Assembly (NCBI GenBank): GCA_016647705.1
Contig: CM028335.1
Location: 37,764,712-37,828,711 of the forward strand
Direction of reading: 5' to 3'
DNA from: Eucommia ulmoides
Lineage: Eukaryota; Streptophyta; Magnoliopsida; Garryales; Eucommiaceae
Length of the DNA: 64,000 bases
Shown here: positions 1 through 64,000 of the stretch, piece after piece
How the letters are laid out: every line of letters starts with the position of its first letter
How positions within the stretch are numbered: position 1 is the first letter of the stretch
Made by a program: the position numbers and the translations under genes
Notes under the pieces: generated by a model
Database searches by the model: none
What the model was told of the DNA's origin: nothing
Seen by the model: only the letters and a program-made list of their open reading frames with translations

Positions 1-1000
1 CTTAAGGTTGAGGTTAGTTAAACATACTTAAAAAATGGTATGTTAATTAAGAAATGACACTGCTTCAACTCCAGGGGTCACCGTCCAAGTATCAATTGGA
101 GATTCTAAAATTGAATAAGAAATAAATCAAAAAAAAAAAAAATTGAAGTAATAAGCAATCGAAGAAACAGTTAAAATCGAAATATAGTGCCGACAGTCGA
201 GACAGACAACGATACAAATTTTAATTAGAAACATTTAATTAAATAATTAAAGAATATTATTTAATTAAGGAATAAATTAAATATGATATAAATTAATAGG
301 TTGTTTTGTTTTTTTCTCAATATTTAAAGAATTAAGAAATATATAAAAAATGTATGTTTCTTTTTTTATAATTCAATAAACCATTTATTTTTTTAATTAA
401 GTTAGCATTTGTTTGTTCTCGTCAACATTTTGTTTGTCCTAGTCATATTTTATTTGTCCTAGTCATAAGTTTGTCCTAATCAGCCAAAAAACCGTCATGT
501 TTTATTATATAGATACATACATGCTCTACTATAAAAAAAAAATCCAAAAAAAAAATACATATATCTATTTCAACATTTGGGAATATAACGGTCCCAAATA
601 TCCACAACCAAAATCACAAAACAACCTGAACTTTGCACAATTCACATCCAATAGGCTTACCTTCAAAATAACACTACCTCCGGACTCAACCTAGTGCCAG
701 TAGTGGACCCACTCCTAGCTGCGACACCTGAAACCAAATATTTTATCGGTGTACTGTCTTCGTAATATAAAAATATTTTTATGGATCAAGCATAAGTATT
801 AAACACCACGTTTCAAAATATAATATAATATAACCATGTACCATGTGGAAATCCAGTTTCCCTATCACCAATGAAATAAACTAAAATATTTAAAATACCC
901 AATCCAAACATTTTAAATCAACCAACCCAAGCATTTTAAATCAACCAATCCAAACATCTCGTCATATGATAAAATACTGCACACTACTCTCCTAGGAACG
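1..1000. other. AT-rich stretch with no recognisable gene
   Basis: AT-rich sequence with A and T runs, no coding region I can defend. A 65-codon ORF at 497-694 is lysine/tyrosine/asparagine-rich and looks like chance. Part of it may belong to the LTR that ends at 2967, whose far end I cannot fix. Confidence 0.5.
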
Positions 1001-1107
1001 TTTTTACCTCACGATCAAGAGTTACGACGGTATCGTAACCTGTACAACTGTGTCATCTAAAGTGACTACCAATATCAGGGCCATTTATTATCCCCAATGG
1101 TAGGGGT

Positions 1108-1515
1108 ACCACTCGCTGGATTTACACTCCTGACGGGTCAATCAACCACCTGCTAGATTTGCACTCCTGACGGGTCAATCAACCACCTGCAGGACTAATT
1201 CTCTTGATAGGTCATAATAATCAACCACCTACAGGACTAATCCTCCTGATAGGTCATAATATCAACAACCACTCACAAGACTAATCCTCTTGACAGGTCA
1301 TAATATCAACAACCACCTGCAGGACTAATCCTCCTGATAGGTCATAATATTATCAACCACCTGCAGGACATGCCCTCCTGACAGGTCATAATAACCAACC
1401 ACCTGTAGGACTGACACTCCTGACAGGTCAATAACATAATCAACCACCTGCAAGACGTGCCCTCCTAATAGGTCAAAATCATCCCGTAGGACATATCCTC
1501 CTGACGGGATCAAAA
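1108..1515. repeat. Tandem repeat, about 40-bp unit, about 10 copies
   Basis: Repeats of a unit reading roughly CAACCACCTGCAGGACTAAT followed by CCTCCTGATAGGTCATAAT. Copies differ at scattered sites and in length (36-45 bp). Each has a PstI-like CTGCAG core and a small inverted repeat (AGGACTAATCCTCCT). It lies inside the gypsy LTR. Confidence 0.85.
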
Positions 1516-1844
1516 CTATGGTATAGTCGGACAAAAATCACTATCTACATTTAAAATCTATTTGATCCACATAAGTCATAAAATCGTCCAATTTTAATAA
1601 ACACTTTTTTTTTTTCACAATTTATACGAATATTTTTTTTATAAATTTACATAGAAGACAGTACACTTATCTCGATTTTTGCACTGCAAAATTATTGTTG
1701 TAAAAAATACTGGGACACTAGCACTTGTTTTGAATTTTTTCGCCTGCCGAAAAGTGGGTTTTTGGTTTTATTTTGGTTTATGGATTTTTTTATTTTTTAT
1801 TTTTTGGTTATGTTTTCTGTTTTGCTTTCTCATTGGTTCTCAAC

Positions 1845-2545
1845 ACCGATCACCTACTCCCATCGCCGGACCGACTACACCCACGCCGCCAGAGGAACAC
1901 ACCCACGCCGAACCACAAAACAGAACACACACACACCCACCTACCTCGTCACAGCCGGCTGATGCTCTCTCTCACTAACTCTCACTCACCATCGGCCACC
2001 CTACACCGATCATAAACATTCACAGCAGATCGACAATGAGGGCTGAACACCCTCATCCACCTGAAATCGACGACGACACATACACACGATCATCGACGAC
2101 TGACCAACACACACACATTGGTCAACGAGCAGATCACACACTGAACGACGGCAACCCACACAACCTACCGGCGACACACACACCGTCGATGAACAACAAC
2201 ACACACATGAACCTCACACATACAAACGTCCGATCACATACACACACACAGCAGCAGCAGCTGAACACACACACACCCCCTACCGGATGAGTAGAACATA
2301 CACACATATTGCCAACAAAACCCACACACTTACCAATCGACGACATCTACTCCACCGACGACTCCACACACACACATGCAATTCATCGGATGAACACACC
2401 CACACCACCGACGATCAACAAAACAACACTGACGACACACACACCGAACGGCGACTAGTAGGCACCACCGGAGAACAACCGCCGAACGATCACCACACCG
2501 ATCGACTGCTCATCGTCAACCGAGCACACCCACCACGCTGACCAT
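1845..2545. repeat. CA-rich low-complexity block within the LTR
   Basis: About 700 bp dominated by CACACA runs and CA-containing triplets (CGACGA, ACCGCC), poor in T on this strand, set between T-rich flanks. Several overlapping ORFs (for example 2036-2290 and 2287-2541) are only the H/T repeats this composition produces. I do not regard them as genes. Confidence 0.7.
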
Positions 2546-2677
2546 TTGAACCACCGCCAACCCACTTCTCTCGATCCCTGTTTTTTTTCCCCTTCTTTTG
2601 AGACTTCAATGTGATGCATAAATGGATGTATATATACATATACAGATAGCGGGTTATAAGATCATCCATCCATTTAC

Positions 2678-2678
<1 letters not shown>

Positions 2679-2742
<64 letters not shown>
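2679..2742. repeat. (ATT)n microsatellite
   Basis: An almost perfect ATT trinucleotide run of about 20 copies. Confidence 0.95.
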
Positions 2743-2967
2743 GTTTTATTTTATTTTATTTTTTTTTGTCTTAAATTACATAAATCCCCCCTAAATTTTC
2801 TTTAGGTTATTATTTAAGCCTAATTCAAAATTTAATATTCTTAAAATTATAAATTTACCCCTAAAATTTTTAAAATAAATATTATTTAATACAATTCACT
2901 CCGTTATTTTCTAAATATTTTAAAATGCAGCTAATGATTATGCATGCATGAAAATTAGGGTATTACA

Positions 2968-2978
2968 ACCCTTCCCTC
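2968..2978 (-). promoter_or_regulatory. Polypurine tract of the minus-strand gypsy element
   Basis: Read on the minus strand, GAGGGAAGGGT lies immediately 5' of the LTR start TGTAATACCC. This is the expected plus-strand primer site next to a 3' LTR. Confidence 0.75.
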
Positions 2979-3003
2979 ATAAAAGAAATTTTGTCCTGAA
3001 ATT

Positions 3004-5752
3004 TTAGTTACCTGGATTGAACAAGTGCGGATATTTATATCTCATCTAATCTTCTCGTTGCCACGTCGCCTCCTCTACGGAATGATCGCGCTATAACACT
3101 TTCACCAGTGGAATTGTTTTCGTCCATAACACCTGATCTTTACAATTTAAAATCTGGATTGGCTCCTCAACGTATGTCAAATCCTCTTCTAATTCGATTG
3201 GTTGAGAAGTTAACACATGCGAAGGATCTAACACATATTTTCTAAGTATCGATACATGGAAAACGTCGTATAGTCTGGATAATTCTAGCGGTAAGGCAAG
3301 TCGATAAGCTGTTGTGCCGACCCGTTCTAAAATCTTGTATAGCCCGATATATCTCAGACTTAATTTTTCTTTCTTCCCGAATCTCATTATGGCTTTCCAC
3401 AGGGATATACGCAAAAATACATGATCACCCACTTCAAATTTCAACTCTCGCCTACACTTGTCAGCATAACTCTTTCGCTGACTCTGAGCAATTTTCAATC
3501 TTTCCTGAATTACCTTTGTTGGCCCAGTAGAATACCCAAGAGGCGGGGTGACTTGGGTAATTAAAAAATAATCAGAATAAAAATGAATAAATCAAATAAT
3601 TAATTTTATGCCTAAATTAATTATTATCTTTATAACACAGCGGAATTAATCAATCAACTAGGTACACACACAAACAGTAAAAATAGACAAATTAAGAAAG
3701 CAACACACCATAGATTTATACTGGTTCACCAAGCTACTCTTGGCTAATCCAGTCTCCCAAGCTCTACGGAGGTTGCACTCACTAAAACCAAGATTCCTTT
3801 AAAGGTACGAACCAAACCCGCACACCGATTCTTTTACAGGCTCAGAATCAACCTTTACAATTTTCTTTTCAAAGGCTAAGGAATAACCTTTACTTTTTAA
3901 AGGCCAAAGAATAACATAATTCTTTTTAACACTTAGGCTCAAAATCACCCACTAAAACCAAGATTCCTTTAAGAGTTTATATTTACCTGGGTTGTTTTCC
4001 CTAATGTCTTAAAACTTTTAATACTTCTTCATTATCTTGATATCTTCATTTAACATCCATTCACTTTGACATCTTCATTATTGGAACTTTAAATCACTGA
4101 AACACTTGATCAAACATTAGTTCTACCAAAATATCAATATTTAATTGTTCATCAAAATCTTGGGATCAACAACCTTTACTTTGTCTGCCGTCATTTGGGC
4201 TATATCCGACATCAGTAATTTTCTTTTTCTCATTTCAGTCCAACAGACTAGAGTCCTGTATCTACTGCCATACAACACTTCATACGGGGCCATCTCGATT
4301 GCCAAATGGTAGCCATTATTGTAGACAAATTCAATCAACGTCAAATGATCACCCCAGCTACTAGAAAATTCCAAAACACAACCCCGCAAGATATTCTCTA
4401 ACGTGTGAATCGTAAGCTCTGATTGGCCGTCAGTCTGAGGATGAAAGATGGTACTGAATTTCAGCTTGGTACCTAAAGCAGTTTGGAGACTCAGTCAGAA
4501 CTTCGAAATAAATCTCGGATCTCTATTCGACACTATGGAAATTAGTGCACCATGTAGTCTAACAATCTCGTCAATATACAATTGGGCATACTGATCCAGA
4601 GAGTACGTCGTCTTTACGACCAAAAAATGAGCAGATTTAGTGAGCCTATCAAAGATCACCCAGATAAATTTTTGTCCATTTGAGTGTAGGGTAATCCCGA
4701 AATGAAATCCATTGTGATATGCTCCCATTTCCACTCTGGAATAGGTAGAGGCTACAATAATCCATCTGGATGTTGGTGCTCGATCTTGACTTGCTAAAAC
4801 GAGATACCTGGTAACAAATTCAGCAATTTCCCATTTCATTCCATTCCATCAATAGTGTTCTCGCAGATCCCGATACATTTTGGTACTACTTGGGTGCATT
4901 GCGTATGCTGAGCTGTGTGCTTCCTCTAAGATATCATTTTTTAGATTGGCATCATCAGGCACACATAGTCTATTTCCAACCATCAAAGTCTTATCGTTAT
5001 CCCTGACACGATAGTCGGTTCTATAACTATTTTTCACTTCATCTCGGGTTTTCTCCAATTGGCCATCCGACTTTTGCGCTTCTATAATACGGTCAATCAA
5101 TGTCGGTCTCAAAGTCAAAGTCGCAAGCAACGCTGCCGTATGACCAACCACCAACTGGACTCGCAAAGATCTCAACTCAGCATACAGATTAGCATGAACA
5201 ACTTGAATGTGTGCAATTGAACCCATTGATTTCTGACTCAGCGCATCTGCCACAACATTGGCCTTTCTAGGATGATAGTGGATAGTACAATCATAATCCT
5301 TGATCAATTCTATCCAGTGTCTCTGCCTCAGATTTAGTTCCTTCTGAGTAAACAAATATTTCAAACTCTGGTGGTTGGTGTATATCTCACACGTATTGCC
5401 ATACTGGTCATGCCTCCAAATCTTCAAGGTAAACACAATCGCCGCCAACTCTAAATCATGCATCGAGTAGTTATGCTCATGATTCTTTAATTGCTGGGAT
5501 ACATATGCAATCACATGACCATGTTGCATCAGTACACACCCTAGCCCTTGGTGTGACGCATCACTGTAGATCACAAAACCACCACCTTCAGTTGGAAGGA
5601 AAAGTATTGGCTTAGATATCAGTCTACTCTTCAGCTCTTGAAAACTCTACTCACATTTTTCAGTCCACTCAAATTTGGACTCTTTGCGGGTCAATCGGGT
5701 CAACGAGGCAACTATAACAGAAAATCCGTTTATAAACCGACGATAATAACCC
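3004..5752 (-). pseudogene. Ty3-gypsy (Tekay/Del-like) pol remnant: end of RT, RNase H, integrase
   Basis: Minus-strand pol fragment. In order from high to low coordinates: the end of RT with GYYRRFINGFS (5.75-5.7 kb), RNase H starting [15 protein letters not shown] (about 5574), the integrase zinc-binding region ending REHY (4849), the integrase core (TMDF-type block, then SNRDPRF at about 4.51 kb), and a C-terminal part with GDHVFLR, HVSILRKYV and EEATW (3.5-3.0 kb), as in Tekay chromoviruses. The core has a catalytic Asp replaced by Asn (SNRD for the usual SDRD), frameshifts around 4.5-4.85 kb, and an in-frame TAG just before the EEATW tail. The piece is split by a solo LTR at 3517-4171 and truncated at about 5752, so gag, protease and most of RT are absent. 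Confidence 0.85.
3517..4171 (-). mobile_element. SIRE-like copia solo LTR, internally deleted, TSD ACCTT
   Basis: Starts TGTTGGCCCAGT and ends GGGATCAACA, the inverted form of the LTR found complete at 51409-53848. It is flanked on both sides by ACCTT (3512-3516 and 4172-4176), a clean 5-bp target-site duplication. Removing it and one TSD restores the integrase reading of the interrupted gypsy element. At 655 bp it is far shorter than the other copies (1.9-2.4 kb), so it carries a large internal deletion. Confidence 0.9.
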
Positions 5753-6960
5753 GTGTATAATTTACTCAAATTTTGAGGGCCCAAAGTGAATAATTTTTAA
5801 TTAAACAACTAAATTAACAAATTAAACTAACAAACTAACAAACTAACTAAGAAATTAAACAACTAAACTAACAAATTAAATTAACTAATTAATTAACAAA
5901 TTAAATAAATAAACTAACTAACAAACAGATTAACTAAACTAAATAATTAAACAAGTAAAAAATATAGTAATCAAATTAAGAAATAAATTAAACTTACTTT
6001 TATTTTTATTTTTTCTCACATGTGTAATTAATCAAACTTTGAGGTGCCAAAGTGCACATTTTTAATTATATAGTTTTTAATTAAACAACTAGTTCAAAAA
6101 TTAAACTGCACATTTTTAAATAAACAACTAATTTAAAAATGAAATTAACTAACAATTTATTTTAAAACAATAGGTTGAAAAATTTATATTTTTCTAATTG
6201 TCAAACTTTAATTAAATAGCTAAATTAAAAAATTAAACTAGTTAACTAACAATTTTTTTAAATAATATATTAATTTATATTTTCCTACACGTGTGAAAGG
6301 GGTAAAAGTGTAATTTTTAATTTAACAACTAAATTAACAAATTAAAAAAATATATTTTAAATTAAATAACTAAATTCAAAAATGAAACTGACTAACAATT
6401 TATTTTAAAACAATATATTAAAAATTTATATTTTTCTAATTGTTAAAGTTTTAGGGGCCAAAATGCATATTTTTTTAATTAAATAGCTAGATTAAAAAAC
6501 TAAACTAACTAACTAATAATTTTTTTAAATAATATATTAATTTATATTTTCCTACACATGTGAAAATGGGCCAAAGTATAATTTTTAATTTAACAACTAA
6601 ATTAACAAATTAAACAAATATATTTTAAATTAAATAACTAAATTAAAAAATGAAACTAACTAATAATTTATTTTAAAATAATAGGTTGAAAAATTTATAT
6701 TTTTCTAATTATCAAATTTCAGGGGCCAAAAGTGTATATTCTTAATTAAATAGCTAAATTAGAAAATTAAACTAATTAACATATATTTTTTTAAATAATA
6801 TATTGATTTATATTTTCCTACACATGTGAAAGAAGCCAAAGTATAATTTTTAATTTAATAACTAAATTAACAAATTAAACTAACCAACTAATTAACAAAT
6901 TAAATAATTAAACCAACAAATTAAATTAACAAAACAAACAAACTAACTAATAAATTCGTT
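5752..6960. repeat. AT-rich tandem repeat, about 265-bp unit, 4 to 5 copies
   Basis: A landmark (T-rich, then CACATGTG, then GGGCCAAAGTG and TAATTTTTAATT) recurs at about 5752, 6015, 6284, 6548 and 6814, a period of 264-274 bp. Between landmarks are runs of TTAAATAACTAAATTAA and a second GGGGCCAAAA motif. The array begins exactly where the gypsy RT stops making sense. No coding potential. Confidence 0.75.
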
Positions 6961-7735
6961 GAATAACAAATTAAAATTAAACTATCCTCTAATGTTTTAA
7001 AAAAATAAAATTAATAAGTAAACTAATTAACTAACTAACTAATTATTTTAACAATATATTATAATGTGTAAAAAACAAGTAATCAATCAAACTAACAAAC
7101 ATGTAAATTGATCAAACTAACAAATAACAAGTAAACGACATACTAATCAAACTAATAAATAAATTAAATAAAAAAAAATTTACCTTTGTAGTAGGAGGAA
7201 CGAGTTGTGAAATTGTAAATTTATTAAATTTTGATGAAGAAAATTGGTCAAATAAATGATAAACACTTTGATTAAAATGAAGAAAAATTTTGAATGAGGA
7301 AGAGCGAAGCAATCATATTGATAAGGTATATTTATACAGTCAAGGGTCCAGCTGCCTTCCTACAATGGCAACCGGCCAAATTAAAAAAAAAAAAAAAAAA
7401 AAAGGCTACCTGCCTGCAAAAGCCAGGCAGTCTTTGGCCTGTCAAACGGTATACGTTTGACTGGCCAAAGGAAACGGCGGGTTGCTGTTTCCGTTATGGT
7501 CCCGGCGTTCACAACGCTAGGATCGTTTAAAAAAAAAAAAAAAAATTTATCCCAGCCTTCACAAGGCCGGGATAAAAAAACAAAAACAAAAAAATCCGAA
7601 ACGATCCCAGCGTTCTGAATGCCGGGATGCTTGCCTCCAGTAAATGCCGGGATGCTTGCCTCCAGTAAATAAGTTCAAAGATTGATTGTTTCAGTAATTT
7701 TTTTTTAAAAAAATGTTTATCAGGTAAATAACTCA
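6960..7735. mobile_element. Transposon remnant with a cluster of hairpins
   Basis: AT-rich DNA (to about 7300) followed by a run of inverted repeats: 7410-7430 (CTGCCTG with CAGGCAG), 7432-7470 (39-bp near-perfect palindrome CTTTGGCC...GGCCAAAG), 7547-7577 (ATCCC...GGGAT) and 7596-7630. The half-motif GGTCCCGGCGTTCACAACGC at 7498-7517 is shared with the foldback element at 10.8-12.5 kb. The right end TAAATAACTC (7725-7734) resembles that element's TAAAGAACTC end, so this is probably a diverged relative whose left end is lost. A directly repeated GCCGGGATGCTTGCCTCCAG lies at 7620-7668. Confidence 0.5.
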
Positions 7736-8346
7736 ATTTATACATAACATTGTTATGTTTTTCTATGAATTTCTATAGAACATGAAATTTTTTAATCTGA
7801 TAAGTAATTTTTTAGTTGTTTAATTAAATATAATATTATTTTATTTTCTTCTAATATCAGTTGTAATGATTGTTACAGTTTAAAATTATGTGTATAAAAA
7901 AATATTATTTTTTAATATTTAAATTGGTCTTGTTTAAACTTTTAAACTTTTGTTGATTATTTTATTAAAATTTATATACGGCACTAAAAGAAATAATTTC
8001 CCACGATAGTACAAGGAACGTGTGTCCTGCCCACGCACGCTACCAGTGAACGAGACGCTACGGGCGTAGACCTGTCTCAAAAACTGCGAACCTTCGTCGT
8101 CAATTACAGCCTCATAAATCCAGAAGTCACAACCAATATATCTATCCTTCAGACCTTGGCCTCATTCGTAACTTTCCCAAAAAATCTTTTTTCTTTTCTG
8201 ATCTAAGGTTCTGTTTTACCTCTTTAATTCTTCGACTTTAGTCGTTAGATTTTGATTCTCACAGGTTCTTATATTCTACTTTTCCGATCAAACCCTTTTC
8301 TTCGTCGCCCTTTTAATTTCACTTGGAAAGCCAACTCTCTGAACAA
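7736..8346 (+). promoter_or_regulatory. Upstream region and 5' leader of the tetraspanin gene
   Basis: AT-rich to about 7980, then less AT-rich and pyrimidine-rich as expected of a plant 5' leader. No strong TATA box is evident; CATAAATCC at about 8111 is the best weak candidate. There is no other gene in this interval. An open frame runs upstream of the ATG to a TTG at 8323, but this is not a plausible start. Confidence 0.4.
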
Positions 8347-10302
8347 ATGGTTCGATTCAGCAATAGCCTCGTGGGGATCCTCAACATAATCACGTTCGCC
8401 CTCTCGATCCCCATCCTCGTCGTTGGAATATGGCTCTCCCGGCAGGCCTCCACTGAGTGCGAGCAGTTCCTCCAGAGGCCCGTCATCGTTCTGGGTGTCT
8501 TCCTCTTGGTTGTTTCGCTCGCCGGAATAATAGGCGCTTGCTGCCGCGTCTCATGGCTCATGTGGTTCTACTTACTGGTGATGTTCTTACTTATAGTTCT
8601 TCTCTTTTGCTTCACAATTTTCGCCTTCGTGGTTACAAATAAGGGCGCCGGAGTGGCTTTGGCCAATAGAGGATATAAGGAGTACAGATTGGGGGATTAC
8701 TCCAACTGGTTGCAGAATAGGGTCAATAAGAACTGGAATAGAATCAGGAGTTGTTTGCAGGACAGCAGAATCTGCCAGAGGTTGATTGAAGATGGGTCCG
8801 ATACTCCTGCTGAGCGCTTCTACAGACAGCGCCTCTCTGCCCTTCAGGTATATATGCATATATGTGTATTAACCGTGCGTATGTGTTTATTTTGTTGTTA
8901 AACTCGTGTGAAAACATTGGGTATTTGCCACTTAATGTTCTTGGGAACTGGTCTAAGTTGACGATCCAATCAAAAAGAAAAAAAAAAATGGAGTTTTAGT
9001 GGTGGAAATTGGTTAGCACAGATTCAGATTATGATATTGCGGTAGGGTTACCGTGCCCTTACTGAAATCAATTGAAGTTTTGTGGTCTTCTTCTTCTTTG
9101 AATTGCTCAGCGAGAAGAAATTAGCTGGTGTGTAGGGTTTTAAATCTGCAGTGCTTTTTGCTCAAGTTCCATCATGGTTTTACGCGTGAATTACCATTGC
9201 CTTTTGAATTCATTACGGTAGATGTCGTACTGGTTAGACAAATATTTGTTTTTACCCCCTTACCTTATGTTTGCCTTTGCCGAATTGGATATTATGCAGA
9301 ATTGGAAATATAAACATAAATTTTTTTAAAAAAATAAAAAATGTTGCAACCATTCATTTCCAAGTCTCGGGGACAAACACTGCCTAAATTTTTATGTTTT
9401 TAATGATCGATATCCAATTTATTCACAATTTTATATGCTTCGGTTCAATTCCGAACAATCAAAATGGGGTTCCCCCTTGTAGTCTTACTTTGAACTTTTT
9501 ATGGTGTGCTCTTGCTTATACTGGTATCTAGCCTTTTTTTTTTTTTTTGTTATCTCAGGATTTTGAGTTTTATTACTCACACTGGGGTTGAGTCATTTTT
9601 TCGCATTGGTTGTATGTCAGTTTGTACTATCCGAGTCGATTAGGTGCACAATAAAGTTCCATTTCGATAGAGGGTAGGAATATTGTGGTGAGGGAAGCTG
9701 TCAAGAATGGGGGAGGGAAGAATAAAGAAAAGATATGTTAACAAAGAAAGGAATTTGACTCCCTTCCCTCCTTCACCTTGCCTTTCTATCCTACCAAACT
9801 AAGGGAAAAAAAAAATTCTCGTCCTCCTCCCTTTCTTCGGCGTGGATACGTGAGAGATTAAATTCTAAATTCGTTACTGTTATTATTATTATTATTTCAT
9901 TTTTGTTTGAAAGTCAATTGTTTATTCTTGTTTCCCCCACCCCACCCCACCCCCCCAAAAAAAGGGAAAGTGTTTTTCGTACTGATGTTGTGATATATGC
10001 AGTCTGGTTGCTGTAAGCCATCAAACGACTGCAATTTCAGCTACGTGAGCCCAACAAACTGGACAAATACTCCTGCAACATCAACAAATTCAGATTGCAA
10101 CGCATGGAGCAACGATCCGCATTGGCTGTGCTTCAACTGCCAGTCGTGCAAGGCCGGGCTGCTTGACAACATCAAGACCCAGTGGAAGAGAGTGGCCATT
10201 GTCAACATTGTGTTCCTAGTATTTCTCATTGTCGTCTACTCCATTGGCTGCTGCGCTTTCAGGAACAACCGTGAGGACAATTCTTGGAAGCGATACCCTT
10301 GA
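8347..10302 (+). CDS. TET8-like: Tetraspanin, TET7/TET8-like, two exons
   Basis: Exon 1 is 8347-8847 (ATG at 8347), the intron is 8848-10002 (GT...AG, phase 0), and exon 2 is 10003-10302 (TGA). The product is 266 residues, close to the usual size of about 270. Tetraspanins are four-pass membrane proteins that organise microdomains at the plasma membrane and on vesicles. Membrane segments are at about 8-30, 44-66, 70-96 and 231-253. The large outer loop (about 97-230) carries the plant signature GCCKPS at 169-174, right after the splice junction, plus further Cys pairs (CFNCQSC). Membrane-proximal Cys at 65-66 and 250-251 are candidate palmitoylation sites. The start [12 protein letters not shown] fits the family; the upstream TTG extension does not. 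The single intron position and the VTNKGAG and [11 protein letters not shown] blocks match TET7/8-type genes. The reading frame is intact, so it is probably functional. Confidence 0.95.
8848..10002 (+). other. Tetraspanin intron (1155 bp)
   Basis: Donor CAG|GTATAT at 8847/8848, acceptor TATATGCAG|TCTGG at 10002/10003. T-rich throughout with T runs at about 9536-9548, and a poly-C/poly-A stretch at about 9936-9963 near the acceptor. It joins Q167 and S168 without shifting frame. Confidence 0.9.
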
Positions 10303-10791
10303 AGAGTTTTATTGTGTTCCTTTTTGGGGATGGTACATATACAAATAATGTAATTGAAGTTGGTGCCTTTGCATTGGCTGGTTTTATTTTATTGTCTTGG
10401 GAGAATAGATAGTAGTTTGTTTGGATCAGTATTTGAAATGTGTTCTTGCTGTTTATATGTTTTATTTTTTGTTTTTCCGGTAATTGCAGTTTACCCTCTA
10501 TTCTTAGTTTTATTTTTACTTTAATTGCTTATGCTTAAAAAAAAAAAAAAAAAAAAAAATACTCTTTACCTTCTTAGTATTTGGACTGAAATTAAAAAAT
10601 AAAAAATAAAAAAAATAAAAAATAAAAAAAATTGATCTTTCCTCTGAATCTAAAAGAGTTGGCAAAAAAATTGAAATCTTTGTATTTTTGTTGGAATTGC
10701 AACGTGCATTTTAGATTTTTTATTAGCTCATGACTTGGTTTGATTGACTTAATCAAGATATTTCATATATGGCCCACACCAATAATCAGAC
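10303..10791 (+). terminator. Tetraspanin 3' UTR and downstream sequence
   Basis: T-rich 3' UTR. TTTTATTTTATTGTCTTGGG at about 10381 and TGTTTATATGTTTTATTTTT at about 10450 are plausible far-upstream and near-upstream poly(A) elements, with no canonical AATAAA close by. A poly-A run of about 22 bp lies at 10538-10559, followed by AAAAATAAAA repeats. No gene follows before the foldback element. Confidence 0.4.
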
Positions 10792-12468
10792 GAGTTCTTT
10801 ACCTAATATATTTTTTTTTTTTGTAAATTCCTGACAAGAGGTTGAAGTTAATTATCAAATCCGAGTATCCTTGTGTTGTGAATATTGGGACTACTTTGAT
10901 CTCAGTGTTCGCAACACTGAGACCGTTTGTAATTTTTTTACTAAAAAAAAAATAAATATTACTTTTGGTTTGGTCCCGGCGTTGTGAACACTGAGACCAA
11001 GTCCTCCCCCCCTTTTTTTTTTTTAATTTCAATTTTTTATTAAAAACACTTTTTTTGTTTATTAATTTTAATATATTTTATTATTGTAATTTAAATTTAA
11101 AAGTGAGGTCAATCGAGTTAGTCAAACGTTTAACTGATTAAAACAGTGAGATAAAAAAAAGTTCTGAAAACTAATCCAGTCGATCAACCGATTTGACAAA
11201 TCAGTTAACCGTTGAAAATAGTGGATTTAAATTGCATGTCTTGATTTAACCTGTCAACCAAATGGGACATCCTGTCGACCAAATTGATTTTTTATTTGAA
11301 TTCAATTGAAAATAAAAAAATATTTTTATTTCAATTGAAAAAAGATAAATATTGTTTTTTACTTTAAAAAACCTAGTATGATTTTTTATTATACTAGACT
11401 TTTTGAAGTAGAAATCTACTTCAAAAATATTTTTTGAAATAGAAATCTATGAATAATTTTTTAAAGTAGAAATATTTCAACATCTGGAATAAATGTATAT
11501 TTCAAAATAAAAAACGAAATTAAAAAAAAAAAAAAAAGATTTCTACTTCAAAAAATATTTTTACTTCAAAATAATATATATATATATATATATACAAATT
11601 TTAAAATATTTTTTGAAATAGAAATCTATGAATAATTTTTTGAAGTAGAAATATCTTTGATGTAGATTTCTACTTCAAAAAAATATAGTATAATAAAAAA
11701 TCATACTAGATTTTTTAAAGCAAAAAATATATTTATCTTTTTTCAATTGAAATAATTTTTTTTTATTTTTTTTATTTTCAATTGAATTCAAATAAAAATT
11801 CAATTTGATCGATATGATGTCTCATTCGGTTGATAGGTTAGATCAAGACATGTAATTTAAATTTACTATTTTCAACGATCGACTAATTTGTCAAGTCGGT
11901 CTACCGACTGGATTAGTTTTTAGAATTTTTTACCTCACTGCTTTAACCAGTTAACCGTTTAACTTATTCGATCGATCGTTTGATTTCATTTTTAAATTTA
12001 AATTACAACAATCAAAGAAATTAAAATTAACAAAAAAAAAAATTAATAAAAAAACTAAATTAAAAAATAAAAAGAGTAAAAGCAAAAAATAAAAAAAAAA
12101 TTGTTTAAAATGAAATAATAGTCAAATTTTAGGGGTATACAGTGTAAAATAATATTTGGGTTTTCAAAAACCCATTTCATTTCGTGCTCCTCTCTCTCTC
12201 TCTCTTTCTATGTGTGCGCTCTCTCTCCTCTCTCTACTTCTTTGTTGGCAAAAAAAAAATAAAAAAATAAGGGACTTGGTCCCGGCATCTGAACGCCAGG
12301 ACCAAAAAAAAAAAAAATTACAAACGGTCCCGGTATTGCGAACACCGGGATCAAAGTGGTCCCAGTGTTCACAACACAGGGATACTCGAGTTTGGTAATA
12401 AACTTTAATCTCACGTGTTGTCTGGAATTTATTTTTTTTTAAAAAAATATTTATTATATAAAGAACTC
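10792..12468. mobile_element. Foldback element, 1.68 kb, nearly complete palindrome
   Basis: The two halves are inverted copies of each other for about 800 bp. The outer end GAGTTCTTTA (10792-10801) matches TAAAGAACTC (12459-12468). Then come paired blocks: the hairpin set with GGTCCCGG and TTTGTAATTT (10.86-11.0 and 12.27-12.39 kb), the GTCAA/AACCG block (11.1-11.28 and 11.80-11.97 kb), a CAATTGAA block, and TAGAAATCTA blocks around a centre near 11.6 kb with a TA run. Flanks ATAATCAGA (10782-10790, one base before the end) and ATCATCAGA (12469-12477) agree at 8 of 9 positions, suggesting a 9-bp target duplication as made by Mutator-type elements. No coding capacity; non-autonomous. Confidence 0.85.
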
Positions 12469-12829
12469 ATCATCAGAGGGTGAGTTTTTTTTTTTTTTTT
12501 GGTAGGTTCTTGCTTTAAGCTATTGCCTTGAGGAGGTTGCTTAAGTGGTATAGGGTTAGTGGTAGATTGTGCAGTAGAGGAAGCACAACTAAAAGTGCTT
12601 AGAAGAATGTGAGCTGAGCAAGATCGACTTTTTCACATTGCCTAGAATCCACTGCCTATCATTCGGTTAATAATTGGTCGCTCTACCCCTGAGGTATTGG
12701 GCTTTCAAATGGATTAGTGTTAGCCCCTTAAGATTGGGATAAGAACATTGGGTTGGATTTTGGTCTCATATTCAAGCCAACGTCCCTGTCAGGTTAATCG
12801 GACTCAATTAACTTGGCTAAACGTAGCAA
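12469..12829. other. Unassigned sequence between foldback and gypsy LTR
   Basis: About 360 bp of mixed composition with no ORF of note. It reads through to the presumed 5' LTR without a visible target duplication. I recognise nothing in it. Confidence 0.4.
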
Positions 12830-13590
12830 TGTTGGATGATGCGGAGGCAAGACGGAAGGCATTGGTGTGCGTCAGCATGCGTGGCACACAACGACATCGT
12901 TGGATGATTGAGCGGACATCGGGCACGTAGAAACGAGGCGCGATGATCCTAGGCACAATACTAGGATCTGGATTCACGAGGGTCAGCTTGTGTATGAGGC
13001 CAAGCAAACGTGATAGAACGTCAGTGCAAAGACACGTTCTTGACAGTCGGGCGGTATGGCGAGGAGTCAATATCTGTTGGCATGACCAAGGGAACGAAAC
13101 GGCGAACAGGCACCATGTAGACACGACGGACAATAAGCAAAAACGTTGGGCTAAAGAGTTAGCTCGTGGAAGCTGCAAGAGACTGAAAGTTCCAAGGTAG
13201 TTATGGGTAGTTCTATACAGATCAGGCTAGGAAAACTACCCATTTGTGGGCTTGACAAGTGTCTGACATATGTCAACTTCTGGCCTAGACAGTTGGGGAT
13301 GTTAACTGTTATCTATAAATACTGTTTGTAGATGTTTGATTTTGGTTTGAAGGTTGATTCCTGCGAATTGTATACCCAAATTGCAGACACTTTGGTTCCT
13401 TGTTCCTGAGTAAATACAAAGTTGGGTTTTTTGTAATCCTATTTGTGCCTTTGTGTGGGTGTGTGATATACTGTCTGTTTTCAGTGTATTGTGTTGTATA
13501 AATGTTGTAGGAATGTAGTTGACCGATTGTGCCAATGATCATGCCATTACTTAGTTAGAAATTTGTGTTGAAAATTTTAACCCTGTGATA
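12830..13590 (+). repeat. 5' LTR of the plus-strand gypsy element
   Basis: Aligns along its length with 21633-22390: shared blocks include CAAGCAAACGTGA, AAAAACGTTGGGCTAAA, GGAAAACTACCCAT or its variant, and the end AAATTTGTGTTGAAAATTTT. The 5' end is uncertain by a few bases. A TATA box, CTATAAATAC, lies at about 13312, with the start of transcription expected about 30 bp on. The 5' LTR ends TGTGATA where the 3' copy ends TGTGACA. Confidence 0.85.
13312..13321 (+). promoter_or_regulatory. LTR TATA box
   Basis: CTATAAATAC, followed by TGTTTGTAGATGTTTGATTT. The equivalent site in the 3' LTR is CTATAAATTT at about 22113. Confidence 0.7.
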
Positions 13591-13591
13591 G

Positions 13592-13605
13592 TGGATATCA
13601 GAGTA
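13592..13605 (+). promoter_or_regulatory. Primer-binding site, tRNA-iMet type
   Basis: TGGATATCAGAGTA starts two bases after the 5' LTR and is one inserted base and one end change away from TGGTATCAGAGC, the common tRNA-iMet complement. Confidence 0.75.
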
Positions 13606-14299
13606 GGGTAAACAAAATGGCCCTTACGTCTAGTGTAAACAGTCGACTGGAAGCGTTGGAATACTACATCGGTGTGCCACTGACGGGCGACAAGATGATA
13701 TTTTTGTCCAGAATGTTGAACTGAGGGTTGACATTGCGAATCTTTGAGCCTTCATTGAAGAATTCTGTACTGATACATCAGCCAGGTTCAAGTCCATGGA
13801 GGAGGACATGAGTGTACTGACCAATGTATGGAAGATAAACCTAAAAAATGTGGAGGAGGAAGTCTCCATACTGAAAAAATCTATCGCTAGATAGGGACCG
13901 CAAAATGGACTAGCGAAGGTACGAGTACCAGAACCTAAACCATTCTATGGCACTAGAAATGCCAAAGAATTGGAGAACTTTCTGTATGCCGAGGATTTAC
14001 ACCCTCGAAGTATATGACTACTCGCAAGTGTACGAGGTCAAAATTTTAGTATAGTGTGATCGTTAAGATCGGGTTATCGTATCCACAGGGATTGGTGTCG
14101 TTACTATAGAATACCGCGTTTGTCGTGACCTAACTTTATCTAGGCGAAAACAATGTATTTAATTAATTAAACTAATACTAATATAACCTAAATTAACTAC
14201 ACTAATATGCTAATATGTTTTAGGGTTAAGAATTGCCTAGGGATTAACGTGTTTACAAATACGTGTTCGATCTCGATTTACTCATGTTTACGGTGTTCG

Positions 14300-14710
14300 A
14301 CCTATTTGACAATCTTGGTACATAAACTCCACCGCCACCTTTCCCGTGTGTAAGACGGGAGAATACATGACTTCGAGTCAACGGAGAATTCCCCCTCAAC
14401 GTCTTAACGACCCTAGGTCACGTGAGTCTCGCCCAGTGTCATTGATTGCACACAATCCAACTCCTTTCTGGGTTATTGGATCATCGCATTGTATTTACCC
14501 TATCGACAATCTCCGTTCTAAAACTCCCTCGCCACCTCTCCCGAGTGTAAGACGAGGGATATAATGCAACTTTGTGTCAACGAAGAAGTCCCCTTCAACG
14601 TCTTAACGACCCTAGGTTGCGTGAGTCTTGCCCCAATGTCATCGATTGTCCATGATTCAAACCCCGACCGGGTTATAGAATCGTGGAGTTTGTTTACCCT
14701 AATCCGAATT
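14300..14710. repeat. Two about 205-bp direct repeats in copy A
   Basis: Each unit has TTCGACCTATT or CTATCGACAATCT, then CGCCACCT...GAGTGTAAGACG, CGTCTTAACGACCCTAGGT and GGGTTAT.GAATCGT-like ends. Copy B has the same pair at 17.74-18.15 kb. Confidence 0.75.
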
Positions 14711-15189
14711 CGGGGTTTGTCAAAACCCCGTATTCTCCATTTACCATTATAAGCATAATAAACAAACAATACGATAAATACGATCAAACTACAAAGAACA
14801 AACATAAACGCAACATCGAAATCATCCAAACAAACATTTTATAAATATACCGTTAATCCCTACTACAATCCATATTTAACTCGTGGCCATAGCCGTATAA
14901 ACATATAAATCGAGCTAAACATGTTCACATGATCCTAAGATAAAGAAATAAGGAAAAACAATCGAAGAACTTAGCCTCATCCGAAAATAAACCGCTAAGA
15001 ACACTCAACAATCAATTCGTCGTCTTCTCCACTTCGGGATGTAAGCTCTACCTCTAAAACTCCTAAACCTAGGCTTAAATATAGCCTAAGGTGCAAAAAA
15101 AACAAGAGAGGCCGAAGAAGAGGGAGGAGAGGGGTATTTATAGGTAAAAGATCTCAAAATATCTAATAAATATCAAGCCTGTGCTTCTG

Positions 15190-15645
15190 TATTTTCCCCT
15201 AGGCGAAGTTAGGTCGGTTAACTTTCTACCGGAACTTCGCCTCGGCAAAGGGAACTTCGCCTCAGCAAAGGAAACTTCGCCTAGGCAAAGTTACTACAGG
15301 TTTGCAATTTTGTTTTGACTGTAACTTCTTTATCTGAACTCCATTGAGGTGATTCAAAAACCTATGAAAATCTAAGAAAAAGATCTACAACGTCCATGTT
15401 TTGAGTGTTTCCAAAATTGGATTGAAGTATAGTCCAAAATAGCCTTGAAGTTACAGCACCTGTACCAACTTTGCAGGTTTGGTGACCGCCTAGGCGATGG
15501 ATTTGGAAATGTTTCTATTGGGGTTTCCGCCTAGGTGGAGGAATTTCCTACCTAGGCGATGGGCTGTCAGTAGCCTTTTGTCATTCTCAGCATCTTCACT
15601 ACCTAGGCGGAGGTCTGGACGCCTAGGCGGTGGGTTTCCTTTATA
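15190..15645. repeat. Cluster of CGCCTAGGCG-type palindromes
   Basis: The 10-bp palindrome GCCTAGGC, with its flanks, recurs about eight times, several as CTTCGCCTAGGC and CGCCTAGGCGG. The equivalent part of copy B has other palindromes (see findings). Confidence 0.75.
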
Positions 15646-16599
15646 TTTTTGCCTGCTTGCTTTTTTATCCACCATAACTTTGACTCGCCTTCGGTTCGAT
15701 CTCATCGTTTTCGCTCCAATTTCCTATCTTTTTGCTCCACACACCTGATTTATACAAAAAGAATGAAAACTAATTAAAACATAATAAAATACTATATAAA
15801 CGCTCAAAAACCAACTTAATTCAGTTTGGAAATACATAGGTAGATCACACCTATCACTTTCTGTGGAAGGTTAAGCAGTATTTCGAAGGTGCACATGTTC
15901 TAAACTCTGAACGGGTGACCATAACCACAATGTATCTCAATGGCGATGCAAAGTTATGGTAGAGGACATGAGCTTCAGAAAAAATTGTGAGCAGATCACG
16001 GAGTGGAGTGATTTGCAGAAATAATTGAAGGAACAATTCCTATCCAACAACATTTCCTAGGTTACTCGAAAGTCCCTAAAGAAATTGAGATAGACCGGTA
16101 TGGTATGTGTGTACGTAAAGAATTTTACCTCGATGATGATGGACATAAAGAACACGTCCGAGAAGGACAAACTATTCAATTTCATGTTAGGATTGCAATA
16201 GTGGGTGCAAGCAAAATTACGGCAGCAAGGCGTGCATGACTTACTGGCTACAATTGTCATTGCCAATAGTTTGGTCGATTACAAACTGAGTGATTGACGC
16301 AAATTTTCTGTCGCCACAAAGGGTAAAAACAAATACGGTGGTCCAAAAGACAGGAAGCACAAGCTCGTGATCCAAAGAAGAAGAGAAATGCTATAGATTT
16401 CCAAGGCAAATCCAAAGGTGAGGGACCCTCCCGGTTCAAAGACAATAAGAATCAGGGGTGTTTCCTATGGAACAGACCCCACCAGATGAGAGATTGCCCC
16501 AAGAAAATGAAAATCAGTGCTATTGTTGCTGAGGACTCGGGAGATGATGGTAAATAATCTCTTATGCGAGCCAATCACTTGTAGATTCTTAGAGCATTG

Positions 16600-19500
16600 C
16601 GTGCTGAGAGGACCCCGACACAACAACAAATCTTGTTGTATGTGAAGATGCTGATAAACGATTGTGAAGTACTAGCGATAGTTAATACAGGCACTACTCA
16701 CAACTTCGTTGCTGATTGAGAAGTTGACAACCTTAAGTTAGGATTGGTGAAGAATCCTAGCTGGATCAAAGCGATAAACTTTGAAGTTATGCATATCCGT
16801 GGCTTAGCTTGTGCCAAATTAAAGATCGATATGTGGAAGGGAAGCATGAGTCTGATGGTCGTACCGTTGGATGACTTTGACGTCATCTTAGGTATGGAAT
16901 TTTTGATGACGGCCAAGGTAGTGGTGATGTCTTATCTTGGGGGCTTGTTGATTGCGGATGAAGAAGGACCTACTTTTTATTCACGCTGCTGAACGTGAAC
17001 AGTCTAAAAAGAAGGGTAAACGGAAAGTTGGCATGCTATTTGCTTTGTAAGTGAAGTCAGGTTTGAGGCACGACAATGATACTTACCTTGCTGCGCTGAT
17101 CAAAATCAAACATGATCAAATGGTGGAAGTTCTCGTCGTTGTTGTTGTAATTCTCAAGGAATTTAGCGATGTTATTTTCCCAAAACTTCCAAAGACCCTT
17201 CCTCCTAGGCAGGTTGTTTGATCATAAGATTGAGTTGAAGCCCGAAGCAAGGCCTCATGGCCAAGCTCCTTACCAGATGTCCCCGTCAGAGTTTGTTGAA
17301 TTAAGAAAATAGATTGGTGAACTTCTAGATTTTGGATATATGAAGCCATCCAAAGCCCCGTATAGTGCACCAATTTTATTCCAAAAGAAGGCCGATGGCT
17401 CGATACATATGTGTGTCGATTATTGTACGGTGAGCATTTGTTACACGCTCACGTATTGACTACTCGCAAGTGTACGAGGTCAAAGTTTTAGTATAATGGA
17501 TCTTGAAGATCGGGTATCGTATCCACAGGGATTGGTTGTCGTTATTATCAAGTACCTTAATTGTCATGACTTAACTTTATCTAGACTAAAAAGAATGATT
17601 TTAAATTAATTAATACTAATACTAATATAACCTAATTTAATCTATATTAATTATACTAATACGATATAGTTAGGGGATGCATTATCTAGGGATTAACTTT
17701 ATTTATTTAAACGCATTTGATTTCGTTTAGTTTACAATAATGGTGTTCGACCTATTCAACAATCTCAGTTCGTAAACTCCCTCGCCACCTCTTCCGAGTG
17801 TAAGACGAGGGAATACGCAACTTCGTGTCAATAAAAAAGTCTCTCTTAACGTCTTAACGACCCTAGGTCACGTGAGTCTCACTCCAACGTCATTGATTGC
17901 ACATAATCCAACTTCCTTCCGGGTTATTGGATCGTCGCGTTGTGTTTACCCTATCGACAATCTCAGTTCGTAAACTCTCCTGCCACCTCTCCTGAGTGTA
18001 AGACGAGGGAATACGTGACTTCGTTTCAACGAAGAAGTCCCCCTCAACGTCTTAATAACTCTAGGTCACGTGAGTCTTTCCCTAACATCATCGATTGCCC
18101 ACAATCTAATTCCCTCCCGGGTTATTGGGTCATGGCGTTGTTTACCCTAGTCCGAATCCAGAGTTACCTCTTCCGAGTGTCAAATCCCGTATTCTTAATA
18201 TATCTATCTAAACATGATAAACAAACAATATGGCAAACACAATCAAACTAGCGAAGAACAATCATTAAAGAAACACAACTCAAACAAAACTATGTTTTCA
18301 TAATTAATATTAATCCTAGAGATCATTCACGTTTAACTCGTGGTTATAACCATTTATACATTGAAAACAGAGCTAAACATGCTCAAATAATTATTGAAGT
18401 TAAGAAATGAAAGGAAAAAAATATGAACTTAGCCGATATCCGAAGATTAGCCGCTAAAATCGTCAACCGAGCGCTTCTCCTTCTCCGCGTGGTAATCTTC
18501 TCATTCGAAATTATTTGAGCACTCCCCATACTCTCTCTTTATTCTATACTAAGCCCTAAGGCTCTAAATGGTCGGGTCGTCCTCAAAGGAGAGGAAAGAA
18601 GAGGGTATTTATAGGGAAAATATTTCAAAAAAATATCTAAATCTGTACAGAGGTCACTGCCGCGGCTGTGAGTAGGTCGGTTAGTTGATCGCCTAGGAAG
18701 TGAAGACAACGGTGGACTTGGTTAACATCCTGCATTTTCACCGCTGCGGTGGTGGACATTCAGCAAGATAAGCCATTCTCTGTATTTTCACCGCCACGGC
18801 GGAGGTCTGGACACCGCCGTGGTAGGCTTCTTTCAGAATATTGCTGCCTTACTATTTTTTCTACCGTTCTTCGACCGTTCTTGGTTCGATCTCATCGTTT
18901 ACGCTCCAATTTTCTATCTTTTTGCCTCACACACCTAATTTATACAAAAAGTATAAAAACTAATTAAAACATATAAAAACTCTACAAAATACTCTAAAAC
19001 TTAACAAAATCAGTTTGGAAATATATAGGTAGATCACACCTATCAATTATCGAGTGTTAAACAAGGTCACTATTAAGAATAAGTACCATGTTCCTAACGT
19101 TGTAGACTTGTTTGATCATCTTGCATGAGCCAAGTATTTCACAAAGCTGGACCTAAGATCGGGATATTAATAGGTTCGAATAGCAGTGGGTGACAAGCCA
19201 AAGACGGCGTATGTCACACGGTACGGTTCTTACGAGTTTTTGGTTATGCTATTTGGTTTAACCAATGCTCCTGCTACATTTTGTAATCTGATAAATGATG
19301 TGTTGTACGAGTTCCTGGACCATTTTGTTGTCTTTTATCTTGACAACATCGTGATTTATAGTAAGACGCTAGAGGATCATCTTGTGTACTTGAAAACGGT
19401 TCTCTCTAGGCTGAGAAACAATCACATGTATATGAAAAAGGAAAAATGTGAGTTTTGTTATGAGGAAGTGATGTTTCTTGGATACTGGGTGAGCCAAGGA

Positions 19501-21400
19501 AAGGTACGAATGGATGAACGAAAGGTACTGGCCATTTTGGATTGGGCAACAACACCTAAGAAGGTGAGAGAACTGCATTCGTTTCTTGGACTTTCAAATT
19601 ACTATCGGAAGTTCATATAAGGATATTTAAAGAAGGTGAGTCCATTGACAGATTTATTGAGGAAAGACACAAAGTGGGGATAGACTCTGAAATGCCAATA
19701 GGCATTTAACCGGCTGAAAGATGCAATTTTTGCAAAACCTGTTTTGAAACTTCCAAAATTCGAAGTGCCTTTCGAGGTGTGGATAGATGCATCTGATAAA
19801 GCAATTAGCGGTGTCTTAGTACAAGGACACCCAATTACTTATGAAAGCAGGAAGCTAAAGGATGATGAACTAGGATATTCAATGCACGAGCAAGAAATGA
19901 CGACTGTTGTTCGCTACCTCGATACATGGAAGCATCACTTGATGGGGACAAAGTTCACGGTGATGACTGATAATGTGGAGAACACCTACTTTAAGACCCA
20001 AAAGAAGTTAACACCAAAGTAGGCATGGTGGCAAGAGTTTTTAGCCGAGTTTGATTTTTCCTGGGTATATAAGCCAAGAAAATCCAATTTGATTGCTGAT
20101 ATGTTGAGTTGAAAGGAATTTCTGGAATATGTTGCGTCGATTACACAGGTCGAAACTGATTTCTTACATAGAATTAGAGATCAGTCCCCACACGACACTT
20201 CCTACCTGAAGCTTCGACAATAAGTCGACGATCGCATTGTCCGAAAGTACTGGTTAGAAGATGGGTTGTTATATGCCAAGGGGAGCCGACCTTATGTCCC
20301 GAGTGGAGGTGGATTAAGGAGAGAGCTGTTATGCAAAACACATGACACTCGTTGGGCGGGGCACCCCAATATAGAAAGAATGTATGCGTTGTTGCCTCGG
20401 TCATTTTACTGGCCAAAGATAGAGGATGACATAGAGACCTCTATCAAGACTTGTCTTGTGTGCTAACAAGGCAAGTTGGAGAGGAAGAAAGAAACTAAAT
20501 TGCTACAACTATTGCAGATCCCAGAGAGATTGTGGCAGTCTGTTTCAATGAATTTCATTTATAGTTTTCCAAAAATTGACAGTATGTGTTCAATTTTTGT
20601 AGTAGTTGATCATTTTTCCAAGTATGTAGTGTGAATTCCTGCACCCCATGCATGTTATGCAGATGTTGCAATAGAATTATTTTATAAAAATGTTATAAAA
20701 TACTTTGGGTAGCCTGAAGACATAATTAGTGATCGAGATACTTGTTTCACGGGACGCTTTTGGACTGTGCTGTTTAATATGATAGACACAGAACTGAATT
20801 TTTTCACAACAAACCATCCTCAAACATAGATGGAAAAACTGAAAGGATGAATCAATTACTAGAGGAGTATCTGTGGTATTATGTAACGGTGAGCCAAAAG
20901 AATTGGGTTGAGTTGCTGGATGGTGCACAATTTTGCTATAATCTGCACAAGTCGTCAGAAACTAGGTGAGTTCGTTTGAGATTGCAAACGGGCAACAACC
21001 TCTAACGCCAAACGAAATGGTTGCCCAACATACTGGTGGGAGTTGTCTTGTCGCCTATCGATTCGCTCATGTAAGACAAGAGTTGATTGATGAGGCCAAT
21101 GACAACTTGGCGAAGGCTAGCAGAAAAATGAAGAAGTATGTGGATCAACACCACAGAGAATTGGAATTCAGAGTCAAAGATTGAGTGATGCTGAAACTCA
21201 CTCCACAAATCTGGAAGAAGATAAGTAGAAAAACGGTATACCGAGGGTTGATACTAAAGTATGATAGACCATTTGAAGTCGTCGAAAACATTGCTTACCG
21301 GCTGAAGTTGCCGGACCTGTTAAAGATCCACCCCATATTCCACATAAGTTTTCTAAAACTTTCAATGAGGAATTGCTTGATTTGGGCAGAAAATAGGTAA
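16600..21400 (+). pseudogene. Ty3-gypsy pol (PR, RT, RNase H, integrase), interrupted
   Basis: Protease at about 16.66-16.98 kb: catalytic block reads VNTGTTHNFV, Asp replaced by Asn at 16684-16686, followed by DVILGMEFL. RT starts at about 17.2 kb (LKPEARPHGQAPYQMSP), is split after HMCVDY by an insertion (17427-19044), and resumes YRVLNKVTIKN. It continues at 19186-19620 with [16 protein letters not shown]; the polymerase box is YLDN rather than YLDD (19336-19347). RNase H at 19.74-20.1 kb has IDASDKAISGVL. Integrase: HHCC finger 20.34-20.46 kb, FVVVDHFSKY and SDRDTCFTGRFW at 20.6-20.77 kb, C-terminal part to 21.40 kb. Numerous stops and frameshifts; inactive. Confidence 0.9.
17427..19044. 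mobile_element. Non-autonomous element, copy B, 1.62 kb
   Basis: Second member of the family at 13986-15855, same orientation, inserted in the RT coding region. Start: hairpin GTGAGC ATTTGTTACAC GCTCAC then GACTACTCGCAAGTGTACGAG; end: TAGGTAGATCACACCTATC. The flanks GATTATTGT (17418-17426) and AATTATCGA (19045-19053) match at 6 of 9, a plausible but decayed target duplication. Same two internal 200-bp repeats. The palindrome zone at 18.66-18.83 kb has CCGCGG and CACCGCCGTGG forms in place of copy A's GCCTAGGC. The 72-codon ORF at 18749 only reflects these palindromes. Confidence 0.8.
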
Positions 21401-21632
21401 GGCGAGCACCGCTTGTAATTCGTAAACAGTTTGAGAAGGACATTGAGAAAATTCTGGATCATAAAACCGAAAGGATGAGTAAGATGAACTAAAGGACCCA
21501 TTTCTTTGTTAATTGGAATGGGTCAACCAAAGTAGACGCTAGCTGCGAGAAAGACGTAACCCTCTGGTAGTTTGAAAAATAGATCAAAGAGTATTAGGAC
21601 AAAGACCTTCCGAGAAGGACGTCGGCCTTTTC

Positions 21633-22390
21633 TGGATAATGCAAAGGCAAGAGGGAAGGCATTGGCATGTTGACACATGCATAGCACATAATGGTGTTGC
21701 TAGACGATATGAGCGAACATCAAGAATGCTGAAACGAAGCGAGCTGATCTTAGGCGTAACGCTAGGACCGGTATTCACGAGGGTTAGCTTATGCATAAGA
21801 CCAAGCAAACGTGACAGAACGTGGGCACAAAGACACGTTATGCACAGGTAGGCGGTATGGCGAAGAGTCAACATCTGTCGGCATAACTAGGGGAACAAAA
21901 TAGCAAACAAGCAGCATATAGACATGATGGACAGTAAGCAAAAACGTTGGGCTAAAAGGTTAGCACGTGGAAGTTGCAAGAGACTGGAAGTTCCAAGGCA
22001 ATTCTATACAGATAAGGCTAGGAAAACTGCCCATCTATGGGTTTGACAAGTATCTAACATATGTCAACTTTCTTCCTAGACGGTTGGGGATGTCAACTGT
22101 TAACTGTTCTCTATAAATTTTGTTTGTAGATGTTTGATTTTGGTTAGAGAGTTGATTCCTGGGAATTGTATATCGAAATTATAGATACTTTGGTTCTTTG
22201 TTCCTGAGTAAAGACAAGGTTGGGTTTTTCCTATAATCCTATTTGTGCCTTTGTGTGCGTGTGTGATATATTATCTGTTTTCGATGTATTGTGTTGTATA
22301 AACATTGCATGAACGTGGCTGACTGATTGTGCTTACGATCAGGCCATCACTCGGTTGGAAATTTGTGTTGAAAATTTTAACCATGTGACA
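21633..22390 (+). repeat. 3' LTR of the plus-strand gypsy element
   Basis: Partner of 12830-13590; begins TGGATAATGCAAAGGCAAGAG and ends ACCATGTGACA. About 85% identical by eye, which with the decayed frames says the insertion is old. TATA box at about 22113. Confidence 0.85.
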
Positions 22391-22711
22391 ATTAGCTATA
22401 TGAAGCACCAGATCTCACCTATCATTCACGGTACATCCAATAGGTGCGTACTTTCTGAGCACAAAAGATTTTACTTGCGATGAAAGCCCCGTCAAAGGAA
22501 AAGCAGAAACGTATCCATTTCACAAAAAAAAAGGATTGATTGAAGTAGATCTCAATCGACCATAGCACTATCTAAAAAGGGAAAACGATACTAAATTGCT
22601 CACTCCTTGTTAATTTTTTATTTTAGGGACCATGCTTTAAACTTGACTCAAACGATCCAAAGCTGCACACTAGATTTTGAATTTTGGAACACAAATTGAT
22701 TACACAAATGC
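22391..22711. other. Unassigned spacer
   Basis: Mixed sequence after the gypsy LTR, no gene, no RNA gene recognised. Confidence 0.5.
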
Positions 22712-23312
22712 GTTTCTTTTTGGATTATTTATATATGTATGGATTTGTTCAAAACTATTATTGCTTGGAATAAAAATTTTAATACAAAAACATTAAGATT
22801 TGATGCCCAAATCGCTGATTGACCCCTTTAAGAAATTCTGTTTATATATTTTTACATGAAAATAAAAAAATTTCAAACCGGAGATTTATCTCATTTTTAT
22901 CAATCTTGACTAATCTATATATGCTTTCCCATATTTTAAGTGGTAAAGAATCCAAAATTTCAATCAAATTTGACACGAAGGTTTGTATAAAAATCAATTT
23001 CATTTAAAGACTTCAAAATATTATTTTTAATACATATCTCAAATGTCAAAATTGATTAAAAATTTGGATTCTTTACACCTTAAAATATTGAGAAATATAT
23101 ATAGATCAGTAAAAAAGAATAAAATATACGGTTGACTTCATTTTTAAAAAATTTCAGTTTTCGTGTAAAATAAGTTTTTTTTTTTTTTTTTTTTTTTTCT
23201 AAAAGGGGGTAAGTGATTTGGGTGTCAAATCTTAATATTTTTGTTAATCTCTAGATTTCAAGTTCTAGTATTTTTTTTAGACAAATCCATGCATATATAG
23301 ATTGTTCAAAAT
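22712..23312. mobile_element. Second, smaller foldback (about 600 bp)
   Basis: Inverted repeat with centre near 23.01 kb. TATATATGTATGGATTTGT (from about 22730) pairs with ACAAATCCATGCATATATA (23281-23299). ATTAAGATTTGATGCCCAAAT pairs with the complement at about 23220-23240, and GTAAAGAATCCAAA (22943) with TTTGGATTCTTTAC (about 23064-23077). Right arm carries a T run of about 26 bp. AT-rich, non-coding, MITE-like. No clear target duplication found. Confidence 0.7.
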
Positions 23313-24723
23313 ATAGTTTGTTATTATTAGTTTGAGGTAAAGTGTATATTTTTAAAGATACAAATGAATAAGTAATAGGGATAAATTGCACGACAATTTT
23401 TATTGTTCAATCACTCCCCCTCGCCCCCACCTACTAGTTGTGAATATCAAATCACAATTGAAGTTCAATAATCAAATTAATATTCACCATAAATTGGGTC
23501 AGTTACTAGCTAGACCTATTTGTTTTAGGTTATATTCCACTTCTTTTGTTTGACGTCAATTGATTTCTGTTTAGTTTAATTCACCGAACATATGATTTAA
23601 TTCCAAATTCGTTTCTTTATTTCTTTGAGTTTAGTTAACGTAAACATTGATATTGCTTAATTATTATTAGTTTTATTCTATGATTAATTAAGTATTTATT
23701 TTGAAATTTCAATAATTATCACTAATTTGATTTGCCCACTTAAATTAAAGTTCATCGGAAACATATCTAAAACTTTCCTTGGAGATCATCATTGTCAAAT
23801 CCCTTAATATTCGATAAGAGATCATACGAAGAGAGCATTTAAAAAAATACTAAAAACTTGCCACAACCAAATTTGAAAAATATCAAAAAGAATTTATAAG
23901 AAGAAAAAGATTTTCACAATAAAATAAAACATTTGAACTTAAACTAATTGCACTTAATTGAACATAAGATACTATTTTTGGACGGATATCTTGAGATGCC
24001 CAACACTTTCTCCTAGTGTAATCTTACCACCGAACTCTTTTAAATGAATCTTGGTTCGACCTTGTCTTTGGAGTCAAATTTAATTAGGCTTTTTAAATTG
24101 TTTTCCTAAAAAAATTCAGTGACCTAGGACATCAATTAAATTCAATACTAGGTAGCGACTTTTTATTTTTAAAATGGCCCAAGTACTTTTGAGAAAACTA
24201 GTACTTTTAAAAACTCATTTCTCTTTACGCTTTACCATTTCATATCCTTTTTAACTTGTAAAAAACGAGGCGCGCCAATAACAATTGTGAACGTATCATG
24301 GAAGAACCAATTTATGGAGGACGTTACATGGAAAATGAAGGATGAAATAAGAAAAACTTACTCACACTTGTTTACTAGCTGTTGTAAGATAAGTTTGGAG
24401 GACCGAACACTTTATAAGAGGTAGAGAGTATAATACCCTAGGTATTTCATCGCATTATATTTGAATTATAATGTGAACACATGATCATATATAATGATAC
24501 AAAACTTACAAATAAATTATTACAACAAAACATCTATTTTTGTTAAATTAATAATTTAATAATTACCTCTTTGGCACACAATTTAGAATAATTAATTTCA
24601 GGTTAAAAATAATTCGATTTTTTTGTATTTGTTCATACTAATATTTTGAAGACCACATACCATAATTTCAATAATTAAAGAATTAAGGGACTACAATCAG
24701 GCACATGTACAATAAATGGGACT
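23313..24723. other. AT-rich spacer without recognisable features
   Basis: Long AT-rich stretch, no ORF above background, no motif I can name. Confidence 0.5.
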
Positions 24724-24906
24724 TGTTGAGAAAAATTGAATAAAATAATCAATTGTATTATTTTTCTAATTGTACAATGAGACTACATATAGGAGTAATT
24801 AGAAATAAATAAGGAAATTAACTAATGACTAATAATAATTTTCCTAATCTACATATTGAATTTTCCCTATATATAAATAATAATAATAATATTGAATATT
24901 CCAACA
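24724..24906 (-). repeat. 3' LTR of the copia element
   Basis: TGTTGAGAAAAATTG to ATATTCCAACA on the plus strand. It matches 31964-32141, with a few small differences. Confidence 0.85.
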
Positions 24907-24920
24907 TTTTCCCTCAAGCT
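24907..24920 (-). promoter_or_regulatory. Polypurine tract of the copia element
   Basis: On the minus strand AGCTTGAGGGAAAA lies directly before the LTR start TGTTGGAATATTC. Confidence 0.8.
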
Positions 24921-27040
24921 GATATAAAGATATCTTCTATTATCAGCTTGCATACTAGATAGTCAAATCTCTTTTTTGGTAACCCTTTTATTAGAATATC
25001 TGCAATCTGTTCGGTAGTCGATACATATGGGATACATATTTGTTCACTATCGATTTTTTCCTTGATGAAATGCTTGTCTACTTCCACATGTTTTGTCCGA
25101 TCATATAGCACCAGATTGTGAGCAATTGGAATGGTTGATTTGTTATCACAGTAGACCTTCATAGTTGCTGAATTAGATATCTTCAACTCTTCTAGTAATC
25201 TGTTAATCTATAACACTTCACAATGCCGTGAGCCACTGATCTGTACTCCGCTTCTACACTACTTCTAGCTATGGCATTCTATTACTTGCTCCGCCATGTG
25301 ATGAGGTTCCCACCAATAAAGGTATAGTAACTGTAGGTCGATCTCATGTCCGTGATGCTCCCAACTTAGTTTGCATCAGTATAAACCTCTATAAGTTGGT
25401 GACCACGTTTCTTATACAAAATTCCCTTTCCAGGGGTACCCTTTAAGTACCTTAGGATTCTATGGGCAGTCTCGAAGTGTTCTTGTTCTAGTGAGTGCAT
25501 AAATTAGCTAACCGTACTTACGGAAAAGGCTATATCCGGACGGGTATGTGATAATTAGATTAACTGCCCCACGACTCTTTGATATTGTTCTTAGTTTATT
25601 ACAGCTTCAGGTTTGGCTGATTGTAGTTTCTCATTCGGTTCGCTTGGAGTTTCTGCAGCTTTGCACCCGAGTAACCCTGTTTCATTCAGTAGGTCGAGTA
25701 CATACTTTCTTTGACTCACAAATATGCGTCACTTTGATCTAGCAAATTCCACAAGAAAAAATGTCAACGGACCTAAGTCTTTGATTTCAAAATTATCAGC
25801 AAGTTTTCCTTTAAGTTTTCCCAACTCGTCACTATCACTTCCTGTTAAGATGATATCATCTACATAGATAATTAAAATGACAATCTTACCATCAATTGAG
25901 TGTCTATAGAATATAGTATGATCTACTTGGCTTTGTTGATAACCATAACCTTTTACAGTAGTTTCAAAGCATTCAAACCACGCTCTGAGACTATTTTGGG
26001 CCGTATAGTGACTTCTTTAGCTTGCACACCTTCTCTTGTCATATCCTTCTTTCAAAGCCTAGTGGTAAACTCATGAACACTTCTTCCTCCAAGTTTTCAT
26101 TTAGAAAGACATTTTTTCACATCTAATTGGTGTAGTGGCCAATCAAGATTCACTACTAGGGACAATAGAACTTGAATCGAGTTTATTTTAGCAACTGGAG
26201 TAAACATTTCTTGGTAGTCTATCTCATATGTCTGTGTGAACCCTTTAGCCATGAGCCTTGCTTTATACCGTTCTATGCTTTCATCAGCCTTACACTTGAC
26301 TGTGAATACCCATTTATACTCGATTATCTTTGTATCTTTTGGCGAATCAATTATTTCCCATGTACCACTTCTTTTAAGAGCATTCATCTCTTCCAAAACT
26401 GCTAGCTTCCAATCTGGATTACCTAGTGCTTCCTCAATGTTCCTTGGAATAAACAGATTAGTAATTTTAGAAGTAAAGGCTCTATAAGGTTTGAAAATTT
26501 TTGTGTAGGATACATATCTAGATATGGGGTGATTGGTACAGGTTCTGACTCCTTTCCTAGTGGCTATAGGAATATTGAGATCTGAAGGAATACTGGAATG
26601 AGAAGGTTCATTAGGAGCTGGTAAAGAGATAGGATTACCTGGGTGAGAGGGTTCATTGGGAGATGGCAAAGATATAGGATTACTTGAATCATTGTTTGGG
26701 GAGTCGGATTGACCTTCTGTTAGAACGGTATGTTGATTTGTATACTTCTTTGTACCTCTCCGAGTATAAGTATAAACTCGCAACTCAGTACGTGATCATG
26801 GTATTTCTTCATCTATTCGTGAGGGAAAAATGCTTTGTACTAGTAGGGATCCCTTTTTATTTTTTAATATTTTCATCACTTGTTTTTTACTGATTTGGAG
26901 TAAAAATTTATAAGACTGTGGTAGGGAGAGGATCATCAGTGATCCAAAATTTTTCATCCATTAGATTCTCCCCCTGAAGAGGATTTTTGTCAAAGAAAGA
27001 AACATTTTCCAAAAACGTGACATCTATACTAACATGATTT
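24914..27040 (-). pseudogene. Ty1-copia RT and RNase H
   Basis: High to low: linker rich in Ser/Pro/Asn with NEPSHPGNPISLP-type repeats (26.7-26.6 kb), RT start with WKLAVLEEMNALKRSGTWEI and EYKWVFTVKCKADESIERYK (26.4-26.25 kb), LMAKGFTQTYEIDYQEMFTP, then the polymerase box YVDD at 25856-25867 followed by IILTGSD. RNase H ends with YCDNKS, DRTKHVEVDKHFIKEK and QIADILIKGLPK (24.91-25.19 kb). The polymerase box is intact but stops and frameshifts between 25.2 and 26.1 kb disable the frame. The upstream end (DVTFLENVSFFDKNP, 27.04 kb) is separated from integrase by an inserted LTR. Confidence 0.9.
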
Positions 27041-27046
27041 ATTTTT

Positions 27047-29159
27047 TGTTGGCCCAGTGAGCCATCCAAGAGGGGGTGAATTGGGTAGATAACAAATTAT
27101 TGGAGAAAATACTTCAAAAATTCAAATAATTAATTTTATTCTTAAATTAATTATTATCTTTATATCACAGCAGAAATATAAAATCAACTAAGTGCACACT
27201 AAACAACAAAAATAAATAATGTAAAGATAGTAGCACACCAGAAATTTATATTGGTTTACCAAGCTACTCTTGGCTAATCCAGTCCCTGAGCTCCACGGAG
27301 AGTCGCATCCACTAAACTCAAGATCTCTTTAAAGGTAAGAAGCAAACCCTCACAAAGATTTTTTTCACAGGCTCGAAATCAACCTTTACAAATTCATTTT
27401 TTCATGCTCAAGAATAACATCTACTTTTTACATGCTCAAGAATAACCTATTTTTTTTTATACCTTAGGCTAAAGAATCAAAACCTCACAAACACTCCAAA
27501 TATCCTTATACCCGGTAAGGATTGAACCGTTACAAAATTACTCACAAATCAATTCAATCTAGGAAGAGTTACTACCTCAATCTCTTTATAGGAAGAGACA
27601 GAAATCAACTACACTTAGATTAAATACTCCCAATAATATTCAATCCGTCACTTAACTCACCAATTAAAAATTAACAAGTGATTTTTTTCACTCGGAGTTT
27701 TTACTACCCCAGATAAATTAGAACTCAATTAATATCTCAAAACTAGTAATAGAAAAGTGAGATATTCAAAATATAATTTTAAACAAAAAATGGATAGCAT
27801 GTAATTGAGCACGTAATCAGATTTATTCAAGAAATTATTTCAAAAATATTTTTCATTAAAAAAATTAGAATATAATTTCTAAAGATCAAATTCTAAATAT
27901 AATCAAGCAATACTAAATAGAAAGTAATTTAGAAAGATCTCATCCGAATTCCACCGAAAGAATAATAATAGCAATGTAACTTCAGATTCAGTAGTAGCAA
28001 CAATCTACAACAAATATTTCTCAAGAATAACTCTTAGAAAAGCTCTTATAATTCTCTCAATATGATTTTTCTTAGAAAAGCTCAGTATAATTCTCTTGAT
28101 CTTTCAATAATATGAAAAACACAAATCTATATAAAATGGAATAAAATAAGCTCTCTAACGGTTAGTTCTCACTTGTTATGACATTTAACTGTTCTTATAG
28201 ACCCTTTATATGATTAGGACTTCATCATAGTTCAAATTATTTAATTATAGCTTTTAAACAACTCAATTAAGTCCCCCCAAATATTTCTTAAACACAATTA
28301 AATAGGATAAAAAGAATTATATGTACCAAATTGAGAAATATTCAAATTTATTTAACCAAATCTATAGTGATATCATAATATATGCTTCATATCTCATATA
28401 ACATTAAATTCCTAATATATCTCGTGAATCCTAACCATAAAACGGCTAGTAACGACTATTTTTAAAATAAAATTCAGAATTCTACAATATCCTGAAACAG
28501 TCCCATAAGTCGACCAACCAAGATCATCTGTCGACCTAGGGATTTAGAGAATTCTATTTCTGGTCACAGGTTGACTGCCCGGTCGACTGCTCGGTCGACT
28601 TATTGATTCAGAGAGTTCACATTTAAGCTCCGGTCAACCTACCTGTCAACTTAGAGATTCAGAGACTTTTCCTTCTATACTCTAGTCGACTTACTTGTCG
28701 ACTTACTAATGCTGGAATCTCTTCTAAATTCGTTTTTAATTTATTCCCATCGACGTTTTCTCCCTTTTAACCGATTTCTTTTCTCGGTTAGCTTCACTAA
28801 ATACTTAAATTCAATTTTAATTAATTAACAATATTTCTTTTTCAATTTCACATAGGAGAAAATAATTCAACTAATTAGGATCCTATAAAAAACACACATA
28901 TTTATAAAAATCATTTAAAAAACTTTTTGTGTTGTGTGTGATCTTAATTAAGATATTAAGAGTTGAAATTTAACATGAATTGTTTTTCTTAGGTTCTTCA
29001 AATTCTTTAACATCTTAATCCTTCATCATCTTTGTCATCATCTTTTAGCATGCATTCATTACTTGTCATCATATCTTCATCATTGGAACTAATAAACTGA
29101 AACACTTAATCAAATTGTTAGTTCCACAAAAAACATCAACCTTTAATTGTCCATTAACA
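27047..29159 (-). mobile_element. SIRE-like solo LTR in the copia element
   Basis: Starts TGTTGGCCCAGTGAGCC and ends TGTCCATTAACA on the plus strand, the inverted counterpart of 51409-53848, but a 13-bp or so deletion has removed part of the terminal GGATCAACA block. No exact target duplication (TTTTT against CTTGT). The host copia reading frame resumes on the other side with about six codons missing between GYKC and KKINHVS. Contains several GGTCGACTT and GGTTGACT motifs (28.5-28.7 kb). Confidence 0.8.
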
Positions 29160-30480
29160 CTTGTACCCTTTTTGATTTGGTGCAAAACCGATGGAAACAC
29201 ATTTTTCTACTCTAGGATCAAGTTTAGATTGAAATTGACTAGGAATATGAACATAGAAGGTGCAACCAAATAATTTAAGAGATAGGTAAGTTAATATCCT
29301 AGAAGCTGGAAAATGTATTTTGAAATTATCAAATGGCGTGTGGTGTAGTTTAAAATACTTGTAGGCATGCGATTTATTAAATATACAACTCTTAAAAGAG
29401 CATCGCCCCACAAGTATTTTGGAATATGCATAGAAAACATGAGTGCACGTGCGACTTCTAGTAAGTGTTTATTTTTTCATTCAGCGATATCATTTTGTTG
29501 GGGCGTGTCACGACATATGGATTGATGTAGAATTTATTTTCAAAATTTTTTCTAAACATTCGTTGAAATATTCCGTTTCATTGTCTATGCAAAAAATGTT
29601 AGGTTTCATTTGAAATTGGTCTTCGAGCATAATGCAAAAATCTTTAAATAAAGTTTCTACATCAGATTTTGCACGCATCAAATATATCCAACACAAACGT
29701 ATGTATCATCAATAAATGTCACAAACAATATTTTTTCGGATAGTATTGTGATTTTTGAAGGACCCCATACATCGCTGTGAATTAAATAGAAAGGTTTGGA
29801 TACACGATATGGTTTTGAAATATAAGAAGTACGCTGACTTTTTGCAAACAAACAAATTTTACAACAAAAAAAAGAACATTCTTAAATAAAGTCGGAAACA
29901 AATGCTTAAGATATTGAAAATTTGGATGTCCTAGTCTAAGGTGCCTCCTAGTCTAAGGTGTCAAAGCATTATTTTATCACGAATAGACTTTGAACTCATA
30001 CCACTAGGGTTGTGAGTTGTTTTATTCCTTAAGGAGTTATCATCGAAGTAATAAAAGTCATCCACCAGTCTAGCACTGCCAATCATCTCCCCCGAGCTCT
30101 GGTCTTGAAATAAACATTGAGATTAAGAGAATATGATATGACAGTTAGAATCTCGCAATAGTATACTTACAAATAAGAGGTTACAAATAAGTTTATGAAC
30201 GTGAATGATCGTTTTTAGATTAATACTATCAGAGATTTTTATTTGGCCTTTTCCTGCAATGAGTGAGAAACTACCGTCTGTAATCCTAATTCTTTCGTTA
30301 CTAGAACACGATGAATAGGTATTAAAAAGGTGATAAAAACTTGTCATATAATCAGAAGCACCTAAATCGATAATCCAAGGTGCTGAGTTAAAGGAACAAG
30401 AAAAAGCTCTAGAGTTGCTACCTATTTGAGCTAAGGAAATATTAGGAGTACCAAATGATGGATTGGCAATCAGTAGTTTC
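29154..30480 (-). pseudogene. Ty1-copia protease and integrase
   Basis: Protease: WIID then LGASDYMT at about 30.37 kb, with the usual DSGA or DTGA now DLGA; then a 74-codon open stretch to 30123. Integrase: zinc-binding end CKICLFAKSQRTSY (29.86 kb), HSDVWGPS (29.78 kb), DNETEYFNE (29.58 kb), an E in NDIAE before a stop (29.5 kb), then HIPKYLWGDALL and ending KLDPRVEKCVSIGFAPNQKG. Frameshifts between all parts. Confidence 0.85.
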
Positions 30481-30489
30481 AGAAGTTGA

Positions 30490-31446
30490 TTAATCTTTGT
30501 TGAATGGAGTAGTTGTTACTTCATGCGAGGAAGGATAGAATCGGTTAGATTTTTCTCCCAACTTGTTGCTCTTCAAATATTTTGGTTTCCCATGGATTTT
30601 CCAGCATGTTTCTCGTGTATGACGAGGCTTTTTGCGGTAGTCGCACCATATACGAGGGCATTCATCTGCTCGGCGTTGAAATCTACTGGAGTTAGCAGTA
30701 GTAGCATCCAAAGCAAACTAGTCAATTGGAGTAGCTATAGGACCGATAATCTGCGACTTGTTGAGCATAACGTTCCGATGGGTCTCCTCATTTCAGACCT
30801 TCGAGAAAATCTCATTGATTGAGGGAAGAGGCTAACAAGCAATGATTCGTCCCCTAACTTCGTCAAGTTCTGGTTTCAGTCCTATAAGGAACTTTAAAAC
30901 ACGATCATCATCCACCAACTTCTTATAGTGGTTATAATCCTCGGTCGAATGCCATTCATGATCGTCGAACATATCCTGATCCTGCCATATTCTCTTCAAT
31001 GGATTGAAATACTTTGTGATATTATCTTCGCCTTGACGAACATCACAGAGTTTTAGAGTCAACTCATACTTTTGAGATTGATTTCCCAGGTCAGAATACA
31101 TCTAATTGACATTATCCTAAAGTTCTTTCGTCGTAGGGTAGCACATGTAGTTGGAGCTGATTTCTTCATCCATAGAGTTCACGAGCTATGTCATAACCAT
31201 GGAGTTTTTAGCATCCCAAGTTGTATGTAGTGGATTTATGATGGCGGGCTCCTTTGCATCATCGGTTAGATATCTCATCCGTCTTCTTCCACGGATATAC
31301 ATTTTTATCGATTGAGACCAACACAAGAAATTGATTCCATTCAGTCGAACAAAAGTGATCTGGATGGAGTGGGATTCGAAAGGGAGATTCTTTGGTTCGG
31401 TGAGTTGGCTGGACCTTAGGGTGGATTCCAAGGTAACATCGGACAT
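30490..31446 (-). pseudogene. Ty1-copia gag
   Basis: Starts at 31446 (MSDVTLESTL), with the copia gag N-terminal block FVRLNGINFLCWSQSI, continues with NITKYFNPLKRIWQDQD and FLIGLKPELDEVRGRI (30.83-31.1 kb) and ends with a damaged zinc knuckle at 30.6-30.68 kb: CDYRKKPRHTRETC, where the second Cys is now Arg. Split into three open pieces by frameshifts. Confidence 0.85.
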
Positions 31447-31599
31447 GGAATGCAGGGGAAATATTGTCAGAGGGTGAGAATCGTCAAGTTGACCTTCAAC
31501 AAGCTAATCTCGCGAGACAAGGGCCTAAACTACAATCGAACTAATCTCGGGAGACAGGACTTGAGCTACACTTGAATAAACCTCACGAGATCGATTTCG

Positions 31600-31945
31600 T
31601 CGACTGTTAGGGTTCCGGCAAGACTGTCAACGATTGTAAGGGACCAACGTGAAGTCGTCGTCGATAGCTATAGGGGACCGACGAGTGCTATCAACGGCTT
31701 GTAGAGGACCGATGAGGCTTCATTGTCGGTTATAGAGGGCCTCGAGTGTTTGTCGGTTGTAAAGGAAGCTCGTCGTCGGCTGTAGGAGAGCCTTCAGTCG
31801 TCGCCTGGCTGTAAGGAGCGCCGACGAAGCTTCGTAAGCTGTTGTAGGAGGCTGGCGAAGGTCGTCGACGACTGTAAAGAGCCGGCGAAGATCGTCGATG
31901 GCTTGTAAAGGGCCGGCGGCAGCTGCAAGGGAAATGGCTAACTAG
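31600..31945. repeat. GC-rich tandem repeats in the copia leader
   Basis: About nine imperfect units of 28-40 bp with core GTCGTCGGCTGTAAGG and a trailing CCGGCGAAG. Lies in the 5' untranslated leader between primer site and gag. Much richer in G and C than anything else nearby. Confidence 0.75.
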
Positions 31946-31950
31946 GGTTT

Positions 31951-31966
31951 AGTTTTAGCTCTGATG
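31951..31966 (-). promoter_or_regulatory. Primer-binding site of the copia element
   Basis: Minus-strand TGACATCAGAGCTAAA follows the 5' LTR; it matches the tRNA-iMet complement TGGTATCAGAGC at 10 of 12 positions. Confidence 0.7.
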
Positions 31967-32141
31967 TCAAATTGAATAAAATAATCAATTGTATTATTTT
32001 TCTAATTGTAAAATAAGACTACATATAGGAGTAATTAAAAATAAATAAGAAAATTAATTAATGACGAATAATAAATTTTTTAATCTACATATTTAATTTT
32101 CTCTATATACCAATAATAATAATATCGAATATTCCGAAACA
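31964..32141 (-). repeat. 5' LTR of the copia element
   Basis: About 178 bp, ends GAATATTCCGAAACA on the plus strand. Very similar to 24724-24906. Confidence 0.85.
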
Positions 32142-34379
32142 TCCTATCAAAATTTTGAAAAAAAATGCAAATTCTAGATTACAATAAACAATCAAAATTA
32201 AGAATCAAAATAGAATACAGTTTGAACAATCAAATCATCAAACAAATAGTGTGCATAATCGACATATAAAACACAAATAAGATTTCACATGATATTAAAG
32301 AACAATTAAAAAAAGAGTATTCTAAGAGAATATAGAAATAAATAAATAAAGTGAAATCAAGAAGCTAACACACAAAGACGTAACGAAGTAGGCGCAGTTT
32401 GAAGTCAATGGCAAGCAACGTAACTAGGCAACATAGTGCGTGAAAACAAATGAAATGTATATTCTTCACTTTTTTAATTTTTTAGTTATCTATTTTTATT
32501 TTTTTAACAACAAATATATTTCTTTCTAATAGTTTTTTTACTGAAAAAAAAAATTGAGAAAATAAATTTATAACTAATTTAGAGTCGAATTTCACATTTA
32601 GTGATAAAATATTTTGATGAGGTATTTTTATCTCTTACTAATAGTTATTGAGATTTGACGTAAAAATGATTTTTTTTCACCAATAAGACTTTTGTGAGAA
32701 ATTTGTTTTCATTATTAGAGTTCATCCCTTATTTAACTTTTCCAGTGGTACGGTATTTATTATTTGTTCCCAAAAAATTAATTAAACAAATAATAAAATA
32801 AAAAATATATTTATACTCTACTGTATAGCAAATTCCGAGGAATAAAATAGAAACATATACTTTTTTCCTATTTTTGTTTTTATATCCACTTCAAGTATTG
32901 TACAATGAAAAAATATATACAAAAAACATTAATCAGTCAATGTAAACCATCTTCTAATCTAATGAAAAAACAAAGTCACAAATCCAAACAACATAAACTA
33001 CAAGAAATCATTAGAACCATAGATTGAGCCTTTTCCCTTTCCATTTCAAAGATTAACTAAAACTCAATTGCTAAACCAAGAGAAAAAAATATATATATAT
33101 CTTCCACACTCAACAAAATTTATATAATAGTACATTTTAAAGACAGAAAACTGAGTCACATTCAATAGTACACTCTCTAAGACAGAAAACTGAGTCACAT
33201 TATGTAAGTCGTTGTCAAAACTTTTTTTTGGTAACTTAGTAAAGCCAACATTCATCTTGCTTTGGAGATAATAACTCAAATTTGATACAAGCTCAGAAGG
33301 GATAGTTAAAAAGTAAAAACTCATATAATTAAAATAAAACAAAAATTAAAAAAAAGTTCAAAAGTCTTGCAAGGTCAAGAAAGAACACGATTACGAAAAT
33401 TGACTAGATATAATAAATAAAAGCTCAATTAGGATAACACCTAATTTAGGAAATGGATGCAACAGCCGCTTCATTGTCCACTTTCGGTGCATCTTTCCCC
33501 CACCAAATATCAACAAGCATGAAGTTTGTGCCATTTAAAGGGAAGATGAATTGCCCCAGAAGAAAATGAAGAGAAAGTGAAGACATATATATATATGAAG
33601 GGAAAAAGTTAACTGCCGAAGAGATGCAATCTGAAGAGATGGCTTGAGCTGCATGCCTCATATATATACACATTGAGATACAGAAATAGAAACTGCTGCT
33701 TTGGAAAAGTTTAGATTGAATTATACTTGTCAACCCCAAAGTATGCACTAAATTTCGTTTCACACTCTAATATCTTGGCCCTCCTAGGAAGTATTTGGAA
33801 TACTGGACTTGGTTTTTGGCATTTCCGATGGAAAACAAGAAAGGGTTGAAAATTGAATAAGAAATATGAAAAAACAAACATCGGTAAAATTGAATTTGCA
33901 ATAAATTGTTGTGTGTCGGACCCGGAGAAACGTGTCTTAAAATGAGCTTAGGGTAGTTGGACGTAAAGAAAGAAAAGAGACAGGAACAGCAATTAATGTG
34001 ACGAAACAAGCCCCACCAAATCATATAATCTCAGTGCAGACTGCAGCGACATGCATGCATATGTCTCTTCTCAAATCTTTTGCCTTCTAATCTACGCAAA
34101 GCAACGCATATTTTTTATGCATGGGGACTCGGAGTTGTAATATATTTATGGCCAAACATCTTTTTAGATTTGTAATGTCCTTCAGTTACTTCTCATGACG
34201 GTAATGATATTTGTCCTCTTTCATATTCAGTATTCACACAAGCATCTTTTATTTATTATAATTATTATTTTCAAAATTAAAACGAAAAAAAAAGGCAAAG
34301 AATATATTTTGCAGATTTTTATTTTGAGGATTTTACTTTAATGCACTAAAATAGTGTTGTGTGTATGTACGTTAATAAT
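32142..34379. other. AT-rich sequence, no defensible gene
   Basis: No intact gene. A minus-strand ORF (33446-33763) ends in a stretch LVDIWWGKDAPKVDNEAAV, which looks more protein-like than its surroundings and could be a decayed or last exon, but I cannot name it. A 38-bp direct duplication is at 33127-33202. Confidence 0.4.
33127..33202. repeat. 38-bp direct duplication
   Basis: Two adjacent copies containing GACAGAAAACTGAGTCACAT. Confidence 0.9.
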
Positions 34380-34700
34380 GGGGAAAAAATTACCATACAG
34401 CCGACGGTTTACCTATATGGTATACAGCCCAATTCCACATGCAATCAGAATCATAGGTGTCCCATGCATGTGCCAAGTGGCACTATCTAAACCGTAGATG
34501 TTCCTTCCATGTCATTTTTTTTATGGGCAAAATTCTCCTAAAAATTTCATCCCATAAAAATACTATTTTATGGAATCCTGTAACAGTAATTTTTTTACAC
34601 ATGAGATGACCCAAAAAGTTATTTTTGGAATTTTGGGACCTCTAAAAAAGTTTTTTTTTTTTTTTTTGGTAAAAACCAATGTAATTTTGGGCTAGCAGGT
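34380..34700. mobile_element. Possible left end of a large Mutator-like element
   Basis: GGGGAAAAAATTACCATACA at 34380 is of the G-run, A-rich kind seen at plant MULE ends, and it opens the region leading into the 108-bp array. I found no matching inverted end beyond 63.1 kb, so this boundary is a suggestion only. Confidence 0.3.
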
Positions 34701-35790
34701 CACAGCAGAAAGCAGGTAAGTTGCAAGTTCTGCCTGAAAAATTACAAGTTTGTATAAGAACTTATAACTTTTGTGAAATAGACCCGTAACTTGGCAAAAT
34801 TCCTTGGTATACCATTTCTCTCTCCCAGTTGCAAGTTGCTTCCATAAAAATTATAAGTTTCTAGACAAACTCGTAACTTTTATGGAACGGACTTGTAACT
34901 TGAAAAAATGCCTTGGTATACTATTTATCTTTCCTAGTTATGAGTTTGTTCCATAAAAATTACAAGTTTCTAGATAAACATGTAACTTTTATGGAACAAA
35001 CTTGTAACTTGACAAAATGCCTTGGTGTACTATTTCTCTCTCCTAATTGCGAGTTCGTTTCATAAAAATTACAAGTTTCTAGACAAACTTGTAATTTTTA
35101 TGGACTGAACTTGTAATTTGGTAAAATGCTTTGGTGTATTATTTCTCTCTCTTAGTTGCAAGTTGCATCTATAAAAGTTACAAGTTCTCACAGGAACTTG
35201 TATCTTTTACGGAATGGACTTGTAACTTGACAAAATGACTTGGTGTACAATTTATCTCTCCTAATTGCGAGTTCTTTTATAAAAGTTACAAGTTCTTAGA
35301 CAAACATATAACTTTTATAGAACAAACTTGTAACTTAGTAAAATGACTTGGTGTATCATTTTTCTCTTCTAGTTACAAATTATTTTCATAAAAGTTAGAA
35401 GTTACTAGACAAACTTGTAACTCTTATAGAAAAAACTTGTAACTTGACAAAATAACTTTGTGTACCATTTCTCTCTTCTAGTTGAAAGTTGCTTCTATAA
35501 AAGTTACAAGTTCTGAGAAAAACTTGTAATTTTTATGAAACAGACTTGTAACTTGGCAAAATGTCTTGGTATACCATTTCTCTCTCCTAATTGCGAGTTC
35601 TTTCTATAAAGTTACAAGTTCATATACAAACTTGTAATTTTTATGGAACAAACATGTAACTTGGCAAAATATCTTGATATATCATTTCTTTCTCTTAATT
35701 ACGAGTTCATTCCATATAAATTGCAAGTTCTTAGACAAACTTATAATTTTTATGGAACAAACTTGGGAATTTGTGAACTTGCATGTTACT
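34700..35790. repeat. Tandem array, 108-bp unit, about 9.5 copies
   Basis: The landmark ACTTGRCAAAATGNCTTGGT recurs at about 34793, 34900, 35010, 35118, 35228, 35335, 35442, 35552 and 35660. Each unit also holds a hairpin, AAGTTACAAGTT / AACTTGTAACTTT, and CATTTCTCTCTCCTA. The same unit builds the arrays at 61.5-63.1 kb. Confidence 0.95.
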
Positions 35791-37337
35791 TATCACATTT
35801 TTAGAAATATTAACGACTAATTTGTGGAAAATTAAGTTATTATATTGTTATTAAATTGTTCTATTATGTTCCTAATATGGAAATTTGAGTTCTAAATTGA
35901 AGTATTGAAATTATGATTAAAATAAGTAGAACATAATTGAATAAGTTAAATTGTTATAAAAATATTAGGGGTTAATTTCGAAATAATTAATTCATTGAAT
36001 TATGTTTATATCAATTAAATTCAACGTGTAATTGGCAAATTGAAGTGTTCAATTTGACGATTAAATAAGTAGTAGATCATAGATTGAATAAATTTTTTCC
36101 ATTACATAAATATTAAGGGCTAATTTGTAAAAAAAAAAAGAAAAAAAATTATGCAAATTTTATTAAATTAATTATGTTTTTGTATTCAAATTCAATAATT
36201 AATTTTAAATTTAAATGTTCAATTGTATGCTTAAAATAAGTAGTAAAACATCAGTATGTTGTATTATATATATGAATTTCTTCAATAAGGAAATATGTGA
36301 AAATCCTGAACCCCAAACCCTAAAACGTTGAACTGAAAACCCTTGAGTCCTAGTTTCAACATAAAAGATTACATTTGTACTAATTATGGTGTAATTGAAT
36401 GATCGTATAATTAAATAAGTACAATACAAATTGAATCAATATAATGTATTATACAAATATAAGGGACTAAATTGTTAAAGGTTAATCTATTGAAATGTTA
36501 TTAAATTTATTACATTTTGATATCAAAATTTAATATATATAATTTATAAATTGAAGCGTTTAGTTGGAAGATTGAACTATTAGAACAAAAATTGATGTAA
36601 TATTCTTGATTGTAGAAATATTAGGGGTTAATTTGTAAAAATATAAGTTATTCTATTGTTATTAAATTTATTATATCTTTATATCAATATTAAACAATTA
36701 ATTTCATATCCAATTATTGAATTGTATGATTAAATAAACAGAACATAAATCAAATAAATATTTTCTATTATAACAGCAGTAGATGCTAAGTTTTAAAAAA
36801 TAAAGCAATGTCATCGTTATAAATTAAGATAATTTCACTATATCAAAATTCAATATGTAATTTATAGATTGAACTATTCAATTAGATGAACAAATAAACA
36901 GTTTAACATAAATTGAATAATTATTTCCTTTTATATGAATTTCTTCAATTGGAAAATATGTTTAAACCTAAACTTTGAACTCCAATTTTACCGTCATTTC
37001 TTCATTCGTTGAACAAGAACATATTATTTGTACTAATTATGGTGTAATTGAATAATGGAGAAGTAATTTATAAATTAAGATTTCATATTGTTGGATGTGT
37101 CATTTGATAATTATCTGATTGAATTACTTAACTTGTCAATTAACGTGATCCGTTACAATATAAATTGAGATGTTTTCTTAAATCATGTATTATTAGAAAC
37201 ATTAACGGGTAATTCGTAATATAATTGGGGTTAATTTAAGAAAACTAAAATTATAAGATATTAATGTCACTTATGGTAAATGATATAGGCCTTTAATGTA
37301 ATTACTTGAACCCATTGTAATAGAAGTTAAATATTCT
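35790..37337. repeat. AT-rich degenerate tandem array, about 150-175-bp unit
   Basis: The phrase ATATTAGGGGTTAATTTGTA and variants recur at about 35965, 36108, 36458, 36618 and 37210, each followed by TTATTAAATT, AATTTATAAATTGAA and a GATTAAATAAGTAG block. Another unit is found on the far side of the copia insertion (53916-54180). No genes. Confidence 0.7.
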
Positions 37338-37745
37338 TGTTGATCCCGAGGTTTTAATGGGCCACTAAAGATTGATGTTTATGGTAGAACTAATGTGTTT
37401 ATTGAGTGTTTCAAGAAAAAAAAAAGTTTCATTTATTGATTATATTGAAGATGCCATGAAGAAAATATCAAGGGTGCAAAGATAAAGAATGAAGAAATGA
37501 AGAGTGTTAAAAATCCTGAAGAAATTAGGTGAAAACTATTCAATACTCTTATACTCTTAATGCAATCCGAATTAGAATCACACATGACATTATTAAATGA
37601 GTTATATTTTTGTGTATTTGAATTGATGATTTTTAGGATCTTAATTAGTGTTTAAATATATGCTCCAACGTGAAATTGAAAAATAAAAATTGACCTAAGT
37701 GTAAATCATGTTTAAAGTTGAAATTTAGGGTCAATTTAGTTAACT
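37338..37745 (+). repeat. 5' LTR, first part
   Basis: TGTTGATCCCGAGGTTTTAA to TTTAGTTAAC, co-linear with the first 408 bp of the 3' LTR (51409-51810). Broken by the virus. Confidence 0.9.
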
Positions 37746-37762
37746 ATCAGAGTGGGTGGAAG
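37746..37762 (+). promoter_or_regulatory. Viral tRNA-Met primer-binding site (partial)
   Basis: TATCAGAGTGGGTGG immediately after the LTR break; TATCAGAG is the core of the tRNA-iMet complement that marks position 1 of caulimovirid genomes. The first bases are lost at the junction. Confidence 0.55.
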
Positions 37763-37857
37763 TGTCAATGAATATGCTAATACTTAAATGAATTACGAAA
37801 TTCTTGAAGAAAAAATATTATATTTATGAAAAAATTGTTGTTATTTTTTCAGAACAA

Positions 37858-38253
37858 ATGTCAGAACGAGAAGTCAAAGATTTAAGAAATACAGTATTTA
37901 AGATAAAAATAACAGATTTTTATGAAGAAGTTTGTTGCGAAGAGTGTGATAAAAAAACCAATAGTATAAGATTACCAAAGATACATGATGTTTACATGCC
38001 TGCTACATCTTTTGTAGGATATCATTCTATAAATTGGTTAAGGGTAAATGCTAAAGAAACCTTTAAATTTATTTGCTTAGTCGATTATGTTATTAGTAAT
38101 TCAGAATTGTTGCCTGAAATAAAGCAAAAAATAAAATGGATTTTATTAAATGACTTAAACAACCATTATGCAAAAATTGACCAATGTGAAAAAGAAAGAA
38201 CTATTTATACTTTTGATGATGGAACTTCTTATATTTTTGATGGCTTTGAGTAA
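37858..38253 (+). CDS. Pararetrovirus small ORF 1 (131 aa), unknown function
   Basis: First good ATG after the primer site; the frame also runs upstream to 37804 without a better start. Lys- and acid-rich, mostly helical, with two CXXC-like cysteines (CCEECDKK) near residue 27. Its C-terminal part (EIKQKIKWILLNDLNNHY) resembles the ends of the three ORFs at 44.35-45.5 kb. Its stop overlaps the next start (TAATG), the arrangement used for reinitiation or leaky scanning. I know no function. Intact frame here, though the virus as a whole is broken. Confidence 0.6.
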   Translation: MSEREVKDLRNTVFKIKITDFYEEVCCEECDKKTNSIRLPKIHDVYMPATSFVGYHSINWLRVNAKETFKFICLVDYVISNSELLPEIKQKIKWILLNDLNNHYAKIDQCEKERTIYTFDDGTSYIFDGFE

Positions 38254-38501
38254 TGTCTATCGAAAAGGTTAATGAAAATACAGAGTTGCCAAAAGGACTT
38301 GCTATAATAACCAATAATCAAGAAAAGATTATGAATGCTATAAACAATAATAAAATTTTAATTGAAAATTTAAAATCTGAAAGAATAGGAATTAGAGAAT
38401 TTCCTATGCCTTCTTATAGAAGAGCTTATGTTTTAAATACTGAAGATAACGAAACTGCTTCTTTTGATAGTAACAATAATATGAAATTCTACAAGAATTA
38501 A
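38253..38501 (+). CDS. Pararetrovirus small ORF 2 (82 aa)
   Basis: ATG overlaps the stop of ORF 1. Asn/Lys/Glu-rich, with a likely coiled-coil segment (residues 20-45). By position it could be a virion-associated or aphid-factor-like small protein, as second small ORFs are in several genera, but there is no motif to prove this. Confidence 0.55.
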   Translation: MSIEKVNENTELPKGLAIITNNQEKIMNAINNNKILIENLKSERIGIREFPMPSYRRAYVLNTEDNETASFDSNNNMKFYKN

Positions 38502-38509
38502 ATGTTCTT

Positions 38510-39617
38510 ATGAATACAGAAATTGGAACTAGTGGTGTTAGACAACCTGTTGACCCAACAACCTCTGGTCAAAGTGCTCAAACAACTCAAACTGCTCCAG
38601 AAGCTACAACCAATGCTAGTACTCCTCCTAGGAGAACTACACGTGATTTTCTAAATGATCCTTCATTATTTACTATTCCTTCTGTTAATGAAACATTCCC
38701 TGAAAATATAAGAACAAACCCTGCTTTTAGAGATTCTAGAAGAGGAATAAGCGAAGCTAATAAAGAACTGCTTAAACAAAAAATTGGTTTACCAAAGACA
38801 GAAAATATTTCTAAAAACGGAATCTATTTGAACATAGATAGTTATATGGGAAATACTGCTATAATGGAAGAAATTATCTCAAAATGGGAAAAATCCTTAT
38901 ATATTGTTGCTATATTTAGAAATGTGTTTGGACATGAAGAAATAACTGAGGATCCTTTTTCAAAATGGATACCCATGACTTTCTTAGGAAATATTAGTAA
39001 TTGGTGGACAAATCTTGGAATTCATGCTAAAAATAGCATATAAGTCCATACCTAACGGGAAAATGGAAGACTCCCTAGGAACTAGGATAGAGTATGCTCA
39101 AAGACAGATAGGAATATAGTGTGCTGCTGCTAAAAATGCTGAATTATATAGAAAAGATCACCAACTTGGTCTTTACTGTGAAAATCAATCTGAAGCACCA
39201 AAGCAATTTGGATGTGCTGATATATTCCCTAGAAAAGCTAAAAAATTGTTCAAGAAGAATAAATATAAATTAAAAAAGACATTTAAAAGAAACTTTAAAC
39301 CAAGAAACCCGTTTAAAACAAAAAGATTTTTTAAGAAAAGGAAATTCAATAAAAAGTCTCGTCCAGAAGTTAAAGCTGCTTAAGAAAAAATAGTCAAAAC
39401 ATGTAAATGTTGGGCATGCAATGAAATAGGTCATTATGCTAATGAATGCCCTAATATAAAAAACAAACGAAGCGCTAAAGTAAAAATATTCTTAGAACAA
39501 GATGAATCTGATGTTAGTGAAACAAATGATATTTCTGATATTGAAACTGAAGAAGAAGTTTTCTATCTTGAAGAAACTAGTGATGAATTAGGAAGCGAGT
39601 ACGAGTACGAGTACTAA
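38510..39617 (+). pseudogene. Pararetrovirus coat protein
   Basis: Starts with a Thr/Ser/Gln-rich leader, then a helical core (to 39043) holding WTNLG. A +1 shift near 39030 and a stop at about 39118 break it. A Lys/Arg/Phe-rich basic stretch follows (39.23-39.38 kb), then an in-frame stop, then the zinc knuckle CX2CX4HX4C at 39408-39450, and an acidic tail ending in repeated Glu-Tyr. Basic stretch plus knuckle plus acidic tail is the standard coat-protein layout in this family. Defective. Confidence 0.8.
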
Positions 39618-40060
39618 TTCTGATAGAATACATGATAGGACAGATGCCTTGCTAGGTCTTGTTCATGGAAACCTTAGTCAAGGAATTCTGGGTATAAAAG
39701 TCTATCTAAGATATTCTATTAGTATACAAAAACCAAGGATAAATGAAGTATTTAGCCTTACTCATGAATATCCTAGAAGGAATTTTATGGAAGATGGAAT
39801 ATTTCCTTATTTCATAACATATCATGTTGGTTACTTCTTAAGTAATAGTCATCATAGTGATAAGTTTATGAAACATGAATTTATCGAGATTGACAAAGTG
39901 TTTGAACCTTTTGCTAATATTTATAAACCCGATTTAGTAAAAGAAATTGATATGCTTGCTAATTGGAAATTAGATATTAATAAAAAACCAGAAATTGATG
40001 TTGCTAGATTATCTAGTGCTAATAACTATGGAAAAATCAAAAGGATATCTTCTTTAAAAA
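39618..40060 (+). pseudogene. Pararetrovirus movement protein, C-terminal half only
   Basis: From about 39622 (DRIHDRTDALLG), continuing HGNLSQGILGI and YHVGYFLSNSHHSDKF, which are features of the 30K-type movement protein of caulimovirids. The N-terminal half of the 30K fold is missing, so a deletion removed it between the coat-protein tail and this point. It is in one open frame with the following protease-like domain (39649-40332). Confidence 0.65.
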
Positions 40061-40119
40061 TAACTAGTGGAGAAATAGGAGAGTGTTCTATAGATAGACG
40101 AATGATAGAAAAGAAAGTT

Positions 40120-40480
40120 GATGTTCCAACTTATAAAATAAAAATAAAATATTTTGATGGAAATAGGTTAAAGGAAGTAGAAGCTTTAATAGACATTGGA
40201 GCATCTATTAGTTACATATCTCCTAATAAGATATCTGATGAAATACCTAGAAAAATTCTTGATGAGAATTATGTTTATAAAGATCTTAATGGATTTAAAC
40301 ATACTATCACACAGACTGCTGATATTCCTTAGATAATTAGAAACAAAGAGTTAATGTTTCCTATAAAGATGAAAAGATGGAATTGCTATTAGGAAATAAC
40401 TTTCTCGATTACTATTTTCCTTATAATATTACCTATAATACAATTATGCTCACAATAACAGATGAACAAATATATATCCC
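40120..40480 (+). pseudogene. Retropepsin-like domain 1 of the pararetrovirus
   Basis: Active-site block ALIDIGASISYIS, catalytic Asp at 40192-40194, and about 65 codons later (40383-40410, after a frameshift) the C-terminal block LLGNNFLD. These two blocks are the hallmarks of a retroviral aspartic protease monomer. The usual Thr or Ser of DTGA is Ile here. A second copy follows at 40490. Confidence 0.7.
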
Positions 40481-40489
40481 AAGGATAAT

Positions 40490-40815
40490 ATGAGAAGCCC
40501 TATTTTCTTTAAAATAAGAATTGTTATTCATAATGAGATTGTTTACATACCATGTCTTTTAGACATAGGTGCTGATATTTGCTTGATGAATAAAAAAGTA
40601 TTACGATATAAGATATGGAAAAAGACTAAGAAATTTACAATAAAAGCCAAAGATTTTGAAGGAAAACTTTTAGACTTAAATATTATTGCTAAAAATATTT
40701 TGATACTATTCGGAGATCGATATATTAAAATTCCAATAATATATCAACAAAATACAATGAGAGTGTTAATGCTGTCAGGAAACAATTTCTTAAGCTTTTT
40801 TAAGAAAACTTGCTT
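40490..40815 (+). pseudogene. Retropepsin-like domain 2 of the pararetrovirus
   Basis: CLLDIGADICLMNKKVL with Asp at 40562-40564, then LSGNNFLSFFKK at about 40774-40806. Same spacing and same DIGA variant as domain 1. This one is in frame with the start of RT (to 41182). Confidence 0.75.
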
Positions 40816-42315
40816 TACTAAAAAAATTGCTGAATTCCTAACACCCCATTCACATTGGATAAGATTACCGTGCTTACCAATCATAAACATTGTTTATACG
40901 CAAAAACGTGATGATATTTACCTCCTTGCAAATATTATTTTTGAGAAACTCGCTAATAATTTTGGCAAAAATCCAACTGCTTTATGGGATGTTGATAAAA
41001 CATATGCCAATATAGAATTAATTAATCCTACTGATATAATAAGAGTGAGAGCCATGAGATATTCTGAAGAGGATATTAAAGAATTTGATACACAAATTCA
41101 AGAATTGCTAGATCTAAAACTGATCCAAGAAAGTAAAAGTCCTCACTCGAGTTCTGCTTTTATGGTAAGAAATCATTCATAAATAAAACGTGGAAAAGTT
41201 AAAATGGTAGTTAATTACAAAAAGCTTAATGAAAACACTAAATTTGATGGATATTTTCTGCCTCATAAAGAAAGCCTGATTGATAGAACCAAAGGTAAAA
41301 AAGTGTTTTCAAAATTTGATTGCAAAAGTAGATTTTGGAAAATTAAATTGACCAAAGAATCTGTTCCACTAACTGCTTTTAGTACGCCAAATGGTTATTA
41401 TGAATGGCTTGTAATGCCGTTTGGTTTGAAAAATGCTCTGCAAATATTCCAACGAAGAATGGATAAAGTGTTCAGTAAGCTATCTGATTTCTGTATTGTC
41501 TATGTCGATGATGTGCTTATATTATCTGATAATGAAAAAGATTATTTAAAGCATCTTTATGTTTTTGCAGATCGATGCAAAGAACGAGGTAACTTGTTAT
41601 CTAAAAAGAAAGATGAAATTGGAAAACATAAAATTGAATTTTTGGGATTAATAATTGATGCTACAGGAATTGAGATGCAACCTCATATCTGTGAAAAGAT
41701 AATTGCTTTCCCTGATACTCTAGAAGATAAAAAAAACAAGTTCAAAGATTTTTAGGAGTCTTGAACTATGCTGAAACATTTATTGAAGGATCAGCTAAAC
41801 ACATGCAACCTTTCCATAGATTGCTTAAAAAAGGTGTTAAATTTAATTAGACAGAAGAACTTTCTAATAAAATAAGAGAAATTAAAAGCCTTACTGCTTA
41901 TTTACCAAGATTAACCCTGCCTTCTGATGAGGATGATTTAATTTTGGAAACTGATGCTTCAAATGCCTATTGGGGTGTTATACTAAAAACTGTGACTGGG
42001 AAAATCTGTAAATATGCCGGTGGAATGTTTACTGAAACTCAACAATGTTACCATAGTAACCTTAAAGAACTACTTGCTATTAAAAAAGTAATAGAAAAAT
42101 TTAGATATTTTCTTATTCCAAAAAAGTTTATAGTAATAACTGATAATACTCAGGTTAAAGGATTTATCTTTAACAAATTACCAACAAGTCCTGAATATAA
42201 TAAAATGAACGGATGACAAATGTTTTTCCAACATTATAATTTTAATGTTATTCATAGAAGTGGTAAACAAAATATTCTTGCTGACTTCTTATCCAAGGAA
42301 GGTCATGGAAGCTGA
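40816..42315 (+). pseudogene. Pararetrovirus reverse transcriptase and RNase H
   Basis: RT begins at about 41040 (IRVRAMRYSEEDIKEF), stop at 41180, resumes MVVNYKKLNENTKFDGYF (41204), FSKFDCKS, YYEWLVMPFGLKNAL, and polymerase box YVDD at 41501-41512, then FLGLIID. A frameshift at about 41750 and further stops lead to RNase H: ETDASNAYWGVIL with catalytic Asp at 41953, YHSNLKELLAIKK, TDNTQVKGF, and HRSGKQNILADFLSKE at the end. The FDGYFLP and FDCKS forms place it nearer the caulimo/cavemo/solendo branch than badnaviruses. Confidence 0.9.
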
Positions 42316-42451
42316 TAAGGACTCAATCGAGATTCCTTTAAGTGCTATTAAATCCATTGAGAAATATTGTTCGCAATGACATTATTTCTTAAGTACTATA
42401 GAAGAACTGATCCATTTGTACAAGATCAGAAGTGCTAAAAAAGGTAGAAAT

Positions 42452-43569
42452 ATGGAAGGTGAAACTTCCAGTGTTAAAAAGGACGATGCTTCATCCAATG
42501 TTTCAAAAAGTAATGCTGAGAATTCTAAAACTCAGATAAGTCAGATCATTGATGATCTGCAAAGTGCTACTCTCATCTGCTCACCCAATCAGTATGTCGA
42601 TCAAATGATGAAGGCAAAGGAGACCCTTACGGTTCCTAGCCCCTCTGTTCAGAAATTTGTTCAGTTCACAAAACCTCATCAGAATCCCGTTGTTCTAATT
42701 TTTATTTTTGTTGAAATAGCTGCTTTTTCTTCAAAAGCTAAAAATAGTATGCTCGTGTGTCTAAATGATAACTTCCATCAAGAATACTTGAAAAACCTCA
42801 AACTTGCTTATAAAATTCGTATTGATGAAGATTCCAATATTTTTCCTTTTCATGGAGGAAGATACCCTAGAATGGCCAGCTTGCTTGAGACTCTTACTGA
42901 TCAAATTGAAAAGATATTCAATTATGGATATCTTGATTTTATAATTTCTGACCCAAAAACCAGTGCTGAGAAAGGAATGCTAAAAAAGGTGCAAGAAGCC
43001 ATTAAAAGATTCCATGAACAAAGAAACCAAAAAACTGTATTAATAAAATGTTTTAGTGCTGCTCCTGAAAAAAGATATGATTCTTATCATATCGTTCAGC
43101 TATCCAAAAATTGTGCTAACTTAATCCCTGAATATAACCCGAATCAAGTCTTCAAAGAGGTACCAAAACTCTTAGAAAGTAATAAACTCGAACATTTCAT
43201 CGCTACAAGACGAGTCTTAGGATTTTATGTCCTTGAGAAAAAAAATTAAAAAATTTCATTGAATGGGATAAATGGTACGTTTACCCTATGAGTACTGATA
43301 ACCTGTTGATATTAACTACTGAGTGTAGTCAATTTTATGGTGCCGCAAAAGCCTCTGCTACGAAGTGGTTAGAAATGATACGAATGGTGAAATTTGCTAC
43401 TAGTGAAATGGTCAAGAAATTGACTTGTCAAATGCTTAAACATGCTGAAGGAACTTGTGCCTACTGTAAAGAAACTGTAGAGAAAAAGATTACATGGGCA
43501 GATATTCCATGCGAAAGTGATGAAGAAGTCCTAGTATTGTTAAACGTCACTGTATGCGTCACGATGTAA
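42452..43569 (+). pseudogene. Pararetrovirus transactivator/inclusion-body-like protein
   Basis: By position (after RNase H, before the promoter) this is the transactivator gene. First ATG 42452 (MEGETSSVKKDDA). One open frame to 43249, then a shift in an A run (43238-43255) and continuation at 43288-43569. Support: a helical block (VQEAIKRFHEQRNQKTVLIK) and a C-terminal Cys/His cluster (TCQMLKHAEGTCAYCK) of the type seen in transactivators. The central domain is poorly conserved, so this is a moderate call. Confidence 0.6.
43545..43561 (-). promoter_or_regulatory. as-1-like element (two TGACG, 7-bp spacer)
   Basis: On the minus strand TGACG CATACAG TGACG: two TGACG boxes with the 7-bp gap of the as-1 type bound by TGA/bZIP factors. 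It lies inside the end of the transactivator frame, about 275 bp upstream of the TATA box. Confidence 0.5.
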
Positions 43570-43835
43570 AAACCCATGACCAGTGTTGCTAGAAGTTATT
43601 TAAAGCTTTGTGCTAGAGAGATTCCGATCAAATAAAGGATGGACCCACATGCTGGCCACCGACTACTATTCAATCACAAGAGGAGTTACTGTGCTTGTCC
43701 AATTACGTCGGCACTACTGTTCTGACACTGTTCATTACCGTTTACTTTTGAAAAAATTGCATCCACTTTTGATAAAGGTTGTACTAAACCTTATCACTTG
43801 TTTTCTGTTTTTGAAATGTAATGGGAGATCTGTGC

Positions 43836-43962
43836 CTATATAAACGGACCTAAACCTTTGAGTTTATAGGAGTAGAAAAAAACCTATATGTTAATCTCTT
43901 GTAAGAAATGTGTGTGTAAACTACTCTCTAGAGGAACGTTTGTAATAAAATTATGGAATAAA
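43836..43962 (+). promoter_or_regulatory. Pararetrovirus promoter core and poly(A) signal
   Basis: CTATATAAA at 43836-43844, so RNA should start at about 43870. AATAAA at 43944-43949 and 43957-43962 follows within about 110 bp. Close TATA and AATAAA giving a terminally redundant RNA is the caulimovirid arrangement. Confidence 0.75.
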
Positions 43963-44350
43963 GTATCTGAGTCTTTAAAAATATGTGTTGTGATTTCCTT
44001 AGCGTATTTAACCCATATCATCTGTGAGAGTCATATCCTGTTTTCCATAAGAACCTGGAGCGATTTAGGCTTGGTATTGTGTCTGGAGTCCTTCAGCTTG
44101 GTTAGCAATTTGAGTGTGTTAGGCGTATTTGGGCATTTTGGATTGGCACTAGAATACTGAAGAGACCTTTAGAGGCTACGATCGTTAGCTCTAAAAGAAG
44201 ACGTAGTGGACCCTTTACAGGTATAAGGTAAATTTTTGGTAAGGAAATGACATACATATCACAAAGCTTAATATTTTATAACATGATTTCGACAAACAAG
44301 TACTCTATCTTTATCAACTAAAAAAACCCTTTCTTTTAAACAATTCTCAA
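43963..44350 (+). other. Pararetrovirus leader region
   Basis: Leader with scattered short ORFs (the 90-codon ORF 43888-44160 is Leu/Ser/Val-rich and I judge it chance). TTACAG|GTATAAGG at 44215-44228 has the form of a splice donor. Confidence 0.5.
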
Positions 44351-44351
44351 C

Positions 44352-44698
44352 ATAAATGAACAAGAATTTATTAGAAGATTTATACTCGTATTTGAAACTG
44401 TTGATTCAGGAAAACTTGAAAGTGTTTATAAATTTCATGACGAAATTGACGTGTTACAAACTGCTTATATGAAAATTCTAGCTGAAAGATCTATAATTGG
44501 AAGTTTTCATAATATGAGTGCTGTTGAATTATGGGAATATGAAAACGAAAGGAGAAGTGACGGAAGAAAAATTGAGACCCTATACATGATAAGAAGATAT
44601 CTGCTAAATATAATAAGAACTAAATATTCTGAAAAGGATCCCATACATGCTGCTTATGCTGCTTATAGAAATAGAAGACAAAATAAAAATAATCTCTG
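44352..44698 (+). pseudogene. Pararetrovirus small helical ORF a
   Basis: Open from about 44343; the first in-frame ATG is only at 44469, so the start has been lost or is non-AUG. Carries FIRRFILVFETVD, YKFHDEIDVLQTAY and a C-terminal MIRRYLLNIIRTKY. Similar to ORFs b and c downstream. Confidence 0.5.
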
Positions 44699-44707
44699 AT
44701 TATAATA

Positions 44708-45040
44708 ATGAGTGAACAAAATCTGTTAGATAAATTACCTGCACAAGGATTTATGAAAAAAATTCTGCTTACTTTTGATAAAGTTGAGCTTGAAACTCTT
44801 GAAGAACGATTAGAATTCCGTGATGATATAAATATCCTATTAATTTCTTATATCAGAATTGTATTTGAGAAACCTCTACCAGGAAATAACATGACCAAGA
44901 TTGAAAATGGTTCTATAACCATCAAAGAATTAGTGATAGGAGAAAAATTGATTGCCTTAAAGCAATTAAAAATTGTATCACTGAAATAATTGAAAGAGAA
45001 TATGCTAAAGATGACCTTGCTCATACAACATATGATACTA
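44708..45040 (+). pseudogene. Pararetrovirus small helical ORF b
   Basis: Starts MSEQNLLDKL at 44708 (preceded by TAATAATG), with FMKKILLTFDKVE and EFRDDINILLISY. Frame shifts at about 44957; the continuation IEREYAKDD is in another frame. Lies 9 bp after ORF a. Confidence 0.5.
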
Positions 45041-45124
45041 GGATGTGACAAAGTAAAAGAAAAACTGCTGATGTTAGCCAATTTCGAAATTATATCCCCA
45101 GTTTTGAAAGTTTTTGCCTTCAAA

Positions 45125-45493
45125 ATGAATGATCAAGTTTTTCTGGATAAATTTATGTTTGCTTTTGACGAATTAATCATTGGAACAAAAGAATATGTTT
45201 ACGAATTCTATGACCAAATAAATTCTGCTATAAAAGGAATGGAAAGAATGATGGAATTAAATCATGCTTATTCAGAAATTCTCTCAATCATTAGTGCTTT
45301 CATTGACATAAGATTAAGTAATTTGCGAAAAATCAATCTACTATGTGAAATACGCCGCTACTTGAAAAATATAATTTCTAGAGATTTTGGAGATCATTAT
45401 CCTGACGGAGATCTTCGTGATAAAAAAGAATTGTTTGTTGAATATTCCTCTGTTGGATATTCCGCTGTCGGCTCATCTGACCCGCCTAGTGGG
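45125..45493 (+). pseudogene. Pararetrovirus small helical ORF c
   Basis: Starts MNDQVFLDKFMFAFDE, with YEFYDQINSAIKGM and CEIRRYLKNIISRDF. Its C-terminus runs into the inverted coat-protein piece at 45494. Same layout as a and b. Confidence 0.5.
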
Positions 45494-45543
45494 CTATTTT
45501 TTCTTGAGCAGCTTTAACTTTTGGACGAGACTTTTTATTGAAT
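45494..45543 (-). repeat. Inverted 50-bp piece of the coat-protein region
   Basis: Reverse complement of 39344-39393 with two mismatches. It forms the right end of the viral insert. Confidence 0.9.
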
Positions 45544-47605
45544 TAGGTCAATTGAATTAAACGATGAGTTTTAGAGTAGAAATTGGTGAAAGAATTGAGC
45601 AATCAACATTAATCGGCCAACTGATCTGAAAAGGATTTGTTAACTGATTGAAATAGTGAGGTTTCAAAGCAAAACATGAAGATCCTGAATCAATTGGTCA
45701 ACCGATCAAGAGGTAATTGGTCAACTGATAAATCTAAGGCTAGAAATGGAAAAGTCTTTAAACCAGTCAGTCAACCGATTGAAACAATGAGGTTTCAGAG
45801 CAAAACGTGAAGATCCTACATCAATTGGTCAACTGATCAAGAGGTAATCGGTCAACTGATGGATCTAAGGCTAAAAATGGAAAAGTCTCTGAACCAGTCG
45901 GTCAACCGATTAGAGGTAAATTGGTTAACCGATCATAGTGTAGTTTTGTTGGGAAAACTCATTGAATTGAACGATCAACTGATCGTGGGGGGTTCGGTCA
46001 ACTGACTGCCTATATGGTTTAAGCCCGGTTTGCACGCTGAATCAATCGGTCAACCAACTATTTCAGTTGAGATTTCGAGGTTTGGGATTTCGGTCAAAAA
46101 CTAGCTGTTACTAGTCGTTTTTTATGATTTCAATGGAGTATTTTGGGGGATTTGAAACTACTAAATATATGGTAAATATATTCTGTTATCCCTATTGATT
46201 TGGTATATATAATTAAGGATTCTCTCAATTTTAGCAACTAAATACTCCCTATCTTTGTGATTGATGTTTAAGAAATATTTTATGAACTCAATTAAGAGTT
46301 TCAAAAGTTATTTTAAGTGAAATACTCCAAAATTGAATGAATATGATATATGGGGTATTTAGGTGCCTTTTAGAGGTATATCTTTTGATAACAAGCTGTT
46401 GGAAGGTTTGATATTATTTTATATATATAGACCTGCGAAAATTGGATGAAAATTATCAAGAACATCAATTCCTAAGATTTTCTAAGAGTTATCTTCTGTT
46501 GAGATTCATTCGAGAGAGATATTGTGTTAAGTTCTTGATCAAAAGCGCTGATTGTTTTGGCGTCACGTATTTGTGCGGTCTTGCAATTCTATTTACATTC
46601 TTCTGTGTTTTCCTAGTGAGATCTTTCTAAGTTACTGTTCTTAATTTAGATTTTATATTACTGTTGATTGCTTGAATTTAAGATCATTGAAAAATCATTT
46701 TTGAATTTAAGAGCATAAAAATATTTTTTAAATCGATTGTGTTATTATCTGATTACGTGCTATATTTTGTGCTACCCACACTTATTTATAATCAGATATT
46801 AATTTAGCTCACTTTAATTCTATCACGTAGTAAATTTTGGGACATTAATCGAGTATAATTGTTTTCAGGTGGTAGAAGCTCCAAGTGGGAAGAAACTCAT
46901 AATCTTTTGTATTTGTGGGTTTGAGCTGATTAGACACGGTTGGGCTGGTGTCTGGTCAGGGTAGCTAGGTTTCAATCTTTTTCGGTAAAAATATTTGGGT
47001 TTGATATTTTTCTAAGGTATAAAAAGGTTAGATTATTCTTTTTCCTTGAAAATAATTAGGTCTTGATTCTTCCAGAATTGAATTGAGTGAATTGTGAAAG
47101 TTCCATCCTTACTTGGGAAAATGATACTTGTGGGAGTTGTGAGGTTTGATATTTAGCCTATAAATGGATTAGGTTTGATCTTTAGTTTATAAAAAGATTA
47201 GGTGGTGATTCTTCCTATAACAAAATTAATTTAGTCTTTAGCCTGGCAAAAATATAAGGTTCTTCCTTAGCTTGAGAAAAGGAAATTGTAAGGGTTTGGT
47301 TCCTACCTAGTAATGAGATTAATGGTCTAGTGGTTGGGTATCTCTGTGGAGCTCGGGGGACTGGATTAGCCAAAGCTAGCTTGCTGAACCATGATATATT
47401 TTGATGCGCTGCTTTGTTATTATTTTTATCATATTCTGTTTGGGTGTGCACTTAGAATATAAACACTTATTTGCTTCGTAATGAAGATAATAATTAACTT
47501 AGGATAAATTGATTATTTGATAAATTAAGTGTTGAAAGTTTTAATTGTTTAAAATTTTACAACTACCTAATTTACCCCCCTCTCGGGTAGCTCATTGTGC
47601 CAACA
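45544..47605 (+). repeat. 5' LTR, second part
   Basis: Resumes LTR sequence TCAATTGAATTAAACGATGAG and runs to GTGCCAACA (47605). Contains the GGTCAACCGA motif array at 45.59-46.07 kb, as in the 3' LTR. Confidence 0.9.
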
Positions 47606-47607
47606 AT

Positions 47608-47619
47608 TGGCATCAGAGC
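47608..47619 (+). promoter_or_regulatory. Primer-binding site of the SIRE-like element
   Basis: TGGCATCAGAGC, one base from the tRNA-iMet complement TGGTATCAGAGC, two bases after the LTR. Confidence 0.9.
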
Positions 47620-47729
47620 TGATTTTAACTCGATATGCTTTAAAGTCTTGCTAAACACGATATCATGAAGTGCACTTATCATGATATCGTATGTACTATT
47701 GTACAGTCTCCCATTTCTTCTGATAGTTA

Positions 47730-48660
47730 GCGTTTTGTTAGTGATGGTAGAATTCGTGATAACGAGGCGACATATAAGGTTATTAAGATGCTAATTGCTC
47801 TTATGTTTTCGGAAACGAGAATGTTAAACTTGGGTAAAAGATTGAAATTCTTGAAAATAAAAAAGTTTAGCACTACTAAGTCTCTTAAGAAGAAGAATTT
47901 GGACAAATAGTTTGAAATTGTTGAATTTGCAAATGTTTTATCTGAAATTGGTAAGTTATATGAAAACATCAAATCTCTTGAAGCAGAGAACAAAGTTTTG
48001 AAAACCAATATTTATGATCTTCAGCAGAATAATTTTAGAAAGAAAAATCTTAAAACTTTAAATAAGGCCTTGAGCATTGAGTTGGAAAATATAAGGTGTG
48101 AGCTTGATAAAGCTCATGTGAAAATTTATTCTGTTGAAAATGAGTGCCAAATTCTTAAGAATGATCTTGAATTTATGCATAATAAGAATTTTGGTCCACA
48201 AGCAAACGTTAGTTCAACCGAGCGATTACTTGAAAAAACTCAAAAAGAAACTTGATGAAGTAATGAATAAATTCAAGGATATTAAGAAAACTAAACTTGT
48301 TAAAAAACCAATAGTTGCTAAAGTATCTCCTCAATATCACCATTGATATCATGCTCTTGTACGGAACAATAATTATCCGAATAAATGTACTAACAATGCT
48401 AAATGTTTTTATTGTAGGAAACATGGTCATTTTGCGAAAGTTTGTTATTTGTTACATGGTAATCTTATCGAATCCAAAAATAACTGGATACCAAAGAGAG
48501 AAATTTTTATGCAGGTACCAATCGGAGATTCAAACAATCAAGAGGATACTATGAAAATTACCCATCGAGAAAGGAGTCTAGATTCAATGCACCGATGAGG
48601 AAGAATCAGTATATGCAAAACTGAAGGTTCAAAAAGCAGTAAGTTTAATACGTGAAGTCA
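47730..48660 (+). pseudogene. SIRE-like gag
   Basis: Coiled-coil region (LSEIGKLYENIKSLEAENKV and following, 47.94-48.2 kb), then a zinc knuckle CX2CX4HX4C at 48403-48445 (CFYCRKHGHFAKVC). Stops at 47908 and near 48256 and shifts between segments. A Lys-rich ORF at 48711-49010 may be its tail. No protease or pol follows. Confidence 0.75.
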
Positions 48661-49236
48661 ACTGATACCTATCCTCAACAAAAGGCGAAAATCAATACTA
48701 GACAAAGACTATGTATAAAGTGGTGACAAAGCAGAATGAGGAAAAGCAGCTAAAATCACTAAACAAAGGCAAGAAAATTCTCAATGAACCAATCCAGAAA
48801 ATAGCCAATCAAGAAAATGAGGAAATCAACGTGGTAAATCAAACAAAAGGAAGAATAGTGTATTTAAAGGACACCAAGCTTGAAATCAATAATCCACCAA
48901 AGGTATACACACCAACTGCTCCCAAAGATGATCTAGGTATGTCAAATTTCCAAAAAATTAAATATATTAATTTTGTTAAGGAGACCGATGCTTCACATTT
49001 TTTAAATTGAGATATTTGTGATATGTGTGTGTGTGTGTAGATGTAAAAATATTTTAAATAATATGTGTGCATCAAAATAAGAAGTAAAAATTTGAGCAAG
49101 TTGATCAATTAGGGGTAGAATGCACAAAAAGATGAAAAAGTAGTACTATTGATCAACCGATAGAAGCAAAGCCTTCAGTATACAGACTTTGCAGTGGTTG
49201 ATTAACTAACCAATAACAGTCGATCAACCGACTGTT

Positions 49237-50530
49237 ATGGGATTAAAATCCCTTTCCCCTTCATTTCACTCCCATTTCGGTTTTGAACTCTCTTTTCTCC
49301 AAAAACCATTCCTCTCCCAAGCACTTTTCATCCAAAATCTTCAAGAGATCATCATGATTTGGCTTGGATTTGAAGATCTAGGGCATGTAGCGTTTGGAAA
49401 CCTAAAGCTTCATTATAAGGTTGGTTCTTCCATCTCTTCTAGGGTTTTGGTTATTTCACTTTATCTAGTTAGATTTATTGTGTTATCTTGGTTGATTGAA
49501 CTTAAAAATAGTAAAAAAATACCTAGAATTAAGAGACCTTGCCTGGGAAAACCCAAATATGACAGTGTCCACTTTGAGAGCAAGGAGAAAGAAATAAAAT
49601 TCAAAAATGAATTTACGAATCAAAAAGTTGTGTGTTGTAAACCAATATATTTTGATGGATTAAAAAAGAAAAATCTCGATCTTGAAAAATATGTTAGGGT
49701 TTTGGGGTGGAGCGATTTCTCTCCCAAAGTAATAAGTGGATGCCTCTTTAGGTGAGAATGTTCTATAGCAATATTACACTTAGGGATGATCAAATAACGT
49801 CGTTTGTTAAAGGGAATGAAATTAGATTTTATATGGCAGAGCTTAGGCATTTATTGAATTTAGATATAGGAGATGTATTTTCCTATAATACCACTCATTA
49901 TCTTGCAATGAATTTTAATAGAAATAAGATGGCCAATAAATTTGGGTTGATGGAGATAGAGCGGGATTGCTATCACTTGAGCACCGCCTCATTCATTCGA
50001 TGATTATTTGACCACATGAGGAATACATCATGATGGAACACATGTTGTACCATCTAAAGAAACTTTCTTGAGTGCTACCCTATGGCGATGTGCTTCAAAG
50101 AGTATTTGACTGCTTCGAAGTAGAATCTAATCCTAAAGACATGAAATTTTTCATGGTGACCTTGGCATGGATAAATGTGAGTAATTACATTCTAATAGGG
50201 TATGAATTCAATAGGAATAGATGGGTGAAAAAGATGGGTCAAGAGAGACCAAGAAGGATGGTTGAAGAAGAAGAAGATGATGAAAATGAAAAGTTGAGTT
50301 CAGATCAAAAGATGGACATGCTGCAAGATCAAATTGATGATCTCCGGGAATACACGGAGATAGATTATCGAATGTCTGGGATTGAAAATGGTATGACTGA
50401 GATGAGAGTGTCCTTCGACAGCGGTTATAGGAGGATCACAAAGACTATGGAGGCTAGATTTGGCAGGATTATAGGCAATATAGAACATATGTTCCAATTT
50501 ATACAGAGCTTACAGTTTGCCGGCCAATAG
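49237..50530 (+). pseudogene. Plant-transposon-type gene carried by the SIRE-like element
   Basis: Three open pieces: to 49755 (KKNLDLEKYVRVLGWSDFS), 49752-50003 (MFYSNITLRDDQITSFVKGN then FYMAELRHLLNL) and 50072-50530 (LPYGDVLQRVFDCFEVES, then an acidic stretch and a helical end). The order FYSN, ITSFVKG, LPYG...VF is that of the proteins annotated in plants as 'putative plant transposon protein'. It resembles the gene at 54303-57786, which has FYSNMKE and ITSFVLG. One shift near 49750 and one stop at about 50000-50070. Confidence 0.6.
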
Positions 50531-51408
50531 CAGTTCAGTGCCCATCTGCATTTTAGCGGACATACTACATTCAGAGCGCAAGAATCCTTCGGAGGAGCCA
50601 CAATAGTAGGTTCATTAGGGGTAGCACCATCGATGTTGCATTATTAGCAGATACCCTCGAGTTCATGCATTCAGCCTGGTGGTTAATACCTACAACAACC
50701 GATAACTAGGCCGCTGGGACTGTATTACCCATTCATGGGATAGGGCCCTCATTAGATTTTACTTTTTATCATTCTTAGTAGCGTTATGAACTTATCTCAT
50801 TTTAGTACTTTGGTCTGTAATAGCTTAATCTAGAATTTATAGTATTTGACTAAGTAGTAATTAGTTTATTGTGGTTTGTCTAAACATGATCGGTTATGCT
50901 TAATATCTATTTCCTATGATGATCTATATATATTCTAATAATTAAAAAATGAGTTTTATTCTTAAAAATGATTTTTTTCTCCTTTATTGAGAATAAGAAA
51001 ATTAGATAAGTTTTTTTTAAGAAAAATTATTTTATCAAGTTATTTAAACGGGATTAAAAAGTTTTAGGTCTTCGTCCCCACTTTTTGAGATGACAAATGG
51101 GGAGATTTTGGTTGATGTTTAAATGTGAAAATTGTTTGACGAAGGGGGAGATCATGGTAAAATTGAGCTTTAACGAGTTAGTTGATGTTTAGGAATTTGT
51201 TCGCCTAAGCATTGCACTGATTAAGATAGATTTATGCTTTATTTTTGCTTAACTTATGCTTGATTGAATATCTATGTTTGAATTTATCTTCATGATTGTA
51301 CTTAAATGAGTTTAATCCCTGTCCTCGAATTTAGGGGGAGCGTGATTACATTTTTATTTAGAAGAAAATATCATAGTTAATTGTCATCATAAAAAAAAAA
51401 AAAAAGAT
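50531..51408 (+). other. SIRE-like 3' untranslated region
   Basis: Contains TTTTTGAGATGACAAATGG (about 51080), GAAGGGGGAG (51143) and TTAGGGGGAG (51340), purine motifs of the type that precede the 3' LTR in SIRE-like elements, and a poly-A run at 51391-51405. Confidence 0.6.
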
Positions 51409-52633
51409 TGTTGATCCTGAGGTTTTGATGGACAATTAAAGGTTGATGTTTTTAGTGGAACTAATGTGTTTGTTGAGTGTTTCAGAAAAAGAGTTCCATT
51501 TATTAATTATATTGAAGATGTCATGAAGAAAATATCAAGGGTGCAAAGATAAACAATGAAAAAATAAAGAGTGTTGAAGATCCTAAAGAAATTAGGTGAA
51601 AACAACTCAATACTCTTATACTCTTAATCCAACCTGAATTAAGATCACATACGACACTATTAAATGAGTTATATTTTTGTGTGTTTGAATTGATGATTTT
51701 TAGGATCCTAGTTAGTGTTTAAATATGTGCTCCTATGTGAAATTGAAAAATGAAAATTAACCTAATTGTAAATCATGTTTAAAGTTGAAATTCAAGGTCA
51801 ATTTAGTTAACCGTGAAAAGTAATCGGTTAATTGAATTAAACGATGAGTTTTGGAGCAAAAATTGGTAAAGGAATTGACCAACTAGCATTAATCGGTCAA
51901 TTAATCCGAAAATGATTGGTTAACTGATTGAAATAGTGAGGTTTTAGAGCAAAACATAAATATCCTACATCAATTAGTCCACCGATCAAGAAGTAATCGG
52001 TCAACCGATGGATCTAAGGCTAGAAATGGAAAAGTCTTTGAACCAGTCAATCAATCGATTGGAGGTCAATCAGTCAACCGAACCAGTCAATCAATCGATT
52101 AGAGGTTAATCAGTCAACCGACCATGGTGTAGTTTGGCTGGGAAAACTCCCTGAATCGATCAGTTAATCGACCGTGGGGTGTTCGATTAACCGACTACCT
52201 GTATGGTTTTGGCCTGGTTTGCATACTGAATTAATCAGTCAACCGACAGGGCAGAGTTCATTTAACCGATTGTTTCGGTTGAGATTTCGAGGAATTTGGG
52301 ATTTTGGTAAAAACCTAGCCGTTATTATCCATTTTTGACAATTTCAATGGAGTATTTCGGGGGGGATTTAGAACTATTAAAGATGTGGTACATATATTCT
52401 GATATCCCTATTGATTTGGTCCATATAATTAAAGAGTCTCTCAATTTTAGCAACTAAATACTTCATATATTTGTGATTAACGTTTAAGAATTTTTTTTAT
52501 GAACTCAATTGAGAGTTTTAAAAGTTGTTTATAAGTGGAATACACCAGAATTGTATGAATATGATATATGTGGTCTATAGGTACCTTTTAGAGGTATATC
52601 TTTTGAAAACTAACCGTTGTAAGACTTTATCTT

Positions 52634-52674
<41 letters not shown>

Positions 52675-53848
52675 ACAAAAACTGGATGGAAATTATCAAG
52701 AACATCAGTTCCTTAGTTTTTATAAGTGTTATCATTCTGCTGAGATTCATTCAAGAGAGATATTGTGTTACGTTTTTTATCTAAAGCGCTGATTGTTTTA
52801 GCGTCACGGATTTGTACTGTCTTGCGATTCTATTTACATTCTTCGGTGTTATCCCAGTGAGATCTTTCCATGTTATTGTTTTTAAGTTAGATTTCATATT
52901 ATTTTTGATTGCTTGGATTTAAGATCATTGAAAAATCATTTTCGAATTTAAGAGCATAAAAATCATTTTTAAAACTTTTGTGTTATTATATGATTATGTG
53001 CTACATTTTGTGCTACCCACACCAATTTATAATCAAATATTAATATACCTCACTTTAATTCTATTACGTAGTAAATTTCAGGACATTAATCCAGTATAAC
53101 GTTTTTGAGGTAGTAGAAGCTCCAAGTGAGAAGAAACTCAAATTTTTATGTATTTGTGAATTTGAGTGGATTAGACACAGTTGGGCCAGCGTCTGGTCAG
53201 GGTAGCTAGATTTCAATTTTTTTCGGTAAAAATATTAGGGTTTGATAGTTTCCTAAGGTATAAAAAGGTTAGGTTATTCTTTTCTCTTGAAAAGAACTAG
53301 GTCTTGATTCTCCCTGAATTGAATTGAGGGAATTGTGAAAGTTCAATCCTTACTTGGGAAAAGGATACTTGTGAGAGTTGTGAGGTTTAATCTTTATCTT
53401 GTAAAAGGATTAGATTGGATCTTTAACCTGTAAAAGGATTAGGTGGTGATTATTCCTTTAATAGAATTGGGTTAGTTTTTAGTTTGGTAAAAAGATAAGG
53501 TTTTTCCTTAGCCTGGGAAAAGAGAAATTATAAGGGTTTGATTTCTACATGGTAAAGGGATCAAATGTTTAGTGGTTGCGAATCTCCATGGAGCTCAGGG
53601 GACTGGATTAGGCAAGGTTAGCTTGTTGAACCAGGATATATCTTGGTGTGCTGCTTTGTTATTATTTTTATCATATTCTGTTTGGATGTGTACTTAGAAT
53701 ATAAACACTTATCCGTTGCATAACGAAGATAATAATTGATTTACGATAAATTAATTATTTGATAAATTGAGTGTTGAAAGTTTTAATTGTTTAAATTTTT
53801 ATAACTACTCAATTCACCCTCCTGCTTGGATAGCTCACTGGGCCAACA
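51409..53848 (+). repeat. 3' LTR of the SIRE-like element, intact length
   Basis: 2440 bp, TGTTGATCCTGAGG to CTGGGCCAACA. Reference copy for the solo LTRs. (AT)n run at 52641-52671, GGTCAACCGA-type motifs at 51.83-52.27 kb. Confidence 0.95.
52641..52671. repeat. (AT)n microsatellite in the LTR
   Basis: About 15 AT repeats; only a short ATATATATA at the same place in the 5' LTR. Confidence 0.95.
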
Positions 53849-54302
53849 GTTGTTAGATCTGAACCCCCATAATCATAGTAATTACAATGTTACTGAAAAA
53901 TAATTAAAAAAATTAAATTTTCAGATTATGGGACATATCCTATGATAATTTTGCAATTTAATGACGTAACGTGTCAATTAACCAGATCAATTACATTATA
54001 AATTGGGATAATTGCGTAAATCATGGCTAATTAGAAATATTAGGGTTTAAATTGAAATAACAAAAATTATAAGTTTATTTTATGTAGATAAAATAAGAAG
54101 ATATTAATGTGACATATATTAAAGGCGATTGGTGGTTAATGTAATTAATTGACCGATAATGTAATGGAAGTTCAAACTTCTTAGAGAAGTTGCTTAGCTC
54201 TAAACCCACACAATTGTTCTTCACTTCCTCCTCTCAACCTCAACCTATGGTTTCATTCATCATTCATCTCCTTTTGTAACCAAAATTTCTAAACCTAAAT
54301 CG
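53849..54302. other. Continuation of the AT-rich array and leader of the next gene
   Basis: 53916-54180 aligns with 37060-37337 (for example TGTCAATTAACC, AATATTAGGGTTTAAATTGA, AAGATATTAATGTGAC), so the copia element sits inside this array. 54180-54302 is C/T-rich and looks like a 5' leader. Confidence 0.6.
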
Positions 54303-54458
54303 ATGGCTCCTACTACACCTGCTAGATCAGTGAAGAAACACAAGGTAGACTCTTCAATCGATGGATCTGCGAATGGGAATACTTTTCAGGTGACGACGCT
54401 TATTAGAACGAAGGCTGGTATGGTAGCTAGCCTGGTGGATGTTGGGAATGATAAGTCC

Positions 54459-54863
54459 GGTAAAGATTGTGAGGTTAAATCGTCTGCCCTAGGAGACAAC
54501 TTTTATCGAGGAAGGTCGAAGAAGAGGGTCGTGGTAAAATGGGATGGTATGTTGTCCCAAAATGAAGCCAACATGGTCGATGGTACAACAACTACATATG
54601 GTAAGGAGGGTGAGGTTAAATCTTCTGCCCGAGGATACAACTACCTTCGAAGAAGGCTGAAGAAGAGGGTTGCTGACAAAGGGGATAGAAAGTTATTCCA
54701 AAATGAACCCAATGTGGTGGATTGTGTGACAACTTCGTGTGGTAAGGAAGGTGAGGTTCAATCGTCTGCCCTAGAAAACGACTCGCGTAGAAGAGGGTTG
54801 AACAAGATAGTTACGACTGAGGGGTATTGTAAGTTTTTTGAAAATAAAGCTACCAGGAAGTAG
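54459..54863 (+). repeat. Three tandem 141-bp (47-aa) repeats within the gene
   Basis: Repeats start at 54459, 54600 and 54741, each opening with GK(D/E)(C/G)EV(K/Q)SSA and a basic RR..KK segment. The third is cut short by the TAG. Confidence 0.9.
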
Positions 54864-55473
54864 TATGTTCGTATCTTTGCTTCAGGAACCTTGAAAAGTG
54901 AAAGGGACCTAAAATTTAAAAAGGGTGCCTTTAAAAGTCTATTGCTTGAGTATTTGGATGGCCGAGGCATTAGGACTTTAAGTAAATTCTTGCCTATCAT
55001 TTACGAAATGCTTGTTCGTGTATTTTATAGCAATATGAAAGAGATTGAACATGTAAATCCAAAAGATATTTGCATAACATCGTTTGTTCTAGGAAAGGTA
55101 ATTCGTTTGAATTGTGCCATTTTGAGTGAAATCTTGGAGATCCCTAACGAACCTAGGAAGTACTATTTTGACTCTGAATTAGATTTGCACGGTGCCCTAC
55201 ACCACGAAACCGAAGACATGTATAGGGCATTAACAACAAGTTCATTTGAAGGTGGCTGTCTAATTTCTACCAAGCTTAGACTGCACGTACACCTCTTTCA
55301 CCAATACATAAAAGATAATTTAATGCCTCGCCCGGGGGGGAGGGGGGGACACCACGATATTTTGAAGTACACCAACTATATGGTGTTGTATGATTTTATA
55401 TGTCATACTAGGTTCTCAGTCCCTTATTTGATCTTGAAACAAATGGCTAAAGCTATTAGCAACAAAGGAAAGG

Positions 55474-57422
55474 TGTTGGCCTAGTGAGCTACCCAAGAGC
55501 GGAGGTGAATTGGGTAGATAAAAAATTATCAGAGCAAAAATACTTTAATAATCCAAATAATTAATTTTAATCCTAAATTAATTATTATCTTTATATAACA
55601 ACGAAAATATGATATCAATTAGGTGCATACCAAACAACGCAAATAAATAATGAAAAATAGCAGCACACCAGAAATTTATACGGGTTTACCATGCTACTCT
55701 TGGCTAATCTAGTCCCCCGAGCTCCATGGAGAGTCTCACCCACTAAACTCAAGATTCCTTTAAAGGTAGGAACCAAACCCTCACAAAGATTCTTTTCACA
55801 AGCTCAGAATCAACCTTTACAAATTCCATTTCACAGGCTTAGGAATAACCTCTACTTTTTACAGACTCAAGAATAACCTAATTCTTTTTTAAACTAAGGC
55901 TAAAGAATCAAAACCTCACAAACACTCCAAGTATCCTTTTACCCGATAAGGATTGAACCGTTACAAAATTTCTCACAAATCAATTCAATTCAGGAAAAAT
56001 TACTAGCTCAATCTCTTTACAGGAAGAGACTGAAACCAGCTACCTTTAGATTAAATACTCCCAATAGTATTCAATCCATCACTCAACTCACCAATTACAA
56101 ATTGATAAGTGATTTTTCTCACTTGGAGTTTCTACCACCCCAGATAAATTAGAAATCAATTAATATCTTAAAACTAGTGATAGAAAAGTGTATTCAAAAT
56201 CTGATTTAAACAAAAAATAGGGTAGCACGTAATTGAGCACGTAATCAGATTTCTTCAAGAAATTATTTCACAAATATTTTTCAATAAAAAATCAGAAAAC
56301 AATTTCAAAGATTAAATTCCAAATATAATAAAGTAATACTAAATAGAAAGTAATTTGGAAAGATCTCATCCAGATTCTACCGAAAGAATAATAATAGCAA
56401 TGTAACTTCAGATAGGTAGTAGCAACAATCCACAACAAATAATTCTCAAGAATACTCTCAGAAAAGATCTTACAACTCAATTAATATGATTACTCTTAGA
56501 AAACTCAGTATAATTCTCTTGATCTCTCTCTCTAATATGAAAAACGCAGGTCTATATAAGAGGGAATAAAATAAGCTCTCTAACGGCTAGTTCCCAAGTA
56601 TGTATAGGGATATCATATTTATAGGGATATCATAATATATGTTGTATATATCAAAATAACATCAAATCCCTAATATATCTCGTGAATCTTAACTATAAAA
56701 CGGCTAGTAACGGCTACTTTTTGAATAAAATTCGAAATTCCACAAAATCCTGAAACAGTGCCATAAGTCAACTTACCAAGTATCATCGGTCAACCACTTG
56801 ATTCAGGATGTATCCAAGGCAAAAATCCATAGCCCATCGGTTGACTTATCTGTCGACCTAGAGATTTAGAGAGTTACATTTCTGGTCTATGGTCAACCTC
56901 CCTGTCGACTTATCGATTCAGAAACTTCATATTCTATGCATCGGTCGACTTACCGATGCTGGGAATCTCTACTAAATTCGTTTTTAATCCATTTTCATTA
57001 ACGTTTTCGCCCCTTTAAGTGATTTATTTTCTCGGTTAGCTCCACTAAATACTTAAATTCAATTTTAATCAATTATTAATTACGTTTTTTGGTAACACAG
57101 AGGAGCAAATAATTTAACTAATTAGGATCCTATAAAAAAACACGCATATTTATAAAAAATATTTAAAAAAACTTTTTGTGTAGTGTGTGATCCTAATTGG
57201 GATATTAAGAGTTGAAATTTAACCTGAGTTGTTTTTCCTAGGTTCTTGAAATTCTTTAACCTCTTAATATTTCATGATCTTTGTTATCATCTTTTACCAT
57301 CTATTCATTACTTGTCATCATATCTTCATCATTGGAACTAATAAACTGAAACAATCAATTAAACCGTTAGTTCCACCAAAAATATCAACCTTTATTTGTT
57401 CATCAAAATCTTGGGATCAACA
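55474..57422 (-). mobile_element. SIRE-like solo LTR, TSD AAAGG
   Basis: TGTTGGCCTAGTGAGC to TTGGGATCAACA, inverted relative to the element at 37.3-53.8 kb. Exact flanking AAAGG at 55469-55473 and 57423-57427. 1949 bp. Excision in silico restores the reading frame of the host gene. Confidence 0.95.
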
Positions 57423-57786
57423 AAAGGCATTCATCCTACCATTCCCTAGATTGTTGACAAAAATATTAAAATATTTTGGTTTGTCTCTAGAGGGAGAGAA
57501 GTGTTGGTCCCCTAAGAGTTGCATTGATGAAGGGACGTGAAATATGAAAATTGAAGACAAATAAGTAGAGAGATTCAATGATAGGACGTGGCCTAATCCG
57601 AAAGAGGAAGATGAGGTACATTGCACACCCCGTCCCCCACGACCTAAAATTGAAACCTATCGCACACGACGTGGTAATGGTAATTTAGCCTATCGAGTGA
57701 AGATATTAGAAAGGATGATTAGGGATGGGTTTGCACAAATACTAAAAAGACTTTTGGACAATATTTCTCACATCGATAAAAAATAG

Positions 57787-59159
57787 TGGACATTGAAAGT
57801 CTTATCGCTTCAGCGCTAGATGTTGAAAGTTGTACGTTTGACAGTGCGGCGGAGGATTAATGGTAACGACTCACACTTTTATAACTGTTTAATGTTGTCT
57901 TATGTTTTCTCATTAAGTGTTATTTAATGATTTTTTTTTTTGAATTTATTTTTGTTCACCTTTTCCAATATACATGTACCTATTGCATGTTGTGATTTGG
58001 TGGAAAAGCTAGTGCTTCTTTTGAAGGTGGAGTATGTGTGTCGTGGATGCATAAATTCCCCCTAAGTTGGCGATTCAGCTATACAGCTGTATATTTTCTC
58101 ATGTTGTTTTCCTTACAAATTAATCTCAATAAATGATTTTTCAATTCTTAATTTATTATGTTTCTTAGATTGTTTTGTTGAATCTGAAGTCCATGTAAGT
58201 TCTTCACTATTTGGCAGTCCAGTTCATGCCCCAGCCTATAAAACCAAAAGTTATCGAGTTGAAAATATGTTGGTTTTTGTCACCAATTCATAGGATAAGA
58301 CTGAACTGTAATTCCCTATTTTTGATCTTTTTCCGTTTTTATTTAATTGATTTTTTTTTTGTTGCTATTACTAATTTTCTTAATTTGATATATAATTATA
58401 TATTTATGGATAAATGGATGTTACTACTCTTGTTTCGGATGCCAATCTGTCCCTTACATATTGTGTTGTACGATTTGCGTACAATCTCCTGATTTATGTT
58501 TATGTTTATGATGCCCGATCTTGTCATATTGCTTATGGGGATGATAACATTGTTTTAACTTACTATTCTTTACGTTGATTGTAAATTTTTTGAGATCACC
58601 TGTTGGTTAGGTATCAGGTGGTGCTGCTTATTTCTTGTGATGATTCATTGATTAATCTTTTAATTTTATTTTTGAAATTGTAGGTTTGTTCTTCGTGATT
58701 ACCGTTTAATAGCAGGGGTGCTGGTATTTTTTGTTCTAATTTTGCATCGTCGTTTTTTTTGTTTACCTGATGCCAGTTCTTCACTAGCCTCCCTTTCTGC
58801 TAGAACAAGCTTGTGGAGCTACTAGAATTGTATAGTGATTTCTTTATGTCATCGGGTGTTTTAAAATGGGTTGATAAAATTAGCACATGTTTGCTTATTA
58901 TGAATTTTGATGTCAGTTGATCTTAGTTTTTAGGGAACAAAAAATTTGAATCATGGATTGATAATTATCTTATTTTGGGGGAACAAAATTTAATTTTGTT
59001 CTCTATGTGATTTGTAAAATATTACTGTTAGTGTCCTTATTTTTCTTTATCTCCTACTCTGTATCGGATGTGTTTAAGTTTAGGTATTTTATTTTCAATC
59101 TCTATTGCAAAGAGTCCTACTAGCAGAGAGCTACAGGTGCTTTTGTGCCACCGACAGTG
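57787..59159. other. T-rich spacer, no gene recognised
   Basis: Starts with a short Arg-rich open stretch that may be a tail of the previous gene, then T-rich sequence. Short ORFs (58211-58492) are Phe/Leu-rich, as expected of T-rich DNA. Confidence 0.45.
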
Positions 59160-61373
59160 AGTGTTATAGGTACACTGTAATACCCACCCATATGACTTAG
59201 AGTGGGTTAAGGTCCGATGACACCAAGCATGACAAGAAATTTAACTTAAAATTTTTAAACAATATAAGATAAGAGTGTCGAGTGCAAAATGTCCTATTCT
59301 TAATTAAAATCAATTGAAAGTAATCGAATGCAAGATAGTCGGCACTGATAAACTCACGCGACAAATCGAAGTCATTATCAACATGATCTGTCGTCACACC
59401 CACCCCATACAAGTTTGGGGGAATCTCTACACCATCATTGGCATGTCTCATCATTTGCGAAATTATCTCTAGAATAGTGTTCGCCTCTGGAAGGCAATTA
59501 GATTTTGTACCCATTGTCCATCGCCATTATTAAGCAGTTTCAGGAATTTTCTTTAGATGTTCGACCTTCATGACAGTAATTATGTTGGTGTACGATATCC
59601 CAAATGACTCAACTTTCAAGCACGTACATATGAAGTGTTTCTCCACTCTGTACGATACGACCTGCCACGTCTTCTCTGCCCTCGAATACTTTCCCAGATA
59701 GTAACTTGTTGAGTCACTGCGTTTTATTCTTTTTCTATAAAATACTTGCTCTCGTTTTGAATCTGCTCACGGACCATGTTGAATATAGTATGCGTGAAGA
59801 CTTTAGAGGCATGCTTCTCAAGTGGCAGTTAAGAAAGTGATGAGAACAGGTATTGTATTCATTGTTTCATGATCCATTCTTGCCTTGCTATTACAAATAC
59901 TAGCCAGTGCACGATCATAACTGCAAACAAATTTGTACAATCGTAACTACCGCTTGAGTAACGTATTGAAAAAGGAATTCATACCCTCCTAACGTTGTGT
60001 GCTCTTTATATCGGCGAAGAAATGACCCCATAGATATGTTTCGGCCTATTGGTGCTTCGAACCATAGATGTCGAGCACCCATTTATTTGACTGTAGATCA
60101 TATTTCTCAACCACCGCCAGTCACTCTTGCTCAAATTGCTCATGGCTTCTATTTAGTGCCATGCACCGCTTGAAGTCCTGGAGGAAGTCGGGCGGTTGGA
60201 CGTTTGACATAGTATTATGCTGTAAATGCTAGCTACACAGTCGGTGACGTGAGTTTGGTAAAACAACTTCTATTGCCTTCCTCATCGCTTTGTCACCATT
60301 AGTCACTACCGCTCAGGGGCATTTTTTATTCATAGCTATCAACAACATCTCCAAAACCTTACGTATGTTTCAACCGTCTCATCAACTAATATGCACACAC
60401 AAAAATTGTTGTCTGGTAATGGTGATTTACCCCATCAATATGACAAAGGGTTTCGCGTATGCATTGGTTTAGTATGTAGTGTCGAAATTAATAACCTCCC
60501 TAAATTATCCATAATCCGATTGACTAATCGAATCACTCCAGAATAGTCAACTCAGCCGACTTTCGTGGTCAATGGCGAAGTAGTAGTAGAATGAAAATTC
60601 ACTGTCTTATTTTGCGGACAGATAAGCCAACCCTGACTTAGCATCACCATGTATTACAAACCGGCGTTGTGCTTGACTCATGCTGTTGTCCAGGTCTTTC
60701 TTAGTGAAACCCACGTTGTCATATGATCCAACTTGTTGTACCATCAAATCCATGATATTTATGCTTTTAACCCCGATGGAGTGCAGGGATTGCATTTGTG
60801 CTTCGTCATCTTCATTAATTTGGTGGTGAGAATGTAAGAACTGAACAACTCTTGGGTTAGAAAGGTCATGATTATGTTCTATCTTGAATGTTAAAACAAC
60901 ATAATTACTTGTACTTGCATTGTATCGGATGTGTAGATGTACACCGCATCGCATACGTGTTAGGGCCCTCGGTTGACATTATCGGCTCTCTAATTTCAAA
61001 TATTTTTCCTCTCTATGACCCTGCCTTGAGCATACCCAATTACAAACTAAAATCTTGTGTCACTGTCAATGCGTGTCATGTCTCGCCGTATGCTAAAATC
61101 GACTAATTTGGCATACATATTGTAGAACGTTTCTACATCCTCCAATGCTGTGAACGTCTTCGATGCTATATCTATTTGCCACAGGATGTACAGCCCATTA
61201 TCGAAATCCTCATGCTATGTTTGTGGAAGTACATTGTCATGGTCGTGTAGGTCTGATAGGCTTTCTGATGACGTATTCAACAAGTGGGTGTTGATACAAA
61301 CAATGTATCTTTCATCCAATGCAAATTGAGGCGATTCATTTCCATCGTACTCGAGTTCACTAGTTTCTATCAT
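59160..61373 (-). pseudogene. FAR1-type Mutator-like (MULE) transposase
   Basis: Minus strand. Start ATG at 61373 (MIETSELEYDG) with an acidic N-terminus, then a FAR1 DNA-binding domain: VETFYNMYAKLVDFSIRR (61.1 kb), and at 60954-60607 MRCGVHLHIRY and FKIEHNHDLSNPR. MULE transposase core: VINFDTTY with Asp at 60482-60484, NAYAKPFV, then GDKAMRKAIEVVLPNSRHRLC (Asp at 60292-60294). SWIM-type zinc finger at 59.52-59.66 kb: FICTCLKVESFGISYT, where the later Cys and His are lost. Ends after TMGTKSNCLPEAN around 59.2 kb. Many stops (for example after TTY and within the core). A FAR1/MudrA relative, dead. Confidence 0.8.
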
Positions 61374-61469
61374 CTTTACTTTCTCTTTATCGGCGTTTCT
61401 GTGTTGGCCATTGGATTATTACACATTGTATGTTTTGAGGACAAGTTACATGTTAGTTTATAAGGTATT

Positions 61470-63120
61470 TTTTCACGTTGCAAGTCTATTCCATAATAGT
61501 TGCAAGTTTGTCTAAGAATTTACGACTTTCATGGAAGGAACATGCAACAAAGAGTGAGAAATGGTACACCAGGGCCTTTCACCTAGTTAAAAGTTCATTC
61601 CATAAAAATTACAAGTTTATTTAGAACTTCTAACCTTTATGAAATGAACTCACAACTATGAGAGAAATTCGTACACCAAGGCATTTTTCCAAGTTACAAG
61701 TCTGATCCACAAAAGTTACAAGTTCGTAGAGGAACTTGTAACTTTTGTGGAACAAACTCACTACTAGGAGAGAGAAATGGTATACTAAGGCATTTCGTCA
61801 AGTTACAATTTCATTGCATAAAAGTTACAAGTTCGTAGAGGAACTTGTAATTTTTATGGAAGCAAGTTGCGACTAGGAGAGAGAAATAGTATACTAAGAC
61901 ATTTTGCCAAGTCACAAGTTTGTTCCATAAAAGTTACAAGTTCATAGAGGAACATATAACTTTTATGGAAACAACTAGTGACTAGGAGAGAGAAATGGTA
62001 CACCAAGGCATTTTTCTAAGTTATAAGTCCATTTTATAAAAGTTAAAAGTTGGCAGAGGAACTTGTAATTTTTATGGAATGAACTCACAACTAGGAGAGA
62101 AAAATGGTACACCAAGGCATTTTTCCAAGTTACAACTCCGTTCCATAAAATTTACAAGTTCATAGAGGAACTTATAACTTTTATGGAAGCAGCTCGCGAC
62201 TAGGAGGGAGAAATAGTGCACCAAGGTATTTTGTCAAATTACAAGTCCGTTCCATAAAACTTAATAGGAACTTATAACTTTTATGAAAGTAACTCGCAAC
62301 TAGGAGAGAAAAAATGGTACACCAAGGTATTTTTCCAAGTTACAACTCTATTCCATAAAAGTTACAACTTTGTCTAGGAACTTGTACCTTTTATGGAATG
62401 AACTTGTAACTTGGCAAAATGACTCGGTGTACCATTTCTCTTTCCTACTTGCGAGTTCATTCCATAAAAGTTACAATTTTTTAGAAAAACTTGTAACTTT
62501 CATGGAATGGACTTGTAACTTGGCAAAATGTTGTGATGTACCTTTTATCTCTCTTAGTTGCGAGTTCGTTCCATAAAAGTTACAAGTTCCTAGACAAACT
62601 TGTAACTTTTATGGACTGAACTTGTAATTTGGTAAAATACCTTGGTGTACCATTTCTCTCTCCTAGTTGCAAGTTTGTTCCATAAAAGTTACAAGTTCCT
62701 CTACGAACTTGTAACTTTTATATAACGGACTTGTAACTTGGCAAAATGCCTTGGTGTATCATTTCTCTCTTCTAGTTGCAAGTTGTTTCCATACAAGTTA
62801 GAAGTTCCTCTACAAACTTGTAACTTTTATGGAACAGACTTGTAACTTGGAAAAATACCTTGCTATACCATTTCTTACTCTTAGTTGCGAGTACATTCCA
62901 TAAAAATTACAAGTTCCTCTACGAACTTGTAACTTTTACGGAACGGACTTGTAACTTGGAAAAATGACTAGGTCTACCATTTATCTCTCTTAGTTGCGAG
63001 TTCATTCTATAAAAGTTGCAAGTTTGGATTCAAATATGAAACTTTGACGGAACGAATTTGCAACGTTTGAAAATGCCTTTGGCTACCAATTTCTCTATCC
63101 TAGTTGCAAGTTCATTCCAT
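61470..63120. repeat. Inverted pair of 108-bp tandem arrays
   Basis: 61470-62370: about eight units in reverse orientation (landmark ACCAAGGCATTTTTCCAAGT, at about 61678, 61785, 61893, 62003, 62112, 62220, 62320). 62370-63120: about seven units in forward orientation (ACTTGGCAAAATGNCTTGGT at 62410, 62520, 62628, 62736, 62845, 62953, 63063). The orientation switch near 62372 makes one palindrome of about 1.6 kb. Unit identical in type to 34.7-35.8 kb. Confidence 0.95.
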
Positions 63121-64000
63121 AATCGGTGGATGTTTGGATCTAAACTTGCAATGTTAGGGTGGAAAGTGGGAAAATCAAGCTATTGAATGGTGGTTATATT
63201 TAGGGAAACTTTTTCCAAGTTCATTTCAAACTTTTGAAGGCAACTATGTAAGTAGCTGTCAAAATATTGGGTAATTGCATACCATCAATACATAAATAAT
63301 GTCATTGGACCTAAAATAATGGGTATTACGACTAATAGGTTTTGCAAGATTTTATTTTAAAAAGATTAAGATATGAAGACAATTACATTTAATTGTCTTT
63401 AGAAGCTGTTTGGATTTACACTTAGCGTTTTGAAATTTATTACCTAAAACCACAAACCCCCTAAAATTTGGAAACTAATTTCAAGCAAATTTCTTAACTT
63501 TTTTAACCGAGACACTAGAATTCGTACTAATTATCATCTAACCGAACTATTGTGACCATATCTACTACCATACAATGGACGAGATTGACATTACTTGGTA
63601 ACACATACCTGGAAAACTTAAACACTACTGCTGCTAGACGAGGATGATGGTGTCACCTGTGATAGTATTTCAATTATCTTTCTAGAAGTAGCAAGTGCTG
63701 GATTTAGAAATGCCAATAAATTGTGGAGAATGCATTAAGTGCATTTATAATAACTAGTAGTCCATATAACAAGTGGATCATTTAAAATAGAGGGTAGTTC
63801 TTTCCATTAATGCTAGATTTGGGAATCAAATATCACTTGCATTGTCTATGTCAATGAATCTGTGATACAATGAGAATAAATCTAGAAAAAAACCACTAAG
63901 TACAAATCATTATGATGAAATAGTAGTTCATTTATAGCAAGCACACAAGGTAGGTTGTTTCCATTAATACTCGAGTCCAAATTCTAATTAGACTAACAAC
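63121..64000. other. AT-rich sequence, no gene recognised
   Basis: No ORF, RNA gene or repeat that I can support. Confidence 0.5.

What the first reader, a model, noticed from the sequence alone, without database searches (positions are those of the whole stretch)
40120..40815. Two retropepsin domains in tandem in one pararetrovirus
Both 40192 and 40562 sit in a DIGA active-site block preceded by similar I/K-rich strands, and each is followed about 65-70 codons later by a G-NNFL block (LLGNNFL, LSGNNFL). Retropepsins normally work as homodimers of one such domain. A fused pair would be a single-chain dimer, a layout I do not know from this family. The shared Ile in DIGA suggests duplication rather than chance.
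Basis: partly seen in the sequence, partly recalled or inferred. Interest (0 to 1): 0.75.

Follow-up and report, generated by a model that had tools for sequence, protein, structure and literature searches.

The report
Wendovirus fossil with two proteases
This is a decayed plant-virus fossil of a kind already described, which carries two separate protease domains on two neighbouring genes; the pair is real, but it is not one fused enzyme and not a recent duplicate.

Summary
In detail: two retropepsin domains lie in tandem, with DIGA at 40192 and 40562. The interpretation mostly does not. The domains sit in two ORFs: PR1 is the tail of the movement-protein (MP) ORF, PR2 opens the PR-RT ORF. A stop/start overlap (ATGA, 40490-40493) separates them, kept in 22 of 29 and 23 of 28 loci of this genome (five places shared). 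So this is no single-chain dimer.

The layout is published as the tentative genus Wendovirus (PMC9794742). The shared Ile is not ancestral: Thr stands there in 22 of 30 PR1 and 25 of 29 PR2 copies. A recent duplication is rejected (AU p 0.003); an ancient one is not (p 0.15-0.19).

New here: PR1 evolved under constraint (dN/dS 0.16; PR2 0.11; shifted-frame controls 0.77-0.78), so it was probably a working enzyme. In predicted fold PR1 also resembles part of a coat/movement polyprotein of sweet potato collusive virus and two small uncharacterised proteins of soybean chlorotic mottle and blueberry red ringspot viruses. A second protease outside Pol may be older and wider than Wendovirus.

The parts
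39384..39617 (+). zinc-knuckle (CCHC) piece of the coat-protein ORF (ORF1)
   Evidence: PF00098 E 2e-5
39592..40332 (+). open piece of ORF2: C-terminal half of the movement protein, then the first part of PR1
   Evidence: PF01107 E 4.7e-13, profile positions 104-184 of 191 only; the MP of L027 matches positions 23-185
40093..40493 (+). PR1, first retropepsin domain, C-terminus of ORF2; broken in this copy by an in-frame stop and a frameshift
   Evidence: tblastn with the natural PR1 of L027 covers all 143 residues in two pieces (L001; the same place as L031); DIGA at 40192
40490..40493 (+). ATGA: stop of ORF2 overlapping the start of ORF3
   Evidence: read; exact overlap in 22 of 29 and 23 of 28 loci with a placeable junction, five places being in both sets
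40490..40813 (+). PR2, second retropepsin domain, N-terminus of ORF3 (Pol)
   Evidence: Peptidase_A3 PF02160 E 1.2e-8; DIGA at 40562; LSGNNFL at about 40772
41183..41755 (+). reverse transcriptase piece of ORF3
   Evidence: PF00078 E 2.7e-32
41851..42216 (+). RNase H piece of ORF3, in a shifted frame
   Evidence: PF17917 E 5.6e-17
42380..43249 (+). ORF4-like open frame without known domains
   Evidence: no Pfam match at E<=1; position fits the published ORF4

Best explanation
The element at about 37.8-43.3 kb (ends not determined) is a decayed endogenous caulimovirid with the Wendovirus layout, one of at least about 150 places in this 947 Mb genome that match its PR2 piece. Two retropepsins are encoded on two chains. 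PR1 is tethered to the C-terminus of the movement protein (ORF2). PR2 is at the N-terminus of PR-RT-RNaseH (ORF3). ORF3 would be translated by termination-reinitiation at the ATGA overlap (inferred from the known caulimovirid mechanism). Most likely each domain works as its own homodimer: PR2 as the usual Pol/capsid-processing protease, PR1 as a second protease that acts on the ORF2 product or neighbouring structural proteins. Shown: two domains, two ORFs, mostly conserved catalytic Asp, predicted retropepsin folds, purifying selection on both, two separate old lineages. Inferred: translation coupling, dimerisation, activity and substrates. My share for PR1: own active homodimer 0.6, heterodimer with PR2 0.2, catalytically silent role 0.2. 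The confidence below is for the identity and layout.
Against: No reference Wendovirus sequence was at hand, so RT clustering was not tested. The whole DTGA motif stands in only 13 of 30 PR1 and 8 of 29 PR2 copies: decay has hit both. PR1 diverges fast: P0015 has a changed active-site Gly (DTWA) and only a weak Pfam protease match (PF13975, E 0.3); P0014 matches PF13975 (E 3.3e-5, below the cut-off) and not PF02160. Pairwise dN/dS mixes viral evolution with later neutral decay and uses the same copies in many pairs. Activity and oligomer state were not tested.
Confidence: 0.92

Rival explanations
1. PR1 and PR2 pair with each other as an obligate heterodimer made from two chains, each giving one catalytic Asp.
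For: Retropepsins need two Asp (established, recalled); both domains mostly keep one; they occur together in nearly all loci read.
Against: PR2 sits in Pol like the protease of other caulimovirids (best viral fold match cauliflower mosaic virus), which is not known to need a second domain (recalled); PR1 and PR2 share only about 24% identity; no complex could be modelled here.
Confidence: 0.2
2. Single-chain dimer: PR1 and PR2 fused in one polypeptide.
For: They lie within about 370 bases of each other in the same order in nearly all loci read.
Against: Different frames and an ATGA stop/start overlap in 22 of 29 and 23 of 28 loci; published elements also have them in two ORFs. A fusion would need -1 frameshifting; I saw no slippery heptamer by eye at the window and L027 junctions, which is no test.
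Confidence: 0.03
3. Recent duplication of the Pol protease within this virus lineage, marked by the shared Ile.
For: The domains are homologous: BLASTP E 6e-5 as a single comparison; profile-profile probability 93% for all PR1 rows against this genome's PR2, 77% with this genome's PR1 alone.
Against: The eight PR1 rows of this genome in the tree and those of P0014 and P0015 form one side of a branch, support 100/99; grouping only this genome's PR1 with its PR2 is rejected, AU p 0.003 and, with two rows left out, 0.005. Ile is a scattered private change.
Confidence: 0.02
4. PR1 arose by an ancient duplication of the Pol protease or by acquisition from another caulimovirid, before the lineages of L027 and P0014/P0015 split.
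For: L027 PR1 exceeds the caulimovirid A3 cut-off and its best non-PR1 match in a set of nine representatives is the protease of P0012 (43.5 bits against 25.8 for its own PR2). An ancient common branch with PR2 is not rejected (p 0.146 and 0.187). The published argument against duplication (different Pfam hits) does not hold here: PR1 and PR2 of L027 hit the same best family.
Against: The preference for P0012 is not seen with P0014's PR1 (22.7 bits against 23.9 for P0011 and 22.3 for L027 PR2). Domains of about 100 residues with long branches; the two origins cannot be told apart.
Confidence: 0.75

Closest known systems
Wendovirus (tentative genus of endogenous Caulimoviridae; de Tomas and Vicient 2022, PMC9794742)
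   Same: CCHC ORF, then MP plus aspartic protease ORF, then second aspartic protease-RT-RNaseH ORF, then an ORF without known domains; partly overlapping ORFs; two proteases in two ORFs
   Different: This copy is decayed and lacks about half of MP. Two small open frames lie upstream of the coat ORF (37792-38501) that the published four-ORF scheme, as far as I read it, does not name. RT relationship not tested.
Coat/movement polyprotein F2XXY4 of sweet potato collusive virus (genus Cavemovirus, recalled)
   Same: A retropepsin-like predicted fold in a protein named coat protein/movement protein (PR1 model E 7.2e-9)
   Different: By its name coat and movement protein are one polyprotein of 1264 aa; the MP-PR1 ORF of L027 is 455 aa. 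Position and active site of the match were not seen.
Uncharacterised proteins P15634 (soybean chlorotic mottle virus, 148 aa) and Q919G1 (blueberry red ringspot virus, 142 aa), both soymoviruses
   Same: Retropepsin-like predicted fold, 26% and 23% identity to PR1 in the structural alignment
   Different: Separate small proteins; active site not seen; PR2 matches them about as well
Pepsins (family A1)
   Same: Two related aspartic-protease domains, held to have arisen by duplication (PMC2642776, passage)
   Different: Pepsin is one two-domain chain; PR1 and PR2 are on two chains

Membership tests
Wendovirus | two aspartic proteases in two different, neighbouring ORFs | tested here: met
Wendovirus | ORF1 with zinc finger | tested here: met
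   PF00098 at 39384-39614
Wendovirus | ORF2 with MP and aspartic protease | tested here: met
   L027 ORF of 455 aa: PF01107 E 2e-32, PF02160 E 1.7e-8
Wendovirus | ORF3 with aspartic protease, RT and RNase H | tested here: met
   L027 PR2 and RT in one frame; RNase H as a separate piece in the window, so RNase H in the same frame was not seen
Wendovirus | conserved ORF4 without known domains | tested here: inconclusive
   42380-43249 has no Pfam match; not compared with a published ORF4
Wendovirus | RT clusters with the published Wendovirus RT sequences | not testable with these tools
Retropepsin (clan AA, A3) | D-T/S-G active site and hydrophobic-G motif about 70 residues on | tested here: met
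   PR1 Asp 28 of 30, Thr/Ser 23 of 30, Gly 24 of 30; PR2 Asp 28 of 29, Thr 25 of 29, Gly 23 of 29. The window copy itself has Ile in both.
Retropepsin (clan AA, A3) | retropepsin fold | tested here: met
   (predicted models of the natural domains of L027, not of the window copy)
Retropepsin (clan AA, A3) | proteolytic activity as a dimer | not testable with these tools
   needs a bench assay
Single-chain retropepsin dimer | both domains in one polypeptide | tested here: not met
   two ORFs, ATGA overlap
Cavemovirus | coat and movement protein in one ORF (recalled) | tested here: not met
   L027 MP-PR1 ORF is 455 aa stop to stop, and Pfam finds no CCHC in it at E<=10; in the window CCHC and MP are in different frames

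The most novel reading that the evidence does not exclude
A second retropepsin encoded outside Pol, next to or fused to the movement protein, is an old trait shared by several caulimovirid groups (wendo-like, cavemo- and soymoviruses). The small soymovirus proteins of unknown function matched would then be free-standing retropepsins, and PR1 in wendoviruses their MP-fused relative.
Probability: 0.35. Interest if true: 0.6.

Novelty: already known. Interest (0 to 1): 0.3.

Why it matters
The double protease of these viruses was published with its function unknown. The copies in this genome show that the extra domain was kept by selection, so it probably did something. They also show that the stated reason for excluding duplication (different Pfam hits) is weak here. 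If the same extra domain exists in living cavemo- and soymoviruses, its role can be studied in real viruses instead of fossils.

Tried and rejected
Single-chain dimer: rejected on frames and the ATGA overlap. Recent duplication: rejected by the AU test. Shared Ile as a signature: rejected by the copy counts. PDB sequence search with the window's two domain pieces: no retropepsin match at E<=10. Scans of viral contigs with PR2, the RT piece, P0012 and alignments A2 and A3: no relatives confirmed. Protein search with the window MP/PR1 piece: none of 367 candidates at E<=0.001. A heterodimer model was not possible: the structure tool takes single chains and a fused chain would not be natural.

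Selection of rows. The tree used a hand-picked part: of the 30 first loci, nine were tried for PR1 (eight kept) and nine for PR2 (six kept); dropped for a stop: PR1 of L007, PR2 of L022, L010 and L004. Of the 13 proteins nine were used (not P0007, P0009, P0010, P0013); all three were used. Matches beyond the 30 loci each were not examined. The small upstream frame and the frame at 44990 could not be searched in the genome.

Full report
Observation. The window sequence shows LIDIGAS with Asp at 40192 and LLDIGAD with Asp at 40562. The loose active-site pattern used occurs three times in all six frames of 64 kb; two of the three are this pair. PR1 in the window is broken: its first part is open to 40332, and the LLGNNFL end continues in another frame. 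PR2 is open from the ATG at 40490 through LSGNNFL. Pfam: PR2 hits Peptidase_A3 (E 1.2e-8); the open PR1 piece alone stays below the cut-offs. The pair is real, but the window copy alone could not prove PR1.

Element. Pfam on separate pieces gives CCHC (39384-39614), MP (39592-40329, C-terminal half only), PR2, RT and RNase H in this order. The open frame 42380-43249 has no Pfam match. This is an endogenous caulimovirid.

Other copies. The whole genome is held (946,670,599 bases, 391 contigs). The MP/PR1 piece has 229 matches with 150 of 479 candidates scored; some places there are matched in two pieces, so copies are fewer. The PR2 piece has 150 matches with 150 of 1138 candidates scored, a lower bound. 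Thirty loci from each search were read; five are the same places, leaving 55. Both domains are found, whole or in part, in 29 of 30 MP/PR1-picked loci (L006 lacks PR2). Of 30 PR2-picked loci, 27 have at least 60 residues of PR1 upstream, L050 has 43, and L038 and L060 have none. L027 is open through both protease domains: ORF2 of 455 codons with MP (E 2e-32) and PR1 (PF02160 E 1.7e-8), then PR2 and RT in one frame that ends at 3665 of the locus. Its PR1 and PR2 alone score 9.4e-10 and 2.9e-11 against the same family.

Two chains. The stop of ORF2 and the start of ORF3 overlap as ATGA, exactly so in 22 of 29 and 23 of 28 loci in which both ends could be placed. Of the seven misses, L003 comes from a stray upstream alignment (one search places its PR2 start on the ATGA); L010 is also misplaced but reads ATAA at that spot; L002, L009, L019, L020 and L025 differ in sequence or spacing. 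Of the five misses, L033 is such a misplacement. Closely spaced and overlapping ORFs translated by reinitiation are described for caulimovirids with a TAV protein, and AUGA-linked ORFs for caliciviruses (passages of PMC5902531). That reinitiation happens here is inference.

The shared Ile. At the second active-site position PR1 has Thr in 22, Ile in 6, Ser in 1 and Ala in 1 of 30 copies; PR2 has Thr in 25 and Ile in 4 of 29. Only L001 (the window) and L020 have Ile in both. In the second set PR1 has Thr in 25 and Ile in 2 of 27, PR2 Thr in 25 and Ile in 5 of 30, and only the window's own locus (L031) has Ile in both. The Ile residues are scattered private changes and say nothing on duplication. 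Against an intact enzyme in these fossils: the full DTGA stands in only 13 of 30 PR1 and 8 of 29 PR2 copies of the first set, and in 22 of 27 and 16 of 30 of the second.

Selection. Nei-Gojobori-type pairwise dN/dS over 55 loci: PR1 0.16 (53 loci, 1307 pairs), PR2 0.11 (54, 1324), MP 0.18 (49, 1173), RT part 0.11 (49, 1116). The same alignments read one base later give 0.77, 0.78, 0.70 and 0.84. With the first 30 loci alone the medians were 0.17, 0.16, 0.20 and 0.12. Pairs are not independent and include post-insertion decay, which should push values up (inference). PR1 was maintained as protein, at a level between MP and Pol.

Origin. PR1 and PR2 of L027 are 24% identical over 84 residues (E 6e-5 as a single comparison). 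Two proteins from unnamed sources, P0014 and P0015, have a PR1-like domain after MP (33% identity each to L027 PR1); P0014 keeps DTGA, P0015 reads DTWA. In a 26-row tree PR1 is one side of a branch (100/99) and this genome's PR2 another (98/99). Holding only this genome's PR1 and PR2 together is rejected (AU p 0.003; 0.005 with PR1 of P0015 and PR2 of P0016 left out). Holding all PR1 with this genome's PR2 is not rejected (p 0.146; 0.187). So the split is older than this virus lineage; ancient duplication and acquisition cannot be told apart. De Tomas and Vicient discard duplication because their Pfam hits differ (PF13975 in ORF2, PF00077 in ORF3; passage). In L027 both domains hit PF02160 best, so that argument is weak here; P0014, however, does hit PF13975 and not PF02160.

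Literature. Wendovirus is described with this layout (PMC9794742: passages, section 10 read whole); the review PMC10377300 repeats it (passages); PMC13308828 (passages) lists Wendovirus in its clade A. Searches on the topic. In their listings and the passages I read I met no paper on the function of the second protease; PMC9794742 itself says its possible functions remain unknown.

Wider lead. Against predicted viral structures, the PR1 model matches not only Pol proteases but also F2XXY4, named coat protein/movement protein of sweet potato collusive virus (E 7.2e-9; PR2 model 1.6e-6), P15634, uncharacterised protein 7 of soybean chlorotic mottle virus (8.9e-6; PR2 9.9e-6), and Q919G1 of blueberry red ringspot virus (1.3e-5; PR2 2.1e-5). 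Only for F2XXY4 is PR1 clearly better than PR2. Neither their sequences nor active sites were seen. For soymoviruses ORF VII is reported as a hypothetical protein (150 aa in water chestnut soymovirus 1), necessary for infectivity in peanut chlorotic streak virus (PMC6482551, passages), and of unknown function in blueberry red ringspot virus (PMC7374169, passages). That P15634 is that ORF VII product is my reading of its name and length; which ORF Q919G1 is I do not know.

Verdict. Real, ordinary for its group, already published; not a single-chain dimer, not a recent duplicate. The maintained selection on PR1 and the possible relatives outside Pol are the parts worth following.

Noticed in passing
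window 37792-38501: Two small open frames upstream of the coat-protein ORF, linked by TAATG at 38251-38255; not among the four ORFs named for Wendovirus in the passages read. Genome search for copies did not complete.
   Followed up: partly
window 44340-45517: Open frames downstream of ORF4, of which the 44340 and 44990 frames resemble each other (34% over 107 aa, E 1e-10); no Pfam match for these two.
   Followed up: partly
P0016 (protein from an unnamed source): A natural protein in which the MP end runs directly into a PR2-type protease, PR1 being absent, as if a deletion joined ORF2 to ORF3.
   Followed up: partly
BFVD entries F2XXY4, P15634, Q919G1: Retropepsin-like predicted folds in a coat/movement polyprotein of sweet potato collusive virus and in two uncharacterised soymovirus proteins.
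   Followed up: partly
G000 places: Several copies lie as neighbours in opposite orientation about 2-11 kb apart (for example C2:43854247 + and 43864710 -; C3:32178575 + and 32189033 -; C8:34053960 + and 34055904 -), hinting at inverted clusters.
   Followed up: no
window 39592: About half of the movement protein, the N-terminal part, is missing between the CCHC piece and the MP piece of this copy.
   Followed up: no
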